Assembly (NCBI RefSeq): GCF_900111025.1
Contig: NZ_FOFN01000001.1
Span: forward strand, 992,001 to 1,056,000
DNA from: Hyunsoonleella jejuensis
Lineage (GTDB): Bacteria; Bacteroidota; Bacteroidia; Flavobacteriales; Flavobacteriaceae
Direction: 5' to 3'
DNA length: 64,000 nt
How positions within the stretch are numbered: the first letter of the stretch is position 1; every line of letters begins with the position of its first letter. Below, in pieces: positions 1-64,000 of the stretch. A program made the position numbers and the translations under genes. The notes beneath the pieces are model-generated. The model searched no databases, was not told the DNA's origin, and worked only from the letters and a program-made list of their open reading frames with translations.

Positions 1-2
1 CA

Positions 3-488
3 GGGAACCATATTGATGGTTTTGGAAATAAAATGACGGTTGAAGCTGTAGCCAATCCTCATAATATGCATAAAGAACCTAAAGTGTTACATAATAGGGC
101 TGTGGGTTATGGTATTGTGACCTTCAACAAAAAAGATAGAACAATTAAAACGGACTGTTATCAAAGGTTTGCTGACCCCCTAGCAGAAGGCGCACAATAC
201 CCAGGTTGGCCACAGGTAATTTCGCAAGAAGCAAACTATAGTAGAAAAGCAAAGGCTTACCTGCCTGAAATTAAAGTAAATGGAATAGCCAATCCTGTCA
301 TTCAAATTAAAAATGAAAAAACTGGAGTTCTGGTTTATACGCTCCGCATGCTCAATAACATCTTTAAGCCAAAAATATTTGATGATGCTGTGACTTACAC
401 TGTAAAAGTAGGAGAGCCAGATAAAAATTTATGGCAAGAAACGAAGTCTGTTAAGGTTGATGGTAACGAATTGGTATTTAATTTCTAG
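3..488 (+). CDS. C-terminal part of a possible PhoD-like phosphatase (5' end outside window)
   Basis: The frame is open from base 3 and reads GNHIDGFGNK before the first methionine at base 33, so this is the tail of a gene starting upstream of the window. About 160 residues are visible. The text GNxxDGFGNK followed by AVANPHN and later RAVGYGIVTF resembles the C-terminal part of secreted PhoD-like or twin-arginine exported phosphoesterases of Bacteroidota. That match is from memory of the family and no catalytic residue lies in the visible part. It could equally be called a conserved hypothetical protein. No promoter belongs to the internal methionine, so an independent start at 33 is unlikely. 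Confidence 0.45.
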   Translation, partial: GNHIDGFGNKMTVEAVANPHNMHKEPKVLHNRAVGYGIVTFNKKDRTIKTDCYQRFADPLAEGAQYPGWPQVISQEANYSRKAKAYLPEIKVNGIANPVIQIKNEKTGVLVYTLRMLNNIFKPKIFDDAVTYTVKVGEPDKNLWQETKSVKVDGNELVFNF

Positions 489-579
489 TAAATACTCAGA
501 TACACAAATTTTCGATGGCATCATGAATTATAAGTCTCTAATAATGATACCATAATTTTGGTTTTATTCTTGATTTCTA

Positions 580-1377
580 CTATGGTTTCAAAAACTGTAG
601 ATTAATACCAGCAAAAAGCTGAAATTGAGGTTGGGTGCCTCTATGTAGCATAGAATATTGAGGCTCTATAAAACAATTAAAAACGGTATTACTAACTTTT
701 ACAACTTTACCAATTCCTAAGGCCATTGGTACGGAATAGGATTCGGTTTCAAAATTGAAGAACCAAGCAGGAGCTCCACGAAGGTAGGTTCCATTGCCTA
801 ATTGCCAAAAATAAAATGGTTGTATAACAGAGTTGTTTGTTTTGTCACGACCGTCATCTCCAGCTATAGAGGTTTGCCACGTTACTAGCCCGCCTAGTTG
901 AAACTGCGGCGATTTTACAACAAAGGCTACAAATGCAATTCCAGCTTGCCATTTACCAGAACCTAACAAGTCGTTAGATGCTGAAGGTGCTGAAATTATT
1001 GGTCCTATACCTACTGTAGCCGTGGGCTTTGAAACGAAGTTATAAGTTAATAAGGCATTAACATCCCCTAGGCCGTTTTGTGCATTTACAATACCAGTGC
1101 CATCAGGGGAAGCAACTGTATTTAATGGAACAGAAACCCTTAACAATAATCTTCCTGAAGAAAAAGGTTTAGCAAAGCGTATCCAAGATGTGTTGAGGTA
1201 AGCGTCATCAGGGGCATCTGCAAGCTTGGGTATATAATAATTATGAAAATTAAGAGCGGTCATGTTTGCTAATGGATTGTTAGCTTGAGCACCACCAGTA
1301 TGTCCTTCTTTTGGTTCTTGAGCCACAGCAGATAGGTATACCATGAGAATTATAAATAAAGCTAAAATATATTTCAT
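580..1377 (-). CDS. outer membrane beta-barrel protein of unknown function
   Basis: The 265-residue protein begins with a classical signal peptide (MKYILALFIILMVYLSAVAQ, cleavage expected after AVA). The rest consists of alternating hydrophobic and polar strands, for example LLLRVSVPL, ATVGIGPII and FQLGGLVTWQTSI, and it ends in a hydrophobic strand with an aromatic residue near the end (FAGINLQFLKP). These are the marks of an outer membrane barrel. The style resembles barrels of the phenol-degradation MetA type, but substrate and role cannot be read from the sequence. It lies 6 bases downstream of the esterase gene on the same strand, so the two are probably co-transcribed. Confidence 0.65.
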   Translation of the reverse strand: MKYILALFIILMVYLSAVAQEPKEGHTGGAQANNPLANMTALNFHNYYIPKLADAPDDAYLNTSWIRFAKPFSSGRLLLRVSVPLNTVASPDGTGIVNAQNGLGDVNALLTYNFVSKPTATVGIGPIISAPSASNDLLGSGKWQAGIAFVAFVVKSPQFQLGGLVTWQTSIAGDDGRDKTNNSVIQPFYFWQLGNGTYLRGAPAWFFNFETESYSVPMALGIGKVVKVSNTVFNCFIEPQYSMLHRGTQPQFQLFAGINLQFLKP

Positions 1378-1383
1378 AGAATA

Positions 1384-2334
1384 TTATTCTTTTAAAAACT
1401 TCACCATAAAATCACTGATTTTAAAATCAATAGTTTTTTCAGATTCTGCATTTTTACTAGTATATACATAATTAATAACATTTGCTTTATCGAGTTTTCT
1501 AGATACTGCAACTGCATGTTTTCTATGGTGCTGGATGATATTATTGTTTTTAGGAAAATTAGCCTCCATTAAATTCATTAGGTATGTTGGCGGGTCTTCT
1601 GAATCTATCATGGTTAGCATATCCAGACTTTCTGAAGCTTTGCGCACCTGCTTTTTAAATGGTTTATATTTTGGATAACCATAAAAATTAGCAGCAGCGT
1701 CATAGAACTGTTTACGTTTTAATGGTACTAATAAACTCATAAATGGGATGATTTTTTTCCATTTAAAAACGTTGTATGTTGCTTGAGTCGCTATGGCACC
1801 AACACATTTCAGTCGTGTTGATTCCCCCAGCAAAGTTGTGTCACCTTGGATGGCTAAATCATCATGGTACGCAAAGTACAAAGATGAGCCCGCACCTGCA
1901 GAACCGCCATAACATCCTACCCTTTCTTTATCTATATTAAACTTGCTGGCATTAAATCTGAAGTACTGAATGGCTCTCTTAATATCCTGCAGAGATACCT
2001 TTACACCCAGAGAATCATTATTTTTATAGAATCTATAATTGATGGTCGCTACCGCGATATTATTCTCTAGAAATGTTTTGATATCCTGTTTTCTTTTGTA
2101 GAGTGCTTTTTTGTCTCCATGTTGAAAACCTCCACCATGGATAAAAATAACAAGCCCGTGTTCAACATCTTTTTTAGGGATTATAATATCAAACGAATTG
2201 CGTTCATAACTGCCATAGGCTCCATTTAGAATTGTATAGTAGTTATCATTGTTTAAATAGTCTAAATCTTGACCATTTAATATTAACATATTGAATGATA
2301 AACTTACTAAAAGTATTATTCTATTTGGAGTCAT
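1384..2334 (-). CDS. secreted alpha/beta hydrolase, carboxylesterase/lipase type
   Basis: The 316-residue protein has a hydrophobic N-terminus (RIILLVSLSFNMLILNG) that looks like an export signal. The oxyanion-hole motif HGGGF is near residue 66 and the nucleophile elbow GGSAG is near residue 143, both typical of hormone-sensitive-lipase and BD-FAE type esterases. A conserved Asp and His would be expected in the C-terminal half, where DSEDPPTYL and HHRKHAVAV are visible. The substrate is not evident. It is first in a two-gene unit with the barrel protein downstream, which suggests envelope-linked hydrolysis, but that is inference only. Confidence 0.75.
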   Translation of the reverse strand: MTPNRIILLVSLSFNMLILNGQDLDYLNNDNYYTILNGAYGSYERNSFDIIIPKKDVEHGLVIFIHGGGFQHGDKKALYKRKQDIKTFLENNIAVATINYRFYKNNDSLGVKVSLQDIKRAIQYFRFNASKFNIDKERVGCYGGSAGAGSSLYFAYHDDLAIQGDTTLLGESTRLKCVGAIATQATYNVFKWKKIIPFMSLLVPLKRKQFYDAAANFYGYPKYKPFKKQVRKASESLDMLTMIDSEDPPTYLMNLMEANFPKNNNIIQHHRKHAVAVSRKLDKANVINYVYTSKNAESEKTIDFKISDFMVKFLKE

Positions 2335-2410
2335 ATAGTTTTTTTATAAAAGCAACTCCAACTAAAGTTGTTCTAAATTAAAAGTAATTAAATATTAATA
2401 AAATGACCTA

Positions 2411-4303
2411 TTATCTCGAAGATAAATTGATGTCAGACTTTGTGAAATCAAAGAAGCTTGCAAATGTGTCTAACTGATTAATATCTCCTTTGGCACTTCC
2501 GTTTCCACTGTTAATAGCATCTTTTACGCGCCCTTTCCCTAAAACAAAATCATACACAACACCACTTGGTATGTTAAGCACTAAATCAGCATTGTCAGGA
2601 ATGTATTTGTAAAATGCAGCAATTCCATTTCTTACATGAAAACCATATTTTTCATTGCGATCCGTGATATTAAACCCTATTTTAAAATTAGCATCTAGCG
2701 CTTTTGAAGCATTAATTTTAACTCTTAGGTTTTCCAAAATGGTGCCAATTCCGAACTGTTGTATAATTACTGGGTTAGCAAAATCAAAAGCACCAGACTT
2801 ATCGAGTGTTCCATCTAACTCTTTAGCACCCGATAGCGCAAAATTTCTATAGTAAATATTAGATTGATCGTAGCCCCACTCCTGCATCGCTTTTGCTTTC
2901 ACTTTTCTTGCTTCAGTGTCTTCAGGATTGGCTCTCACAAGATGTGTGGTGATTTCCATGGCCCATCCATAATCTTCAGCTTTAATGGCTTCATTTGCAA
3001 TTTCTAGAACGTTGTCCCTACCGCCCATGGCAGAAACATATAATTGGGCTTTACGCTTAAAAGCAGGAGTAGCCAATTCCGTAGCATCTCCAGAGTACCA
3101 GCCCAAATAACCATTGTAAACATTTCTAACCACATGTTCTACACTACCATAAAATTCTTGTAGCCAAGGGTCTTTTTTTATGTTTTCCGGGAGAGAAACA
3201 AGCCCAACGAGTTCTTCACGAGTAGCTCCTTGATTCATATGGTAAATAGATTGATCATGCGTATATTGAATAGCATCTCTATAGTTTTGTATGCGCTCAA
3301 CTATGAAGTCGTTTCCAACCCATGATCTCATATGCGAGTGGCTATAGCTATCACTTTTCTTGGCGTATGCCAATAAATTATCCACGCCTTTATACCATTT
3401 TACTAAATCTCTATATTTAGTACCTCTTAAAGTGTAAAGGTTAGGGAACGATTCTCCTTGAATTGTTTCAGAACCATGTACATGTTTTAAGTCTGGAAAA
3501 TACACGTTTATTTCGTCTTCAGCATCACCATAGGCCTCAAATAACACCATTTTTACACCAGCCACTTCAGCTTTAAGCTCACCTTTTACGATATCTGTTG
3601 GTCTATAAAAAGAGATTTTACCACCAGCAAACGTAGGGCCTAATCCTGCATGTACTAGTCCTTTTTCATTCTGGCCTAAATAGGTGGCGCCTCCATAAGC
3701 AGTACGCTCTGTTAAAATAGAACCCACTACGCTAGCATCATTGGCTAAATACTCCATGAATTGATGATGCGCAAATACTTTTACTTCTCCACGATTTACT
3801 TGTTCTTGAGTAACGCCCATTCCAGCAGCACCAAAAGAATGATCGGGATGCCTGTGTGAGTAAATTACCGCTTTTACAGGTAATTGGATGTTTGTTTCTT
3901 TTCTAAAATCGTTTATAATACGTTCTGAAGCTTCGTCGCTTTCGCCTGGGTCTACAACTATTAGGCCATCGTTACCTACCACGATTAACGTCGATGTTAA
4001 CTGCCATCCGGCCATTAAAAAGGCTTTGTCTTTTACTGGCTCGTAAATAGTTTTTGCCATTTGTTTGCCAAAAGATGTCATTCTATCATTAATAAATTCG
4101 CTATCTTCCGTTATGGCGTAATTGTCGAACTGATTACGAATTGGTGCAAGATTTTTTAAAATGGCTTCATCTGCATAAGGTTCAATTTCTAAAGGCACAT
4201 TGTGGTCTATAATTTCGGGGTTAAGTAGGCCTTTATCAAAAGTTTGATTTTCTTTACAGCCTATGATGGTTAAGCATGCAACCAAGTAAAATAGTTTTTT
4301 CAT
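2411..4303 (-). CDS. alkyl-sulfatase-like metallo-beta-lactamase lipoprotein
   Basis: I place the start at the ATG ending at 4303, because from there the protein opens with a lipoprotein signal (MKKLFYLVACLTIIGC, lipobox IIGC). A longer frame begins eight codons earlier but adds residues before the signal. The mature protein has the metallo-beta-lactamase zinc motif SHRHPDH near residue 150, the central alkyl sulfatase dimerisation region (GYLGWYSGDATEL, around residue 400), and a C-terminal SCP2-like domain from about residue 510. This order is that of SdsA/BDS1 linear alkylsulfatases, and the length of about 630 residues fits. Such enzymes release sulfate from alkyl sulfates, and the lipid anchor would put it in the cell envelope. 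Confidence 0.85.
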   Translation of the reverse strand: MKKLFYLVACLTIIGCKENQTFDKGLLNPEIIDHNVPLEIEPYADEAILKNLAPIRNQFDNYAITEDSEFINDRMTSFGKQMAKTIYEPVKDKAFLMAGWQLTSTLIVVGNDGLIVVDPGESDEASERIINDFRKETNIQLPVKAVIYSHRHPDHSFGAAGMGVTQEQVNRGEVKVFAHHQFMEYLANDASVVGSILTERTAYGGATYLGQNEKGLVHAGLGPTFAGGKISFYRPTDIVKGELKAEVAGVKMVLFEAYGDAEDEINVYFPDLKHVHGSETIQGESFPNLYTLRGTKYRDLVKWYKGVDNLLAYAKKSDSYSHSHMRSWVGNDFIVERIQNYRDAIQYTHDQSIYHMNQGATREELVGLVSLPENIKKDPWLQEFYGSVEHVVRNVYNGYLGWYSGDATELATPAFKRKAQLYVSAMGGRDNVLEIANEAIKAEDYGWAMEITTHLVRANPEDTEARKVKAKAMQEWGYDQSNIYYRNFALSGAKELDGTLDKSGAFDFANPVIIQQFGIGTILENLRVKINASKALDANFKIGFNITDRNEKYGFHVRNGIAAFYKYIPDNADLVLNIPSGVVYDFVLGKGRVKDAINSGNGSAKGDINQLDTFASFFDFTKSDINLSSR

Positions 4304-4630
4304 TGTATCGTATTTAAATATTTTCAAAAATAATAAATCTCAGTGAGCTTATCACATTCTGAAATTTGAAAGTTAAATTTAGATATTTTTATAGTACGTC
4401 GAAGGTTAAAGTTGTTAAAAACGGAATGTTTTAGTTGACTGAAACTCCAGAAAAGGCTCTATGGGTTGGTATGCGGTGTGCAACTGCACTTATGCATTAT
4501 TTGAAAAAAAAATACCAAACAACAATTTTTGATATTTAACATACATTTTAATTATGTTGGCAAAGTGCGAAGAATGGCGGGTCCAAAACTTATATGGAGA
4601 AAAGTAGCCACTTTTAAACTCTAAATGTGC
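4304..4630. other. intergenic stretch without a recognisable gene
   Basis: Both strands are rich in stop codons and I see no RNA gene. The stretch holds the upstream region of the alkyl-sulfatase-like gene and then sequence that leads into the decayed nuclease-family fragment. The right-hand part may be non-coding remains of that same gene, but no residues beyond the MGD motif at 4640 can be matched. Confidence 0.5.
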
Positions 4631-4921
4631 AGTCCTTTTATGGGAGATAACAATTTATAGCCTGAAACAGAAAACATCAAACGGTTTAAATCTTATTTTG
4701 ACGATTCAAGAGCCATTTCAGAATTGCCGCCTTTTGGTCCAGAAGGGACATTTAACGGCTTTCATTTTGACAAACCTGTTACCCGAAGGATTGATTATAT
4801 TTTCGTGAGTAAAACCGACTTCAAAGTGAAAAAGTATGCAGTACTTAGCGATTCAAAAGATTGTAGATACCCTTCCGATCATTTACCGGTATTTATAAAC
4901 GTGCAAATTTTAAGGGATTAA
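4631..4921 (+). pseudogene. decayed endonuclease/exonuclease/phosphatase-family gene (3' remnant)
   Basis: One frame reads SPFMGDNNL, then a TAG stop at 4658-4660, then PETENIKRFK and on through GPEGTFNGF, RRIDYIFVS and the terminal RYPSDHLPV. These are the C-terminal signatures of secreted endonuclease/exonuclease/phosphatase proteins of Bacteroidota: MGDFN, the RRIDYIF strand and the catalytic SDH. About 230 residues of a normal family member are missing upstream. MGDFN is changed to MGDNN and there are further stops at 4622-4624 and 4658-4660. The conserved end without a workable start indicates a truncated and decaying gene. A short 65-codon product from the TTG at 4724 is possible but would lack most of the fold. 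Confidence 0.75.
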
Positions 4922-4970
4922 GATTTTTTCCAGCACTAGAACTTTAACAGTATTTCGTGTAACATTTCAA

Positions 4971-5003
4971 ACGTTAGTAAGTCTTCAGAATAACGACTAA
5001 CGT
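4971..5003. repeat. 8-bp inverted repeat upstream of the GAF gene
   Basis: ACGTTAGT (4971-4978) and ACTAACGT (4996-5003) form a perfect 8-bp dyad with 17 bases between. It sits just upstream of a perfect -7 element (5013-5020), so it could be an operator. No known motif is recognised. Confidence 0.4.
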
Positions 5004-5012
5004 AATAATTCG

Positions 5013-5020
5013 TAATTTTG
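5013..5020 (+). promoter_or_regulatory. candidate Bacteroidota -7 promoter element
   Basis: TAATTTTG matches TAnnTTTG exactly and lies 21 bases before the ATG at 5042. No clear TTTG is seen at the -33 position. Because an in-frame TTG at 5018 falls inside this element, the ATG at 5042 is preferred as the start. Confidence 0.5.
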
Positions 5021-5041
5021 TTCTTCAACACAAACCATAAT

Positions 5042-7420
5042 ATGGACATTAACGATAATATTGAATCGCCAATGGTGCTAAAAGTTAGCTTCAATAAGCT
5101 GCTTCAGCATTATGAAATTTTAGCTACTGGCAAGGATGAATTTTTGTCAGCCAAGGCGAAGCGTATATTAAAGACTGCTGCGCCGTATTCAGAATTAAGA
5201 GATGGTTTTAGTGATACTCAAATTTTAAAAGACAGAGAAAAAGAAATAAGTATTATTTTACAAGATTCTTTTGCTCCAGTACTAACCAGAAATGAAATTA
5301 AAACAGCTTCTGTTCCATTTCATGATATGATCTTTAATTCTTCCGAGCGGTTTAAACAAATTATAGAAACCGCAGGTAAGGATTTTGAGTTAAACATAAA
5401 AAACATGCCCAATGATGATAGGTATATTATTGCATGTACGATTATATTAAATTTTTGTTACGGGTACAATTTAAATTTTAGGCGTCCATTTTATTATGAA
5501 ATACCTGATGCCAATGGTATCGTGCGCTCTTATAAAATACTATATAATGCTGATTTTTGTGAAATAGAACCAACAGAAAAGGCAAAAAAAATCACTGAAG
5601 AGGATTACGAAGAATTATTAGATAATTTTGATAATATAGAGCTCTGGAAAGAAAAATTTCCAGCTAACAGTTATATTTTTAAAGGTTTTGTTATCTCAAA
5701 TATTTTTGATGTTACAGACGATCAGTCTATTTCCAAATTAAAATCGAATCTCATTGGCGAGGACAAAAAGAAGGACGATCATTTCATGAAAGAGTTTCAA
5801 GATGTTTTTCGTTCGCTTTTTGGTTTGAAAGATTTACAGATAGGTTTTTCCATATTTCATGAAAATGAAAAAGTATTTGAGAAAGTACATGGAGTTGGTA
5901 TAAATAGTTTCTTGTTAAATAATGAGGATTTAGCGGAATGCTCTGATGCATTGTGTGATTGGTCGTATAACAGGTTGTTGAACGAGCAAAGGTTTTTTTC
6001 AATTTCAAATGTTGAAAAATGTCATAAACAGGCAAAAGGTAAAGCGCCACATATCAGTACGCTTTATAAGCAAGGTGTCGGAAGTGCCATTTTTGCACCA
6101 ATAGCTAACGATAAGGGACTAATGGGCATCCTGGAAATAGTTTCAGATAAGCCAAAGGCACTTAACAGTATCAATGCAAATAAGTTAATTGATGTAATGC
6201 CATTTATTGTTTCTTCAGTAGAGCAGTCTAAAAAAGTAGAAGAAAATTTAATAGAGGCTATTATACAACAAGAGTGTACCTCGATTCATCCGAGTGTTTA
6301 TTGGAAGTTTGTGGAAGCTGCACGTCAATTTTTAAAAGATAAGGCCAATTTTGGTAATGAAGCTACGTTTAAAAGTATCGTTTTCGATAATATTTACCCA
6401 TTGTTTGGTCAAATAGACGTAAAAGGGTCTTCAGAGGCTAGGAATTTAGCAACGCAAAAAGATTTAACCTTACAGCTTAAACTAGTTGATAAAATTATCT
6501 CTAAAATTATTGAAAAGGAAAAGTTGCCTATTTACGAGCAAATTCAGTTTCAAATCAATCAGTGTTTAGATGAACTTAAAACTAATTTTAAAGTTGATAG
6601 TGAACATAATATAGTTGCATTTTTGAATAGGGAAATTGATCCTGTTTTTAAATTTCAAATAAAAAACAATCCTAGATTAAAAGCAGATATTAAAGATTAT
6701 TTCAGTAAAATAGATGATAGTTTAGGCTTAGTATATTATTACAGAAAAAATTACGATGATACTATAGCGCTTATAAATAAAAATATGGCAATGCTTTTAG
6801 ATGAAAAGCAAAAAGAAGCTCAGGCCATGTATCCACACTATTTTGAGCGTTATAAAACAGATGGGGTAGAACATAACATGTATATTGGGGAAGCTATTAC
6901 TAAGGCCGATAGTTTTAATCCTGTATATCTTTATAATCTAAGATTATGGCAGCTACAAGTGATGTGTGAAATGGAGAATGAGTATTATAGTAATCAACAT
7001 TTATATCCAGTCTCATTAGACGTTGCATCAATGATTTTAGTATTTAATCAGCCATTATCTATAAGATTTAGAATGGATGAAAAACAGTTTGATGTTGATG
7101 GCACCTACAACGCAAGGTATGAAGTGGTGAAAAAACGTGTAGATAAGGCAAAAATTAAAGGTACGGATGAGCGTGTTACCCAAAATGGAAAAATAGCTAT
7201 AGTATATTCTCAAAAATCAGATGAAGAAGAGTATTTGCAATACATTAAATTTTTACAGAGCAAAAACGTTTTAGATAAAAAGGTAGAAATTCTGGAACTT
7301 GAAGATTTACAAGGTGCAACAGGTCTTAAGGCATTGCGTGTTGATATACTATTCCATGATAAGGATGACAACAAGAACTTCTATACCTACGATGATTTAA
7401 TGAAAGAAATTAAAGCTTAA
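5042..7420 (+). CDS. large cytosolic GAF-domain protein
   Basis: The product is about 792 residues from the ATG at 5042; a TTG eight codons upstream lies within the likely promoter. There is no signal peptide or membrane segment. A GAF domain is suggested in the middle (about residues 250-410): DVFRSLFGLKDLQIGFSIF, then the loop with QGVGSAIFAPI and GLMGILEIVSDKP, the last being the usual GAF core strands. The flanking regions are mostly helical and unassigned. GAF domains often bind small ligands, including cyclic nucleotides, but no output domain (kinase, cyclase, phosphodiesterase) is recognisable. The gene converges on the HD-PycTM gene and overlaps its end by 11 bases, so the two stop regions are interlocked. 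Confidence 0.7.
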   Translation: MDINDNIESPMVLKVSFNKLLQHYEILATGKDEFLSAKAKRILKTAAPYSELRDGFSDTQILKDREKEISIILQDSFAPVLTRNEIKTASVPFHDMIFNSSERFKQIIETAGKDFELNIKNMPNDDRYIIACTIILNFCYGYNLNFRRPFYYEIPDANGIVRSYKILYNADFCEIEPTEKAKKITEEDYEELLDNFDNIELWKEKFPANSYIFKGFVISNIFDVTDDQSISKLKSNLIGEDKKKDDHFMKEFQDVFRSLFGLKDLQIGFSIFHENEKVFEKVHGVGINSFLLNNEDLAECSDALCDWSYNRLLNEQRFFSISNVEKCHKQAKGKAPHISTLYKQGVGSAIFAPIANDKGLMGILEIVSDKPKALNSINANKLIDVMPFIVSSVEQSKKVEENLIEAIIQQECTSIHPSVYWKFVEAARQFLKDKANFGNEATFKSIVFDNIYPLFGQIDVKGSSEARNLATQKDLTLQLKLVDKIISKIIEKEKLPIYEQIQFQINQCLDELKTNFKVDSEHNIVAFLNREIDPVFKFQIKNNPRLKADIKDYFSKIDDSLGLVYYYRKNYDDTIALINKNMAMLLDEKQKEAQAMYPHYFERYKTDGVEHNMYIGEAITKADSFNPVYLYNLRLWQLQVMCEMENEYYSNQHLYPVSLDVASMILVFNQPLSIRFRMDEKQFDVDGTYNARYEVVKKRVDKAKIKGTDERVTQNGKIAIVYSQKSDEEEYLQYIKFLQSKNVLDKKVEILELEDLQGATGLKALRVDILFHDKDDNKNFYTYDDLMKEIKA

Positions 7421-8678
7421 ACGCTGTAGTATTCTTATCTACGTCTACATAGTTGAAACTTGTTGATTGGGTTTCGGGTAAAACGTCCTCGATTTCTGCA
7501 CCATTACTCTTTAATGCATAGCCAAAAGCTAAGACAGAAACAATCATTCCAATCATAAAAATGGTATATGTTATTCTTAGAATTCTGTACTTTCTTTCAA
7601 GTACTTTTCCTAGGAAGTATAAATCTTTGGTAAGCGATTTGTAAACATAATCTTTATCTTTTAATAGTTCGCCAATGGCCCATTCAAATTCTGAAAGTTC
7701 CATTTTATGAAAATTCCCGAAAAAGGTTAGATTTACTTTTCTATTCGCAACGTCTTCTTTGGTGAACTCCCCACTAGTAATATTGGGTCTTGTCGCGATT
7801 ATTGATAAAACCATAGATATTACGCAAGATAAAGTAAAAATAGCGGTAGGATATACCAAATACGGATTTGTATCTAATTTCGAAATTAAATTGGCCAAAA
7901 CCAAAGAAATAATAATGGCATTTACCGATAATAAAATATTTGCTTTGGTATCGGCGATATCACTAAGTTTTATATGATTTCTAAGTGCTACCCTGTAAAA
8001 AGTTTGAATTCCTCTTTCCGGACTTTCATTTTTGTATTGTGCTTTATATTTAGCCTTTAGTTCTTCGGTGTTTAATTTTTTCTTACGCTTTTTCCGTGTT
8101 TTTATAAGTTTTGCAAGGTTTTTTTCTTTTCTAGACTGCCAATTCTTTAAAGCGTAATCTGTGTAATACTCATGTTTTTTGGTGAGTACTTTAATATTTT
8201 CATTCACCCATTCACTGGGAGAGTAATTGGCAATCCCTTGAATCTCTAGCTCTTTTCTTAAAAATTCACTAGCCTCGGCAAAATATTTCTTTCCAAAATG
8301 AGATGCATCTGCATCCCTTATAATTTTTCCAAGCTCTGTTTTTGGCGTATCTTTAAATTTTGTTGCCATAATACATTCGCTTACGGCATCAATTATGTCT
8401 TTTTCAGTATCTTCTTTTTTCAGAAACGTCGTAGCTATTTTCACACTTTCCTCTTCGTGTCCATCACGTGTTTTGGTGTAGCCCGTATCATGTAACAAAG
8501 CGGCTAATTCTAAAATTTCGGCATCTTTTTTCGAGATTTCAGTATTTTCAATGATTTCTCTTACGCTTTTTAAAACACGGTCTGTATGGGTTTGGTTATG
8601 GTAAATAAACGTTTGGTCAAGTTCATTTTTAAACAAATCAAACACAAACTTTTCGGCATTCTCAATCAACTTCGACAT
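7410..8678 (-). CDS. HD-domain phosphohydrolase fused to a Pycsar-effector-type (PycTM) membrane domain
   Basis: The 422-residue protein has two parts. Residues 1-200 form an HD hydrolase domain with H31, H63-D64 (LLHDTGY), H74 in GHEEES and a distal Asp in RDADASHFG, so the metal site looks complete. After a basic linker (KTRKKRKKK), residues about 230-400 match the Pycsar effector family (formerly DUF5706): DTKANILLSVNA begins the first membrane helix, a second follows (TLSCVISMVLSIIA), and a third lies near the end (IFMIGMIVSVLAF). In Pycsar defence, PycTM effectors are triggered by cCMP or cUMP from a pyrimidine cyclase. No cyclase gene is visible nearby. The HD part may degrade a nucleotide signal; that is inference. 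Confidence 0.85.
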   Translation of the reverse strand: MSKLIENAEKFVFDLFKNELDQTFIYHNQTHTDRVLKSVREIIENTEISKKDAEILELAALLHDTGYTKTRDGHEEESVKIATTFLKKEDTEKDIIDAVSECIMATKFKDTPKTELGKIIRDADASHFGKKYFAEASEFLRKELEIQGIANYSPSEWVNENIKVLTKKHEYYTDYALKNWQSRKEKNLAKLIKTRKKRKKKLNTEELKAKYKAQYKNESPERGIQTFYRVALRNHIKLSDIADTKANILLSVNAIIISLVLANLISKLDTNPYLVYPTAIFTLSCVISMVLSIIATRPNITSGEFTKEDVANRKVNLTFFGNFHKMELSEFEWAIGELLKDKDYVYKSLTKDLYFLGKVLERKYRILRITYTIFMIGMIVSVLAFGYALKSNGAEIEDVLPETQSTSFNYVDVDKNTTAFKL

Positions 8679-8826
8679 AAAAAAAATTGGTTTTTCGTTT
8701 CACAAAATACTAAAAAAAACAGAATTAACACTTTATGTTAAGACGTAATGAAATTACAAAAATTACGACTACCTTTATTGTTGAAAAGCATATAATATTA
8801 ACTCAAAAAAGAAAGGAAGCTTTATT

Positions 8827-9282
8827 ATGCTAACATGGAAAGATGTAATTAATTTTTCGGTCAATGAAAATCCAATACCAGACAAACGTGTAGAAAAAGC
8901 AGAGGCCGAATGGCAAACTCAATTAACCCCAGAGCAATTTAGAATTACAAGACTTAAAGGGACAGAACGACCACATAGTGGTGCGTTATGTAGTATTCAT
9001 GAAGCAGGTAAGTACAATTGCGTGTGTTGTAACGCACCGTTATTTGATTCTACGATCAAGTTTGAATCTGGTACAGGATGGCCTAGTTTTACGCAGCCAA
9101 TCAAGGAAAATGCTATAAAATATGAAAGAGACACTGCTTTTGGAATGGTGCGTGTAGAGGTAATGTGCAATACTTGTGATGCGCATTTGGGGCATGTATT
9201 TCCTGATGGACCAGAACCTAGTGGATTACGGTATTGCATCAATTCTGAATCTATGCAGTTAGAAACATCAAAGATAAAATGA
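8827..9282 (+). CDS. msrB: peptide-methionine (R)-S-oxide reductase MsrB
   Basis: The enzyme reduces the R epimer of methionine sulfoxide in proteins. The 151-residue product has the zinc-binding CxxC pairs (C65/C68 and C114/C117), the family motifs SGTGWPSF and LGHVFPDGP, and the catalytic cysteine C137 in RYCINS. Length is normal for a single-domain cytosolic MsrB, and no export signal is present. A purine-rich stretch (AAAGGAAG) lies about 9 bases upstream of the ATG. It opens a run of redox genes with msrA 84 bases downstream, so R and S sulfoxides are probably repaired together. Confidence 0.95.
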   Translation: MLTWKDVINFSVNENPIPDKRVEKAEAEWQTQLTPEQFRITRLKGTERPHSGALCSIHEAGKYNCVCCNAPLFDSTIKFESGTGWPSFTQPIKENAIKYERDTAFGMVRVEVMCNTCDAHLGHVFPDGPEPSGLRYCINSESMQLETSKIK

Positions 9283-9353
9283 CGATTAATTTTAAGAATA
9301 ATACAGCGATGTTACGTCTGTCTGTACTAATAAATTATTATCTATCAGACGAA

Positions 9354-9360
9354 AAGGAGG
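9354..9360 (+). promoter_or_regulatory. strong Shine-Dalgarno site of msrA
   Basis: AAGGAGG lies 6 bases before the ATG at 9367. Such a strong site is unusual in Bacteroidota and sets the start at 9367 rather than the in-frame TTG at 9361. Confidence 0.7.
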
Positions 9361-9366
9361 TTGCTA

Positions 9367-9906
9367 ATGAGTAATAAAAATCTACAAATGGCTACAGTTG
9401 GTGGTGGCTGTTTTTGGTGCACTGAAGCAGTGTTTCAAGAAGTAAAAGGCGTTGAAAAAGTAGTATCCGGTTATACAGGAGGAAATGCTCCAGGAAAACC
9501 AACCTATCGTGAAGTTTGTTCTGGATTAACAGGGCATGCCGAGGTGGTACAAATTACGTTTGATGCTAATGTGATTTCATATGAGGATATTTTAGTTATT
9601 TTTATGACTACACACGACCCTACAACCTTAAATATGCAAGGTGCGGATAGGGGTACTCAGTACCGTTCGGTGATTTACTATCATGATGATGCTCAAAAGG
9701 AAGTAGCAGAAATTGTTTCAAAAGAAATAACACCCTATTATGAAAACCCTATAGTTACAGAGCTGTCCCCCTTGGGCATATTTTACGAAGCAGAGGAGTA
9801 TCACCAAGATTACTATAGAAACAATCAAGAGCAAGGGTATTGTAGTGTCGTAATTACGCCGAAGTTGGCAAAACTTAGAAAACTTCATGCAGATAAGTTG
9901 AAGTAA
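9367..9906 (+). CDS. msrA: peptide-methionine (S)-S-oxide reductase MsrA
   Basis: The enzyme reduces the S epimer of methionine sulfoxide. From the ATG at 9367 the protein has 179 residues with the catalytic motif GGCFWC (nucleophile C15) followed by TEAVFQEVKGV. Other family blocks are GYTGGNAPGKPTYREV, THDPTTLNMQGADRGTQYRS and AEEYHQDYY. No signal peptide is present, so it is a cytosolic enzyme. It follows msrB and precedes selO. Its TEAVFQ block is shared with the paralogue at 11862, suggesting an old duplication. Confidence 0.95.
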   Translation: MSNKNLQMATVGGGCFWCTEAVFQEVKGVEKVVSGYTGGNAPGKPTYREVCSGLTGHAEVVQITFDANVISYEDILVIFMTTHDPTTLNMQGADRGTQYRSVIYYHDDAQKEVAEIVSKEITPYYENPIVTELSPLGIFYEAEEYHQDYYRNNQEQGYCSVVITPKLAKLRKLHADKLK

Positions 9907-9939
9907 ATTATCGCATTATTTTCAAACATTAAATGTTAT

Positions 9940-9969
9940 ATAGCGTCCAAAGGTGTCATACAACGCTAT
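9940..9969. repeat. small inverted repeat between msrA and selO
   Basis: ATAGCGT (9940-9946) and ACGCTAT (9963-9969) form a 7-bp stem with a 16-base loop in the 141-base gap. There is no T-run after it, so it is not a clear terminator. Confidence 0.3.
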
Positions 9970-10047
9970 GTTTAAACCATTACTGTTGGTTAAAATAAAT
10001 AGGCAAGCCTTCTTATGTCGATGTAAAAAGTGGATTGAAAAATTGTT

Positions 10048-11610
10048 ATGAAACTCAATATAAAAGATAAATTCAATAGGGAATTACCTGCAGACTCAAA
10101 TCTTGAGAATTCTAGAAGACAAGTTGCTGAATCATGTTTTTCTTATGTTACACCAAAGCGAACGTCAAAACCTGAATTACTACACGTTTCTCCTGAAATG
10201 TTAGAAAATTTAGGGCTTTCAGAAACAGAAGTTAAAAGTGGACAGTTTTTAAACGTGTTTACAGGAAATGAAGTACTCGCTAACACAAAACCTTATGCCA
10301 TGTTTTACGGCGGACATCAATTTGGAAATTGGGCAGGACAATTAGGTGATGGGCGCGCCATTAATTTATGCGAAGTTGAGCATAATGGTAAAAATTGGGC
10401 ACTACAGCTAAAAGGCGCGGGAGAAACACCATATTCCAGAACAGCGGATGGGTTAGCCGTGTTAAGGTCTTCTATTCGGGAGTATCTGTGTAGTGAGGCA
10501 ATGTTTCATTTAGGTGTGCCAACAACCAGGGCTTTGTCTTTGGCATTATCAGGAGATAGAGTGTTGCGCGATGTGATGTACGATGGTAATCCAGCATACG
10601 AAAAAGGCGCAATAGTGTGCAGAACAGCCGAATCGTTTTTACGTTTTGGAAACTATCAAATTTTTGCCGCAAGAGAGGACGAAAAGAATTTGAAAACACT
10701 GGTTGATTACACAATAAAACACCATTTTCCACATTTAGGAGCGCCTTCTAAAGAGACCTATATAGCATTTTTTAGAGAAGTTACAAATCGTACATTAGAA
10801 ATGATTATCCACTGGCAGCGCGTTGGATTTGTACATGGTGTAATGAATACCGATAACATGTCTATTCTTGGTTTAACCATCGATTATGGGCCTTACGGAT
10901 GGTTGGAAGGCTATGACTACGGTTGGACGCCAAATACGACTGATAGGCAACACAAGCGCTACCGCTATGGTAACCAACCGAATATAGGTTTATGGAATCT
11001 GTTACAATTGGCAAACGCTATTTACCCATTAGTTGAGGACGCAGAGCCTTTAGAAACTATTTTAAATCAATATAAAACGGATTTTGATAAGAAGTCTTTA
11101 AATATGATGCGCTCTAAATTGGGGCTGGAAAATAAGGATAAGAATGATCAAAAACTAATTCAAGAATTAGAGGATAATTTACATCTTACGGAAACCGATA
11201 TGACGATTTTCTTTAGAAATTTAGCTAATTTCAAAAGAGAAAATACTGTAAAGGCTTTGGATATAATTCATCTTGCATTTTACAAACCGGAAGCACTAGT
11301 TGGTAACATTGAAAAACGATGGAAAGACTGGTTTGCTGCGTATTCTGAAAGATTAAAATTAGAGAAGCTTTCATATGCTGAAAGAAAAGTAAAAATGAAT
11401 CAAGTAAACCCTAAATATGTACTGAGGAATTATATGGCGCAATTGGCAATTGACGATGCTGATAAAGGGGATTATAAGCTAATTGATGAACTATTTCAAA
11501 TGCTTAAAAAACCATATGAAGAGCAACCGAAATATGAAAAATGGTTTGCAAAACGTCCTGATTGGGCGCGACATAAGGTGGGGTGTTCTATGTTATCATG
11601 TAGTTCGTAA
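10048..11610 (+). CDS. selO: SelO/YdiU-family protein adenylyltransferase
   Basis: SelO is a pseudokinase-fold enzyme that transfers AMP from ATP to Ser, Thr or Tyr residues of proteins and is linked to redox stress. The 520-residue length is normal. Diagnostic blocks are GGHQFGNWAGQLGDGRA, LQLKGAGETPYSRTADG, LRSSIREYLCSEAM, the metal-binding HGVMNTDNMSILG and IDYGPYGWLEGYD. The C-terminus ends in CSMLSCSS, where eukaryotic homologues carry selenocysteine and bacterial ones cysteine. It lies between two msrA-type genes, which fits the redox role known for the family. Confidence 0.95.
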   Translation: MKLNIKDKFNRELPADSNLENSRRQVAESCFSYVTPKRTSKPELLHVSPEMLENLGLSETEVKSGQFLNVFTGNEVLANTKPYAMFYGGHQFGNWAGQLGDGRAINLCEVEHNGKNWALQLKGAGETPYSRTADGLAVLRSSIREYLCSEAMFHLGVPTTRALSLALSGDRVLRDVMYDGNPAYEKGAIVCRTAESFLRFGNYQIFAAREDEKNLKTLVDYTIKHHFPHLGAPSKETYIAFFREVTNRTLEMIIHWQRVGFVHGVMNTDNMSILGLTIDYGPYGWLEGYDYGWTPNTTDRQHKRYRYGNQPNIGLWNLLQLANAIYPLVEDAEPLETILNQYKTDFDKKSLNMMRSKLGLENKDKNDQKLIQELEDNLHLTETDMTIFFRNLANFKRENTVKALDIIHLAFYKPEALVGNIEKRWKDWFAAYSERLKLEKLSYAERKVKMNQVNPKYVLRNYMAQLAIDDADKGDYKLIDELFQMLKKPYEEQPKYEKWFAKRPDWARHKVGCSMLSCSS

Positions 11611-11865
11611 ATGGGGTTGTTAGATAAGATAAAGAGACTATCGGTTGGGTATTCCGAAGTAAGTTACAATAACAAAAAATATGGAGTAACCCGAACTGAT
11701 TTTAATCAAGGTAAAAGCTTTAAGGTTTAGGCAGAGGATTTAGGAGGTACTGACTTTATCAGTCTCAATTATTATATAACCGCAACGTCAGAAAAATTGA
11801 AACCATGTGAGATGCCAGATGAAAAGGTGGTGCATTTTCTAAATAATTTTGCAGTTTTAAAATGA
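11611..11865 (+). pseudogene. small conserved Msr-associated ORF interrupted by an in-frame stop
   Basis: Directly after the selO stop an ATG opens a frame that reads MGLLDKIKRLSVGYSEVSYN and on to GKSFKV, then a TAG at 11728-11730, then AEDLGGTDFISLNYY and on to a TGA overlapping the next start (ATGA). Without the single TAG the product would be 84 residues, and both halves are in the same frame. I recall similar small proteins of unknown function next to msr genes in Bacteroidota. The most economical reading is one nonsense substitution (for example TAT to TAG). A sequencing error or genuine read-through cannot be excluded. Confidence 0.65.
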
Positions 11866-12410
11866 AAGATAAAATAGCATTTGGCGGTGGGTGTCATTGG
11901 TGCACAGAGGCAGTGTTTCAATCTCTAGTAGGGGTTTTAGAAGTTGAACAAGGTTTTGTAGCTTCAATTGATGAAAATGCAGCATTTTCAGAAGCTGTAA
12001 TTGTTCATTTTGACACCACCAAGATTTCAATTGGGGTGCTTATTGAAATTCATTTACATACACATAGAAGTACATCAAACCATTCTATGAGAATGAAATA
12101 CCGCTCTGCGGTTTATACGTTTTCAGAAGCCCAAAAATATATAGCCATAGCTCAATTGAGACTATTGCAGTTTCAATTTCAAAATCAATTAGTAACTCAG
12201 GTATTACCTTTTAATGGGTTTAGGGCGTCACGAAAGCAAATTCAAAACTACTATTTCAATAACCCCGAGAAACCGTTTTGTGAAAGTTTTATCAATCCAA
12301 AGCTACAAATACTACTGGATAAGTTTTCAATATTTACAGATAAAAATAAATTAAAACATTTAACTAATGAATCGCGAAAGGCTTACTATAAGAAACACCA
12401 AGGGTCATAA
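11862..12410 (+). CDS. divergent MsrA paralogue
   Basis: The 182-residue protein has the MsrA fold signature with GGGCHWCTEAVFQSLVGV, so the catalytic cysteine (C11) is kept but the usual Phe of GCFWC is His. The segment with THRSTSNHSMRMKYRSAVY replaces the normal THDPTTxNxQGxDxGxQYRS block, and RKQIQNYYFNNP replaces AExYHQxYY. The Glu and Tyr used for sulfoxide binding in canonical MsrA are therefore altered. It probably acts on a different sulfoxide or serves another thiol role; that is inference. Its start overlaps the stop of the broken small gene (ATGA), and its end overlaps the next gene by 44 bases. Confidence 0.8.
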   Translation: MKDKIAFGGGCHWCTEAVFQSLVGVLEVEQGFVASIDENAAFSEAVIVHFDTTKISIGVLIEIHLHTHRSTSNHSMRMKYRSAVYTFSEAQKYIAIAQLRLLQFQFQNQLVTQVLPFNGFRASRKQIQNYYFNNPEKPFCESFINPKLQILLDKFSIFTDKNKLKHLTNESRKAYYKKHQGS

Positions 12411-13587
12411 TTTACAGGCCTATTTGGAATTACCAGCAGACCAGAAACCACATTACTTTGCCATTTTTGCACATTGCTTTACCTGCAATAGTAATTTGTC
12501 TGCGGTAAAAAATATTAGTAGAGCACTAACGTCTCATGGTTTTGGCGTAGTTCGTTTTGACTTTACAGGATTGGGACGAAGTGAAGGTGAATTTGCCGAA
12601 AGTTATTTCTCGGCCAATGTAGATGATTTAATAGCGGTTAATGATTTTATTACCAAAAACTATAAAGCCCCAGGACTATTAGTTGGTCATTCACTAGGTG
12701 GAGCCGCTGTAATTGTTGCGGCTTCAAAATTGGAGAATATAAAAGCAGTGGCTACAGTTGGGGCGCCTTCAACTGTAAGTCATGTGACGCATTTGTTTTC
12801 TCATGGTATTGAAGAGGTAAAACAAAAAGGAGAGGTTGAAATAAATATTGGTGGAAGACCATTCAAGATTAATAATCAATTTGTTGAAGATTTTAGCAAC
12901 ATAGATTTACCTGAAATTACCCAAAACTTAAGAAAACCATTGCTGATTATGCATGCGCCTTTTGACCGGATTGTTGGTATTAATAATGCACACGAGTTGT
13001 ATCATAATGCACATCATCCAAAAAGTTTTGTGAGTTTAGACAATGCAGATCACTTACTGTCTAATTCAAAAGACAGTAAATACGTTGGGAATGTTATAGG
13101 CACTTGGGCTGATAGGTATTTTGAGCCTCAGGATAACACCGTATTAGATACCAATGGAGAACAGTTGGTAGCACATTTAAATTTAGTGGATGATAATTTT
13201 ACAACATCAATTCAAACCAAAAAACACAGTTTTATTGCTGATGAACCAGAATCTATTGGAGGTGATGATTTTGGACCTTCTCCATATGATTTTTTAAGTG
13301 CAGGATTGGCAGCATGTACTGTAATGACGTTAAAAATGTATGCTGAACGCAAGAAATGGGATTTGCAAGAGGTGTATGCGTATATTACGTATTCTAAAAA
13401 GCATAGTGATGATTTAATGTTAGACATAGACGAGCCAAAACGAATTGACCATTTACAAAAACGTCTAAAATTTATTGGAGATTTGGATGAAACCCAAAAA
13501 GCAAAATTAAAAGAAATAGCCTCTAAGTGCCCTGTGCATCGTACTTTGTTGTCTGAAACTGTAATAGAAACTGAAATGATAGATTAA
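12367..13587 (+). CDS. bifunctional alpha/beta hydrolase - OsmC family protein
   Basis: Residues 1-260 form an alpha/beta hydrolase with HCFTCNSN near residue 36 and the nucleophile elbow GHSLGG (S109); an acidic residue and a His follow in DRIVG and NADHLL. Residues from about 265 form an OsmC/Ohr domain, with GGDDFGPSPYDFLSAGLAACTVMTL carrying the first redox cysteine and KCPVHRTL the second. OsmC domains reduce organic and lipid hydroperoxides through these two cysteines. The fusion is common in Flavobacteriia and may release and then reduce peroxidised acyl groups; that coupling is inference. The first ATG overlaps the previous gene by 44 bases, and no better start is seen. Confidence 0.9.
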   Translation: MNRERLTIRNTKGHNLQAYLELPADQKPHYFAIFAHCFTCNSNLSAVKNISRALTSHGFGVVRFDFTGLGRSEGEFAESYFSANVDDLIAVNDFITKNYKAPGLLVGHSLGGAAVIVAASKLENIKAVATVGAPSTVSHVTHLFSHGIEEVKQKGEVEINIGGRPFKINNQFVEDFSNIDLPEITQNLRKPLLIMHAPFDRIVGINNAHELYHNAHHPKSFVSLDNADHLLSNSKDSKYVGNVIGTWADRYFEPQDNTVLDTNGEQLVAHLNLVDDNFTTSIQTKKHSFIADEPESIGGDDFGPSPYDFLSAGLAACTVMTLKMYAERKKWDLQEVYAYITYSKKHSDDLMLDIDEPKRIDHLQKRLKFIGDLDETQKAKLKEIASKCPVHRTLLSETVIETEMID

Positions 13588-14549
13588 TGAGTAATAGCAA
13601 AACAAAAATTGGTTTGGGGCTTGCGGCTTTAGGACGGCCAGAATACATTAATATTAGAGATAATGATGCTATTGATAAATCTGAAAAATATTTTAAAGAA
13701 AATTCACTTTCGGTTTTAGATGAAGCTTATAATTTAGGAGTCCGTTATTTTGATACAGCACCTTCATATGGAAAAGGGGAAGCATTTTTACAAGAATGGA
13801 ATGTTAAAAGAAACCATAAAGATGCAATTCTAGGAACAAAATGGGGCTATACCTATGTAGCAAATTGGGAGCTTGGTTTTACAGGAAAACACGAGGTAAA
13901 AGAACATTCTTTAGAAAAATTATTAGAGCAATGGCAGGTTTCAAAAGCATTATTGCCAAATTTAAAATACTACCAAGTACATTCTGCAACTTTTGATAGT
14001 GGTATTCTTGAAAATGAAGCTGTTTTGCTTCAATTACACCAAATAAAAAACAAAACAGGTTTAAAAATTGGTATTACAACTAGTGGCGCAAATCAGAAGG
14101 AAGTCATCGCTTCTGCTTTAAAAATTCAAATTGAAAATGAAGATATATTTGATAGTTTTCAAGTAACTTATAATGTATTTGAGCAAGATACTTTTGCTAT
14201 TTTAAAATCAGCTCTATCAAATGGTAAAGAAGTTATTATAAAGGAGGCATTAGCTAACGGAAGGGTTTTCCCAAATGAAAAGTTCAAGAATTATAAAAAT
14301 GCGTATCAAATTTTAAATCGACTATCAAAAAAATACGATGTAGGTATTGATGCTATCGCTTTACGTTTTGTAATGGATAGTTTACAGCCAACGTATGCGT
14401 TGAGTGGGGCTTCAACTATCGCACAATTACGAGATAATTTAAAAGTAATGCGTTTTAAATTGTTGAAAGAAGAATTAGATGAATTGAAAGAACTGAGCAT
14501 AGCTTCAGAATTGTACTGGAAAGAGCGTAGTAGACTATCTTGGAATTAA
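13587..14549 (+). CDS. aldo/keto reductase
   Basis: The 320-residue protein has a TIM-barrel aldo/keto reductase pattern: LDEAYNLGVRYFDTAPSYGKGE carries the catalytic Asp and Tyr, and GTKWGYTYV contains the catalytic Lys. GITTSGANQKEV and the NADPH-binding end (LSGASTIAQLRDNL) follow. These enzymes reduce carbonyls with NADPH. The start shares a base with the stop of the preceding gene (TAATG), so the two are translationally coupled. The setting suggests detoxification of reactive carbonyls made during oxidative stress, but the substrate is unknown. Confidence 0.88.
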   Translation: MSNSKTKIGLGLAALGRPEYINIRDNDAIDKSEKYFKENSLSVLDEAYNLGVRYFDTAPSYGKGEAFLQEWNVKRNHKDAILGTKWGYTYVANWELGFTGKHEVKEHSLEKLLEQWQVSKALLPNLKYYQVHSATFDSGILENEAVLLQLHQIKNKTGLKIGITTSGANQKEVIASALKIQIENEDIFDSFQVTYNVFEQDTFAILKSALSNGKEVIIKEALANGRVFPNEKFKNYKNAYQILNRLSKKYDVGIDAIALRFVMDSLQPTYALSGASTIAQLRDNLKVMRFKLLKEELDELKELSIASELYWKERSRLSWN

Positions 14550-14558
14550 CTAACACTA

Positions 14559-14587
14559 GCATTCGCACTAATAATTAGTGTAAATGC
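14559..14587. terminator. extended inverted repeat after the redox operon
   Basis: GCATT-cg-CACTAAT (14559-14572) and ATTAGTG-ta-AATGC (14574-14587) are complementary around a single central base, with a 2-base mismatch in each arm. It lies 10 bases after the stop of the aldo/keto reductase. There is no long T-run, so it may be a weak terminator, an mRNA-stabilising hairpin or an operator for the next gene. Confidence 0.45.
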
Positions 14588-14621
14588 AATATATTTAGGA
14601 GTTTGTTTTTCCTAATTTTAC

Positions 14622-17600
14622 ATGTCGAAACAAAAATATATGAAGTTAAGTAAACTATTTTCAGTTACTATATCAATGTTACTACTTAGTGCATGTGCTA
14701 CTTATGCACCACAATATGCTAATGAGAACCACCAACAAACCCAGTTTCCAAATAAAGAAATAGATAAAACGTTTTATCTAGTTGGAGATGCTGGAAAGTC
14801 ACCTATGGGCGGTATGTCTAATGCGTTAAGCGCATTTAATACTTATACAAAGACTAAAAGCACAAAAGGTGATTACGCTATTTTTTTAGGAGATAATATT
14901 TATCCTTCAGGCTTGCCCAAAAAAGATGAAAAAGGCAGGAAGGAAGCTGAAAACGCTTTGGACGCCCAAGTTAAATCTTTGTCTGGTTTTAAAGGTGAGG
15001 TTGTATTTATTCCAGGAAATCACGATTGGTATGCCAATGGTGTTAAGGGCTTAAAACGGCAAGAAAAATATATAGAAGATGCTTTAGGGAAAAACACATT
15101 TCAGCCAGAAAATGGCTGTCCTTTAGAAAGCATTGACATAGGTGAAACCATTCAATTGATAATTATAGATACAGAATGGTATTTGGAAAATTGGAACGAT
15201 CATCCCACAATCAATGATAAATGTGAAATAAAAACCCGAGAACGGTTTTTTATTGAAGTTGAAGGCGAGCTAAAAAAAGCACAAAATAAAACGATTGTAT
15301 TCGCCATGCATCACCCTATGTACACTAATGGTACTCATGGTGGGAAATACGCAGCTATAAAACACTTATTTCCATTTCAGCAAAAAATCCCATTACCCAT
15401 AATTGGGTCTTTAATAACACAATTACGCACACAAGGAGGTGTTTCTATTCAAGACCGCTATAATGAACGCTATAATGAATTAATGAATCGTTTGGAAACC
15501 ATGGCCATAGACTCAGAAAATTTGGTGTTTGTTTCAGGTCATGAACATACGCTACAGTATATAGAACAGGAGACCATTAAGCAAATTGTTTCAGGTTCAG
15601 GTGCCAAAGAGTCGTATGCTGAAATTAGTGACAATGGTCTGTTTTCTTATGGAGGCGAAGGTTTTGCAGAATTAACCGTGTTCAAGGACGGTAGTAGTTG
15701 GGTGCGATATTATAGTGCCAAACAAGGTCGGCCAGAAATTGTGTTCACAAAAGAAATTTTTCCAGCAAAAAAACAATATGATATATCCGAGCTCCCAGAT
15801 GCCTTCCCTCAGGAAGTTGAAGTGTCTATTTATTCCAAGGAAGAAACAGATGTGTCTGGTTTTTTTGAATCGGTTTGGGGAGACCATTATCGAGATGTGT
15901 ACAGTACAAAAATTAAGGCTAAGGTTGCAACATTAGATACATTGTTTGGAGGTTTAGAAGTTGTTAGAAAAGGCGGCGGGCATCAAACACGCTCATTACG
16001 TTTAAAAACTAAAGACGGTAGGGAATTAAATATGAGGGCACTTCGCAAAAGTGCTACCCAGTATTTACAAACGGTATTATTTAAAGATACCTATATTCAA
16101 GATGAATTTGAAAAAACAGAAGTTGAGGAGTTAATCTTAGACTTCTATACCGCAGCGCATCCTTACGCTTTTACTGTTGTGCCAGATTTATCGGATGCTG
16201 CAGGCATTTATCATACTAATCCATATTTGTATTTTATTCCTAAGCATAAGCATTTAGGGGATTTTAATGAGGAGTATGGAGGGGAATTATATATGATTGA
16301 AGAGCGTCCTGAAGAAAATTATGCGGAAGAGAAGAATTTTGGTTATGCTGATGATTTAGAAAGCACACACGATATTATTGAAAAAATTAGAGAAGACGAA
16401 GAACATAAAATAGATGAGAACGCTTTTATAAGGGCGCGTTTATTTGATATGCTGATTGGCGATTGGGATAGACACCAAGACCAATGGCGTTGGGCGCAGT
16501 TTGATATGGAGAATGGTGCCCATTATTACAGACCGATTCCAAGAGACAGAGATCAGGTGTTTTCTAATTTTGATGGTGCTTTGTTGGATGTAATGCGTAT
16601 TATTTCTGGCTCTACCAAACAGTTACAGGTATACGACGAGAAGCTGGAACATGTAGAATGGATGAATGCAGCTGGGATTAAATTAGATCGTGTTTTAATA
16701 CAGCAAGCAGATAAAGAAACTTGGTTAAAACAGGCTAAATTTCTTCAAGATAACGTTACAGATGCCATTATTGATAAGGCATTTAAAAAAGTGCCAGAGG
16801 AGGTGCAAGATGAAACGCTGAAAGAAATAAAAGAAAAATTAAAAGGAAGACGCACCAATCTTTTAGATATAGCTACACGTTACTATAATTACCTGAATAC
16901 ATTAGTGATTTTAACAGGTACAGATAAAGACGACTATATTGAAGTTACCCGAAGCGGTGATAATGAAACACATGTTAAAATTTCTAGAATTAAAGGTGGC
17001 GAAAAAGCTGATGTTTTGGTGGATAAAACATTCAAGCGCGATATAACCAAGGAAATGTGGATATATGGACTGGATGATAAAGATATTTTTGAGGTAAAAG
17101 GAAAAGCCAATAATCCTATTTTTATTCGCCTTATTGGAGGTCAGGAAAATGACACATACATCATTAAAAATGGCAGACGAGTTAAGGTCTACGACCATGA
17201 AAGTAAAAAGAACACGATTAAAGAAAATAAAGGTGGTACCATAAGGTTAACCGATGTGTATAAATTGAATTTATTCGATTTTAATAAAAACATCACAAAA
17301 ACCAGTGTAATTACACCTGCTATAGGTTTTAATCCAGATGATGGTTTTTTACTAGGCATGCAGTATGTTAAAACAACCAAAGGGTTTCAAAGAAATCCGT
17401 ATTCGCAACAACATAGATATAAAGGTGGATATTATTTTGCAACAGAAGGGTTTTCGTTAAACTACGACGGTGAATTTGCAAACATTATGAACGACTGGAA
17501 TTTACATATCGGCGGGCAATTTACCTCTGCAAATTTCACGAATAATTTCTTTGGCTATGGTAATGAAACAGTAAATAATGATGATGATTTAGATTTGGAT

Positions 17601-18347
17601 TACAATCGTGTAAAAACCAGTATCATGGCTTTAAAAGCAGGTATTTTGAAGAAAGGGAATTTTGGTAGTGATTATGGGATAAGAGCTATTTTTGAGGGTA
17701 TAAAGTTAGATGATACAGATAATAGATTTATTACCAATGACTTTGTGCCAGCTACTAACGAAGCCTTCTATGAGCGTCGTTTTTTCGGTGGGTTAGAAGC
17801 ACAATTCAATTATTCAAGTTTCGATGATAAAATCAACCCCAAAAAAGCCATGACCTTTATGTTACAGGTGGGAGGTAAAACAGAATTTGAGGACACAAAA
17901 AATACCTACGGTTACATAAATACCAATCTCGGATTTTACAATTCAATTACGAGAAATAAAAAGCTGGTGTTAAAAACCGATATGCGGGCCCAATTTAGAA
18001 TAGGCGATGATTTAATATTTTATCAAGCAGCCAATATTGGGGGAAGAAATGGATTGCGTGGCTTTAGAACTGAGCGTTTTACGGGTCAAAATTCATTTGT
18101 TGGTAGTGCAGATTTGCGTTACAGTTTTCCGTCATTTAAAACAAGCACATTACCTTTGCAAATAGGCGTTTTTACAGGTGCAGATGTAGGGCGTGTATGG
18201 GTAAAAAATGACACTTCAAAACTATGGCATAACGATTATGGTGGCGGTTTTTGGATTACTGCAGCCGAAAGTTTATCTGGAACATTCAACTTTTTCAACA
18301 GTGTAGAAGGGTTGCGTTTTTCTTTTGGATTTGGACTGAATTTTTAG
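14622..18347 (+). CDS. metallophosphoesterase fused to an outer membrane beta-barrel, lipoprotein
   Basis: The 1241-residue protein starts with a lipoprotein signal (FSVTISMLLLSAC). A start six codons later (ATG at 14640) would also leave a complete signal. Residues about 50-380 form a calcineurin-like phosphoesterase with GDAG, FLGDNIYPSG, PGNHDW, FAMHHPMY and SGHEHT, which are the metal ligands. The middle (about 400-880) is unassigned and contains RLFDMLIGDWDRHQDQWRW. The last 300 residues are a BamA/Omp85-like surface antigen barrel, with IGGRNGLRGFRTERFTG as the conserved barrel motif and a terminal strand ending in GFGLNF. The arrangement would place a phosphoesterase at the outer membrane. 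The substrate is unknown. Confidence 0.85.
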   Translation: MSKQKYMKLSKLFSVTISMLLLSACATYAPQYANENHQQTQFPNKEIDKTFYLVGDAGKSPMGGMSNALSAFNTYTKTKSTKGDYAIFLGDNIYPSGLPKKDEKGRKEAENALDAQVKSLSGFKGEVVFIPGNHDWYANGVKGLKRQEKYIEDALGKNTFQPENGCPLESIDIGETIQLIIIDTEWYLENWNDHPTINDKCEIKTRERFFIEVEGELKKAQNKTIVFAMHHPMYTNGTHGGKYAAIKHLFPFQQKIPLPIIGSLITQLRTQGGVSIQDRYNERYNELMNRLETMAIDSENLVFVSGHEHTLQYIEQETIKQIVSGSGAKESYAEISDNGLFSYGGEGFAELTVFKDGSSWVRYYSAKQGRPEIVFTKEIFPAKKQYDISELPDAFPQEVEVSIYSKEETDVSGFFESVWGDHYRDVYSTKIKAKVATLDTLFGGLEVVRKGGGHQTRSLRLKTKDGRELNMRALRKSATQYLQTVLFKDTYIQDEFEKTEVEELILDFYTAAHPYAFTVVPDLSDAAGIYHTNPYLYFIPKHKHLGDFNEEYGGELYMIEERPEENYAEEKNFGYADDLESTHDIIEKIREDEEHKIDENAFIRARLFDMLIGDWDRHQDQWRWAQFDMENGAHYYRPIPRDRDQVFSNFDGALLDVMRIISGSTKQLQVYDEKLEHVEWMNAAGIKLDRVLIQQADKETWLKQAKFLQDNVTDAIIDKAFKKVPEEVQDETLKEIKEKLKGRRTNLLDIATRYYNYLNTLVILTGTDKDDYIEVTRSGDNETHVKISRIKGGEKADVLVDKTFKRDITKEMWIYGLDDKDIFEVKGKANNPIFIRLIGGQENDTYIIKNGRRVKVYDHESKKNTIKENKGGTIRLTDVYKLNLFDFNKNITKTSVITPAIGFNPDDGFLLGMQYVKTTKGFQRNPYSQQHRYKGGYYFATEGFSLNYDGEFANIMNDWNLHIGGQFTSANFTNNFFGYGNETVNNDDDLDLDYNRVKTSIMALKAGILKKGNFGSDYGIRAIFEGIKLDDTDNRFITNDFVPATNEAFYERRFFGGLEAQFNYSSFDDKINPKKAMTFMLQVGGKTEFEDTKNTYGYINTNLGFYNSITRNKKLVLKTDMRAQFRIGDDLIFYQAANIGGRNGLRGFRTERFTGQNSFVGSADLRYSFPSFKTSTLPLQIGVFTGADVGRVWVKNDTSKLWHNDYGGGFWITAAESLSGTFNFFNSVEGLRFSFGFGLNF

Positions 18348-19144
18348 TTAAGTTTAAAATTGTAAAGGTTACCGCCTTCGCTTTTGTCTTTTTCATCTGT
18401 AATGTAAACGTCGCTATTGCTTTTAAAACAAATGCCTTCTTTTTGGGATTTATGCTCAAAGCTTAGTTTTTGTATATCACCTTCAAAAAAATTATCGTCC
18501 TTAAAATTAGTAATTTTCCAAAGCTTATCATGATTGAGTAAAACAATGGTTTTTCCATCATTGCTTATATCTGCCGAAGTTATTTTAGTACGTTTGTCTT
18601 TTAATTCGAGTTCCGCGATATATTCAGCAGTATGTTTTCCGATCTGGTTTGGGACTTTAAAGAGCTTTGTAGATTTATTCTCTTTACTAAAAATATAGAA
18701 GTAATCGTTTAAAAGAAAAAACGCTTCAAAATCCTCGGATTTCATTTTTTTAGGTAATAAGAAATTAATGCGTTCTGCGTTGGCCTCATCATCTTTTAAA
18801 TTAGAAACTTTATAAATGGTAAAATCATCACGGTTTTTGCTGTTGTTACCAAAATCGCCAATGTATAGATTACCCTGTTTATCTGAAGTTAAGTCTTCCC
18901 AATCGATGTTACTGGAGTTGCTAATATCTATGTCTTTTACAATATTGCCCTTAAGGTCTATGCCGTAAATGTTATTTTTATTTCCAGCGTCTTCAATAGT
19001 CCAAAGCAAATCAGAGTGTGCCACCTTTTCAATTGCCGAGGCTTCTTTTAAGCTACCTGATAAATCACCTAAAACATTCAATTTTCCTGTATGGCAAGAA
19101 GTAAGAAAAAAAGTAAGAACTAGTAATTTTTGAAAATAATACAT
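18344..19144 (-). CDS. lipoprotein with beta-propeller-like repeats, function unknown
   Basis: The 266-residue product has a lipobox near the start (LLVLTFFLTSC). The mature part shows repeated short strands with Asp-Gly or Asn-Gly turns (GIDLKGNIVKD, SDKQGNLYIGD, SADISNDGKTIVLLNHD, SNSDVYITDEK), which suggests a beta-propeller like SdiA-regulated or esterase-like phytase-related proteins. No catalytic motif is evident. Its 3' end overlaps the convergent phosphoesterase-barrel gene by 4 bases, so the stop codons interlock. Confidence 0.65.
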   Translation of the reverse strand: MYYFQKLLVLTFFLTSCHTGKLNVLGDLSGSLKEASAIEKVAHSDLLWTIEDAGNKNNIYGIDLKGNIVKDIDISNSSNIDWEDLTSDKQGNLYIGDFGNNSKNRDDFTIYKVSNLKDDEANAERINFLLPKKMKSEDFEAFFLLNDYFYIFSKENKSTKLFKVPNQIGKHTAEYIAELELKDKRTKITSADISNDGKTIVLLNHDKLWKITNFKDDNFFEGDIQKLSFEHKSQKEGICFKSNSDVYITDEKDKSEGGNLYNFKLN

Positions 19145-19278
19145 GCTGTTTTTTCTTTTTTCTGAAAAATAACACCTTCAAAAGGTATTAAAAAATTAAA
19201 ATTCTTAAACTATTTATAAAACTTGGTGTAAAGCCTCTTATAATTTAATAATTTTATGGTGAAATTGAAATTTTGTAT

Positions 19279-20145
19279 ATGACGACGGTTGATGATTTGC
19301 TAAATCTTCTAGTATTAGATAAAATAAGTGATAACGAATTTAATGGAGAAAGTAAAACAGTGGGCAGTCCCATTGTTTTTGGAGGGCAAGTTCTGGCTCA
19401 AGCGCTAAATGCAGCTAGCAGAACCATTACCAACCAAAGAATTTTACATTCCATGCACGCCTATTTTTTAGAAGCTGGCGATTTAGAGCAACCTATTACC
19501 TATCATGTTAGTGTTATTAGAGATGGCGGTAGTTTTTCAGTAAGAAGGGTTACTGCATCACAAAACAAAATCACCATTTTTATTTTAGCCGCATCTTTCC
19601 ATAAACGAGAGGAAGGTTACGAGCACCAAATACAAATGAAGTCTGGTATTAAACCACCTGAGTCGTTGTTAAGTTGGACAGATTTGCGGGTGGAGTATGG
19701 TGATGCCTTGCCTAAAGGCCTAAAAACATTTTTAGAAATAAAAAGACCAATAGAGTTTAAACCAACAGCATTTGCAAATCCGTTACGTCCAAAAGATCTG
19801 CCGCCAAACCATGATGTTTGGTTTAAATTAAAGGGCAATGTTAACAATATAGATTTGGCCACCAAACAGCAGATTTTAACTTATATATCAGATTATAATA
19901 TTTTGGTTTCCACCTTAAACCCTCATGCTAGTAAAGCACATTGGGGAAATACAATAACAGCGAGTTTGGACCACTCGATGTGGTATTTTAGGGATTTTGA
20001 TTTTTCCGACTGGTTGTTGTACTCTATGGAGTCTCCTAGCGCATCCCATGCTAGAGGATTTGCTAGAGGTAATATATTTACAAGAGAAGGTAAATTAATA
20101 GCTACAGTTGCACAAGAAGGTTTAATACGTCCAATAAATAAATAA
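19279..20145 (+). CDS. tesB: acyl-CoA thioesterase II (TesB family)
   Basis: The enzyme hydrolyses acyl-CoA to free fatty acid and CoA. The protein has a double hot-dog pattern. The first half holds VFGGQVLAQALNAA and the line RILHSMHAYFLEAGD; the second half holds LDHSMWYFRDFDFSDWLLY, with the conserved Asp and Trp, then ARGNIFTREGKLIATVAQEGLIR. These are TesB signatures, and about 288 residues is the normal size. I use the ATG at 19279; a TTG two codons earlier is less likely. It is followed by the phosphodiesterase gene after 6 bases, so the two form one transcript. Confidence 0.92.
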   Translation: MTTVDDLLNLLVLDKISDNEFNGESKTVGSPIVFGGQVLAQALNAASRTITNQRILHSMHAYFLEAGDLEQPITYHVSVIRDGGSFSVRRVTASQNKITIFILAASFHKREEGYEHQIQMKSGIKPPESLLSWTDLRVEYGDALPKGLKTFLEIKRPIEFKPTAFANPLRPKDLPPNHDVWFKLKGNVNNIDLATKQQILTYISDYNILVSTLNPHASKAHWGNTITASLDHSMWYFRDFDFSDWLLYSMESPSASHARGFARGNIFTREGKLIATVAQEGLIRPINK

Positions 20146-20151
20146 TAAAAT

Positions 20152-20826
20152 ATGCTAAAAATAGGACACAGAGGGGTAAAAGGGCACGTTGCCGAAAATA
20201 CTTTACCATCTATCCAAAAAGCTTTAAAATTAGGTGTTGATGGGATTGAAATTGATGTGCATCGTTGTGCATCGGGAGAATTAGTGGTTTTTCATGATTT
20301 TACTTTAGATAGGATGACGAATGGCACTGGAGAGATTTCAAAATTCACTTATAAAGAATTAAAAAAACTTAAAACCAAAGGTAACTTTGAAATTCCAACC
20401 TTAGCACAGGTTTTAACCCTAATTGATAATAAATGCTTGCTAAATGTTGAGCTTAAAGGGCATAATACTGCAAAAGAAGCAGCGAGAATTATTAAGTTTT
20501 ATATAGATAAGAAAGGATGGGAATACCAAAACTTTATAGTATCTAGTTTTCAGGAAGACTTGTTGCAGGAGGTTTTCAATATTAATAAACATATTCCCCT
20601 TGGAGTATTAACAGAGAATAATTTAGAAAAATCTGTTGCCTTAGCTAAACGTATTAATGCAATTTCTATTCACGTAAATTATACCATGCTTACTGAGGAA
20701 ATTGTTCAAGAATTAAAGCAGGATTACAAGGTGTTTGCTTTTACGGTTAATAACTTAAAACCACTTGCAAGGATACAATCTTATGGTGTAGATGGCATTA
20801 TTTCTGATTATCCAGACCGTATATGA
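20152..20826 (+). CDS. glycerophosphodiester phosphodiesterase
   Basis: The enzyme cleaves glycerophosphodiesters to glycerol 3-phosphate and an alcohol. The 224-residue protein begins IGHRGVKGHVAENTLPSI, which contains the catalytic HRG. It continues with GIEIDVHRCASGELVVFHD, giving the ExD metal ligands and the second catalytic His, and ends with VDGIISDYPDR. There is no signal peptide, so it is a cytosolic UgpQ-type enzyme. The gene lies between tesB and a flavoprotein gene, whose start overlaps its stop (ATGA), so it belongs to a lipid-turnover transcript. Confidence 0.92.
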   Translation: MLKIGHRGVKGHVAENTLPSIQKALKLGVDGIEIDVHRCASGELVVFHDFTLDRMTNGTGEISKFTYKELKKLKTKGNFEIPTLAQVLTLIDNKCLLNVELKGHNTAKEAARIIKFYIDKKGWEYQNFIVSSFQEDLLQEVFNINKHIPLGVLTENNLEKSVALAKRINAISIHVNYTMLTEEIVQELKQDYKVFAFTVNNLKPLARIQSYGVDGIISDYPDRI

Positions 20827-22058
20827 TTAAGAAGGACGTAATTATTGTGGGAGGCGGAGCAGGAGGTTTTTTTGCGGCAATTAATATAGCTGAACAACGT
20901 CCAGATCTAAAAGTTGCAATTTTAGAACGCGGAAAGGAAGGGCTTACCAAAGTCAAGGTCTCTGGAGGAGGTCGTTGTAATGTGACGCATGCTGAATTTA
21001 TCCCTCAGGAACTAATTTTGAATTATCCACGAGGTGAAAAGGAACTCTTAGGGCCATTTCACCAGTTTATGACAGGAGATACTATCGAGTGGTTTGAAAA
21101 GCGCGGTGTTCCCTTAAAAATTGAAGATGATGGTAGAATGTTCCCAGTGAGCAATTCTTCCCAAACCATTATAGATTGTTTTTTAGCTGATGCTAAAAAA
21201 TATAAGGTTGAGGTATTGTATAATCACTCGGTAAAAAAGATAGAGACATCTTTTCAAGAGCAGTCGGGTGGTTATTATTTTGAATTAGAAACAACTCAAG
21301 GTTTGTTTTCAGCTGAAAAAATTTTAGTAGCTACAGGAAGCAATCCTAAAATTTGGAAATTGCTTGAAAACCTTGGACATACCATAACGCAACCAGTACC
21401 ATCTCTATTTACTTTTAATATTGAAGACGAACGTATAAAAGACATTCCTGGAGTTGTAGCCAAAAACGTGGAGGTTCAAGTTTTAAATACAAATTTATGG
21501 AGTGAAGGTCCGTTGTTGATAACACATTGGGGTATGAGTGCGCCATCAATTTTAAAACTATCTGCATTTGGCGCTTTAGAACTTGCCAAAAGAGATTACA
21601 GATTTCAAATAGAAATTAATTTCATAAAACAGTCTTTTAATGATTGTTTAGAGCTGTTAAAAGTTCTAAAACAAGATTTAGCTAAAAAGTCGGTATATAA
21701 ATCCACACAATTTAATCTTCCAAAGCGGTTATGGCACCAATTGGTTTTAGCATCACAAATGGATGAAGATACCCGATGGGCAGATTTAAATAAACAGCAA
21801 TTAGAAAATTTAGCAGGCCAACTCACTAAGGCTGTTTTTAATGTTGATGGGAAAAGCACTTTTAAAGAGGAGTTTGTTACAGCCGGAGGTGTCAATCTTA
21901 AAGAAGTTAATTTTAAAACTTTTGAAAGTAAAAAAGTTAAAAATCTATATTTTGCAGGTGAGGTTTTAAATATTGATGCTGTAACAGGAGGATTTAACTT
22001 TCAAAATGCATGGACTGGTGCATATATTGCAGCGAAAGCGATTACGAAATCTATTTGA
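20823..22058 (+). CDS. NAD(P)/FAD-dependent oxidoreductase, BaiN/HI0933 family
   Basis: The 411-residue flavoprotein starts with the dinucleotide-binding motif VGGGAGGFFAAINIAE. It has the family block VKVSGGGRCNVTHA near residue 45 and the FAD-binding end motif FAGEVLNIDAVTGGFNFQNAW. These define the HI0933/BaiN/RdsA group, whose cellular role is poorly defined. The length is normal. The start overlaps the phosphodiesterase stop by 4 bases. Confidence 0.85.
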   Translation: MIKKDVIIVGGGAGGFFAAINIAEQRPDLKVAILERGKEGLTKVKVSGGGRCNVTHAEFIPQELILNYPRGEKELLGPFHQFMTGDTIEWFEKRGVPLKIEDDGRMFPVSNSSQTIIDCFLADAKKYKVEVLYNHSVKKIETSFQEQSGGYYFELETTQGLFSAEKILVATGSNPKIWKLLENLGHTITQPVPSLFTFNIEDERIKDIPGVVAKNVEVQVLNTNLWSEGPLLITHWGMSAPSILKLSAFGALELAKRDYRFQIEINFIKQSFNDCLELLKVLKQDLAKKSVYKSTQFNLPKRLWHQLVLASQMDEDTRWADLNKQQLENLAGQLTKAVFNVDGKSTFKEEFVTAGGVNLKEVNFKTFESKKVKNLYFAGEVLNIDAVTGGFNFQNAWTGAYIAAKAITKSI

Positions 22059-22059
22059 T

Positions 22060-22473
22060 ATGAAATTTTTAATTATGGTTTGTCTTATTTCTAATGTTAT
22101 GTGGTCTCAAAACTTAGATGCACATCGATGGAAAGAGCGTGTTATTATAATTTCTGCGGATGAAGAAAATTCAAAACTAGCAGAAGCACAGTTGGATATA
22201 TTTAAAGCTGAGACAGAGAAATGCATTGACAGAAACATTGTAATATACAAATGCGTTGCTAATAATTGTGAGTTTTATGAAGGACGACAAGATTCAAATA
22301 AAGTCAAAATTAAGAAACCTGAAAAAGGCTTTAAAATCTCATTAATTGGATTAGATGGCGGTGAAAAAGTTAATTCGAATAAAGTTGAGAAAGCTGCCGT
22401 GATCTTCAATTTAATTGATACTATGCCTATGAGACGGAATGAGATCAAAAGGCGTAAGAAAAAAAATGATTAA
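22060..22473 (+). CDS. secreted DUF4174-like protein
   Basis: From the ATG at 22060 the protein has 137 residues and a short signal peptide (MKFLIMVCLISNVMWSQ). An upstream in-frame start would lie inside the preceding flavoprotein gene. The mature part has HRWKERVIIISADEEN, then SLIGLDGGEKVNS and LIDTMPMRRNEI, the pattern I associate with DUF4174, a thioredoxin-like fold without the active-site cysteines. Two Cys are present (in TEKCID and ANNCEFY). Function is unknown. The gene overlaps the following DUF1697 gene by 8 bases. Confidence 0.7.
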   Translation: MKFLIMVCLISNVMWSQNLDAHRWKERVIIISADEENSKLAEAQLDIFKAETEKCIDRNIVIYKCVANNCEFYEGRQDSNKVKIKKPEKGFKISLIGLDGGEKVNSNKVEKAAVIFNLIDTMPMRRNEIKRRKKKND

Positions 22474-22999
22474 ATATATAGCTTTACTTCGTGGTATAAA
22501 TGTTGGCGGTCAAAAAAAAATTCCGATGGCAGAACTTAGGGCTCTATTAACTAATGTTGGATTGGAAAATGTGCACACTTATATACAAAGCGGGAATGTA
22601 ATTTTTCAATCTTCAGAAACGGATACATCTAAGTTAGCGTTGAAAATCCAAGACACCATTACATCCCATTTTGAGTTTGAAGTCCCAGTTTTAGTTCTAA
22701 AACCAGAAGCTTTGCAGCAAATTGTTGATGAATGTCCATTTCCTAAACAGCAAAAAGAGAATAGTCATTTTATAATGTTGTACGCTGCTCCTGAAAATAA
22801 CTTAGTTGATGAGGTTGCTAGATTATCATATCCTAACGAAGTATTTTTAATCACTAATTATTGTGTGTATTTCCACTCTTTTAATGGTTACGGAAAGACA
22901 AAGTTTAGCAATAATTTTTTTGAGCGAAAACTAAAAGTGACTGCAACGGCTAGAAACTATAAAACAATGATAAAGTTATTATCTTTGTCAGCAGAATAA
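22466..22999 (+). CDS. DUF1697 family protein
   Basis: The start is taken as the ATG at 22466, which gives MIKYIALLRGINVGGQKKIP, the invariant beginning of DUF1697 proteins. Nine extra codons upstream would lie in the previous gene. The next family blocks are VHTYIQSGNVIF near residue 40 and TATARNYKTMIKL at the end. The protein has 177 residues and is cytosolic. Its biochemical role is unknown. It is 5 bases ahead of mvaD and so probably co-transcribed with the mevalonate genes. Confidence 0.85.
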   Translation: MIKYIALLRGINVGGQKKIPMAELRALLTNVGLENVHTYIQSGNVIFQSSETDTSKLALKIQDTITSHFEFEVPVLVLKPEALQQIVDECPFPKQQKENSHFIMLYAAPENNLVDEVARLSYPNEVFLITNYCVYFHSFNGYGKTKFSNNFFERKLKVTATARNYKTMIKLLSLSAE

Positions 23000-23004
23000 A
23001 TACT

Positions 23005-24138
23005 ATGACAGAGAAAGATTTTATTCCCAAATCATATTCAAATAACATCGAAAGTGGAAGTTTTACTTGGTCGTCACCAAGTAATATTGCATTGATAAAG
23101 TATTGGGGAAAAAAAGAGCGCCAAATCCCTGAAAACCCTTCCGTTAGCTTTACTTTAAGTAATTGTAAAACTATAACAAAAGTTAGTTTTTCAAGAAAAG
23201 AAGATACGGCGAACTTTTCGTTTGATGTGTTTTTAGATGGAGATCAAAAAGACGATTTCAAACCAAAAATTGAAACATTTTTTAAGAGAGTAGAAGTTTA
23301 CTTGCCTTTTTTAAGAGATTATCATTTTAAAATTGAAACATCAAATACGTTTCCCCACAGTTCTGGTATTGCATCCTCGGCCTCTGGAATGAGCGCATTG
23401 GCTTTGTGCCTCATGAGTATTGAAAAAGAATTAATTAATTCTGATGTCACCCTGAACGATGTCACTGAGCATGATCGCAGTGCAGCTGAAGGGTCTTTTA
23501 ATCAAGAGTATTTCATCAAAAAAGCATCATTTTTAGCCAGATTAGGCTCAGGAAGCGCATGTAGAAGTCTAGAAGGCGATTTGGTAGTTTGGGGATGTCA
23601 TGAAGCTATTGAAGAAAGCTCGGATTTGTTTGGTGTAAAATATCCTTTTGAAGTGCACCAAAACTTCAAAAATTATCAGGATACTATTTTATTAGTCGAT
23701 AAAGGTGAAAAACAAGTAAGTAGTACGGTAGGGCATAATTTAATGTATGGGCATCCCTTTGCAAAAGAGCGCTTTCAACAGGCCAATAAAAATTTGAATG
23801 ATATGGTTGACGTATTTAAAGAAGGTGATTTAGATAAGTTTGTAGCCTTAGTTGAAAGTGAAGCCTTAACATTACACGCGATGATGATGACGAGTATGCC
23901 TTATTTTATCTTAATGAAACCGAATACATTAGAGATTATCAATAAAATTTGGGCATTTAGGAGAAAAACAGGCTCAAAAGTGTGTTTTACTTTAGATGCA
24001 GGCGCTAATGTACATGTGCTCTATCCTGAACAAGAAGCAGCTAGAGTCTTAGAATTTATTGAGAATGAATTAGTTGCATATTGCCAAAATGGACAGTATA
24101 TTTGCGACGTTATTGGTTTGGGTGCTGAGAAATTATAA
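23005..24138 (+). CDS. mvaD: diphosphomevalonate decarboxylase
   Basis: The enzyme makes isopentenyl diphosphate from mevalonate diphosphate with ATP, the last step of the mevalonate pathway. SSPSNIALIKYWGKKERQIPENPS carries the substrate Lys and YWGK motif, FPHSSGIASSASGMSALALC is the GHMP phosphate loop, and SGSACRS and the C-terminal TLDAGANVHVLYP with the catalytic Asp follow. At 377 residues it is about 15-18 longer than I expect for flavobacterial homologues. The excess seems to lie at residues about 147-165, where the DNA looks like the dispersed palindromic repeat seen elsewhere in this window. Confidence 0.93.
   Translation: MTEKDFIPKSYSNNIESGSFTWSSPSNIALIKYWGKKERQIPENPSVSFTLSNCKTITKVSFSRKEDTANFSFDVFLDGDQKDDFKPKIETFFKRVEVYLPFLRDYHFKIETSNTFPHSSGIASSASGMSALALCLMSIEKELINSDVTLNDVTEHDRSAAEGSFNQEYFIKKASFLARLGSGSACRSLEGDLVVWGCHEAIEESSDLFGVKYPFEVHQNFKNYQDTILLVDKGEKQVSSTVGHNLMYGHPFAKERFQQANKNLNDMVDVFKEGDLDKFVALVESEALTLHAMMMTSMPYFILMKPNTLEIINKIWAFRRKTGSKVCFTLDAGANVHVLYPEQEAARVLEFIENELVAYCQNGQYICDVIGLGAEKL
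23446..23495 (+). repeat. repeat-like insertion inside mvaD
   Basis: This stretch begins GTCACCCTGAACGAT, contains CACTGAGC and ends GCTGAAGGGTC. The ends match those of the palindromic repeat at 25166-25189 (CACCCTGAGC ... GAAGGGTG). It is read in frame as a polar loop (VTLNDVTEHDRSAAEGS) just before the conserved FIKKASFLARLGSGSA. Confidence 0.5.
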
Positions 24139-24168
24139 AATTATTAATTCTTTTGTTTAAAAAAATAT

Positions 24169-24176
24169 TATATTTG
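24169..24176 (+). promoter_or_regulatory. candidate -7 element before the mevalonate kinase gene
   Basis: TATATTTG fits TAnnTTTG exactly in the 71-base gap after mvaD, 33 bases ahead of the next ATG. The only upstream TTTG (24152-24155) is 13 bases away, shorter than the usual 18-21, so this is tentative. Confidence 0.35.
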
Positions 24177-24209
24177 TTAAACAAGTAGCCCTAAATAAAA
24201 TAGCTACAT

Positions 24210-25139
24210 ATGAAAGGACCTCTTTTTTATTCTAAAATTTTACTCTTTGGTGAATACGGTATCATCAAGGATTCCAAAGGTTTGTCTATTCCATATAGTT
24301 TTTATAACGGTGCCCTGAAGAAAGATGAACATCCTTCAGAAGCAGCAATAAAGTCTAATGAAAGTTTAAAGCGATTTGTAGAACATATACAAGGTATTGA
24401 TGATGCAATCGTACGCTTTGATGTAGATAGGCTATTAGAAGATGTAAACTCAGGAATGTATTTCGATTCTTCAATTCCACAGGGTTATGGTGTTGGAAGT
24501 AGTGGTGCCTTGGTTGCAGCTATTTATGACAAATATGCGTTTGATAAAATTACGGTACTTGAAAATTTAACCCGAGAGAAACTTTTGAAATTAAAGTCAA
24601 TCTTTTCAGCTATGGAATCGTTTTTCCATGGTAGTTCTTCAGGATTAGATCCCTTAAACAGTTATCTGAGTATTCCAATTTTAATCAATTCTAAAGATAA
24701 TATTGAAGCCACTGGCATTCCTGCGCAACAAAGCGAAGGTAAGGGTGGTGTATTTCTTTTAGATTCTGGGATTATTGGTGAAACTGCCCCTATGGTAACC
24801 TTATTCATGGAAAACATGAAAAAGGAAGGTTTCCGAAATATGCTTAAAAACCAATTTATAAAGCGTACTGATGCTTGTGTGGACGATTTCTTGAAAGGAG
24901 ATATTAAATCTTTGTTCAGAAATACAAAGCAGCTTTCTAAAATAGTGCTGAATCATTTTAAACCTATGATTCCTCAGCAGTTTCATGAACTTTGGAAAAA
25001 GGGGATTGAAACTAACGACTATTATCTAAAATTATGTGGTTCTGGTGGCGGAGGCTATATTCTTGGGTTTACCGAAGATATGGAGAAAGCAAAACAATCA
25101 CTTTCAGATTATAAATTAGAAGTAGTTTATAACTTCTAA
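24210..25139 (+). CDS. GHMP kinase, probably mevalonate kinase
   Basis: The 309-residue protein starts with YSKILLFGEYGIIKDSKGLSIP, the substrate-binding LFGEY motif of mevalonate kinases. PQGYGVGSSGALVAAIYDKY is the GHMP phosphate loop, GSSSGLDPLNSYLSIP holds the catalytic Asp, and LCGSGGGGYILGFTED is the C-terminal glycine loop. Direct linkage to mvaD supports mevalonate kinase, although phosphomevalonate kinase is hard to exclude by sequence alone. The annotation used for close relatives is mevalonate kinase. Confidence 0.85.
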   Translation: MKGPLFYSKILLFGEYGIIKDSKGLSIPYSFYNGALKKDEHPSEAAIKSNESLKRFVEHIQGIDDAIVRFDVDRLLEDVNSGMYFDSSIPQGYGVGSSGALVAAIYDKYAFDKITVLENLTREKLLKLKSIFSAMESFFHGSSSGLDPLNSYLSIPILINSKDNIEATGIPAQQSEGKGGVFLLDSGIIGETAPMVTLFMENMKKEGFRNMLKNQFIKRTDACVDDFLKGDIKSLFRNTKQLSKIVLNHFKPMIPQQFHELWKKGIETNDYYLKLCGSGGGGYILGFTEDMEKAKQSLSDYKLEVVYNF

Positions 25140-25165
25140 AATGCAATATTTCTTATCTTTATAGT

Positions 25166-25189
25166 CACCCTGAGCGCAGTCGAAGGGTG
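25166..25189. repeat. dispersed palindromic repeat
   Basis: CACCCTGAGCGCAGTC followed by GAAGGGTG has complementary ends (CACCCT/AGGGTG). It lies in the 72-base gap between the GHMP kinase and the prenyltransferase. Related units occur at 32219-32237, 34168-34189 and 37907-37930, and a modified one inside mvaD. Confidence 0.7.
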
Positions 25190-25211
25190 TTCATCTTGAA
25201 ATTCTTTTTTA

Positions 25212-26114
25212 ATGCTTTCCAGAAAACAGAAACATATATTGCTAAAGTTTTTCAGCATGTTTTCTGTCGTTAGAGGTTATAATATTTTAATTATTGTTAT
25301 TGCCCAGTATCTCACGTCAATTTACATTTTGGCTTACGATAAACCTGTAAAAGAGGTTGTGCTAGATGTAAACCTTTTAATGCTAGTTTTAGCTTCGGCG
25401 GCAACGATCGCAGGAGGCTATATAATCAATAGCTTTTACGATTCTGAAAAAGATTTGATTAACCGCCCCATAAAATCACGATTGGATAGGTTGGTAAGTC
25501 AAAACACTAAATTGTCATTTTATTTCGTGCTTAATTTTATTGCAGTGATTATGGCGAGTTATGTGTCCTTTAAAGCGGTAATATTCTTTTCTGTTTACAT
25601 TTTTGGTATTTGGTTTTATTCCCATAAACTAAAGAAATTGCCGTTTATAGGGAATCTTACATCAGCAATACTAACCATTACGCCGTTTTTCGCCATTTTC
25701 ATGTATTATAAAAATTTTGAAACAGTAATTTTTGTTCACGCTATATTTTTATTTTTAATGATTTCTATGCGCGAACTCACTAAAGATTTAGAAAACATTA
25801 AGGGTGATGTCGCTCAAAACTATATCACAATTCCAGTAGCATACGGTGAAAAAGTGTCAAAAACAATGCTGACAGTTTTAGCAGTAACAACCCTTATTCC
25901 CATGTATTTACTACTGTTTTATTTTGAAGTAGGCTATATGTATCTTTTCTTTTATTTAAGTTTATTTTTATTAGTGGTGTTTTTGATATTATTGTGGAAA
26001 TCTACAACAAAAGTACAGTACTTGATACTGCACAATATTTTAAAATTTATAATTCTTGCAGGTGTATTTAGTATTTTGCTGATAGATGTGAGTGTTATTT
26101 TAAACCGAATTTAA
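25212..26114 (+). CDS. UbiA-family prenyltransferase
   Basis: This 300-residue integral membrane protein has about nine hydrophobic helices. The first aspartate motif is in NSFYDSEKDLINRP near residue 76, and the second is in MRELTKDLENIKGD near residue 195. These bind the prenyl diphosphate with magnesium. Bacteroidota members with this pattern are usually annotated geranylgeranylglycerol-phosphate geranylgeranyltransferase, but menaquinone-type acceptors cannot be ruled out from sequence. Its place directly after the mevalonate genes fits use of an isoprenoid diphosphate. It abuts the nitrilase gene with no gap. Confidence 0.82.
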   Translation: MLSRKQKHILLKFFSMFSVVRGYNILIIVIAQYLTSIYILAYDKPVKEVVLDVNLLMLVLASAATIAGGYIINSFYDSEKDLINRPIKSRLDRLVSQNTKLSFYFVLNFIAVIMASYVSFKAVIFFSVYIFGIWFYSHKLKKLPFIGNLTSAILTITPFFAIFMYYKNFETVIFVHAIFLFLMISMRELTKDLENIKGDVAQNYITIPVAYGEKVSKTMLTVLAVTTLIPMYLLLFYFEVGYMYLFFYLSLFLLVVFLILLWKSTTKVQYLILHNILKFIILAGVFSILLIDVSVILNRI

Positions 26115-27065
26115 ATGCAAAATTTATTGAAAGTTGCACTGGCTCAAATTTCACCAGTTTGGTTGAGTAAGCATGATACCTTGGTAAAGGTAGAGCAATC
26201 CATTATTGAAGCAGCAGAAGAACAATGTGAACTCATCGTTTTTGGGGAAGGTTTAGTGCCTGGGTATCCGTTTTGGTTGGCATTAACTGGTGGAGCAGAA
26301 TGGAATACAAAAGTGAATAAGGCGTTGCATGCGCATTACGTTAAAAACTCTATTACTATTGAAGATGGTGATTTAGAAGGGATTTGTAAGCTAGCCAAGA
26401 CACACAATATAGCAATTTATTTAGGTGTTATTGAACGTCCTGTTGATCGCGGCGGACATAGCATTTATGCATCTTTGGTTTATATCAATGAAAAAGGTGA
26501 AATTAAATCGGTTCACAGAAAATTACAACCCACTTATGATGAGCGCTTAACATGGGCGCCAGGAGATGGTAATGGCTTACAAGTGCATCCGCTTAAAGAT
26601 TTTACCGTTGGAGGGTTAAACTGTTGGGAGAATTGGATGCCTCTACCAAGAGCAGCCCTATATGGTTTAGGTGAAAACTTACATGTAGCGGTATGGCCCG
26701 GGAGTGATCATAATACCAAAGATATTACACGTTTTATAGCTAGGGAGTCGCGGTCCTTTGTAATTTCAGTAAGTAGTTTAATGTCAAAAAGCGATTTCCC
26801 GAAAGACACACCGCATTTAGATAAAATACTTGAAAAAGCCTCAGATGTTTTAGCCAATGGAGGTAGCTGTATAGCGGGACCAGATGGGGAATGGATTGTA
26901 GAACCGGTATTACACAAATCGGGGTTAATAGTGGAAACTATTGATTTTAAACGGGTGTATGAAGAGCGACAAAATTTTGATGCCGTAGGGCACTATTCCA
27001 GACCCGATGTTACACAGCTTCATGTGAATACAGAACGACAATCTACAGTTAAATTCACTAAATAA
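26115..27065 (+). CDS. carbon-nitrogen hydrolase, nitrilase branch
   Basis: The 316-residue enzyme shows the full Glu-Lys-Cys triad: E in FGEGLVPGYPFW near residue 44, K in HRKLQPTYDERLTWAPGDG near residue 137, and C in GGLNCWENWMPL near residue 170. The CWENxMP form is that of true nitrilases, which convert nitriles to carboxylic acids, rather than amidases. It is cytosolic and of normal length. The start codon follows the prenyltransferase stop immediately, so translation is probably coupled, although no metabolic link between the two is known to me. Confidence 0.88.
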   Translation: MQNLLKVALAQISPVWLSKHDTLVKVEQSIIEAAEEQCELIVFGEGLVPGYPFWLALTGGAEWNTKVNKALHAHYVKNSITIEDGDLEGICKLAKTHNIAIYLGVIERPVDRGGHSIYASLVYINEKGEIKSVHRKLQPTYDERLTWAPGDGNGLQVHPLKDFTVGGLNCWENWMPLPRAALYGLGENLHVAVWPGSDHNTKDITRFIARESRSFVISVSSLMSKSDFPKDTPHLDKILEKASDVLANGGSCIAGPDGEWIVEPVLHKSGLIVETIDFKRVYEERQNFDAVGHYSRPDVTQLHVNTERQSTVKFTK

Positions 27066-27127
27066 TTCGTAAATCTAAATTCTATAATGGTAAATTTTAA
27101 GTATATCTTTGTGCAAAATTATAAATA

Positions 27128-27970
27128 ATGAATAGACAACAAGGAGGCAAAGGTAAAGGGAAACCGTCAGGACGTGGTAGTGGAAACAAGCGTTTTACCA
27201 GTTATGCGAGAGGAAATGCTCCAATAAAAAAATCTAAGCCGGAACAAAAAGGCTCTGGAAATTCTGATGAAATTCGTTTGAACAAATATGTGGCAAATGC
27301 TGGAGTATGTTCTCGTCGTGAAGCCGATGTACATATTGCTACAGGTTTAGTTGCTGTAAATGGCAAAATAATCACCGAAATGGGCTACAAGGTAAAGCCT
27401 GGAGACGAAGTACGCTATGATGGTGCTAGAATAAGCCCAGAGAAAAAGGCTTATGTATTGCTAAACAAGCCTAAAGGCTTTGCAACTACTACAAGCGAAG
27501 GTAAAGGCAAAACCGTAATGGATTTAGTGGCAAATGCTACGAATTCCAAAATAAAACCTATCGGTCGTTTGGGCAGAAATTCTAAAGGGTTGTTGTTATT
27601 TACTAATGATGATACTATTCATAAAAAATTCACCAATTCTAAGCATGGTGTGGAGCGTTTGTTTCACATTGAATTAGATAAAAATTTAAAACTGGAGGAT
27701 TTAAAAAAGATTCAAAACGGATTTAAGTTAGAAGGTAAATTAATTGAAGTTGAAGAAATTAGCTATATAGATGGCGCAAGTAAAAAAGAGGTTGGTTTAA
27801 AAATAAAAAATACAGGCAATACAATTATTCGAACCATTTTTGAACATTTTAGATACGATATCATTAGTGTTGATTGTGTTGCTATTGCGCACTTAACAAA
27901 AAAAGATATTCCGCGTGGCCACTGGAAGCACTTAACGGAGCAAGAGTTGAATACGCTGCGTATGTTGTAG
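27128..27970 (+). CDS. rRNA pseudouridine synthase (RsuA/RluB family)
   Basis: The protein has 280 residues. A basic, glycine-rich N-terminal tail (about 50 residues) is followed by an S4 RNA-binding domain (IRLNKYVANAGVCSRREADVHIATG) and then the catalytic domain with KPKGFATT and the key motif PIGRLGRNSKGLLLFTNDD, whose Asp is normally in GRLDxxTxGLL. Here the RsuA-type aspartate position reads GRLGRNSKG, so the usual nucleophilic Asp (GRLD) appears to be replaced by Gly. In Bacteroidota the form GRLDRNTTG is usual. Specificity for 16S or 23S rRNA cannot be told. It faces leuB, with a bidirectional terminator between. Confidence 0.85.
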   Translation: MNRQQGGKGKGKPSGRGSGNKRFTSYARGNAPIKKSKPEQKGSGNSDEIRLNKYVANAGVCSRREADVHIATGLVAVNGKIITEMGYKVKPGDEVRYDGARISPEKKAYVLLNKPKGFATTTSEGKGKTVMDLVANATNSKIKPIGRLGRNSKGLLLFTNDDTIHKKFTNSKHGVERLFHIELDKNLKLEDLKKIQNGFKLEGKLIEVEEISYIDGASKKEVGLKIKNTGNTIIRTIFEHFRYDIISVDCVAIAHLTKKDIPRGHWKHLTEQELNTLRML

Positions 27971-28107
27971 TTTATTAATTTCCACTCAACTTTGGGTAAA
28001 TATTTTTCGAGGAAGATACACTAGTAAAGTTAAGTAATATCGAAAGAAACGGAGATGAAATTTTTAAACCCTAGCATTATACTGATTAGTGTTTAAAGAA
28101 GAATATA

Positions 28108-28142
28108 TAAAAAAGAGCCCTAGAATTGGGCTCTCGTTTTTT
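28108..28142. terminator. bidirectional rho-independent terminator
   Basis: AGAGCCC (28114-28120), a 7-base loop and GGGCTCT (28128-28134) form a perfect 7-bp stem, followed by CG and six T on the plus strand and preceded by six A, which give T on the minus strand. It lies between the convergent pseudouridine synthase and leuB genes and can serve both. Confidence 0.9.
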
Positions 28143-28195
28143 GGACATATCCTTTAGTTTGGCTATTTAATCGTATTGGTGACTAATTCAAAAAA

Positions 28196-29314
28196 TTAAA
28201 TAATGGTGGATTGCCCCAAGTGAATATTCGTAAAGTTTAGATTAGTCTCTTCTGGGTTGTTTATAAAGTCTTCAATAAAATCACCCACTTTACTCGTAGA
28301 GATATTATCGTATTTCGTGTTTAAATCTGGTGTGGTGATATGCAGTTTTAACGACTTGTCTACAGCTTCACGCACCAAAGCAGCTTCATCGGCTAAATTA
28401 AAATAGTCTAATAACATAGCTGCCGATAAAATTGAAGCAATGGGGTTAGCAATACCTTTATTTTTTGCGATGGAATAGGCGCCATGAATAGGTTCAAACA
28501 TCGCATGTTTATCACCACGCGAGGCAGAGGCTAATAGTCCAATAGAGCCAACGATAACACTGGCTTCTTCTGATAAAATATCACCAAACATATTCTCGGT
28601 AAGTATAACATCAAATTGTTTAGGCTTTTTTATAAGTTCTACCGCTGCATTATCAACAAACATAAAATCTAATTTTACATCTGGATATTGTTTTCCCAAG
28701 TCTAAAACCGTGCGTCGCCATAATCTAGAGCTTTCTAAAACATTGGCTTTATCAACTAAGGTTAATTTTCCTTTTCTAGATTGGGCTGCTTTAAATGCTG
28801 CATGGGCAATGCGTTCTATTTCATAACGATGGTATTCGCAAACATCAGATGCCGTATTGCCATCAGCGCTTAGTGTTTTTTTTCCAAAATAAATACCACC
28901 AGTAAGCTCTCTGAAAATAAGAATGTTTGTGTCTCTAATTTGTTTTACTTTTAAAGACGATTTGTTCAATAAATCATCATAAGCAATTACAGGGCGAATG
29001 TTGGTGTGTAACGCTAAGGCTTTACGTAATCCAAGGAGGCCTTGCTCTGGACGAATTTTAGCATCAGGATCAATGTCGTAAGCAGTATCACCAATGGCAC
29101 CAAACAAAACCGCATCGGCATTTTTACAAAGTTCGATGGTTTCCTCAGGTAAAGGATTTTGTGTTTTGTCTATTGCTGCGGCACCAACTAATCCGTATTG
29201 AAAGTTAAACGTATGCTCGAATGCCATACCAATAGCCCTAAGGACCTTGACCGCCTCGGCAGTAACTTCAGGGCCGATGCCATCACCTGGTAAAACAGCA
29301 ATGTCTAATTTCAT
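28196..29314 (-). CDS. leuB: 3-isopropylmalate dehydrogenase
   Basis: The enzyme oxidises and decarboxylates 3-isopropylmalate with NAD in leucine synthesis. The 372-residue protein begins with LDIAVLPGDGIGPEVTAEAVKVL. It has LLGLRKALALHTNIRP with the substrate-binding Arg residues, RELTGGIYFGKK, the catalytic KANVLESSRLWR, the magnesium-binding DNAAVELIKKP and NMFGDILSEEASVIVGSIGLLAS, and the NAD loop EPIHGAYS. Size is normal. leuA is 10 bases upstream on the same strand, and no leuC or leuD is in the window. Confidence 0.97.
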   Translation of the reverse strand: MKLDIAVLPGDGIGPEVTAEAVKVLRAIGMAFEHTFNFQYGLVGAAAIDKTQNPLPEETIELCKNADAVLFGAIGDTAYDIDPDAKIRPEQGLLGLRKALALHTNIRPVIAYDDLLNKSSLKVKQIRDTNILIFRELTGGIYFGKKTLSADGNTASDVCEYHRYEIERIAHAAFKAAQSRKGKLTLVDKANVLESSRLWRRTVLDLGKQYPDVKLDFMFVDNAAVELIKKPKQFDVILTENMFGDILSEEASVIVGSIGLLASASRGDKHAMFEPIHGAYSIAKNKGIANPIASILSAAMLLDYFNLADEAALVREAVDKSLKLHITTPDLNTKYDNISTSKVGDFIEDFINNPEETNLNFTNIHLGQSTII

Positions 29315-29324
29315 AGTCGTTATG

Positions 29325-30500
29325 TTATGATGAAGTGATTTCGTTATACACTTTCGTAGATTCTATTATTTGATGAATATCGTTATCATCAATCTCTTTC
29401 TTTTTATCGGCAAACTCTAAAAACTTAGTGTAAACTTCGTCCAACTGTAACTTGGTGAGTTCGTAGCCTACATTCTTTGCTCTATAAGCCAAAGCTGCTC
29501 TACCGCTTCTTGCTGTTAATACAATGGCAGACTCGGTAACACCAACATCTTTAGGATCTATAATTTCGTAAGTCTCACGATTTTTAATCACACCATCTTG
29601 GTGAATTCCAGAACTGTGGGCAAATGCATTTGCACCAACAATGGCTTTGTTTGGTTGTGTATAAATCCCCATACTATCAGATACTAACTGACTTACGCCG
29701 TACAACATTTCAGTTTGTATTCTAGTATCCAAATTTAAGTACGGGTGTTGCTTTAAAATCATTACCACCTCTTCTAAGGCTGTATTTCCTGCGCGCTCAC
29801 CAATACCATTAATCGTACATTCTATTTGGCGTGCTCCGTTAATTACACCTTCAATAGAATTGGCTGTAGCCAACCCTAAATCGTTATGGCAATGGCACGA
29901 TAAAATGGCTTTATCAATACCTTTTACATTTTCTTTTAAGTATTTTATTTTAGCGCCATATTCATGAGGTAAACAATAACCTGTAGTGTCAGGAATATTT
30001 AAAACAGTGGCTCCTGCTTTTATCACAGCTTCACAAACGCGTGCGAGATATTCATTGTCGGTCCTACCGGCATCTTCAGCATAAAATTCTACATCTTCCA
30101 CAAAAGACTTTGCATAACTTACCGCTTTCACAGCGCGTTCTATGATATCTTCTTGAGTAGATTTAAATTTGAATTTTATATGAGATTCCGAAGTGCCAAT
30201 ACCTGTATGTATCCTAGGTGTTTTGGCATATTTTAAAGCTTCAGCAGCAACTTTTATATCGTTTTCTACAGATCGTGTTAGTCCGCAAACGGTTGCATTT
30301 TTTACTATTTTCGATATTTCCTCTACCGATTTGAAATCGCCAGGGCTAGAAACAGGAAAACCAGCTTCAATAATATCTACACCCAATTTATCAAGCTGTT
30401 CAGCAATAATTAGTTTTTGTTCCGTATTTAGCTTACAGCCAGGAACTTGCTCTCCATCGCGAAGGGTAGTATCAAAAATTTGAACGTGATTATCAGACAT
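29325..30500 (-). CDS. leuA: 2-isopropylmalate synthase, short form without regulatory domain
   Basis: The enzyme condenses acetyl-CoA with 2-oxoisovalerate, the first step of leucine synthesis. [22 protein letters not shown] opens the TIM barrel with the metal Asp and catalytic Arg, and [17 protein letters not shown] supplies the metal-binding His-x-His. [17 protein letters not shown] and [16 protein letters not shown] follow. With 391 residues it ends after the catalytic and linker parts and lacks the C-terminal leucine-binding domain of the 520-residue form, so ordinary feedback by leucine is not expected. Homocitrate synthase has a similar size, but the coupling to leuB favours LeuA. Confidence 0.9.
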
Positions 30501-30649
30501 TTATTAGAATATATTTTCTTATTGTTTCACGAATTTATATTTTGGTTTCGTAAAAGCTACTATTCATATCGTTTTTTTTACGATGTTTAACTCATATGTT
30601 TATAGATTAAGTAATTGAAAATCAGTTTTTTAAATCTGATTTTACGACT

Positions 30650-32194
30650 ATGGTAAAAGAGCAAAAAGATAATTTATTTGTTTTGGTGAAATCGCTTTCT
30701 AAATCAGAGAAGCGACAATTCAAATTATACGTGGGGAGATTGGGTGTAAACGAGGATTCGAAGTTTTTGATGTTGTTTAATATTTTAGACAAATTAAAGA
30801 CTTATGACGAGGCCACTATTTTAAAAAAAGGCATCGTAAAAAAGCAACAATTGTCCAATCTTAAAGCACACCTTTACAAACAGATTCTAATCAGTTTACG
30901 TTTAAACCCTTCACATCAAAACATCAGAATTCAAATTAGGGAACAGCTAGATTTTGCTACTATTTTATACCACAAAGGCCTATACAAACAAAGCTTGAAA
31001 ATTCTAGATAAAGCCAAAAATTTAGCGATTACCAACGAAGAAAAAAATGTAGCCTACGAAATTGTAGAGTTAGAAAAAGTAATAGAATCTCAATACATTA
31101 CCAGAAGCATTAGCAATCGTGCCGATGAGCTAACCATTCAAGCGAAAGAATTGAGTTTACAGAATGTTTTGGCAAGTAAACTGTCTAATTTGTCATTACA
31201 ATTGTACGGGTTATTTTTAAAAACAGGCTATGTAAAAAATGACGAGGAATACCAAATTATCGATAAATACTATCGCGATAGATTACCAAAATACGACATT
31301 AATAAACTGGGATTTCGCGAAAAACTATGGTTGTACAAAGCAAAATTATGGTATAGCTTTTTAACTGTAGATTTTTTGTCTTGTTACAAGTACGCCTCTA
31401 AATGGGTTGGTTTATTCTACGAAAACAAAGACATGATTGTTCTTAACCCTGTATTCTTTTTAAGAGGCAACCACTATTTGTTAGAAGCATTGTTCTATTT
31501 ACGGCAATACAATAAGTTCAAAGAAACCTTAGCGAAGCTAGAAGAAATTACTCAAGAAAAATGGTTTCCGTTAGATGATAATAACGAATCTTTGGCCTTT
31601 TTATACATCTACAACAACAAATTTAATTTGCATTTTATAGAAGGCAGTTTTACAAAAGGGTTACCACTTATTGATGAGGTGTTAGAGCAACTAAAAAAGT
31701 ATGGTAACCGTATTGATGAGCACCACGTTATGGTATTTTATTACAAAATGGCGAGTATGTGCTTTGGTGCCGGAGACAGTAAAAAATGTATTTATTATTT
31801 AGATAAAATTATAAGTAATAAATCGCTGCAAATGCGCGAAGATTTACTGTGTTTTTCAAGAATTTTAAACCTTGTGGCGCATTACGAAGCAGGATTAGAT
31901 TACAACTTAGATGTATTGATAAAAAGCACCTATAAATTCCTGATTAAAATGGAAGACCTGTACGAAGTCCAAAAGGAATTTATTAAGTTTTTAAGGGTGC
32001 TGGGAGATATTTATCCGCATGAGGTAAAAGGAGAATTTATAAAACTCCATAAGAAATTAAAAGAATTCGAAAACGATCCTTACCAAAGTCGTGCATTCTT
32101 GTATTTAGATATTATCTCTTGGCTCGAATCTAAAATTGAGAGCCGACCTATAGGGCAAATTATTCGCGATAAGTTTTTACAAACGCAAGATTAA
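30650..32194 (+). CDS. conserved helical-repeat protein, function unknown
   Basis: The 514-residue protein has no signal peptide or membrane segment. It is almost entirely helical with repeated pairs such as ILYHKGLYKQSLKILDKAKNLA and HYLLEALFYLRQYNKFKETLAKL, which resemble tetratricopeptide repeats. The N-terminal block VKSLSKSEKRQFKLYVG is basic and strongly patterned. I recognise it as a conserved flavobacterial hypothetical but know no function. It is divergent from leuA with about 150 bases between, in which no leader peptide or operator is evident. Confidence 0.75.
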   Translation: MVKEQKDNLFVLVKSLSKSEKRQFKLYVGRLGVNEDSKFLMLFNILDKLKTYDEATILKKGIVKKQQLSNLKAHLYKQILISLRLNPSHQNIRIQIREQLDFATILYHKGLYKQSLKILDKAKNLAITNEEKNVAYEIVELEKVIESQYITRSISNRADELTIQAKELSLQNVLASKLSNLSLQLYGLFLKTGYVKNDEEYQIIDKYYRDRLPKYDINKLGFREKLWLYKAKLWYSFLTVDFLSCYKYASKWVGLFYENKDMIVLNPVFFLRGNHYLLEALFYLRQYNKFKETLAKLEEITQEKWFPLDDNNESLAFLYIYNNKFNLHFIEGSFTKGLPLIDEVLEQLKKYGNRIDEHHVMVFYYKMASMCFGAGDSKKCIYYLDKIISNKSLQMREDLLCFSRILNLVAHYEAGLDYNLDVLIKSTYKFLIKMEDLYEVQKEFIKFLRVLGDIYPHEVKGEFIKLHKKLKEFENDPYQSRAFLYLDIISWLESKIESRPIGQIIRDKFLQTQD

Positions 32195-32535
32195 ATTTTT
32201 TTTGGGCGCAACCCACAACACTTCGACAAGCTCAGTGCAGGAGGGTCCGGGCTTTCCGTTAATAGTTTTGGCTCGATGCGCGCCTCGCCAAAAGCTGCCA
32301 CTGCAATCCCTTGCGCAGGTGTATTTGTATTGGTTTATGCTTTTACTATTGTAAAGCGGTTTTCTGGGGAAGTTCGTTTAATGTATTGCCGGATTTGCGC
32401 CGTACTTTAATAACTTGTATCCTACAGTAAACGAAAGTAGCTGAAAATTTTTACAAAATCAAGTGAATTATACGTAGGTATTAGGGATTAGTTTTTAGGC
32501 AAATACAACAAAAGCGAAAATAGTTTCTCGAAAAA
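32195..32535. other. non-coding stretch before the first SAM riboswitch
   Basis: There is no gene here. The left part (to about 32320) consists of the dispersed repeats listed separately. The right part is AT-rich and carries no recognisable signal until the promoter at 32536. Confidence 0.6.
32219..32320. repeat. dispersed palindromic repeats (two families adjacent)
   Basis: CACTTCGACAAGCTCAGTG (32219-32237) is one unit of the CTGAGC/GAAGTC palindromic family. It is followed by a stretch (about 32247-32320) containing GGGCTTTCCGTTA and CACTGCAATCCCTTGCGC. These are the reverse complements of parts of the CCCGCGTTAGGGATTGCAGTGG repeat present at 34303-34399, so the second family is here in the opposite orientation. 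Confidence 0.75.
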
Positions 32536-32568
32536 TTTGGATTTTTCACAATTAAAATTGAATATTTG
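32536..32568 (+). promoter_or_regulatory. promoter of the metY operon
   Basis: TTTG (32536-32539) and AATATTTG (32561-32568) are 21 bases apart, matching the Bacteroidota TTTG / TAnnTTTG pattern with one mismatch. The riboswitch begins about 30 bases further on, as expected for a 5' leader. Confidence 0.65.
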
Positions 32569-32598
32569 CATTCACAAAGTTCAAACACTTATTGAAAT

Positions 32599-32731
32599 GT
32601 TATCAAGAAAGGTGGAGGGAATAGACCCTTTGAAGCCTTAGCAACCTCCCGACCTTTTTCGGGGAAGGTGCTAAATTCTACTTAAACCCCGATGCAGGCA
32701 TCGTTGGTTTGGATAGATAACCAAAAAAATT
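32599..32731 (+). ncRNA. SAM-I riboswitch (S-box) upstream of metY
   Basis: The stretch has the S-box core. P1 is GTTATC (32599-32604) with GATAAC (32726-32731). After P1 come AAGAAAGGTGGAGGGA, GACCC, TGAAGCC and GCAACC, and the 3' core reads AAGGTGCTAAATTC. SAM binding would lower expression of the downstream methionine genes. Downstream hairpins (AAATTACA/TGTAATTT at 32737-32756 and CACTTT/AAAGTG at 32779-32793) may form the expression platform, but there is no classical terminator, so the mechanism (termination or initiation) is open. Confidence 0.93.
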
Positions 32732-32837
32732 ACATCGCTGTAATTTCAGAATTCTTAATAACATTTTTCTATGAAGTACACTTTTTTAAAGTGCATTTGA
32801 ATTTTTGGTTTTAATATTAACTAGAAAAATTAGAAAA

Positions 32838-34112
32838 ATGAGCGATCAAAAATTAGCAACAAACGCCCTACACGCAGGGCATGATGTAAAAGCCAATGGA
32901 GGTACAAGAGCGGTACCCATTTACCAAACAACATCGTATGTGTTTAACGATTCAGACCATGCAGCAAACCTCTTTTCTTTGCAGGAATTAGGATTTATTT
33001 ACACGCGTTTAAACAACCCAACAAACCAAATTTTACAGGAGCGCTTAGCAGCGGTAGAAGGTGGTATTGGCGCTGTGGTCTTTGCTTCGGGAACAGCAGC
33101 GATTTCCACAGGATTGTTAACCTTGTTAAAATCTGGCGATCATATTGTAGCATCCAGCAGTTTATATGGCGGAACGTATAATTTACTAAGCGTTACCTTG
33201 CCAAGATTGGGCATTACAACGACGTTTGTAGATGCTTCAAATCCAGATAATTTTGCCGATGCAGTACAAGAAAACACAAGAGCCTTTTTTGTAGAATCTT
33301 TGGGTAATCCAAAATTGGATGTTCTGGATTTGGAGGCTATTGCGGTACATTCAAAAGCGGCAGGTGTTCCGTTTATTGTAGATAATACGGTAGCAACGCC
33401 AGCGCTGTTAAATCCTATTAAGCATGGTGCAAATATTGTAATACATTCGTTAACGAAGTATATTGGCGGACAAGGCACATCATTAGGTGGCGCTATTATA
33501 GATGCTGGAACGTTTGATTGGGCCAACGGAAAATTCCCAGAGTTTACCGAGCCTTCGGCTGGATATCACGGTTTAAAATATCATGAAGCTTTAGGAGCTG
33601 CATCTTACACATTTAAGTTAATTTTGGAAGGGTTGAGAGATTTTGGTGGCGCTATGAGTCCTACAAATGCGTTCAACATCATTCAAGGTTTAGAAACGCT
33701 ACCGGTTAGAATTAAGCAACACAGTGAAAATGCTTTGGAATTGGCCAAATGGTTGGAGGCTCAGGATGAAGTAGCTTGGGTAAATTATCCAGGTCTAGAA
33801 AGTAGCAAATACAACGCATTAGCCAAAAAATATTTACCACAAGGACAGAGTGGAATTGTTACCTTTGGACATAAAGGTGGTTTTGATGCTGCAAAAACCA
33901 TTGCGGATGAAACAAAGCTTTTCTCTTTGCTGGCTAATATTGGTGATACAAAATCATTAATTATTCACCCGTCAAGTACGACGCATCAACAATTGGATGA
34001 GGCGGAACAAGCTTCTGCTGGTGTATCTACCGATTTAATCAGATTGTCGGTGGGTATTGAAGATATAGAAGATTTAAAGGCGGATTTAAAACAGGCTTTT
34101 GCTAAGATATAA
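32838..34112 (+). CDS. metY: O-acetylhomoserine aminocarboxypropyltransferase (sulfhydrylase)
   Basis: This PLP enzyme makes homocysteine directly from O-acetylhomoserine and sulfide. From the ATG at 32838 it has 424 residues beginning MSDQKLATNALHAGHDV; an earlier in-frame start adds a non-family extension. YTRLNNPTNQILQERLAAVEGG, FVESLGNPKLDVLD and VIHSLTKYIGGQGTSLGG (the PLP lysine near residue 207) are typical of the 420-430 residue MetY group. It is the first gene after the SAM riboswitch and feeds on sulfide from the cys operon at 42-49 kb. Confidence 0.95.
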   Translation: MSDQKLATNALHAGHDVKANGGTRAVPIYQTTSYVFNDSDHAANLFSLQELGFIYTRLNNPTNQILQERLAAVEGGIGAVVFASGTAAISTGLLTLLKSGDHIVASSSLYGGTYNLLSVTLPRLGITTTFVDASNPDNFADAVQENTRAFFVESLGNPKLDVLDLEAIAVHSKAAGVPFIVDNTVATPALLNPIKHGANIVIHSLTKYIGGQGTSLGGAIIDAGTFDWANGKFPEFTEPSAGYHGLKYHEALGAASYTFKLILEGLRDFGGAMSPTNAFNIIQGLETLPVRIKQHSENALELAKWLEAQDEVAWVNYPGLESSKYNALAKKYLPQGQSGIVTFGHKGGFDAAKTIADETKLFSLLANIGDTKSLIIHPSSTTHQQLDEAEQASAGVSTDLIRLSVGIEDIEDLKADLKQAFAKI

Positions 34113-34499
34113 AAGCCCCACCTAACCTCCCCAAAGGGGAGGAACCATACTCATGCGGAGTATTGTGTTCGAGTGAGCGTAGTCGAGGTATTAGGAAGGC
34201 GAGGGTGCGATTTTAAATATAACAGTAAGCATTTCCCTCTTTGGAGGGGCTAGGAGTAGGTAAAAAGCAAAAGTTAAACGACTTTTGGGAACGGCCTTAG
34301 CAGACACACCCGCGTTAGGGATTGCAGTGGAAAGCCCACAGCCCGACGAAGGAGGTGCGAGGACTTGGAGCGGAAAGCCCGACCTGATAGGGTAACGCCA
34401 AAAAATAAATAAAACAAAAGTTGATAGGTTTTAATTCCCAGTCGACTTTATAACATAAGAGTAAGTATTCCTCCCCTTTGGGGAGGTTGGGAAGGGCTT
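34113..34499. repeat. repeat-filled spacer bracketed by inverted copies of a palindromic unit
   Basis: The left end carries AGCCCCACCTAACC then CCTCCCC-aaa-GGGGAGG (34126-34142). The right end carries CCTCCCC-ttt-GGGGAGG (34470-34486) followed by TTGGGAAGGGCTT, which is the reverse complement of the left end with a few changes. Between lie a CTCTTTGGAGG half-unit near 34235, a TTCGAGTGAGCGTAGTCGAG unit near 34168 and a long CCCGCGTTAGGG-type repeat (34303-34399). No gene is seen. The right repeat runs directly into the start codon at 34500. Confidence 0.75.
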
Positions 34500-37400
34500 A
34501 TGAAACACAAATTACAACACATAACAATTAAGGATTACACTACCGAAAGTGGTGTGCTTAACCCAGAAATAAAACTGAGTTATCAGGTATTTGGTAAATC
34601 GCTTGGAAGCGCGCCAATTGTATTGGTAAATCATGCATTAACAGGCAATAGCGAAGTCGCTGGCGACAATGGCTGGTGGAAAGATTTAATTGGGACGGAC
34701 AAGGTAATTGATACTAAATTATACACCGTTTTAGCGTTTAATATTCCAGGGAACGGATTTGATGGTTTTGTAATTGATAATTACAAGGATTTCGTGGCAC
34801 GCGATGTGGCGAAGTTGTTTTTAAATGGACTTAAAACCTTGAAAACAGGAAGGCTGTTTGCTACTATTGGTGGTTCTTTAGGAGGCGGTATTGCTTGGGA
34901 AATGGCAGTATTACAACCTGATTTTACCGAACATTTGATTGTAGTGGCTACCGATTGGAAATCTACAGATTGGTTGATTGCGAATTGCCAAATTCAAGAG
35001 CAGTTTTTATTGAATTCCAAAAATCCTGTACACGATGCGCGGATGCATGCCATGTTGTGTTATCGTACACCAGAATCGTTTAAAGAACGCTTTCAACGCT
35101 CGAAAAATGATGATTTGGAGATTTTTAATGTGGAGAGTTGGTTGTTGCACCATGGAAATAAATTGCAAGAACGTTTTCAGCTATCGGCTTATAAGTTGAT
35201 GAATCAATTGTTGAAGACCATTGATGTTACCAAGGGAAGGGACACTAACTTTAATGTGTTAGAAAACATCGAAGCAAAAATTCATATTATTGGCGTGGAT
35301 TCTGATTTGTTTTTTACCGCCGAGGAGAATCGAGAAACCCATAAACAGTTAGCATTAACTCACCCTAACGTAACGTATAACGAAATACATTCGGTGCACG
35401 GGCATGATGCGTTTTTAATGGAGTATGACCAACTAGAAAAAATTGTAGAAGGCATTTTTGTGCCACATTCTAAAAGAAAACGTATGAAAGTATTAAAATT
35501 TGGAGGGAAATCTTTAGCCAACGGAAAAGGCTTAAAAACAGTACTTTCAATTATAAAACAAAAAGTTGAAGCCGGAGATAGAATTACGGTGGTGGTATCT
35601 GCTAGAGGTGCAGCAACTGATGATTTAGAGTCTATTTTGAATAAAGCTCTAAAAGGGGAGTCTTATCAAGAGGATTTAGAAGCCTTTAAAGCTTATCAAA
35701 CTGAGCCTTTGAAAACTATCGATTTTTCTGAGGAATTTTCGGTTTTGGATAAATTATTTGAAGGTGTAAGCTTACTGCGTGATTACAGCAAAAAGACGAA
35801 AGATAATATTTTGGCGCAAGGCGAATTATTATCTGTGAAACTCATTGTAAATCTTTTAAACGCACATGGCATTAAGGCCAAAGCTACAGATGCGCGTGAA
35901 CTCATAAAAACCGATGAATCTTTTGGTAATGCACAACCATTATCAAAATTATCTAAAGAAAACACACAGGCTTACTTTAGTAAAAATAAAGATGTTGTAA
36001 ATGTGGTAACCGGTTTTATTGCCTCCAATTTAAAGAATGAAACCACTACTTTAGGAAGAAACGGTAGCAATTATACCGCTGCTTTAATAGCTAACTTTTT
36101 AGATGCTGAAGAGCTGCAAAACTACACACATGTTAGTGGTATTTACACAGCAGACCCGGTATTAGTGCCAGATGCCAAACAGATCAGGGAACTGTCGTTT
36201 AGTGAGGCTAACGAATTAGCCAATTTTGGCACATCGGTATTGCACGCTAAAACCATTATACCGTTAGTTGAAAAAAATATCAACCTGCGTATTTTAAACA
36301 CCTTTAATGCAGACGATGAAGGTACGTTAATTACCGCAAGACCAAGTACCAAGGAGGTAACATCTTTAACAATTTTAGATAATGTGGCCTTGTTGAATTT
36401 GGAAGGTCGCGGATTACTCGGAAAAATTGGCGTGGATGCCCGTATTTTTGGCGCATTAAGTAAATATGGTATCAGTGTAAGTATCGTGTCTCAAGGGTCT
36501 TCGGAACGGGGCATTGGATTAATTATTGATGCAGACCAAGCAACCCAAGCTGTTATTGCCTTAGAACGTGAGTTTGAGAGCGATTTCTATTCTCAAGATG
36601 TGAACAAAATTGATGTGGTGGATGATGTAGCCGTGATTTCCATCGTGGGTATAGAGTTGAGCTCTTTCCATAAGCCGTTTAATGCATTGATTAAAAACCA
36701 GATTACTCCCTTACTTTTTAATAATACGGTTACAGGGAAAAATGTGAGTTTGGTGGTTAAGAAATCCCAATTGCATAAAGCAGTAAATGTAATTCATGGC
36801 GAAGTTTTTGGAATTTCAAAAAAGATAAATATTGCCATTTTTGGTCATGGTGGTGTGGGTGGCGCACTCATTAATCAGATATTAAAATCGAAAGACGATA
36901 TTGAAAAACGCAAAGGCATTAATTTGAATGTGTTTGCCATAGCGAATTCTAGAAAACTTATTTTAGATAAAAATGGCGTGAACACCAATTGGCAAGAAGC
37001 TATTAAACATAGTACTTATGATAGTTCTATTGAAGATATTATCACTTATGCTAAAAATCACCATTTAGAAAATTTGATTGCGGTGGATAATACGGCGAGT
37101 GATGTGTTTTATAATAATTATATACCGCTAGTCGAAGCAGGATTCGATTTGGTGTCGTCCAACAAAATTGCCAATACCATTTCACATGAGTTTTATACCA
37201 AATTGCGTAAGCAGTTGGGCGAACATAATAAGCAATATTTATACGAAACCACGGTTGGTGCAGGATTACCACTGATTGATACGATAAAACTACTCCACGA
37301 ATCTGGGGAAAATATCACAAGGATTCGTGGTGTGTTTTCAGGAACTCTAAGTTATTTATTCAATAATTTTTCGGTTCAGGATAAGCCGTTTAGCGCCATA

Positions 37401-37898
37401 ATTAGAGAAACGGTTGATAAAGGGTTTACAGAACCCGACCCTCGTGAAGATTTTTCAGGAAATGATGTGGCGAGAAAACTTTTAATTTTGGCCAGAGAGT
37501 TAGATTTGAAAAATGAGTTTGAAGATGTTGAAATACTTAATTTAATACCAGAAGCTTATCGAGATATTTCGGTTGAGGAATTTTTAAGTCAGTTGGAAGT
37601 TTTGGACGATCAATATCAGAATTTGAAAGACGAGCAAAAAGAAGGGCACGTACTGCGGTATGTTGGTGATTTGTCGGGTGATTTATCTCAAGACAAGGGG
37701 AATTTAGAGGTAAAATTGGTATCTATTCCAGAAGATAGTACTTTAGGCCATGTAAAAGGCAGTGATGCGATTTTTGAAATATTTACAGAAAGTTATGGCG
37801 AGCAACCTATCGTGATTCAGGGAGCAGGAGCAGGAGCAGAAGTTACAGCGCGTGGTGTTTTTGGGGATATTTTGCGCTTGAGTAAGTATATTAATTAG
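34500..37898 (+). CDS. trifunctional homoserine O-acetyltransferase / aspartate kinase / homoserine dehydrogenase
   Basis: The 1132-residue protein joins three enzymes. Residues 1-328 are an alpha/beta-hydrolase acetyltransferase of the MetX type, with NHALTGN, the nucleophile S126 in GGSLGGG, an Asp in VDSDLFF and a His in VHGHDAF. Residue 329 onward begins MKVLKFGGKSLANG, the aspartokinase start, with GFIASN and LGRNGSNYTAALIA and two ACT-like regulatory segments. From about residue 772 (INIAIFGHGGVGGALI) a homoserine dehydrogenase follows, with TVGAGLPLIDT and TEPDPREDFSGNDVARKLLIL. Together these make O-acetylhomoserine from aspartate semialdehyde and phosphorylate aspartate. It is downstream of metY and the SAM riboswitch. 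Confidence 0.92.
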   Translation: MKHKLQHITIKDYTTESGVLNPEIKLSYQVFGKSLGSAPIVLVNHALTGNSEVAGDNGWWKDLIGTDKVIDTKLYTVLAFNIPGNGFDGFVIDNYKDFVARDVAKLFLNGLKTLKTGRLFATIGGSLGGGIAWEMAVLQPDFTEHLIVVATDWKSTDWLIANCQIQEQFLLNSKNPVHDARMHAMLCYRTPESFKERFQRSKNDDLEIFNVESWLLHHGNKLQERFQLSAYKLMNQLLKTIDVTKGRDTNFNVLENIEAKIHIIGVDSDLFFTAEENRETHKQLALTHPNVTYNEIHSVHGHDAFLMEYDQLEKIVEGIFVPHSKRKRMKVLKFGGKSLANGKGLKTVLSIIKQKVEAGDRITVVVSARGAATDDLESILNKALKGESYQEDLEAFKAYQTEPLKTIDFSEEFSVLDKLFEGVSLLRDYSKKTKDNILAQGELLSVKLIVNLLNAHGIKAKATDARELIKTDESFGNAQPLSKLSKENTQAYFSKNKDVVNVVTGFIASNLKNETTTLGRNGSNYTAALIANFLDAEELQNYTHVSGIYTADPVLVPDAKQIRELSFSEANELANFGTSVLHAKTIIPLVEKNINLRILNTFNADDEGTLITARPSTKEVTSLTILDNVALLNLEGRGLLGKIGVDARIFGALSKYGISVSIVSQGSSERGIGLIIDADQATQAVIALEREFESDFYSQDVNKIDVVDDVAVISIVGIELSSFHKPFNALIKNQITPLLFNNTVTGKNVSLVVKKSQLHKAVNVIHGEVFGISKKINIAIFGHGGVGGALINQILKSKDDIEKRKGINLNVFAIANSRKLILDKNGVNTNWQEAIKHSTYDSSIEDIITYAKNHHLENLIAVDNTASDVFYNNYIPLVEAGFDLVSSNKIANTISHEFYTKLRKQLGEHNKQYLYETTVGAGLPLIDTIKLLHESGENITRIRGVFSGTLSYLFNNFSVQDKPFSAIIRETVDKGFTEPDPREDFSGNDVARKLLILARELDLKNEFEDVEILNLIPEAYRDISVEEFLSQLEVLDDQYQNLKDEQKEGHVLRYVGDLSGDLSQDKGNLEVKLVSIPEDSTLGHVKGSDAIFEIFTESYGEQPIVIQGAGAGAEVTARGVFGDILRLSKYIN

Positions 37899-37906
37899 TA
37901 CGTTTT

Positions 37907-37930
37907 GTCATCCTGAACTTGTTACGGGAT
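37907..37930. repeat. dispersed palindromic repeat unit
   Basis: GTCATCCTGAACTTGTTACG followed by GGAT is a degenerate unit of the GTCACCCTGA-type family. It fills the 45-base gap before metZ. Confidence 0.55.
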
Positions 37931-37943
37931 ATAAAAAATAAAC

Positions 37944-39113
37944 ATGAGTAAGAAAAAACAATTCGAAACAGAAGCCATTAGAACACAAAGTGCAACCACG
38001 CAGTTTTCTGAGCATTCGGTACCGTTATATTTAACTTCGGGGTTTGTATTCGATGATGCCGAAGAAATGCGCGCCTCTTTTGCGGAGGAAAAACAACGCG
38101 ATTTATACAGCCGCTACAGCAACCCAAACGTAAACGAGTTTGTAGATAAAGTGTGCGAAATGGAAGGTGCGGAAGCAGGTTTTGCGTTTGCAAGTGGTAT
38201 GGCTGCGGTGTTTTCTACATTCGCCACTTTGTTGGATGCGGGCGACCATGTGGTGTCTTGTAGTTCGGTGTTTGGGGCTACGCACGGGCTATTTACTAAG
38301 TATTTCCCAAAATGGAATATTGAATGTTCGTATTTTAATATGGATGAAGTTGAAACGATAGAGGATTTAATTCAACCAAACACCAAATTTATTTACGCTG
38401 AAACGCCAACCAATCCAGGAGTCGATGTTTTGGATTTAGAATATTTAAGTACCATTTGCAAAAAGCATAATCTGTTATTGGTAATTGATAATTGCTTTGC
38501 GACCCCATATTTACAAAACCCGATAAAATTTGGCGCAGATTTGGTAATTCATTCCGCAACTAAATTGATGGACGGACAAGGACGTGTTCTTGGTGGCGTT
38601 ACTGTTGGACGAAAAGAGTTGATAAGAGAAATATATTTATTCTCGAGACTAACAGGACCTTCTATGAGTCCATTTAACGCATGGGTATTGTCCAAATCTT
38701 TAGAGACCTTGGCAGTCCGTGTTGAGAAACATTGCGAAAATGCGTTAAAGTTAGCAGAGTTTTTAGAAGCGCATCCTAAAGTAAAATGGGTGAAATATCC
38801 GTTTTTAAAGACGCACCCAAAATACGACATCGCCAAAAAACAAATGCGCTTAGGAGGCAACATTGTAGCTTTTGAAGTTGAAGGCGGATTGGAAGGTGGT
38901 AGGTTGTTTCTGGACGCCATTGAAATGTGCTCGCTATCGGCAAACTTAGGTGATACAAGAACTATTGTAACGCATCCTGCAAGTACTACACATGCCAAAG
39001 TTGAAGCAGAAGTTAAAGCTGCTGCAGGTATTACCGATGGTATGGTGCGCTGTTCTTTAGGACTGGAGCATATTGATGATATTATAGCTGATATTGAGCA
39101 AGCTTTGTCTTAA
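37944..39113 (+). CDS. metZ: trans-sulfuration PLP enzyme, O-succinyl/acetylhomoserine sulfhydrylase type
   Basis: The 389-residue protein is of the Cys/Met metabolism PLP family. SEHSVPLYLTSGFVFDDAEEM, DLYSRYSNPNVNEFVDKVCEMEGAE and YAETPTNPGVDVLD are present, and the PLP lysine is in HSATKLMDGQGR near residue 207. The DGQGR form with the SRYSNP block is that of MetZ O-succinylhomoserine sulfhydrylases. Because the pathway here makes O-acetylhomoserine (MetX domain in the preceding gene), it may accept that ester, or act as a second sulfhydrylase beside MetY. It ends the metY-metX/thrA-metZ unit. Confidence 0.88.
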   Translation: MSKKKQFETEAIRTQSATTQFSEHSVPLYLTSGFVFDDAEEMRASFAEEKQRDLYSRYSNPNVNEFVDKVCEMEGAEAGFAFASGMAAVFSTFATLLDAGDHVVSCSSVFGATHGLFTKYFPKWNIECSYFNMDEVETIEDLIQPNTKFIYAETPTNPGVDVLDLEYLSTICKKHNLLLVIDNCFATPYLQNPIKFGADLVIHSATKLMDGQGRVLGGVTVGRKELIREIYLFSRLTGPSMSPFNAWVLSKSLETLAVRVEKHCENALKLAEFLEAHPKVKWVKYPFLKTHPKYDIAKKQMRLGGNIVAFEVEGGLEGGRLFLDAIEMCSLSANLGDTRTIVTHPASTTHAKVEAEVKAAAGITDGMVRCSLGLEHIDDIIADIEQALS

Positions 39114-39158
39114 TTTTTATAGGTAAATAGCAAGTTTTTCAATGTTTTACAAAGAATT

Positions 39159-39184
39159 TCTTAAATTGGTTAACCAATTTAAGA
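39159..39184. promoter_or_regulatory. perfect 26-bp palindrome, probable operator of the alginate lyase gene
   Basis: The half-site TCTTAAATTGGTT is followed at once by its exact reverse complement, giving 26 bp with no spacer and no mismatch. The core TTGGTTAACCAA has the TGGT-N2-ACCA form seen for some GntR/FadR-type regulators. It lies 10 bases upstream of the -7 element at 39194 and would cover the -33 region, so a bound protein would block transcription. No regulator gene is next to it. Confidence 0.75.
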
Positions 39185-39193
39185 GTTAAGTGC

Positions 39194-39201
39194 TATTTTT
39201 G
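39194..39201 (+). promoter_or_regulatory. -7 promoter element of the alginate lyase gene
   Basis: TATTTTTG matches TAnnTTTG exactly and lies 13 bases before the ATG at 39215. The -33 position falls within or at the edge of the palindrome. Confidence 0.6.
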
Positions 39202-39214
39202 TAAAAAACATGCT

Positions 39215-40420
39215 ATGAAACCAATAAGAGTTATTTTTACACTTCTAATTTTTATATCAATTACTAGTTGTAGTTCAGAAGATTCAAATGAAGAAGAGAA
39301 GGCTATAGAATTGAGTTTATCTTCAGTTTCTGAATTTTCTTCAAATCAAGAAACAAAATCACTTACAGTAACTGCTAATTTATATTGGTATACTGCAAAT
39401 AACAATGATTGGATTACCCTTACTCCCACCAATGGAACGAATAATGGGACTATAAATATCACTGTGTCTTCAAACCCAACAGAAATTAAACGTACCGGAA
39501 TAATTAGTGTTATAGGCGGAGATGTAGCAAGAGATTTAACCATTACCCAGGCGGGAAAAGAGGCAAATACAGGAGGATTAGATGCAAATAAAGCACCTTC
39601 AGAAAATTTTGATTTATCTACTTGGAATTTAAGCATTCCAGAAGATAAAGGGAATGGTACAGCAACTACAATTACCGTTAGCCAGATTAATAATAATTAT
39701 GAAAACAGTAACTATTTTTATACTGGTGATGATGGCGGCATGGTGTTTAAATGTCCAGTAGATGGCTTTAAAACTTCTGCAAATACAAGTTATGTAAGAG
39801 TAGAACTGCGTGAAATGTTACGAGGTACTAATACAAGTATAAGTACGCAAGGTGTAAATAAGAACAACTGGGTTTTTGGTACTGCCCCCGAAGCTGATAA
39901 AAATGCTGCTGCGGGTTATGATGGAGAAATGAACGCCACACTTTCAATAAATCATGTGACTACAACAGGTAGTAGTAGTCATATTGGTCGCGTTGTTATA
40001 GGTCAAATTCACGCCAATAGTGATGAGCCCATTCGTTTGTATTATAGAAAGCTAAAGGACAATGAATTAGGGGCAATTTATTTTGCTCACGAGCCCACTG
40101 ACGGTAATGGAGATGAACAATGGCATGAAATGATAGGTTCAAGAAGTAATAGCGCATCAAATCCTTCTGATGGAATTGCACTAAATGAAAAATTTAGTTA
40201 TAGGATAAAAGTTGTTGGAGATATTTTGACTGTAATCATTATGAGAGAAGCAAAAGATAACGTTGTCAAAACCATAAATATGGTGAATAGCGGATTTAAC
40301 GTGGGAGGACAATATATGTATTTCAAAGCAGGTTTATACCATTTGAATAACTCTGGAGATGCTGACGATTATGCTCAAGTTACGTTTTATGCTTTAGAAA
40401 AATCACATACAACTAATTAA
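39215..40420 (+). CDS. polysaccharide lyase family 7 alginate lyase, lipoprotein with BACON-like domain
   Basis: The protein has 401 residues. A lipoprotein signal (VIFTLLIFISITSC) is followed by a BACON-like beta domain (residues about 30-115, NDWITLTPTNGTNNGTINITV), common in Bacteroidota surface enzymes. The PL7 catalytic domain then has YVRVELREML near residue 195, GQIHA near residue 263 and YMYFKAGLYHLNN near residue 367. These carry the Arg, Gln, His and Tyr of the active site. PL7 enzymes cleave alginate by beta-elimination. The gene stands alone within sulfur genes, with its own operator and promoter, so it looks like an isolated member of an alginate response. Confidence 0.9.
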   Translation: MKPIRVIFTLLIFISITSCSSEDSNEEEKAIELSLSSVSEFSSNQETKSLTVTANLYWYTANNNDWITLTPTNGTNNGTINITVSSNPTEIKRTGIISVIGGDVARDLTITQAGKEANTGGLDANKAPSENFDLSTWNLSIPEDKGNGTATTITVSQINNNYENSNYFYTGDDGGMVFKCPVDGFKTSANTSYVRVELREMLRGTNTSISTQGVNKNNWVFGTAPEADKNAAAGYDGEMNATLSINHVTTTGSSSHIGRVVIGQIHANSDEPIRLYYRKLKDNELGAIYFAHEPTDGNGDEQWHEMIGSRSNSASNPSDGIALNEKFSYRIKVVGDILTVIIMREAKDNVVKTINMVNSGFNVGGQYMYFKAGLYHLNNSGDADDYAQVTFYALEKSHTTN

Positions 40421-40459
40421 TTTTTATTTAAAAAAACACCAAAAAATAAGTAAACAGAT

Positions 40460-41260
40460 TTGATAGATAACAAAACGATATACCAAGTAGATGCGTTTAC
40501 AGATGCAGCATTTAAAGGAAACCCTGCAGGGGTTATGATTTTAGACACCTTACCTTCAGAGGAATGGATGCAAAATATGGCTGCAGAAATGAACTTATCC
40601 GAAACGGCTTTTGTTGCACCAAATAACTCAGGTTATGATATAAGGTTTTTTACCCCAACGGTTGAAATTGCTTTATGTGGGCATGCTACTTTGGCTTCGG
40701 CGCATATCATGTATGAAATGGGAATTGTATCTTCTGAAGATAGTATTCATTTTAATGCAAAAGGAGGAAAACTGGAAATTACTAAGGATGGAGATTTTAT
40801 CTCTATGACATTTCCGCAATATCGCTTATCCAAGGCTGAAACTCCTATAAACTTCAAATCATATTTAGGTTTTGAACCCGTTGCGTTTTACAAAAGTGAT
40901 GACAATTGGGTTGTTGCAGTTGCTGAACATCAAAAAGATATTGAAAATTGCAATCCTAATTTTGAAGCTTTAAAGGCTAATGGACTTGGGCATCTCATGG
41001 TGACATCCGAAGGAAAAATTGAGAATGTAGATTTTGTAGTGCGTTGTTTTGTACCACAGGCAGGAATTAATGAAGATCCAGTTACGGGATCAGCGCATTG
41101 TGCCTTAACACCTTTGTGGGCAAATAGATTAGGCAAAACTGAAATGGTGTCTCATCAAATTTCTGAACGAGGTGGTGTTTTAAATGTTGCGCTTAAAGAT
41201 TATAATGTGGAAATTAAAGGAACAGCAATTACTGTTTTTGAGGCTACATTGAAAATATAA
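40460..41260 (+). CDS. PhzF-family isomerase
   Basis: The 266-residue protein has the PhzF signatures GNPAGVMIL, the catalytic Glu in MNLSETAFV, DIRFFTPTVEIALCGHATLASAH, and NEDPVTGSAHCALTPLWA. The family covers epimerase/isomerase enzymes of the diaminopimelate epimerase fold; outside phenazine producers the substrate is usually unknown. No ATG lies near the conserved start, and an in-frame stop is just upstream (40451), so the TTG at 40460 must be used. The next gene, an Rrf2 regulator, begins 18 bases downstream. Confidence 0.87.
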   Translation: MIDNKTIYQVDAFTDAAFKGNPAGVMILDTLPSEEWMQNMAAEMNLSETAFVAPNNSGYDIRFFTPTVEIALCGHATLASAHIMYEMGIVSSEDSIHFNAKGGKLEITKDGDFISMTFPQYRLSKAETPINFKSYLGFEPVAFYKSDDNWVVAVAEHQKDIENCNPNFEALKANGLGHLMVTSEGKIENVDFVVRCFVPQAGINEDPVTGSAHCALTPLWANRLGKTEMVSHQISERGGVLNVALKDYNVEIKGTAITVFEATLKI

Positions 41261-41278
41261 TTTATATATATTAGCAAT

Positions 41279-41692
41279 ATGCTTTCTAAAAAAACAAAAT
41301 ATGGACTAAAGGCTTTAGCCTTTATTGCAAGAAGTGGGGACGATGTTCCCGTTCAAGTAAGTGCAATAGCCAAGAATGAGCAAATTCCCCAGAAATTTTT
41401 AGAAAGCATCTTGTTAACACTTCGAAAAGCGGGTGTCTTAGGTTCTAAAAAAGGAAAACATGGCGGTTACTATTTGAGAAATGAACCTTCTGAAATAAAA
41501 ATGACTGACGTAATGCGAGTTTTGGAGGGGCCTATTGCTATGGTACCTTGTGTAAGCCTAAACTATTACGAGAAGTGTGATGATTGCCCTGACGAGCACA
41601 AATGTAGTGTGCATAAACTAATGATTGAAGTTAGGGACAGTACACTTAAAGTGTTCAGAAATACTACATTGGCTGATTTATCTCAGGTTTAG
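41279..41692 (+). CDS. Rrf2-family transcriptional regulator with cysteine cluster
   Basis: The 137-residue protein has the Rrf2 winged helix (MLSKKTKYGLKALAFIARSG, then KFLESILLTLRKAGVLGSKKGKHGGYYL). Four cysteines follow at residues 91, 100, 103 and 109 (CVSLNYYEKCDDCPDEHKC), similar to but spaced differently from the IscR cluster ligands. It lies directly before the sulfate assimilation operon, so a role as its regulator, sensing cysteine precursors or an iron-sulfur cluster, is likely by context. CymR and CysR-type Rrf2 proteins do this in other bacteria. Confidence 0.9.
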   Translation: MLSKKTKYGLKALAFIARSGDDVPVQVSAIAKNEQIPQKFLESILLTLRKAGVLGSKKGKHGGYYLRNEPSEIKMTDVMRVLEGPIAMVPCVSLNYYEKCDDCPDEHKCSVHKLMIEVRDSTLKVFRNTTLADLSQV

Positions 41693-41787
41693 CCATTAAC
41701 AAATTCTTAAATTTTACCAAGAACTTAATAAGTTTTCTTCGATTTATCGTCGAAATGCATCATTATTCTAAAAAATAAGTTTCACAG

Positions 41788-41817
41788 TTTGTAGACTGAA
41801 AAAAAATATTACTTTTG
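41788..41817 (+). promoter_or_regulatory. promoter of the sulfate assimilation operon
   Basis: TTTG (41788-41791) and TACTTTTG (41810-41817) are separated by 18 bases, close to the Bacteroidota consensus. The start would be near 41824, about 37 bases before the first gene. Confidence 0.75.
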
Positions 41818-41843
41818 TAATCCCTACTAAATTGATAGGATTA
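41818..41843. promoter_or_regulatory. candidate operator for the Rrf2 regulator
   Basis: TAATCC (41818-41823) and GGATTA (41838-41843) are inverted around CTACTAAATTGATA. The site directly follows the -7 element and covers the expected transcription start. The form ATTGATAGGATTA resembles CymR/Rrf2-type boxes, and the Rrf2 gene lies just upstream. Confidence 0.5.
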
Positions 41844-41860
41844 ATATAATATAACGACAA

Positions 41861-42118
41861 ATGATTGCGCAAATGTTATTAAAGAGTAAAGAAAAGTCCA
41901 CTTACAAAGAAGACAGTGTTGGTGAAAAACCGATACGTAGTGTAGCCAAAGCTTTGAGTTGGCGCGTTGTAGGTACTTTAGATACTCTAGTGGTTTCTTA
42001 TATTTTAACAGGAAGAATATCTCTTGCGGCCTCAATAGCTTCTGTAGATTTTATTACAAAATTGATTTTGTACTTCTTCCACGAGCGTATTTGGAATGTT
42101 ATTAAATGGGGAAAATAA
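41861..42118 (+). CDS. DUF2061 small membrane protein
   Basis: The 85-residue protein has the DUF2061 pattern: KPIRSVAKALSWRVVGTLDTLVVSYILTG, then SVDFITKLILYFFHERIWNVIKWG. Two hydrophobic helices are present. In Bacteroidota and other bacteria DUF2061 genes often lie at the head of cys operons, so a role in sulfate uptake or its regulation is suspected but unproven. It is the first gene after the operon promoter and is 12 bases ahead of cysH. Confidence 0.88.
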   Translation: MIAQMLLKSKEKSTYKEDSVGEKPIRSVAKALSWRVVGTLDTLVVSYILTGRISLAASIASVDFITKLILYFFHERIWNVIKWGK

Positions 42119-42130
42119 ACGGATAGAACA

Positions 42131-42751
42131 ATGTTTACGGAAGAACAAATAAAAGAATTAAACGAGGCGTATAAAGAAGCTTCGCCTTCAGAAATTATTC
42201 ATAAGGCTTTTGAACTTAATAATAAAGCAGTAGTAACTACAAACTTTAGACCTTATGAAGCTGCAATCCTTCATGCGGTAAGTGCTATTGAATCTCAAAT
42301 ACCTGTAGTTTGGTGTGATACTGGTTATAATACACCACAAACTTATAAGCACGCAGAACAAGTTATTAAAGATTTAAACTTAAATGTGTCTTTATATGTA
42401 CCAAAACAAACATCTGCACACAGAGATGTGGTTATGGGAATTCCTAGTATTGATGCTCCAGAGCATGCTTTATTTACAGAGCAAGTTAAGCTAGAACCTT
42501 TTAAAAGGGCTATGGATGAGCATAAACCAAACGTATGGTTCACAAACTTGCGTCAAGGGCAAACTGCTTTTAGAAACAGCATTGGTATTTTTAGTTTAAG
42601 TAAAGATGGCGTATTAAAAGTGAGTCCATTTTATTACTGGTCTGATGAAAAATTAGATACTTATTTAGAGGAAAATAATTTACCGAACGAGTTTAAATAT
42701 TTCGACCCAACTAAAGCATTAGAAAATAGAGAGTGTGGTTTACACGCTTAA
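42131..42751 (+). CDS. cysH: phosphoadenylyl-sulfate (or adenylyl-sulfate) reductase
   Basis: The enzyme reduces activated sulfate to sulfite. The 206-residue protein has the PP-loop-like nucleotide site in the first half (VVTTNFRPYEAAILHAV, PVVWCDTGYNTPQTY) and ends ENRECGLHA, where the Cys is catalytic. The CC/CxxC iron-sulfur pairs of the APS-type reductases are absent. That form normally uses PAPS, yet no cysC (APS kinase) is seen in this operon, so substrate choice (APS or PAPS) is open. Neighbouring cysD and cysN provide APS. Confidence 0.9.
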   Translation: MFTEEQIKELNEAYKEASPSEIIHKAFELNNKAVVTTNFRPYEAAILHAVSAIESQIPVVWCDTGYNTPQTYKHAEQVIKDLNLNVSLYVPKQTSAHRDVVMGIPSIDAPEHALFTEQVKLEPFKRAMDEHKPNVWFTNLRQGQTAFRNSIGIFSLSKDGVLKVSPFYYWSDEKLDTYLEENNLPNEFKYFDPTKALENRECGLHA

Positions 42752-42761
42752 ATAAGATATT

Positions 42762-43667
42762 ATGAAGAAAGATACATCACATATCAATTCGCTTGAAAAT
42801 GAAGCGATTTACATCATGAGAGAAGTAGCAGCACAGTTTGAAAAACCAGTGTTGTTATTCTCAGGAGGAAAAGATTCAATTACTTTGGTAAGACTTGCGG
42901 TAAAAGCATTCTATCCTGCAAAAGTACCTTTTCCCTTAATGCATATTGACACAGGACACAACTTCCCTGAGACCATTGATTTTAGAGATCGTTTGGTACA
43001 AGAATTGGGTTTAGAACTAATTGTAAGAAACGTTCAAGATTCTATCGACCAAGGAAAAGTGAAAGAAGAGTCCGGTCGTTATGCCAGTAGAAACATGTTG
43101 CAAACCACAACACTTTTAGATGCTATTGAGGAGTTTAAATTCGATGCATGTATTGGAGGAGCCAGACGTGATGAGGAAAAAGCAAGAGCAAAAGAGCGTA
43201 TTTTTTCCGTGCGTGATGATTTTGGACAATGGGATGAGAAAAACCAACGTCCGGAATTGTTTGATATGTTGAATGGTGAAATTGACCATGGGCAGAATGT
43301 TCGTGTATTCCCTATTTCTAACTGGACAGAGCTTGACGTTTGGTCTTATATCGAAAAAGAAAATATTGAAATCCCATCCATTTATTTTGCTCATAAACGC
43401 AAAGTGTTTTTGAGAGATGGATTGATCTGGTCTGCCGAAGACGGTGTGGTTTACAGAGATGAAGAGGAGGAAGTAATTGAAGAAATGGTGCGTTTTAGAA
43501 CTGTAGGTGATATGAGTTGCACTGCAGCGGTATTGTCTGAAGCAGCAACAATTACAAAAGTGGTTGAGGAAATTAGGGATTCTTCAATTTCAGAACGTGG
43601 TGCCCGTATTGATGATAAACGCTCTGAGGCAGCAATGGAAAAACGTAAACAACAGGGGTATTTTTAA
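42762..43667 (+). CDS. cysD: sulfate adenylyltransferase subunit 2
   Basis: The catalytic half of ATP sulfurylase makes APS from ATP and sulfate. The 301-residue protein has the PP-loop PVLLFSGGKDSITLVRLA near residue 32. Also present are HIDTGHNFPETIDFRD, GGARRDEEKARAKERIFS, FPISNWTELDVWSYI and the end RISERGARIDDKRSEAAMEKRKQQGYF, broken here into its known blocks. It works as a heterodimer with the CysN GTPase, whose gene is 114 bases downstream. Confidence 0.96.
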   Translation: MKKDTSHINSLENEAIYIMREVAAQFEKPVLLFSGGKDSITLVRLAVKAFYPAKVPFPLMHIDTGHNFPETIDFRDRLVQELGLELIVRNVQDSIDQGKVKEESGRYASRNMLQTTTLLDAIEEFKFDACIGGARRDEEKARAKERIFSVRDDFGQWDEKNQRPELFDMLNGEIDHGQNVRVFPISNWTELDVWSYIEKENIEIPSIYFAHKRKVFLRDGLIWSAEDGVVYRDEEEEVIEEMVRFRTVGDMSCTAAVLSEAATITKVVEEIRDSSISERGARIDDKRSEAAMEKRKQQGYF

Positions 43668-43684
43668 AATTTTCTTTTGAAAAT

Positions 43685-43772
43685 TTTGCCTTTAGCTTTT
43701 GGTTTGTAGCCTTTAGCAAACAATAAAATGAATATTAAATGGGCTAACAGCAAATAGCAAATAGCCAACAGC
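43685..43772. repeat. short AT-rich tandem-like words between cysD and cysN
   Basis: The gap contains TTTAGCTTTTGG, GTAGCCTTTAGC on one side and CTAACAGCAAATAGC, AAATAGCCAACAGCC on the other. The two halves are imperfect inverted copies made of TTAGC/GCTAA words. It separates two subunit genes of one enzyme without a promoter or terminator of clear form. Confidence 0.5.
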
Positions 43773-43781
43773 CAAATAAAA

Positions 43782-45029
43782 ATGGAAGTATTAAAAATAG
43801 CAACAGCAGGAAGTGTAGATGATGGAAAAAGCACCTTAATTGGTCGTATTCTTTATGATACAAAATCCTTAACTACAGATAAGTTAGAAGCCATAGAAAA
43901 AACAAGTAAGCAACGTGGGTACGATTATTTAGATTTTTCCTTAGCTACAGATGGTTTAGTTGCCGAAAGAGAACAGGGTATTACTATAGATGTAGCGCAT
44001 ATTTATTTTTCAACAAAGAATAAAAGCTACATTATTGCAGATACGCCAGGACATGTAGAATATACGAGAAACATGGTAACAGGAGCTTCAACTTCCCAAG
44101 CGTCTATTATTTTAATTGATGCTAGAAAAGGGGTTATCGAGCAAACCAATCGCCATTTTTTCATAAATAATTTGTTGAGGATTAAAGATGTTGTTGTGGC
44201 CATTAATAAAATGGACTTGGTAGATTATTCGGAAGATGTTTATAACAAAATTAAAGCTGATTTTGAAGAATTGATGAAAAAGCGAGATTATCAAGATCAA
44301 AAAATTTCATTCATCCCGGTTAGTGCTTTAAAAGGTGATAATGTGGTGAATCGTTCTGATAATATGCCTTGGTACACAGGAGAAGCCTTATTGGAGCATT
44401 TAGAACAACTAGATAAAGCCGATATTTTTAATGTAGGTACACCGCGTTTTCCAGTACAATATGTTATTCGCCCAAAAACTGAAGATTACCACGATTTTAG
44501 AGGATATGCTGGTAAAGTTTATGGTGGTGATTTAAGCGTAGGCGACGATATTATTGTATTACCGTCAAAAACGCGCTCAAAAATTAAGGATATTTATTTT
44601 TATGATGAAAAGTACGAAACGGCTTCTAGACGTTCTTCGGTAACCATAACTTTAGAAAATGATATCAATGTAAGTCGTGGCGATATGATCGTTAAGGAAG
44701 GAGACTTGCCAACTATCGATAAGCAGTTTACTGCAAATGTATGTTGGATGGATACCGATGAGTTAAGACCAGGCAATAAATACGTTGTTCAGCATGGTGT
44801 TAACAAAGTGCTGGCAAAAATAGACCGCATTAATCATAAAATTCACCCAGACTATTCAGGTTTTGAAAAAGATGTTACAGGTTTAGGAATTAATGATATT
44901 GCTTCGGTGACCTTCAAGTTAAACAAACCTATTTTTTACGATCAGTTCAAAAACCATAGAACTAACGGGTCGTTCATTATAATCGATACACAGTCTAACA
45001 ACACAGTTGGTGCTGGGTTCATCCAATAA
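43782..45029 (+). CDS. cysN: sulfate adenylyltransferase subunit 1 (GTPase)
   Basis: The GTPase subunit drives APS formation. The 415-residue protein has the P-loop GSVDDGKSTLIGRILYD, the switch EREQGITIDVAH, DTPGHVEYTRNM and NKMD, followed by two beta-barrel domains like those of elongation factors. The length corresponds to CysN alone, with no fused APS kinase domain. It follows cysD and is 8 bases before the sulfite reductase gene. Confidence 0.96.
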   Translation: MEVLKIATAGSVDDGKSTLIGRILYDTKSLTTDKLEAIEKTSKQRGYDYLDFSLATDGLVAEREQGITIDVAHIYFSTKNKSYIIADTPGHVEYTRNMVTGASTSQASIILIDARKGVIEQTNRHFFINNLLRIKDVVVAINKMDLVDYSEDVYNKIKADFEELMKKRDYQDQKISFIPVSALKGDNVVNRSDNMPWYTGEALLEHLEQLDKADIFNVGTPRFPVQYVIRPKTEDYHDFRGYAGKVYGGDLSVGDDIIVLPSKTRSKIKDIYFYDEKYETASRRSSVTITLENDINVSRGDMIVKEGDLPTIDKQFTANVCWMDTDELRPGNKYVVQHGVNKVLAKIDRINHKIHPDYSGFEKDVTGLGINDIASVTFKLNKPIFYDQFKNHRTNGSFIIIDTQSNNTVGAGFIQ

Positions 45030-45037
45030 AAAAGAAA

Positions 45038-47143
45038 ATGCAGAGTTTTAGAACGGAAATTGAAAATCCAGTTGTTGAAAGAGATATTATCGAATTAGCG
45101 AATAAAATAGAGCTTTTTCATAATGGAAAAATAGATGAAGAAAAATTTAGAAGCTTACGTTTAGCACGTGGGGTTTACGGTCAGCGTCAAGAAGGCGTGC
45201 AAATGATTCGGATTAAATTACCTTACGGAAAAGTAAAAAGCAACCAATTACGCAGAATTTCAGATGTTTCTGATGAATATTCTAGAGGGAGATTGCATAT
45301 TACTACACGCCAAGACATTCAAATTCATTATGTAGATTTAAATAGAACACCAGAGCTTTGGTCAGAACTTGAGCGTGATGACGTAACGCTTCGCGAAGCT
45401 TGCGGAAATACAGTGAGAAACGTAACAGCGTCTGAAACTGCTGGGATCGATCCAAATGAACCATTTGATGTTTCGCCATATGCCGATGCATTATTTAAAT
45501 TCTTCTTACGTAACCCAATTTGTCAAGAAATGGGACGTAAATTTAAGGTATCATTCTCGTCTTCTGATGAAGATACAGGATTATCATACATGCATGATTT
45601 AGGTTTTATTGCAAAAATTAAAGACGGCGTTCGTGGATTCAAAGTGATGATTGGAGGAGGTTTAGGCTCGCAACCACGTCATGCTGATGTGTTGTATGAT
45701 TTTCTAGAAACCGATAAAATTATTCCAGTAATGGAAGGTGTTTTAAGAATTTTTGATCGTCATGGCGAGCGTAAAAGTCGTGCTAAAGCGAGAATGAAAT
45801 TCTTAATTAAAGATATCGGTCTAGACGCCTTCAAGGCATTGGTTGATGCAGAACAAAATGCTATAGAATTCAAATCTGTTGCCATTGATGCAGGTGCTTA
45901 TAAAGCGTCAACACCAATTGAAGTTGCTGAAATTCCAGAAGTGTCTATTAAAGATAAACAAGCTTTTGAAACTTGGAAATCTACTAACTTAATTCCACAA
46001 AAGCAGGAAGGTTATGTAGCTATAGGTATCAAAGTGTTGTTAGGTGATTTTTATACTGATAAAGCGAGGTTGTTAGCCGATTTAGTAGAGCACTATGCTG
46101 CAGGCGAGATTCGTTTATCTTTACGTCAAAACATTGTAATTCCTTTTGTAAAAAAGGAATTGGTGCCATTTTTCTATACTGAATTAGAAAAGTTAGGCTT
46201 TGTAGAAGCTGGGTATAATAAGGCTATTGATATCACAGCATGTCCCGGTACAGATACATGTAATTTAGGTATAGCAAGTAGTACAGGGATTTCTGTAGAG
46301 TTAGAGCGTTTGCTTAAAGCCGAATATCCACAATATTTGAAGAACGAAGATTTGGTGATTAAAATTAGTGGGTGTATGAATGCTTGTGGACAGCATAACA
46401 TGGCAAATATTGGTTTTCAAGGGATGACAGTGCGTACGCCAGATAAATTGGTTGCACCAGCATTACAAGTATTGTTAGGAGGAGGAAATTTAGGTGATGG
46501 TAACGGAGCATTTGCGGATAAGGTTGTAAAAGTACCAAGCAAAAGAGGACCTGAAGCATTGCGTAGAATTCTGAATGATTTTGAAGCTAATGCTAACGGA
46601 AAAAAATTTGTAGATTACTATAAAGAAAAAGGAGAAAAATATTTTTACGATTTCTTAAACGATTTACAAGATGCTACTAATTTAACGCAAGCCGATTTTA
46701 TTGATTGGGGAGAAGAAGAAAAGTATGTAAAAGAAATTGGTATTGGTGAATGTGCTGGTGTTGTAATTGATTTGATAGCAACCTTGTTTTTAGAAAGCGA
46801 AGAGAAGATTGAAAATGCCAAAGAGTCTTTCGATAATAAAGTGTATTCAAGTGCTATTTATCATGCTTACAGCTCTCTAGTGAATTCTGCGAAAGCGTTA
46901 TTATTAGCTGAAAACAAGAAAACAAATACGCATGCGGGTATCATTTCTCAGTTTGATGCGCTATTTGTTGAAAGTGGAAGAATTGATTTAGGTGTTTCTT
47001 TTTCAGAATTGATATATCAAATTAATAAATTTGCACCAACTGTTGATTTTGCTTCAACATATATTGAAAGCGCAAATCAGTTTTTAGGCAAGGTGAGAGC
47101 GTATAGAGAAGCTCAAACACAACTAGAAAAAAAGGCAGTTTAA
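45038..47143 (+). CDS. siroheme sulfite/nitrite reductase with C-terminal HEPN domain
   Basis: The 701-residue protein contains two siroheme reductase repeats. RGVYGQRQEGVQMIRIKLPYG and RLHITTRQDIQIHYV are early blocks; the iron-sulfur/siroheme cysteines are in ITACPGTDTCNLG (near residue 401) and ISGCMNACGQHNMANIG (near residue 445). In this setting sulfite is the likely substrate. Residues from about 567 form an added HEPN-like helical domain (IENAKESFDNKVYSSAIYHAYSSLVNSAKALLL). A fusion like this occurs in Flavobacteriia; its purpose is unknown. Sulfide made here feeds CysM, MetY and MetZ. Confidence 0.9.
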   Translation: MQSFRTEIENPVVERDIIELANKIELFHNGKIDEEKFRSLRLARGVYGQRQEGVQMIRIKLPYGKVKSNQLRRISDVSDEYSRGRLHITTRQDIQIHYVDLNRTPELWSELERDDVTLREACGNTVRNVTASETAGIDPNEPFDVSPYADALFKFFLRNPICQEMGRKFKVSFSSSDEDTGLSYMHDLGFIAKIKDGVRGFKVMIGGGLGSQPRHADVLYDFLETDKIIPVMEGVLRIFDRHGERKSRAKARMKFLIKDIGLDAFKALVDAEQNAIEFKSVAIDAGAYKASTPIEVAEIPEVSIKDKQAFETWKSTNLIPQKQEGYVAIGIKVLLGDFYTDKARLLADLVEHYAAGEIRLSLRQNIVIPFVKKELVPFFYTELEKLGFVEAGYNKAIDITACPGTDTCNLGIASSTGISVELERLLKAEYPQYLKNEDLVIKISGCMNACGQHNMANIGFQGMTVRTPDKLVAPALQVLLGGGNLGDGNGAFADKVVKVPSKRGPEALRRILNDFEANANGKKFVDYYKEKGEKYFYDFLNDLQDATNLTQADFIDWGEEEKYVKEIGIGECAGVVIDLIATLFLESEEKIENAKESFDNKVYSSAIYHAYSSLVNSAKALLLAENKKTNTHAGIISQFDALFVESGRIDLGVSFSELIYQINKFAPTVDFASTYIESANQFLGKVRAYREAQTQLEKKAV

Positions 47144-47152
47144 TATATAGTT

Positions 47153-47914
47153 ATGAGTATTAAAAGCCCAAAGTTAACTGTTGTAGGTGCAGGTCCTGGA
47201 GACGAAGATTTAATAACCTTAAAAGCTATTAAGGCTATAAAATCTGCAAATGTTATTTTATTCGATGCACTTATCAACGAATCTTTGCTAAAATATGCTG
47301 CTGATGATGCAGAACTTATTTTTGTAGGGAAGCGTAAGGGCTGTTATGCGTTTCAGCAAGAACAAATTAATGAACTCATTGTTTCAAAAGCCAAAGAAAA
47401 AGGGCATGTGGTGCGTTTAAAAGGTGGAGATCCATTTATTTTTGGTCGTGGTGCTGAAGAGATTGATTATGTAAGGCAGTTTGGTTTAGAAACTTTTGTA
47501 GTTCCTGGAATCTCATCATCAGCGGCGGTTCCTGCATACCAAGGTATTCCTTTAACTAAGCGTGGCGCATCTGAAAGTTTCTGGGTAATAACAGGAACAA
47601 CGAAGCAGCATAAACTATCAACAGATGTGGCTTTGGCTGCAAAATCAACAGCTACTATTGTGATTTTAATGGGTATGGGTAAGCTGTCTGAAATCGTTAA
47701 GATTTTTTCTAAGGAAAATAAACAGAATACTGCTATAGCCATTATTCAGAACGGTACAAGAGAGAATGAGAATGTGGGTATTGGTACAATTAGCACCATC
47801 GAAAAGATTGTTGAGGAAAAGGAATTAGCAAATCCAGCGATTATAATTATTGGTGATGTTGTAAAAGAAAGGGCTACACTCAATTCAATATATACCGAAG
47901 TTGTAAGTGAATAA
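47153..47914 (+). CDS. cobA: uroporphyrinogen-III C-methyltransferase
   Basis: The enzyme methylates uroporphyrinogen III twice with SAM to give precorrin-2, on the way to siroheme. The 253-residue protein opens LTVVGAGPGDEDLITLKAIKAI and has RLKGGDPFIFGRGAEE, PGISSSAAVPAYQGIPLTKRG and TGTTKQH, the tetrapyrrole methylase blocks. It directly follows the sulfite reductase that needs siroheme. Confidence 0.94.
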   Translation: MSIKSPKLTVVGAGPGDEDLITLKAIKAIKSANVILFDALINESLLKYAADDAELIFVGKRKGCYAFQQEQINELIVSKAKEKGHVVRLKGGDPFIFGRGAEEIDYVRQFGLETFVVPGISSSAAVPAYQGIPLTKRGASESFWVITGTTKQHKLSTDVALAAKSTATIVILMGMGKLSEIVKIFSKENKQNTAIAIIQNGTRENENVGIGTISTIEKIVEEKELANPAIIIIGDVVKERATLNSIYTEVVSE

Positions 47915-47917
47915 ATT

Positions 47918-48502
47918 ATGGAACGCAATAATTTATATCCGATTTTTTTAAAAGCTAAAAGCTTAAACGTACTGATTGTTGGAGGAGGTAATGTAGCGGA
48001 AGAAAAATTAACGTTCTTATTAAAATCGAGTCCAGATGCTCATGTAACGATGGTATCGCCGATGTTTCGTGAAGGCACTAAAACACTTGCCAAAACAGGT
48101 TGTGTAACATTGGTTGAAGATGTTTATAAAAAAAAGTATTTAATTGGCAAGCATATGGTAGTAGCAACGACTGATGTTCCTGAAGTTAATGTTCAGGTAT
48201 GGAAAGATTGTCGTGCTGAAGCAAAATTGGTAAATGTTGCTGATAATCCGCCGTATTGCGATTTTTATATGGGCGGCATTGTAACTAAGGGTAATGTGAA
48301 AGTTGCGATTTCAACAAATGGAAAATCGCCAACAACAGCAAAACGTCTGCGTCAGTTTTTTGAGGATGTAATTCCAGAAAACGTAGATGATCTAGTAAAG
48401 AATTTAAACGAGTACAGAAAAACAATAAAAGGTGATTTCGAAGAAAAAGTGGAAAAGCTTAACGAATTCACCAAAGGATTAATAGAGAAAAAAGAATCAT
48501 AA
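47918..48502 (+). CDS. precorrin-2 dehydrogenase / sirohydrochlorin ferrochelatase
   Basis: The 194-residue protein has the CysG N-terminal pattern: YPIFLKAKSLNVLIVGGGNVAEEK as NAD-binding loop, VVATTDVPEVNVQV, NVADNPPYCDFYMGGIV and VAISTNGKSPTTAKRLRQFFE. It oxidises precorrin-2 and probably inserts iron, completing siroheme synthesis. The size is that of the Met8p/YlnF-type enzymes separate from the methyltransferase. It is 3 bases after cobA. Confidence 0.92.
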   Translation: MERNNLYPIFLKAKSLNVLIVGGGNVAEEKLTFLLKSSPDAHVTMVSPMFREGTKTLAKTGCVTLVEDVYKKKYLIGKHMVVATTDVPEVNVQVWKDCRAEAKLVNVADNPPYCDFYMGGIVTKGNVKVAISTNGKSPTTAKRLRQFFEDVIPENVDDLVKNLNEYRKTIKGDFEEKVEKLNEFTKGLIEKKES

Positions 48503-48503
48503 C

Positions 48504-49556
48504 ATGATTAAGACTGATATACTTATCATAGGAGCAGGACCAACAGGTTTATTCACTGTTTTTGAAGCAGGGTTATTAAAGTTAAAATGTCATTTAATTG
48601 ACGCATTACCACAACCAGGTGGGCAATGTTCAGAAATTTACCCAAAGAAACCTATTTATGATATTCCAGGTTTCCCAGAAATTTTAGCGGGAGATTTAAC
48701 CAGAAATTTATTAGAGCAAGGTAAGCAATTTGAGCCTGGTTTTACCTTAGGTGAACGTGCTGAAACTATAGAAAAGCAAGAAGATGGTTCTTTTATTGTT
48801 ACCACTAATAAAGGCACAAAACACCAAGCCCCAATTTTAGCTATTGCTGGAGGTTTAGGTTCTTTTGAGCCACGTAAGCCTGCAATTGACGGTTTAGCAG
48901 ACTATGAGGACCGTGGTGTGGAATACATGATTAAAGATCCAGAAGTTTATAGAGACAAGCGTGTGGTAATTTCTGGTGGTGGAGATTCTGCATTAGATTG
49001 GAGTATCTTTTTAGCCGATGTGGCTGCAGAAGTTACCTTGATTCACAGAAGAAATGAGTTTAGAGGTGCATTAGATTCAGTTGAAAAAGTAGGGGAATTA
49101 ACAAAAGAAGGTAAAATTAAGCTAATTACTCCTGCGGAAGTTACAGCATTACATGGTGACGGAAAGATTGAAGCTGTTACTGTTACTAAAGAAGGCGAGA
49201 GTTTTGATATTAAAACCGATCATTTTATTCCACTTTTCGGGTTGTCTCCTAAATTAGGGCCAATTGCAAATTGGGGTTTAGAGATTGAAAAGAATGCTAT
49301 TAAAGTGGATAACTCTAGAAACTATCAAACTAATATTGATGGTATTTTTGCTATTGGTGATGTGAACACTTATCCAGAGAAGTTAAAGTTAATTCTTTGC
49401 GGATTTCATGAAGCCACATTAATGTGTCAAGCGGCATATAGAATTATCAATCCAGGAAAAAGATTAGTATTAAAATATACTACTGTAAGTGGTATTGATG
49501 GTTTTGATGGCTCTAGAAAAGAAGCTCCAAAAGCAGTAGTACAGGCTATTAATTAG
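48504..49556 (+). CDS. ferredoxin-NADP reductase (thioredoxin-reductase-like type)
   Basis: The 350-residue flavoprotein has an FAD loop (IIGAGPTGLFTVFEAGLL), QPGGQCSEIYPKKPIYDIPGFP, an NADPH loop (VVISGGGDSALDWSIFLA), HRRNEFRG and FAIGDVNTYPEKLKLILCGFHEA. The redox-active CxxC of thioredoxin reductase is missing, as expected for the ferredoxin/flavodoxin-NADP reductases of this fold. As the last gene of the sulfite reductase cluster it likely supplies electrons through ferredoxin. Confidence 0.9.
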   Translation: MIKTDILIIGAGPTGLFTVFEAGLLKLKCHLIDALPQPGGQCSEIYPKKPIYDIPGFPEILAGDLTRNLLEQGKQFEPGFTLGERAETIEKQEDGSFIVTTNKGTKHQAPILAIAGGLGSFEPRKPAIDGLADYEDRGVEYMIKDPEVYRDKRVVISGGGDSALDWSIFLADVAAEVTLIHRRNEFRGALDSVEKVGELTKEGKIKLITPAEVTALHGDGKIEAVTVTKEGESFDIKTDHFIPLFGLSPKLGPIANWGLEIEKNAIKVDNSRNYQTNIDGIFAIGDVNTYPEKLKLILCGFHEATLMCQAAYRIINPGKRLVLKYTTVSGIDGFDGSRKEAPKAVVQAIN

Positions 49557-49615
49557 ATGAATTAAACCCTATTTGGTTTTTCAAAATCTAAACCTTTAAA
49601 AATAAATTTAATATT

Positions 49616-49642
49616 CCTGCAAGGTTTTTAAAACCTTGTAGG
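49616..49642. repeat. hairpin repeat before cysE
   Basis: CCTGCAAGGTTTT and AAAACCTTGTAGG pair over 13 bp (one G-T pair) around a single T, and are followed by TATTTTTG. It resembles a dispersed flavobacterial hairpin and may also end transcription of the operon upstream. Confidence 0.65.
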
Positions 49643-49654
49643 TATTTTTGTTTA

Positions 49655-50401
49655 ATGATGAAAAGTTATAACGTTTGCTTAAAGGATACAGTTAAAACAT
49701 TTACAAAACGCCTATTTTATTCATTGTTTGACTGTGAGCAGGAAGAGGAACATGGGGACTATCTTAAGGATACATTTCTAAAGATTTTATCCTCGTTGGA
49801 GATTGAAAATGGTACTGAAATCTGGGAAAGCTTTAAAAGAGAATTGCCGGAAATTAGGAAAAAGCTAGATTTAGACGCGATTGCCTTTGAAAAAAACGAT
49901 CCTGCCTCGCATTGTTTAGAGGAGATTTATATGGCATACCCTGGGTTTCACGCAATATCTATTTATAGGCTAAGTCACGCTTTGTATAAGCGCGACGTTT
50001 ATATTCTTCCTAGAATGATGAGTGAATATATCCACGGGATTACTGGTATAGATATTCATCCAGGAGCTACCATTGGAGAATCATTTTATATAGATCACGG
50101 AACAGGTATCGTAATTGGTGAAACATCAATTATTGGTAAAGATGTAAAAATTTATCAAGGGGTAACTTTAGGAGGTATTTCAGTCGCAAAAAGCTTAGCG
50201 AAAACCAAGCGTCATCCTACTATTGAAGATGGCGTATGCATATATGCGAACGCTACAATTTTGGGAGGAGATATAGTAATAGGTGCAAATAGTACCATTG
50301 GTGCAAACGTTTGGATTACGCAATCGGTACCAGAAAATTCTTTGGTAACCTATCAAACAGAAATTAAAATAAGACCGAAAAAGAATGGCATTCGAAAATA
50401 G
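49655..50401 (+). CDS. cysE: serine O-acetyltransferase
   Basis: The enzyme makes O-acetylserine from serine and acetyl-CoA, the carbon acceptor for sulfide. The 248-residue protein has an N-terminal helical domain, then GFHAISIYRLSHALYKR and MSEYIHGITGIDIHPGATIGES. The left-handed beta-helix hexapeptide repeats include YIDHGTGIVIGETSIIGKDVKIYQG. Two adjacent ATG codons are possible starts (49655 or 49658). The C-terminus overlaps cysM by 17 bases, so the two enzymes are translationally coupled. Confidence 0.93.
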   Translation: MMKSYNVCLKDTVKTFTKRLFYSLFDCEQEEEHGDYLKDTFLKILSSLEIENGTEIWESFKRELPEIRKKLDLDAIAFEKNDPASHCLEEIYMAYPGFHAISIYRLSHALYKRDVYILPRMMSEYIHGITGIDIHPGATIGESFYIDHGTGIVIGETSIIGKDVKIYQGVTLGGISVAKSLAKTKRHPTIEDGVCIYANATILGGDIVIGANSTIGANVWITQSVPENSLVTYQTEIKIRPKKNGIRK

Positions 50402-51275
50402 TATAATTGGTCAGATAGGAAATACGCCTTTAGTGGAAGCTACACATCTTTTGAAGAAAAAGGGTGTGCGTTTGTTTTTAAAGTTAGAAGGTAATAACCC
50501 AGGAGGTAGTGTGAAAGACCGACCTGCTTTTAATATGATTAATGAGGCCTTAAAGCGAGGCGATATTAAGAAAGACGGTACCTTGGTTGAAGCAACGAGT
50601 GGCAATACAGGGATTGCTTTGGCATTTATTTCAAAACTTTTAGGCTTAAATATGGTGTTGATTATGCCTGAGAACTCTACTGAAGAACGTGTTAAAACCA
50701 TGCGCGCTTATGGAGCTGAGGTTATTTTAACGCCTGCGGACATTGGTATTGAAGGGTCGCGCGATTTAGCGTTTAAGTTACGAGATGAAAAGGGGTATTT
50801 TCTTTTAAATCAGTTTGAAAACGACGATAACTGGAAGGCGCATTATAAAACTACCGGGCCAGAAATATGGCGAGATACAGAAGGGCAAATTACACATTTT
50901 GTGGCCACTATGGGCACAACTGGGACCATAATGGGGACATCTCGATTTTTAAAAGAAAAAAATCAAAATATTCAAATAGTTGGAGCTCAACCTGCAGATG
51001 GTGCTAAAATTCCTGGAATACGAAAATGGTCACCAGAGTATGTGCCAAAATTTTTCGACCGTTCTCGGGTAGATACTGTTATAGATGTGTCAGAAGAAGA
51101 TGCAAAATCGACTACTATAAAGTTGGCAAAGGAAGAAGGTGTATTCGCTGGTATGAGTAGTGGCGGTTCTATGTATTGTGCATTAAAAACAGCAGAAGCT
51201 ATAGATGAAGGTGTAATTGTTGCTATTATTTGCGATAGAGGAGACCGATATTTGTCGTCCACGCTATTTGAGTAG
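50385..51275 (+). CDS. cysM: cysteine synthase (O-acetylserine sulfhydrylase B type)
   Basis: This PLP enzyme joins O-acetylserine and sulfide into cysteine. The 296-residue protein has IGNTPLVEATHLL, the PLP lysine K44 in NPGGSVKDRPA, VEATSGNTGIALA, MPENSTEERVKTMRAYGAEV and MGTTGTIMGTSRFLKE. The short length and NNPGGSVKDRPA form fit CysM rather than CysK. Its ATG lies inside cysE. It is followed by the promoter and riboswitch of the metH unit. Confidence 0.92.
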   Translation: MAFENSIIGQIGNTPLVEATHLLKKKGVRLFLKLEGNNPGGSVKDRPAFNMINEALKRGDIKKDGTLVEATSGNTGIALAFISKLLGLNMVLIMPENSTEERVKTMRAYGAEVILTPADIGIEGSRDLAFKLRDEKGYFLLNQFENDDNWKAHYKTTGPEIWRDTEGQITHFVATMGTTGTIMGTSRFLKEKNQNIQIVGAQPADGAKIPGIRKWSPEYVPKFFDRSRVDTVIDVSEEDAKSTTIKLAKEEGVFAGMSSGGSMYCALKTAEAIDEGVIVAIICDRGDRYLSSTLFE

Positions 51276-51296
51276 ATTACATTTTTATAAATTAAG

Positions 51297-51327
51297 TGTG
51301 AATAAAAGAATATAGTTAGTACTTTTG
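51297..51327 (+). promoter_or_regulatory. promoter of the metH-metF unit
   Basis: TACTTTTG (51320-51327) matches the -7 consensus exactly. A weak TGTG (51297-51300) lies 19 bases upstream at the -33 position. The riboswitch begins 25 bases downstream. Confidence 0.65.
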
Positions 51328-51352
51328 TTCGCTAGTTCATTAACGTGTTAGT

Positions 51353-51457
51353 GTTATCAAGAAAGGTAGAGGGATTAGACCCAAAGACACCTTGGCAACC
51401 CTTTAAATTGTAAAGAAGGTGCTACGTTCTACTCCTATTATTTTGGAGACAGATAAC
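51353..51457 (+). ncRNA. SAM-I riboswitch (S-box) upstream of the methionine synthase genes
   Basis: P1 is GTTATC (51353-51358) with GATAAC (51452-51457). The core AAGAAAGGTAGAGGGATTAG, GACCC, AAGACACC and TTGGCAACCC is followed by AAGGTGCTACGTTC on the 3' side, all as in the S-box consensus. It should turn down metH and metF when SAM is abundant. It is shorter than the riboswitch at 32599, with a reduced P3/P4 region. No terminator hairpin is obvious between it and the first gene. Confidence 0.93.
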
Positions 51458-51510
51458 GAATAGTATTTTTTACTTTTCTTGATGATATTGCATTTAAAGT
51501 GGTATCAAAA

Positions 51511-52530
51511 ATGTCAAACATAAAACAGGCTTTAAAAGAACGTATTTTAGTTTTAGATGGTGCAATGGGTACCATGCTACAAGCCTATAAATTTACTGAG
51601 GAGGATTTTAGAGGTGAGCGTTTTAAGGATTACCCAACACCACTTCAAGGCAATAACGATTTATTATCCATCACACAGCCAGAGGCTATTAAAACTATTC
51701 ATGGAAAGTATTTTGAAGCTGGGGCCGATATTGTAGAAACCAATACGTTTTCAGGAACTACTATTGCCATGGCCGATTATCAAATGGAAGATTTGGTATA
51801 TGAGTTGAACTATGAGTCAGCTAAAATAGCCAAGGAAGTAGCTGATGAATTTACAGCAAAAGAACCTCACAAACCACGTTTTGTGGCGGGATCTATTGGA
51901 CCAACAAATAGAACAGCCAGCATGTCGCCTGATGTAAACGATCCTGGATATCGTGCTGTTACCTTTGATGAATTACGAATTGCTTATAAACAGCAAGTTG
52001 AAGCATTAGTTGATGGCGGTGTAGATTTACTATTAGTAGAAACCGTGTTTGACACCTTAAATGCAAAAGCTGCTTTATTTGCTATTGAAGAAGTAAAAGC
52101 TGAACGAAAGATAGATATTCCAATTATGCTTAGTGGTACCATTACTGATGCTTCTGGGAGGACCTTATCAGGGCAGACAGCTGAAGCATTTTTAATCTCA
52201 GTGTCGCATGTGCCGTTATTATCGGTTGGATTTAATTGTGCTTTAGGAGCAAACTTATTGCAGCCACATTTAGAAGCCATTGCCAATAAAACCGACTTTG
52301 CCATTTCAGCACATCCTAATGCAGGTTTGCCAAATGCTTTTGGAGAGTACGACGAAACGCCAGAGCAAATGGGAGAGCAAATTGAAGAGTATTTAAAAAA
52401 GAATTTAATTAATATTATTGGAGGCTGTTGCGGCACAAGTCCAGAACATATTAAAGTAATTGCAACTATAGCTGCGAAATACAAACCACGTCAAGCTGTT
52501 AAACTAAGCGAGGTAGAGGTATCCCATTAA
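51511..52530 (+). CDS. metH: methionine synthase N-terminal module: homocysteine S-methyltransferase domain
   Basis: This 339-residue protein carries only the homocysteine-binding domain of cobalamin-dependent methionine synthase. KERILVLDGAMGTMLQAYKF opens the barrel, GADIVETNTFSGTTIAMADY follows, and the zinc cysteines are in FNCALGA and GGCCGTSPEH. I start at the ATG 51511; an in-frame GTG at 51499 lies upstream. The remaining domains are in the next gene, 6 bases downstream, so the enzyme is made as two chains. SAM controls both through the leader riboswitch. Confidence 0.94.
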   Translation: MSNIKQALKERILVLDGAMGTMLQAYKFTEEDFRGERFKDYPTPLQGNNDLLSITQPEAIKTIHGKYFEAGADIVETNTFSGTTIAMADYQMEDLVYELNYESAKIAKEVADEFTAKEPHKPRFVAGSIGPTNRTASMSPDVNDPGYRAVTFDELRIAYKQQVEALVDGGVDLLLVETVFDTLNAKAALFAIEEVKAERKIDIPIMLSGTITDASGRTLSGQTAEAFLISVSHVPLLSVGFNCALGANLLQPHLEAIANKTDFAISAHPNAGLPNAFGEYDETPEQMGEQIEEYLKKNLINIIGGCCGTSPEHIKVIATIAAKYKPRQAVKLSEVEVSH

Positions 52531-52536
52531 AGAAGA

Positions 52537-55209
52537 ATGAAAGTAAAGCAAACAAAATATATGAAGTTGTCTGGTTTAGAACCGTTGGTTTTAAACGAGA
52601 ACAGCAATTTTATAAATGTAGGTGAACGTACCAATGTTGCAGGTTCTAGAAAGTTTCTTCGGTTAATAAAAGAGGAAAAGTTTGATGAGGCACTGGACAT
52701 TGCACGTCATCAGGTTGATGGTGGTGCACAAATTATCGACATAAATATGGACGATGGTTTAATAGATGGTAAAGAAGCCATGGTGCGCTTTTTAAACTTA
52801 ATTGCTGCAGAGCCTGATATTTGTCGCGTACCTATTATGATTGACTCTTCCAAATGGGAGATTATTGAAGCCGGACTTCAGGTGGTTCAGGGAAAATGTG
52901 TGGTGAATTCTATTTCACTCAAAGAAGGTGAAGAAAAATTTATTTGGGAAGCGACTCAAATTAAGCGATACGGTGCGGCGGTGATTGTAATGGCATTTGA
53001 TGAAGTAGGGCAAGCCGATAACTACGAAAGGCGTATAGAAATTGCGAAAAGATCTTATGATATTTTGGTAAATAAAGTTGGTTTTCCTTCAGAAGATATC
53101 ATATTCGATTTAAATATATTTCCTGTGGCCACTGGAATGGAAGAACACCGAAGAAACGCCATAGATTTTATTGAAGCCACACGTTGGGTTCGCGAAAATC
53201 TAGAAAATGTTTCTGTAAGTGGAGGTGTAAGTAACGTGTCCTTTTCGTTTAGAGGAAATAACGGTGTTCGCGAAGCAATGCATTCTGTGTTTTTATACCA
53301 CGCCATTCAAAATGGTATGAACATGGGAATTGTAAATCCTACGATGTTGGAGGTTTACGATGATATTCCAAAGGATTTATTGGAGCATGTAGAAGATGTT
53401 ATTTTAGATAGACGTGATGACGCTACCGAACGATTACTGGATTTTGCTGAAACTGTAAAAGGCTCTAAGGCTGAAAAAACGGTTGATTTAACTTGGCGAG
53501 AGGGCTCAATTCAAGATAGAATAACACATGCTTTGGTAAAGGGGATTGACGCCTTTATTATTGAGGATGTTGAGCAAGCGCGACAAGAAGCATCAAAACC
53601 AATTGAAGTCATTGAAGGGCATTTAATGATTGGAATGAATGTGGTTGGTGATTTATTTGGTGCTGGAAAAATGTTTTTGCCGCAAGTAGTGAAATCTGCC
53701 CGTGTGATGAAAAAGGCAGTGGCGTATTTAAATCCGTTTATTGAAGCCGAAAAAACGGATAAATCAGAACCAGTGGGAAAGATTTTAATGGCTACCGTAA
53801 AAGGCGATGTGCATGATATTGGTAAAAATATTGTGAGTGTGGTATTGGCTTGTAACAATTACGAAATTGTAGATTTAGGTGTTATGGTGCCGCCAGAAAA
53901 AATCATTGAAACGGCTATTAGTGAGCGTGTAGATGCTATTGGATTATCTGGCTTAATTACACCTTCGTTAGATGAGATGGTGTATTTGGCTAAGGAGATG
54001 CAAAATAAAAACTTTGAAGTGCCATTGCTAATTGGTGGTGCAACAACATCAAAAGCACATACAGCAGTTAAAATTGATACACAATATGAAAATGCGGTGG
54101 TACATGTAAATGATGCGTCTAGAGCAGTAACTGTTGTTGGTGACTTGTTAAATAAGAAAACGGCACACGAGTATACAGCGAAGTTGAAGAAGGATTATGA
54201 CGAATTCCGAACGAAATTTTTAAAGCGTGGTAAAGAGAAGTCTTATATTTCGATTGAAGAAGCGCGAAAAAGAAAATATAAAATAGATTGGAATACTTCT
54301 GAAATCGTGAAACCAAAGGAATTGGGCGTTCAAATTTTGAAGCAATTAAGCTTAAAGGAGTTATTGCCTTTTATAGATTGGAGTCCGTTTTTTAGAAGCT
54401 GGGATTTACACGGTAAATATCCAGATATTTTAAAAGATGAAATGGTTGGAGAACAAGCTACGCAGTTGTTTGAAGATGCCCAAGAGATGATACAGCATAT
54501 TGTTGCAAAACAATTATTGAAGCCTAAAGCGGTATTTGGATTGTTTGAAGCAAATGCTATAAATGAAGATGATATTTCGGTACAGAAAAAGGGTAAAGAA
54601 ATTGCAGTTTTTAGAACATTACGTCAGCAATTAAAAAAGCGAGAAGGTATTCCTAATTTAGCTTTAGCAGATTTTATTGCACCAAATAATACTGGTAAGA
54701 CCGATTACATGGGTGCATTTTGTGTGGGTATTTTTGGAGCTCAAGAACTTGCAGATGCTTATAAGGCTAAAGATGATGATTATAACGCCATTATGGCTCA
54801 GGCGATAGCCGATAGATTCGCTGAAGCTTTTTCAGAATATTTGCATAAACAAATAAGAACAAAACATTGGGGTTATGCGGCTGATGAGGATTTGACAAAC
54901 CAAGATTTAATAAAAGAAAGTTATAAAGGTATTCGTCCTGCACCGGGGTATCCTGCGTGTCCAGATCATTTAGAAAAGGAAACTATTTGGGACTTATTGG
55001 AGGTTGAAAAACGTATAGGTGTAACCTTAACCGAAAGTTTAGCGATGTGGCCAGCAGCTGCGGTTTCAGGCTATTATTTTGCAAACCCCGAAGCTAAATA
55101 TTTTGGGTTAGGTAAAATAACAGACGACCAATTAACCGATTATGCGGAGCGAAAAGGCATAACCAAGGAGAAAGCTAGAAAATGGTTACACCCTAATTTA
55201 GCAGAATAG
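52537..55209 (+). CDS. metH: methionine synthase C-terminal module: folate-, cobalamin- and SAM-binding domains
   Basis: The 890-residue protein starts with the pterin-binding barrel ([32 protein letters not shown]). It continues with the cobalamin cap and the Rossmann domain ([15 protein letters not shown], carrying the cobalt-binding His, then [20 protein letters not shown]). It ends with the reactivation domain that binds SAM ([32 protein letters not shown]). With the preceding gene it makes a complete B12-dependent enzyme, which transfers the methyl group of methyltetrahydrofolate to homocysteine. The methyl donor comes from metF downstream. Confidence 0.96.
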
Positions 55210-55294
55210 CCCGCGTTAGCGATTGTAGAGGCATCCTTTTTTGAGGCACGATAAAAAGATATAACGGAAAGCGCGACCCGATAGGGGAACGCCC
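55208..55294. repeat. CCCGCGTTAGGG-type dispersed repeat
   Basis: AGCCCGCGTTAGCGATTG, GGAAAGCGCGACCCGATAG and GGGAACGCC match parts of the repeat at 34303-34399 (ACCCGCGTTAGGGATTG, GGAAAGCCCGACCTGATAG, GGGTAACGCC) in the same orientation. It fills most of the 97-base gap between metH and metF. Confidence 0.75.
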
Positions 55295-55306
55295 AAGAAT
55301 AATAAA

Positions 55307-56263
55307 ATGAAGGTAACAGACCATATAAAGAACGCGAAAGGAAAAGCATTGTTTTCCTTTGAGGTAATTCCGCCTAAGAAGGGGAAAAATATTCAGGATT
55401 TGTATAATAATATTGATCCGTTAATGGAGTTTAACCCCCCGTTTATTGATGTAACAACGTCTAGGGAAGAGTATGTGTATATTAATAAAGGCAATGGTTT
55501 ACTGGATAAGCGAATAACAAGAATGCGCCCCGGAACGGTGGGTATTTGCGCCTCTATTATGCATAAGTATCAAGTGGATGCAATTCCGCATTTATTGTGT
55601 GGTGGTTTCACGAAAGAGGAGACCGAATATGTGTTGGTAGATTGTCATTATTTAGGCATTGAAAACGTCATGGCATTGCGAGGCGATTCCATGAAAGACG
55701 AACCTTATTTTAAGCCTTGTGATGGAGGGCATGCTTATGCAAGTGGGCTTGTTGAGCAGATAGCAAAACTAAACCGCGGTAAATATTTACATGATGAGGT
55801 GGAAGCAGAACATTATTCGGATTTTTGTATTGGTGTAGCTGGCTATCCTGAAAAGCATATGGAAGCGCCTTCTTTAGCGACTGATTTAAAACGTTTAAAA
55901 GCGAAAGTAGATGCTGGAGCAGATTATGTGGTTACCCAAATGTTTTTTGATAACCAGAAGTATTTTGACTTTGTTGAAAAAGCAAGAGAGATTGGAATTA
56001 ATGTGCCTATTATTCCAGGAATAAAGCCTATTGCTGTAAAGCGTCATTTACAATTATTACCTCAGGTTTTTAAAATTGATTTACCTCAAGATTTGATTGA
56101 TGCCGTTGAGAATTGTAAAGACAATAAAGCGGTAAGGCAAGTTGGTGTGGAGTTTGCGATTCAGCAGTCTAAAGAGTTGTTAGATTTTGGAGTACCTGTG
56201 TTACATTACTACTCCATGGGAAAAAGTGATAATATTAAGGTAGTTGCTGATGCATTGTTTTAA
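55307..56263 (+). CDS. metF: methylenetetrahydrofolate reductase
   Basis: The enzyme makes 5-methyltetrahydrofolate, the methyl donor of MetH. The 318-residue protein has FSFEVIPPKKGKNIQDLYNN with the catalytic Glu, FIDVTTSREEYVYI, LALRGDS-like text as VMALRGDSMKDEPY, CIGVAGYPEKHMEAPS, DAGADYVVTQMFFDNQKYFDF and PIIPGIKPI. The FAD-dependent MetF form is clear. It lies last in the second SAM-riboswitch unit, with a dispersed repeat between it and metH. Confidence 0.95.
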   Translation: MKVTDHIKNAKGKALFSFEVIPPKKGKNIQDLYNNIDPLMEFNPPFIDVTTSREEYVYINKGNGLLDKRITRMRPGTVGICASIMHKYQVDAIPHLLCGGFTKEETEYVLVDCHYLGIENVMALRGDSMKDEPYFKPCDGGHAYASGLVEQIAKLNRGKYLHDEVEAEHYSDFCIGVAGYPEKHMEAPSLATDLKRLKAKVDAGADYVVTQMFFDNQKYFDFVEKAREIGINVPIIPGIKPIAVKRHLQLLPQVFKIDLPQDLIDAVENCKDNKAVRQVGVEFAIQQSKELLDFGVPVLHYYSMGKSDNIKVVADALF

Positions 56264-56293
56264 ATATTACATTTGCGGTGTAGAATCCCCAAG

Positions 56294-57391
56294 ATGAAGT
56301 TAGTATATACCTGCCTTTTCTTTTTAAGTTTTACGTGTTTGTTCGCACAAGACAAAACGCACTCTTCTTATTTAGACTTAAATTATTTTCGAGGAAATAT
56401 TGCACTTCATAATAATGATATTCTGCATTTAATTCAAGGCCATCCTGAAGGCTATATTTTGAGTTGGAATAAAAAAACTTATGGTTTTAGCGATTGGGAG
56501 CAACGTTACAATTACCCTGATTATGGTGTGACTTATGCGTATCAAAACATGAAAAATGATGTTTTGGGTTCTGTGTCTTCGCTGTATGCACATTATAATT
56601 TCTATTTTTTTAATAGGAATTTGATGTTGCGTATCGGGCAAGGATTAGCCTATGCAGAAGAAACTTATAATAAGGAAACTAACTTTCGAAACATAGCTTA
56701 CGGTACACGCCTCATGAGTAGTACATTTGTGATGCTTAATTATAAAAAAGAGCGGATTATAGACAGGTTTGGTGTACAAGCTGGGTTTTCCTTAATTCAT
56801 TATTCCAATGCTAATGTAAGAGCACCAAATGCGAGTACAAATACGCTTGCTTTTAATTTAGGGGTGACGTATAATTTGGATGAGGAAGAACCTGAATATC
56901 AACAAACGTTAGATTCTAATGACAGCAAATTCGCAGAATCCATAAAGTATAATTTGGTTTTTAGAAGTGGTGTTAATGAGAGTGATGTTGTTGGAAGTGG
57001 TCAATTTCCATTTTATATTTTTTCTGGGTATGCTGATAAACGCATCAACAGAAAAAGTGCATTGCAATTGGGTGTGGATGTTTTCTTTTCAAACTTTTTA
57101 AAAGAACTAATTTATTTTAAAAGTGTTTCGTTTCCTGAAGAAAACGTTTCAGGCGATGAAGATTATAAGCGCGTAGGTATTTTTGCGGGACATGAATTGT
57201 TTGTTAATAAAACATCATTGCTAACACAGTTTGGGTATTATATTTATTATCCTTTTGATTTTGAAGGTCGCACCTATTTGAGAATAGGATTAAAACGTTA
57301 TTTTGGAAAAAAATGGTTTGGAGCTTTAACTTTAAAATCACATGGAGCTAAAGCTGAAGCAGTAGAACTTGGTTTTGGAATAAGACTATAA
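56294..57391 (+). CDS. acyloxyacyl hydrolase, PagL-like lipid A 3-O-deacylase
   Basis: From the ATG at 56294 the protein has a signal peptide (MKLVYTCLFFLSFTCLFAQ) and about 345 mature residues forming beta strands. The PagL signature is IHYSNANVRAPNASTNT, which contains the His-x-Ser catalytic pair and the following Asn. The terminal strand ends in ELGFGIRL, as in outer membrane barrels. PagL enzymes remove the 3-O acyl chain of lipid A at the outer membrane. At about 365 residues it is longer than the 150-residue classical PagL, as is usual for Bacteroidota versions. Confidence 0.82.
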   Translation: MKLVYTCLFFLSFTCLFAQDKTHSSYLDLNYFRGNIALHNNDILHLIQGHPEGYILSWNKKTYGFSDWEQRYNYPDYGVTYAYQNMKNDVLGSVSSLYAHYNFYFFNRNLMLRIGQGLAYAEETYNKETNFRNIAYGTRLMSSTFVMLNYKKERIIDRFGVQAGFSLIHYSNANVRAPNASTNTLAFNLGVTYNLDEEEPEYQQTLDSNDSKFAESIKYNLVFRSGVNESDVVGSGQFPFYIFSGYADKRINRKSALQLGVDVFFSNFLKELIYFKSVSFPEENVSGDEDYKRVGIFAGHELFVNKTSLLTQFGYYIYYPFDFEGRTYLRIGLKRYFGKKWFGALTLKSHGAKAEAVELGFGIRL

Positions 57392-57403
57392 ATACTTTAT
57401 AAA

Positions 57404-57832
57404 ATGGAACAAAGATTAACGATTGTTGGTTTAGGTGTAAACGATTTAGAAGTGTCTTCTACGTTTTATGAAGAAAAATTTGGCTGGAAAAAGATGGGCT
57501 CTAGCAATGAAAACATCACATTTTTTCAGCTTAACGGTATCTTATTGTCCCTATATCCAAAAGAAAAATTAGCTAAGGATGCTACTGTGAGCCCTAAAGG
57601 CGAAGGTTTTAAAGGGTTTTCGTTGGCATACAATACTGGAAGCGAAGCCGAAGTGGATGAATTGATTACAACATTGAAAGGCAAAGGTGTGAAAATTGTA
57701 AAGCAGCCAGAAAAAGTGTTTTGGGGTGGCTATAGTAGTTATATTGCTGATCCAGACGACAATCTTTGGGAAATAGCATTCAACCCTTTTTTGCCATTAG
57801 ATGAAAATGGAAATGCCATAAATCAGGAATAA
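57404..57832 (+). CDS. VOC (glyoxalase/bleomycin-resistance) family protein
   Basis: The 142-residue protein has the repeated beta-alpha-beta-beta-beta form of VOC proteins: VGLGVNDLEVSSTFYEEKFGWKK, then FFQLNGILLSLYPKE, and in the second half GGYSSYIADPDDNLWEIAFNPF, which contains the conserved Asp-Pro-Asp and metal Glu. Substrates vary widely in the family and cannot be assigned here. It is 12 bases after the PagL-like gene and 6 before the DUF2807 gene. Confidence 0.88.
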   Translation: MEQRLTIVGLGVNDLEVSSTFYEEKFGWKKMGSSNENITFFQLNGILLSLYPKEKLAKDATVSPKGEGFKGFSLAYNTGSEAEVDELITTLKGKGVKIVKQPEKVFWGGYSSYIADPDDNLWEIAFNPFLPLDENGNAINQE

Positions 57833-57838
57833 ATTAAA

Positions 57839-58585
57839 ATGAAGCTAATACGATACATAGTGTTTTTTATTTTAGTTTTTGCTTGTGATAGCGAAAATGC
57901 TGGGGATTGCTTTCAAAAAACGGGTAATATCATTCAGCAAGATATCACGGTTGGAGCTTTTACAAAAATATTGGTAAATCGTGATATAGAACTTATTGTA
58001 AAGCAAGGACTAAATCAAAAAGTGGTTATAGAAACAGGAGAAAATCTGCTAAACGATGTTACGGCAGAAGTTATTGAAGATAGATTAATCTTAACAGATA
58101 ACAATACCTGCAATTACATACGTGATTATGGTATTACAAAAGTATACATCATATCACCCAATATTACTGAAATTCGCAGTTCAACTCAATATAATATAAG
58201 TTCTGATGGCGTGCTAACTTATCCTAATTTGACCTTGCTATCTGAAGATTTTGGCGCACCAGATACTTTTACTAACGCTAATTTTAATATAGAAGTTGAT
58301 AACGAGAGGTTAAGATTAGTATTCAATAATCTTTCTAACGCCTTTATTACTGGAGAAACAGAAAATTTATCGGTTACCTTTGCAGCAGGTACATCACGTT
58401 TTGAAGGGCGAAATTTAGTGGCTCAAAATATTTCAATTTGGAACCGATCGTCCAACGATATGATTCTTAATCCACAACAAGAAATTAAAGGTAGAATTTC
58501 AGGAACTGGGGACGTTATATGTGTTAATACACCTCCCGTAGTTGATGTAGAAGAACAATATAAAGGGCGTTTAATTTTTGAATAA
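57839..58585 (+). CDS. DUF2807 (GIN-domain-like) lipoprotein
   Basis: The 248-residue protein has a lipobox close to the start (YIVFFILVFAC). It is followed by a beta-helical DUF2807 pattern: FTKILVNRDIELIVKQGLNQKVVIETGENLL, then a series of short strands with Asn/Ser turns (NLSNAFITGETENLSVTFAAGTSRFEG). The family is abundant in Bacteroidota envelopes and of unknown function. Its 3' end overlaps the convergent ackA gene by 15 bases. Confidence 0.85.
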   Translation: MKLIRYIVFFILVFACDSENAGDCFQKTGNIIQQDITVGAFTKILVNRDIELIVKQGLNQKVVIETGENLLNDVTAEVIEDRLILTDNNTCNYIRDYGITKVYIISPNITEIRSSTQYNISSDGVLTYPNLTLLSEDFGAPDTFTNANFNIEVDNERLRLVFNNLSNAFITGETENLSVTFAAGTSRFEGRNLVAQNISIWNRSSNDMILNPQQEIKGRISGTGDVICVNTPPVVDVEEQYKGRLIFE

Positions 58586-59758
58586 ACTCATTGACTGCTT
58601 AGCAATTTCTAACTCTTCGTTGGTAGGAATAATCAAAACTTTCACTTTCGAGTACTTTGCGCTTACATCAGTTAATATGCTAGGTCTTACTTTGTTTTTT
58701 TCAGCGTCAATAGAAATACCCAAATAGTCTAAATCTTCGCAGATACGTTCTCTCATTGAAGGAGAATTTTCGCCAATACCCGCTGTAAATACTATAGCAT
58801 CCAGCCCGTTCATTATGGCTGTATAACTACCTATGTATTTTTTTATACGATAGGCATTCATATATAATGCCAATTGACAATCCTTATCACCTTCTAAGGC
58901 TTTTGCTTCAATTTCGCGTAAATCGCTATGCCCTGTTAAGCCTAACATACCACTTTTCTTTTGAAGAATTGTGTTTATTTCTTTTAAAGAATAACCAAAT
59001 TTTTCTGCAAGGTGAAAGATGATAGCTGGATCGATATCTCCTGAGCGTGTTCCCATTATTAAACCAGAAACAGGTGAAAAGCCCAAAGTGTGTTCTATAC
59101 TTTTACCATCTTTTATTGCAGTCATACTACAGCCATTTCCTAGATGAATAGTTATAATTTTTGAGTTTTCTTTTCCAAGATATTCAATGGCTTTTTCAGA
59201 TACATATTTATGACTTGTACCATGAAATCCGTATAATCTAATATGATGTTTTTCTAGGAATTCGTTTGGAATTGCGTATTTATAAGCATGCTTTGGAATG
59301 CTTTGATGAAAAGCTGTATCAAAAACAGCTACTTGTTTTGCATTGGGGAAAATAGCCTCTGCAACTTCAATACCTTCTAAATTAGGAGGATTATGTAAAG
59401 GCGCTAGAGAGGATAACGCTTTTATTTTTTCCTTAACTTTTGCTGTGATTTCGGTGGTGTCGCTAAAATATTTACCCCCGTGTACCACACGATGTCCAAC
59501 AATATCAATGTCATCAGTAGATTTAATTATACCAGTATCCTTGTTCAATAACTGTTTTGATAACAACTCTAAACCTATTTTATGGTTTAAAATAGGGGTA
59601 ACAACTTCAATTGTGTCTTTTCCAGTTTTGAATTTGAATTTGGCATCTTCAAAACCTATACGTTCAATTAAACCAGAGCATAAAATGGTAGCTTCCGGCA
59701 TTGAAAATAATTGAAATTTTAGAGATGAACTCCCTGAATTTAAAACAAGTACTTGCAT
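58571..59758 (-). CDS. ackA: acetate kinase
   Basis: The enzyme interconverts acetyl phosphate and acetate with ATP. The 395-residue protein has VLVLNSGSSSLKFQLF at the start and GHRVVHGGKYF. FDTAFHQSIPKHAYKYAIP, RLYGFHGTSHKYV, HLGNGCSMTAIKDGKS, and GLIMGTRSGDIDP follow, with FTAGIGENSPSMRERIC near the end. These are the canonical ASKHA-fold motifs. It starts one base after the pta stop and thus is translated with it. Confidence 0.97.
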   Translation of the reverse strand: MQVLVLNSGSSSLKFQLFSMPEATILCSGLIERIGFEDAKFKFKTGKDTIEVVTPILNHKIGLELLSKQLLNKDTGIIKSTDDIDIVGHRVVHGGKYFSDTTEITAKVKEKIKALSSLAPLHNPPNLEGIEVAEAIFPNAKQVAVFDTAFHQSIPKHAYKYAIPNEFLEKHHIRLYGFHGTSHKYVSEKAIEYLGKENSKIITIHLGNGCSMTAIKDGKSIEHTLGFSPVSGLIMGTRSGDIDPAIIFHLAEKFGYSLKEINTILQKKSGMLGLTGHSDLREIEAKALEGDKDCQLALYMNAYRIKKYIGSYTAIMNGLDAIVFTAGIGENSPSMRERICEDLDYLGISIDAEKNKVRPSILTDVSAKYSKVKVLIIPTNEELEIAKQSMSLFKN

Positions 59759-59759
59759 G

Positions 59760-61850
59760 TTAAAGATCTTGTGCTTGAATAGCGGTTATAATTACGGTAC
59801 TGTAAATATCATCAGCGGTACAACCTCTACTTAAGTCGTTTACAGGTTTGTTTAGGCCTTGTAGCATTGGTCCAATGGCTAAAGCACCAGTTTCGCGTTG
59901 TACAGCTTTATAGGTGTTATTACCTGTATTTAAATCTGGAAAAATTAAAACACTAGCTTGCCCTGCAACTTCAGAGTCTGGTAATTTGCTTTTTCCAATT
60001 CGCATATCTACAGCCGCATCATATTGAATAGGACCTTCAATTTTTAAATCGGGATCTTGGGCTTTTGCTATTTCGGTTGCTTTTCTCACCTTATCGACAT
60101 CTTCGCCTTTTCCTGAAGCTCCTGAAGAATAGGATAGCATTGCTACTTTAGGCTCAATACCAAAATCTCTAGCAGTTTTAGCAGAAGAAATGGCTATTTC
60201 GGCCAGTTGTTCAGCATTTGGATTTGGATTTATAGCACAATCTCCAAAAATAGAGACTCTATCTTCCAGACACATAAAAAATACAGAAGATACTATATTC
60301 ACACCAGGTTTGGTTTTAATAAATTGTAGTGCAGGCCGTAATGTATGTGCAGTTGTGTGCAATGCTCCTGATACCATTCCGTCTGCATGTCCTTTGTATA
60401 TCATCATGGTTGCGAAGTATGACACATCGGCCATTGCATCCTTAGCCATATCTAGGTTTATATTTTTATGCTTCCTAAGTTCGTAAAATGTATTGGTATA
60501 ATCGTCAAAGTGAGGTGATGTTAGGGGTGAAATTATACTTACTTTTGCTAAATCTAAAGTAATATCTAATTTTTCAATTTTCTCTTTTATTATAGTTTCA
60601 TCACCAATTAATGTAAGGTCTACAACTTGAGCATCTATTAATCTAGATGCAGCTCTTAATACGCGTTCATCAGAACCTTCGGGAAGTACAATGTGCTTTT
60701 TATTCTTTAGAGCACGTTGTAGCAATGTGTACTGAAACATTCGAGGCGTGAAAATATCTGACTTAAACGTAATTAAATCATTTGACAATTTATCGGTATT
60801 CACATATTTCTCGAATGTAGAGATAGAAGTTTCAATTTTTTCAATATTTTCTGCATAAATCTTAGATTTTATTTTTCCTATCTCGTTAGCTACGGCAAAA
60901 GTGCCCTTCTTAACGTTAATAATAGGAACAACACTAGATAATCCTTCTATTAACTTTAGGATAGTGTCCTCAGGAATAAGGCCTCCAGTTAAAATAATTC
61001 CAGATATTTTCGGATAATTTTTTGAGACATGTGCTTGTAATGCACCCAAAATAATATCAGCTCTATCCCCAGCAGTAATAACTAAACAATCATCTTTTAG
61101 TCTACCAAGATAATTGCGTAACTGCATCGTGGCAACATTATAATTGTCAACTTGGTTATTAAGCATATCACTACCAAGAAGTACGTTTCCGTCAAGCTTC
61201 TTTATAATCTCTTTTATTGTAGGACTTGATAAGCTTTGAATTTTTGGAATTACGGTAATGTCTGTTCCAGACGTAATACGGGTTTTTAAGATGGATTTAA
61301 GTTGGGATACGTCCTCTATTTTAACCTTATTTGTCATTATAGACAATACGTCAACTTCTTCTTTAAAGGTGTCATGGGCGAGTTGAACATTATCAGCTAT
61401 TTCAGACAGTTCAATACCGTCGCCTTTTGAAACAATGATTACGGGAAGCCCAAGATTTTTGGAGATTAGTATATTGATGTCTAATTCTAAACTTGAATTT
61501 TCATGAGAAAAATCGGTTCCCTCTACTAAAACAATGTCAAAACGTTCTTCTAAGTATTTATATTTTTTTATAACATGGTCTATAACATCTCCAGACTTAC
61601 CTTTGTTGTATAAATCTAAAACTTCACTTCGTGTGTAAGCAAATGTTTTTTTGTAGTTAATATCTAATTCAAAATAGGATACTACGGTATTTATATGGTT
61701 GTCTAGCTCTCCGTTTTTGGTATCTTCAATAATTGGTCTAAAATATCCTACTTTGGCAGTTTTTCCAAGTAACATACGCATAAGGCCTAAAACTACTACT
61801 GATTTACCACTATTAGGCTCAATGGTTGCTACATAAATTCCTTTACTCAT
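59760..61850 (-). CDS. pta: phosphate acetyltransferase
   Basis: The enzyme interconverts acetyl-CoA and acetyl phosphate. The 696-residue protein has an N-terminal P-loop-like domain (YVATIEPNSGKSVVVLGL), a DRTGG-type middle region (near residues 215-320, with VITAGDRADIILGALQ and SGIILTGG), and the catalytic PTA domain from about residue 375, containing LPEGSDERVLRAASRL, DGMVSGALHTTAHTLRP, AMLSYSSGASGKGEDVDKVR and GPIQYDAAVD. This long form is common in Bacteroidota. With ackA it provides acetate overflow and ATP. Confidence 0.96.
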   Translation of the reverse strand: MSKGIYVATIEPNSGKSVVVLGLMRMLLGKTAKVGYFRPIIEDTKNGELDNHINTVVSYFELDINYKKTFAYTRSEVLDLYNKGKSGDVIDHVIKKYKYLEERFDIVLVEGTDFSHENSSLELDINILISKNLGLPVIIVSKGDGIELSEIADNVQLAHDTFKEEVDVLSIMTNKVKIEDVSQLKSILKTRITSGTDITVIPKIQSLSSPTIKEIIKKLDGNVLLGSDMLNNQVDNYNVATMQLRNYLGRLKDDCLVITAGDRADIILGALQAHVSKNYPKISGIILTGGLIPEDTILKLIEGLSSVVPIINVKKGTFAVANEIGKIKSKIYAENIEKIETSISTFEKYVNTDKLSNDLITFKSDIFTPRMFQYTLLQRALKNKKHIVLPEGSDERVLRAASRLIDAQVVDLTLIGDETIIKEKIEKLDITLDLAKVSIISPLTSPHFDDYTNTFYELRKHKNINLDMAKDAMADVSYFATMMIYKGHADGMVSGALHTTAHTLRPALQFIKTKPGVNIVSSVFFMCLEDRVSIFGDCAINPNPNAEQLAEIAISSAKTARDFGIEPKVAMLSYSSGASGKGEDVDKVRKATEIAKAQDPDLKIEGPIQYDAAVDMRIGKSKLPDSEVAGQASVLIFPDLNTGNNTYKAVQRETGALAIGPMLQGLNKPVNDLSRGCTADDIYSTVIITAIQAQDL

Positions 61851-62057
61851 AATTTTTCGTGCTACAAAAACTCTACGGTTTATATTGTTTTCTTGATATT
61901 ATGTTTATTAATATGCCGGCAAAATTAATATCTTAATATGGTCTTAAAGATGATTTTTGTCATAAATCGTACAATTGGGTAACCAAGTTAATAAAATTGA
62001 ATTTTTTCATATTTTTTTTATTATCTATTAAAAAATAGGAGTTTAAATTAACAATAA

Positions 62058-62951
62058 TTAATCGTTAGTTAAATCTCTAAACAAACTTTCTAAACTGGCA
62101 TTCTTTTGGTTTAGCTGTAAAATCTTCAATTGGTTGTCATGTGCAAAATCAAATACGTAAGAACGCATGTCTTCTGAAGTTTTAAAGGTGATTTCATATA
62201 CAAAATCATAGGTGTTTATTACCTTTTCAACTTTAGGAAGTTTTAGTAAGAAAGCGTCTTCCACGCGATAATCAAATTCTACAACTACAGTTTGCTCTTT
62301 TTCGTTACGGAGGTCTTTAAGTTTTTTGTCAGCCACAATTTCACCTTTATTGATAATGATAACCCTGTCGCACATGGCTTCTACTTCTTGCATAATATGT
62401 GTAGAAAGAAAGACGGTTTTTGTTTTTCCGATGGATTTAATCAAATTTCTGATATCAATCAATTGGTTTGGGTCTAATCCCGTAGTGGGTTCATCAAGAA
62501 TTAAAACCTCTGGGTCGTGCAATAAAGCGGTTGCTAAACCTACGCGTTGCCGGTACCCTTTAGAGAGTTGTCCTATTTTTTTGCGAATTTCTGGAGTTAA
62601 CCCCGTCATTTCAATAACGTCTGCTATTCTCGATTTGTCTACTTTATAAATATTAGCATTAAAAGCCAAATACTCTTTAATGTACATGTCTAAATACAGT
62701 GGATTGTGCTCCGGAAGGTATCCTACACTTTTTTGAATGTCTTGAGGCGTGTCAATATCAAAACTATTAACTTTGGTAGTACCGGATGAAGGTTGAATAT
62801 AAGTGGTTAAAATCTTCATCATTGTGGATTTACCGGCGCCATTGGGTCCTAAAAAGCCCACAATTTCAGGTTGTGCTACATTAAATGATATGTTGTTTAA
62901 GGCTTTTTGGTTGCCGTATAGTTTTGATACACCGTTTACTTCAATAGACAT
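62058..62951 (-). CDS. gldA: gliding motility ABC transporter ATP-binding protein GldA
   Basis: From the ATG at 62951 the protein has 297 residues, starting MSIEVNGVSKLYGNQKAL. Walker A is GPNGAGKST, the signature LSKGYRQRVGLA, and Walker B VLILDEPTTGLDP; the switch His is in STHIMQE. The C-terminal part (about 75 residues) is the extension seen in GldA-like ATPases. GldA works with the membrane proteins GldF and GldG in Bacteroidota gliding; these are not in the window. A start seven codons earlier is possible but lies before the conserved N-terminus. Confidence 0.88.
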   Translation of the reverse strand: MSIEVNGVSKLYGNQKALNNISFNVAQPEIVGFLGPNGAGKSTMMKILTTYIQPSSGTTKVNSFDIDTPQDIQKSVGYLPEHNPLYLDMYIKEYLAFNANIYKVDKSRIADVIEMTGLTPEIRKKIGQLSKGYRQRVGLATALLHDPEVLILDEPTTGLDPNQLIDIRNLIKSIGKTKTVFLSTHIMQEVEAMCDRVIIINKGEIVADKKLKDLRNEKEQTVVVEFDYRVEDAFLLKLPKVEKVINTYDFVYEITFKTSEDMRSYVFDFAHDNQLKILQLNQKNASLESLFRDLTND

Positions 62952-62969
62952 ATTGCGGAATTGTTTTGT

Positions 62970-62977
62970 CAAAAATA
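62970..62977 (-). promoter_or_regulatory. candidate -7 element of gldA
   Basis: On the minus strand this reads TATTTTTG, an exact TAnnTTTG, 18 bases upstream of the GldA ATG. No TTTG is seen at the -33 position, so it is weakly supported. Confidence 0.35.
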
Positions 62978-63057
62978 ATGATTCTGTAATGTAATTTGAA
63001 TTTTGTTATAAATTCTTTAAAACTTTTCAGAAATGAAGAAAAAAGGTTTTATAGTAT

Positions 63058-63087
63058 TTTGATTTCTTGAAATATTAGTTACTTTAG
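63058..63087 (+). promoter_or_regulatory. candidate promoter of the pheA leader
   Basis: TTTG (63058-63061) and TACTTTAG (63080-63087, one mismatch to TAnnTTTG) are separated by 18 bases. Transcription would start near 63094, giving a very short untranslated region before the leader peptide. Confidence 0.5.
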
Positions 63088-63098
63088 CCGACGTAATT

Positions 63099-63179
63099 AT
63101 GAGAACAACAACGTATTATACATATTTTAACTTTTTTTATTTCTTTTTTAGCAAAGAAATCGAGACGTTGTGTGTATAA
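63099..63179 (+). CDS. pheA leader peptide rich in Tyr and Phe codons
   Basis: The ATG at 63099 opens a 26-codon frame ending in TAA at 63177-63179. Residues 1-9 are MRTTTYYTY, and the peptide goes on with FNFFYFFFSKEI and then ETLCV. Ten of the thirteen codons from residue 5 to 17 encode Tyr or Phe. Such a run is expected only in a leader peptide that senses charged tRNA-Phe and tRNA-Tyr. It lies just before a terminator hairpin and the pheA gene. The peptide itself has no enzymatic role; its translation rate is the signal. Confidence 0.9.
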   Translation: MRTTTYYTYFNFFYFFFSKEIETLCV

Positions 63180-63233
63180 TTAAGTAAGAATATATATGAA
63201 TGCAAGTCTCGATGAAAATCGAGACTTTTTTTT
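63159..63233 (+). terminator. attenuator: antiterminator/terminator hairpins of pheA
   Basis: AGTCTCGAT (63205-63213), GAAA loop and ATCGAGACT (63218-63226) form a 9-bp terminator stem followed by a run of eight T (63226-63233). The same 8-mer ATCGAGAC also occurs earlier, at 63159-63166 within the leader frame, and can pair with GTCTCGAT instead. A ribosome stalled at the aromatic codons (63114-63149) would leave 63159-63166 free, so the antiterminator forms. One reaching the stop at 63177 would cover it, so the terminator forms. Confidence 0.88.
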
Positions 63234-64000
63234 ATGATTAATACAGTAGCCATACAAGGAATAAGAGGTAGTTTTCACCACATAGTGTCACAGGAGTTTT
63301 TTAACAAACCTGTTGATATAATTGAGTGCATGACTTTTGATAGGGTAGTAAACGCCCTAATTAACCAAGAATGTGATGCTGCTATAATGGCTTTAGAGAA
63401 TTCTATTGCGGGTTCTATAATTCCTAATTATGCATTAATCGATGATTATCATTTACATATTGTAGGTGAACATTATTTAGATATTCAGCATAATTTAATG
63501 GCATTGCCAAATCAAAGAATTGAAGACATAAAAGAAGTGTATTCGCACCCAATGGCATTATTGCAATGTAAGGACTTTTTTAAGGATTATCCGCATATCA
63601 AATTAGTTGAAGATAAAGATACTGCTGAGGTTGCAGAACGTATTCAAAAGCATAATTTAAAGCACGTAGGAGCTATTGCTAGTGTTTTGGCTGCTGATAT
63701 TTTTGAGCTTGATGTTTTGGCACATAGTATTCAAACTATAAAGCATAACGAAACGCGTTTTGCTGTAGTAAAGCGTACAAATTCTGAAGTACCGCAACAT
63801 GAAATTAATAAAGCTTCCATTAAGTTTGAAGCAGACCATAAGCGCGGGAGTTTAGCAACAATTTTAAATGTGATGAGTGATTGTAAGTTGAATTTAACAA
63901 AAATTCAATCGTTGCCGATCATAAAAACGCCGTGGAAATATGCATTTTTTGTCGACGTTACTTTTGAGGCTTACGAAGATTTTTCGAAGGCAAAATCGAT
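63234..64000 (+). CDS. pheA: prephenate dehydratase (3' end outside window)
   Basis: The enzyme converts prephenate to phenylpyruvate for phenylalanine synthesis. The visible 255 residues begin MINTVAIQGIRGSFHHIVSQ. They have the catalytic-domain blocks NQECDAAIMALENSIAGSI, YSHPMALLQCKDF and the Thr-Arg-Phe motif NETRFAVV, then the start of the ACT domain (ADHKRGSLATILNVMSD, LTKIQSLPI), the site of Phe feedback. There is no chorismate mutase domain in the visible part. The ATG at 63234 follows directly after the terminator T-run, so attenuation controls it tightly. Other aromatic genes are expected downstream. Confidence 0.95.
   Translation, partial: MINTVAIQGIRGSFHHIVSQEFFNKPVDIIECMTFDRVVNALINQECDAAIMALENSIAGSIIPNYALIDDYHLHIVGEHYLDIQHNLMALPNQRIEDIKEVYSHPMALLQCKDFFKDYPHIKLVEDKDTAEVAERIQKHNLKHVGAIASVLAADIFELDVLAHSIQTIKHNETRFAVVKRTNSEVPQHEINKASIKFEADHKRGSLATILNVMSDCKLNLTKIQSLPIIKTPWKYAFFVDVTFEAYEDFSKAKS

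Follow-up and report, generated by a model that had tools for sequence, protein, structure and literature searches.

The pheA gene of Hyunsoonleella jejuensis appears to be preceded by a ribosome-mediated transcription attenuator that would control a pheA-aminotransferase-tyrA-DAHP synthase/chorismate mutase operon and answer to a shortage of any charged aromatic tRNA, a reading to which we assign a probability of about 0.92. The first gene of this operon, pheA (prephenate dehydratase, PF00800), lies on the + strand from 63234 to 64000 and continues beyond the window, i.e., the whole stretch of 64,000 nucleotides analysed here. The downstream genes were read in locus L031, where pheA is followed by a class I/II aminotransferase (PF00155), a prephenate dehydrogenase (tyrA; NF006307 at 382 bits, cut-off 295), and a DAHP synthase/chorismate mutase (PF00793 and PF01817); the first, second and fourth genes reach the Pfam cut-offs and miss the NCBIfam equivalog cut-offs. 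A tblastn search with the window proteins on 20 regions of 5.5-11 kb, own region included, found all three partners beside pheA in 12 regions, whereas the aminotransferase alone was missing in three (L039, L044, and L045), tyrA alone in one (L047), and both of them in two (L037 and L046), and pheA stood alone in the last two (L033 and L048).

The leader ORF (MRTTTYYTYFNFFYFFFSKEIETLCV, 63099-63179 of the + strand, with its ATG at 63099 and TAA at 63177-63179) has 26 codons, and its codons 6-17 (63114-63149) hold six Phe and four Tyr codons, that is, ten codons for amino acids made by the operon in a run of twelve. The sequence-only reading had given this frame and its ten aromatic codons correctly, but had spread them over thirteen codons instead of twelve consecutive ones. 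Behind the run, ATCGAGAC occurs twice, at 63159-63166 and 63218-63225, and the GTCTCGAT complementary to both copies occurs at 63206-63213, exactly as that reading had placed them in proposing that the two copies compete for one partner. The first of them, copy A, coincides with leader codons 21-23 and is the putative 5′ strand of the antiterminator according to the sequence, the pairing statistics and the masked folding described below. The sequence, the terminator scan and the pairing statistics all point to copy B (AAGTCTCGAT, 63204-63213, + strand), which contains GTCTCGAT, as the shared partner of either copy A, in the antiterminator, or copy C (ATCGAGACTT, 63218-63227, + strand), in the terminator. 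Copy C, delimited by the terminator scan and the pairing statistics, forms the 3′ arm of this terminator and contains the second ATCGAGAC. As A and C both complement B, the predicted antiterminator would exclude the terminator.

The predicted intrinsic terminator, located between the leader and the first gene, ends in a tract of eight T (63226-63233, + strand) that abuts the pheA ATG. It was the single site returned by the terminator scan (shuffle mean 0.2), with a loop of 4 and 10 pairs (AAGTCTCGAT/ATCGAGACTT), a count that takes in two T of the T tract and falls to 8 pairs without them; the eight T and their position had been described correctly before, unlike the hairpin, which had been given 9 bp. 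All the parts of a classical attenuator claimed earlier are indeed present, together with a helix that had been overlooked. Region 1 (ATTATACATA, 63115-63124, + strand), within the Tyr codons of the control run, is predicted by pairing statistics and RNA folding to pair with region 2 (TGTGTATAAT, 63171-63180, + strand), recognised from the pairing statistics, which overlaps the leader stop codon; copy A therefore sits in the loop of this putative protector helix 1:2. The RNA from 63085 to 63233 folds at -32.2 kcal/mol (z -3.2), and only 2 of 200 shuffles folded as well. Among 10,000 dinucleotide shuffles of 63039-63236, an ORF with at least six aromatic codons in 14 appeared in 949 and one with at least ten in none, while the combination of ORF and terminator was found in four and that of ORF, terminator and pairing copy in none.

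The neighbouring upstream gene (62058-62972) lies on the opposite strand; therefore, the terminator on the + strand is not the 3′ end of this gene and can stop only transcription begun just upstream. By comparison with the consensus TAnnTTTG, a Bacteroidota-type promoter is predicted on the + strand at 63058-63087, formed by TTTG (63058-63061), 18 nt and TACTTTAG (63080-63087). With the spacing of 4-5 nt to the transcription start that accompanies this consensus in Bacteroidota (PMC6847099), transcription is expected to start at around 63092-63093, 6-7 nt upstream of the leader ATG. Of the 159 complete leaders defined below, 107 have a TAHHTT[TA]G element in the 60 nt that precede their ATG, compared to 8.5% of shuffles. 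A sigma-70-type scan returned three sites against 3.0 in shuffles and is thus uninformative.

From these elements, we infer actual termination, ribosome stalling and a response to starvation in the following way. A ribosome would start on the leader right behind the RNA polymerase. With plentiful charged tRNA-Phe and tRNA-Tyr, it would pass the aromatic codons to the stop and cover copy A (and region 2), so that B would pair with C and transcription would end in the T tract just before pheA. If charged tRNA-Phe or tRNA-Tyr were short, the ribosome would stall on one of codons 6-17, preventing helix 1:2 and leaving copy A free; A would then pair with B while C is still to be made, the terminator could not form, and the operon would be transcribed.

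The spacing of the leader is consistent with this scheme. Measured from the first base of the final aromatic codon, copy A begins after 12-15 nt in 119 of the 159 leaders, roughly where a ribosome stalled at that codon would have its front edge. We folded the RNA ending before copy C with a ribosome mask whose front edge lay 15 nt beyond the first base of the P site. The probability of the A:B pairing was 0.94-0.99 as long as one of codons 2-16 occupied the A site, and then 0.85 at Phe17, 0.03 at Ser18, and 0.00 at the stop codon. In this computation, a stall at the control codons frees the antiterminator strand and arrival at the stop masks it, and the earlier proposal that the spacing suits ribosome masking of the first copy is upheld by the modelled switch between Phe17 and Ser18. 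With front edges from 12 to 18 nt, the last codon leaving copy A free varied from 16 to 18, and a coverage of up to 12 nt beyond the stop codon, near this modelled range, has been described (PMC4833913). In the absence of a ribosome, helix 1:2 forms first (0.83-0.98 with the RNA end at 63180-63210) and is displaced at equilibrium by A:B once B emerges (0.81-0.85); therefore, kinetics decide the fate of untranslated RNA. Taken as a whole, the RNA that stops short of C is no more stable than its shuffles (z -0.47), and 57 of 200 of these folded as well. For the full-length RNA at equilibrium, the terminator was preferred at every ribosome position tried, and antitermination must consequently be kinetic once C is present, as is likewise the case in classical attenuators.

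The leader recurs in many families of Bacteroidota. We collected pheA upstream regions from three sets: 60 genomes, own included (46 with a pheA match, 45 used); 296 genomes from the class, of which 89, the own genome included, had a match and 87 of the remaining 88 entered the set; and 80 named loci, which are the best 80 of 586 confirmed stretches. Together, these gave 212 regions, reduced to 201 non-redundant ones, window included. A leader was considered complete if it combined an ORF with at least six aromatic codons in 14, a terminator behind this ORF, and a copy able to pair with the 5′ arm of that terminator at a score of at least 13. By this definition, leader, terminator and competing copy were found in 159 of the 201 regions (161 with a helix cut-off of 11), distributed as 39/45, 51/86, and 69/70 in the three sets, the third drawn from the best 80 of 586. 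The corresponding rates in shuffles (20 each, 4,020 in all) were 0.001, 0.001, and 0.000. In the class set, at least one complete case was present in 17 of 27 families, and no complete leader was found in the eight genomes of family f27. Therefore, the comparison with relatives that had been suggested as a check of the leader frame and the alternative pairing turned out in their favour, with the helices also covarying, as described below. In the own genome, with 150 of 6,369 candidates scored, the covariance model R1 gave one strong match, the pheA leader itself (121 bits, the next at 45.5), and 21 weaker ones at 45.5 bits or less that may be due to chance.

The 42 regions that failed the complete test are of several kinds. 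In L061, L063, and L065, another open frame ends 8-11 nt before the pheA match, and in L028 the aromatic ORF, MNRLENTFNSFYFIYDR, is shorter and misses the threshold. A single further miss, covered by L017 and L032 of the same genome, does carry a complete leader, but 646 nt before the pheA match, and several hundred bases with repeated GGCGGGATC-type hairpins lie between the two. No leader was found within 1,740 nt in L033, where pheA stands alone, or in L039. A tandem arrangement was observed in L047, from the same order as the window genome: 330 nt before its pheA match, two aromatic leaders, MNNLVSTFRFFGFFFFRKEGAMS followed by MNQNTQQNFSFFGFFFFKWKSEAVD, are arranged serially with two terminators, the first of these attenuators having a weaker copy A (score 12.5). 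Outside the class, we considered 20 genomes, one or two per family, taken from 247 genomes of the phylum. Four of them (L240, L245, L248, and L249) carry ORF and terminator, and these are precisely the four with a Bacteroidia-type PheA (>220 bits); the remaining 16 lack the combination, L239 having an aromatic ORF alone. The copy in L245 is of 4 bases only and would miss the score of 13, and L240 shows an odd spacing (21). A pheA of the Bacteroidia type seems to bring this switch along in genomes beyond the class as well, and a horizontal transfer of PheA plus leader to these four genomes is possible.

Covariation was assessed in alignment A2, with 47 leaders (the window plus 46 of the 69 complete named loci, themselves from the best 80 of 586 confirmed stretches, thinned at 93% similarity). 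In the terminator B:C, 98.5% of the cells are paired (20-55% in slid controls), and in the antiterminator A:B 77.9% (23-40% slid), percentages that lean upwards as the 47 sequences were selected for these two helices. For B:C, both-side changes occur in 6 of 10 pairs, and no shuffle was as high on any of five measures. For A:B, 17 cells show both-side changes compared to 3.9 in shuffles (0/500 as high), while two of the five measures were not above shuffles (both-side-change pairs 36/500, pair types 205/500). In addition, one of the eight pairs of A:B is missing from 41 of the 47 sequences; the full 8-mer is therefore limited to the near kin of the window, and the shared core is shorter. Helix 1:2, which was not a selection criterion, has 80.2% of its cells paired (22-60% slid) and 37 cells with both-side changes compared to 15.6 shuffled (0/500); on two of the five measures, it does not clearly exceed the shuffles (245/500 and 26/500). 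The strings matched as copy A take 75 spellings in the 159 leaders, length differences counted, ranging from CGAGAC to AGGATTGTG to GCCGGGACT, and the A, B and C copies change together between clades. In a swap test, the own A-B helices had a mean score of 18.6, which fell to 13.2 when the B arm was replaced by a sampled one of another type. As 48% of these foreign arms nevertheless reached 13, the score is a weak filter by itself.

Unlike enteric pheL, the run mixes Tyr and Phe codons, as the sequence-only reading had remarked, and this mixture is expected because the operon, whose later genes lay beyond what that reading could see, makes Phe, Tyr and their common precursor. In the 14-codon runs of the 159 leaders, we counted 782 Phe, 510 Tyr, and 74 Trp codons, with a Trp codon in 74 leaders, and both Phe codons (TTT 553, TTC 245) and both Tyr codons (TAT 437, TAC 120) are used. 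Aromatic codons make up 61% in frame, a value raised by selecting for aromatic ORFs, compared to 17% and 24% in the other two frames, while stops occur in 0 of the 159 stretches in frame and in 24 and 138 in the other two. Judged by its codon content, the leader frame is selected as protein code. The expectation that Tyr codons vanish where tyrA is not beside pheA was contradicted by L037 and L046, which keep them though both tyrA and the aminotransferase are absent from the neighbourhood of pheA. Since a stall at any codon of the run would leave copy A free, the leader could function as an OR gate for aromatic amino acids, and starvation for any amino acid of the run should antiterminate. Whether this amounts to an ancient OR-gate attenuator that the Bacteroidia aromatic operon has throughout the class, reading a shortage of Phe and Tyr and, in roughly half of the leaders examined, of Trp, with a 5′ UTR predicted at only about 6-7 nt here, no Shine-Dalgarno site, and the last aromatic codon placed one ribosome front edge before the antiterminator strand, is in our opinion an evenly balanced proposition.

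Other explanations of these elements must be considered. The B:C hairpin could act mainly on translation, blocking initiation at the pheA ATG until A:B opens it, and indeed the T tract touches the ATG in the window and the stem ends 5-10 nt from the aligned gene start in many close relatives. In many others, however, the terminator is 20-235 nt away from the gene and the stem and T run are still kept, and a T run serves termination and not occlusion, although it was part of our detection rule; we thus consider this explanation improbable. A nascent-peptide arrest, of which TnaC is an example, would have the peptide itself stall the ribosome on sensing free Phe or Tyr instead of starved codons. 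Within the family, conservation of the peptide is recognisable (e.g., FYFFFSKRNETLYV), but across families only the aromatic content is kept, the order and identity of F, Y and W vary, the peptide tail tracks the changing copy A, and the synonymous codons of both Phe and Tyr are in use, which makes such an arrest rather less probable still.

It is scarcely credible that an ordinary terminator after a small gene and an unrelated Phe/Tyr-rich ORF meet here in T-rich DNA. Such DNA does yield ORFs with at least six aromatic codons in 14 in 10-19% of the shuffles of the three sets, whereas the combination of ORF, terminator and pairing copy appears in about 0.1% or fewer, and the conservation, the three-way covariation and the narrow spacing all disfavour coincidence. 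A T-box, a protein-bound RNA or another RNA switch would agree with a structured 5′ element of z -3.2; nevertheless, the translated frame is conserved, and Rfam returned no family at gathering score, T-box included, over 63099-63233 and tRNA only in 14 related loci, so that we attach almost no weight to this possibility. Ribosome-mediated attenuation of transcription remains the reading that we favour.

The kind of system is well known. The enteric pheL/pheA attenuator consists of a leader with Phe codons before pheA, alternative antiterminator and terminator structures, and a T tract, all of which the leader of the window has in common with it; the Rfam model of this system (Phe_leader, RF01859) gives 23.1 bits in the window (E 0.11), below its gathering score of 55. 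The run of the window differs by the addition of Tyr (and Trp in many relatives), and the operon by its tyrA and DAHP synthase/chorismate mutase. Several amino acids are also sensed by one leader in the ilvGMEDA and thr leaders of E. coli, which respond to branched-chain amino acids or Thr/Ile instead of aromatic ones. A further difference from the enteric system concerns the host phylum, described as lacking Shine-Dalgarno sites (PMC6847099). The Leu/phe leader of Lactococcus lactis (RF01743) and the pheA motif of Actinobacteria are likewise tied to Phe supply or pheA, in other phyla (PMC2864571). Candidate upstream ORFs with Phe and Tyr have been proposed for shikimate genes among the five genomes of one study (PMC6429828), resembling the leader of the window in combining both amino acids before aromatic genes. 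In Bacteroides thetaiotaomicron, small ORFs reminiscent of leader peptides have been noted, without pheA (PMC7366714).

The place is partly known. In Flavobacterium psychrophilum, a structured 5′ element of pheA conserved in other Flavobacteriaceae and listed with no Rfam hit, as well as clues of leader-peptide attenuation upstream of amino-acid operons, have been reported (PMC9723704). That element concerns the same gene and family as the window, and the section describing it gives no pheA peptide, pairing or mechanism. Therefore, the earlier remark that such leaders are little described in Bacteroidota is too strong with regard to attenuation clues and the element itself, and stands for the peptide, pairing and mechanism within that section. 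Among the papers listed by full-text searches, no other one on a Bacteroidota pheA leader was found, although Lopatovskaya et al. (2010) may cover the phylum. The present analysis contributes the scheme of competing pairings and its ribosome ruler, the mixture of aromatic codons in the run and the distribution of the leader across the class, and thus a predicted mechanism with exact coordinates for an element whose description in that section came without one (PMC9723704). Classical coupled attenuation is likely at work, as far as sequence comparison can tell, in a large phylum without Shine-Dalgarno sites; if so, the leading ribosome in Bacteroidota must closely follow the RNA polymerase. The dozens of natural variants of the antiterminator copy, at a near-constant distance from the final aromatic codon, make the idea of a ribosome ruler directly testable.

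Other RNA elements were observed in the same genome. A match to the Flavo-1 RNA, whose function is described as not clear (PMC9723704), is located at 55204-55282 of the window (50.2 bits). Two SAM riboswitches are present at 32597-32723 (69.9 bits) and 51351-51459 (85.7 bits), before ORFs at 32805 and 51499 whose translations look like O-acetylhomoserine sulfhydrylase and the N-terminal part of methionine synthase, respectively. Upstream of hisG (L232, G000:C4:322500-325500), a leader ORF with four His in ten codons (MNITHIHHHFFICSQAK) is followed by a terminator (AAACCCGTTTGA/TCAAGCGGGTTT), likely a his attenuator by its sequence. Upstream of trpE (L233, G000:C7:437000-441000), a leader ORF with three consecutive Trp codons (MNKKLNNTWWWCFSKLTFVK) is also followed by a terminator (AAAGGCTTGTC/GACAAGCCTTT), which suggests a likely trp attenuator, and the pheA leader appears to be one of a set together with these His and Trp leaders.
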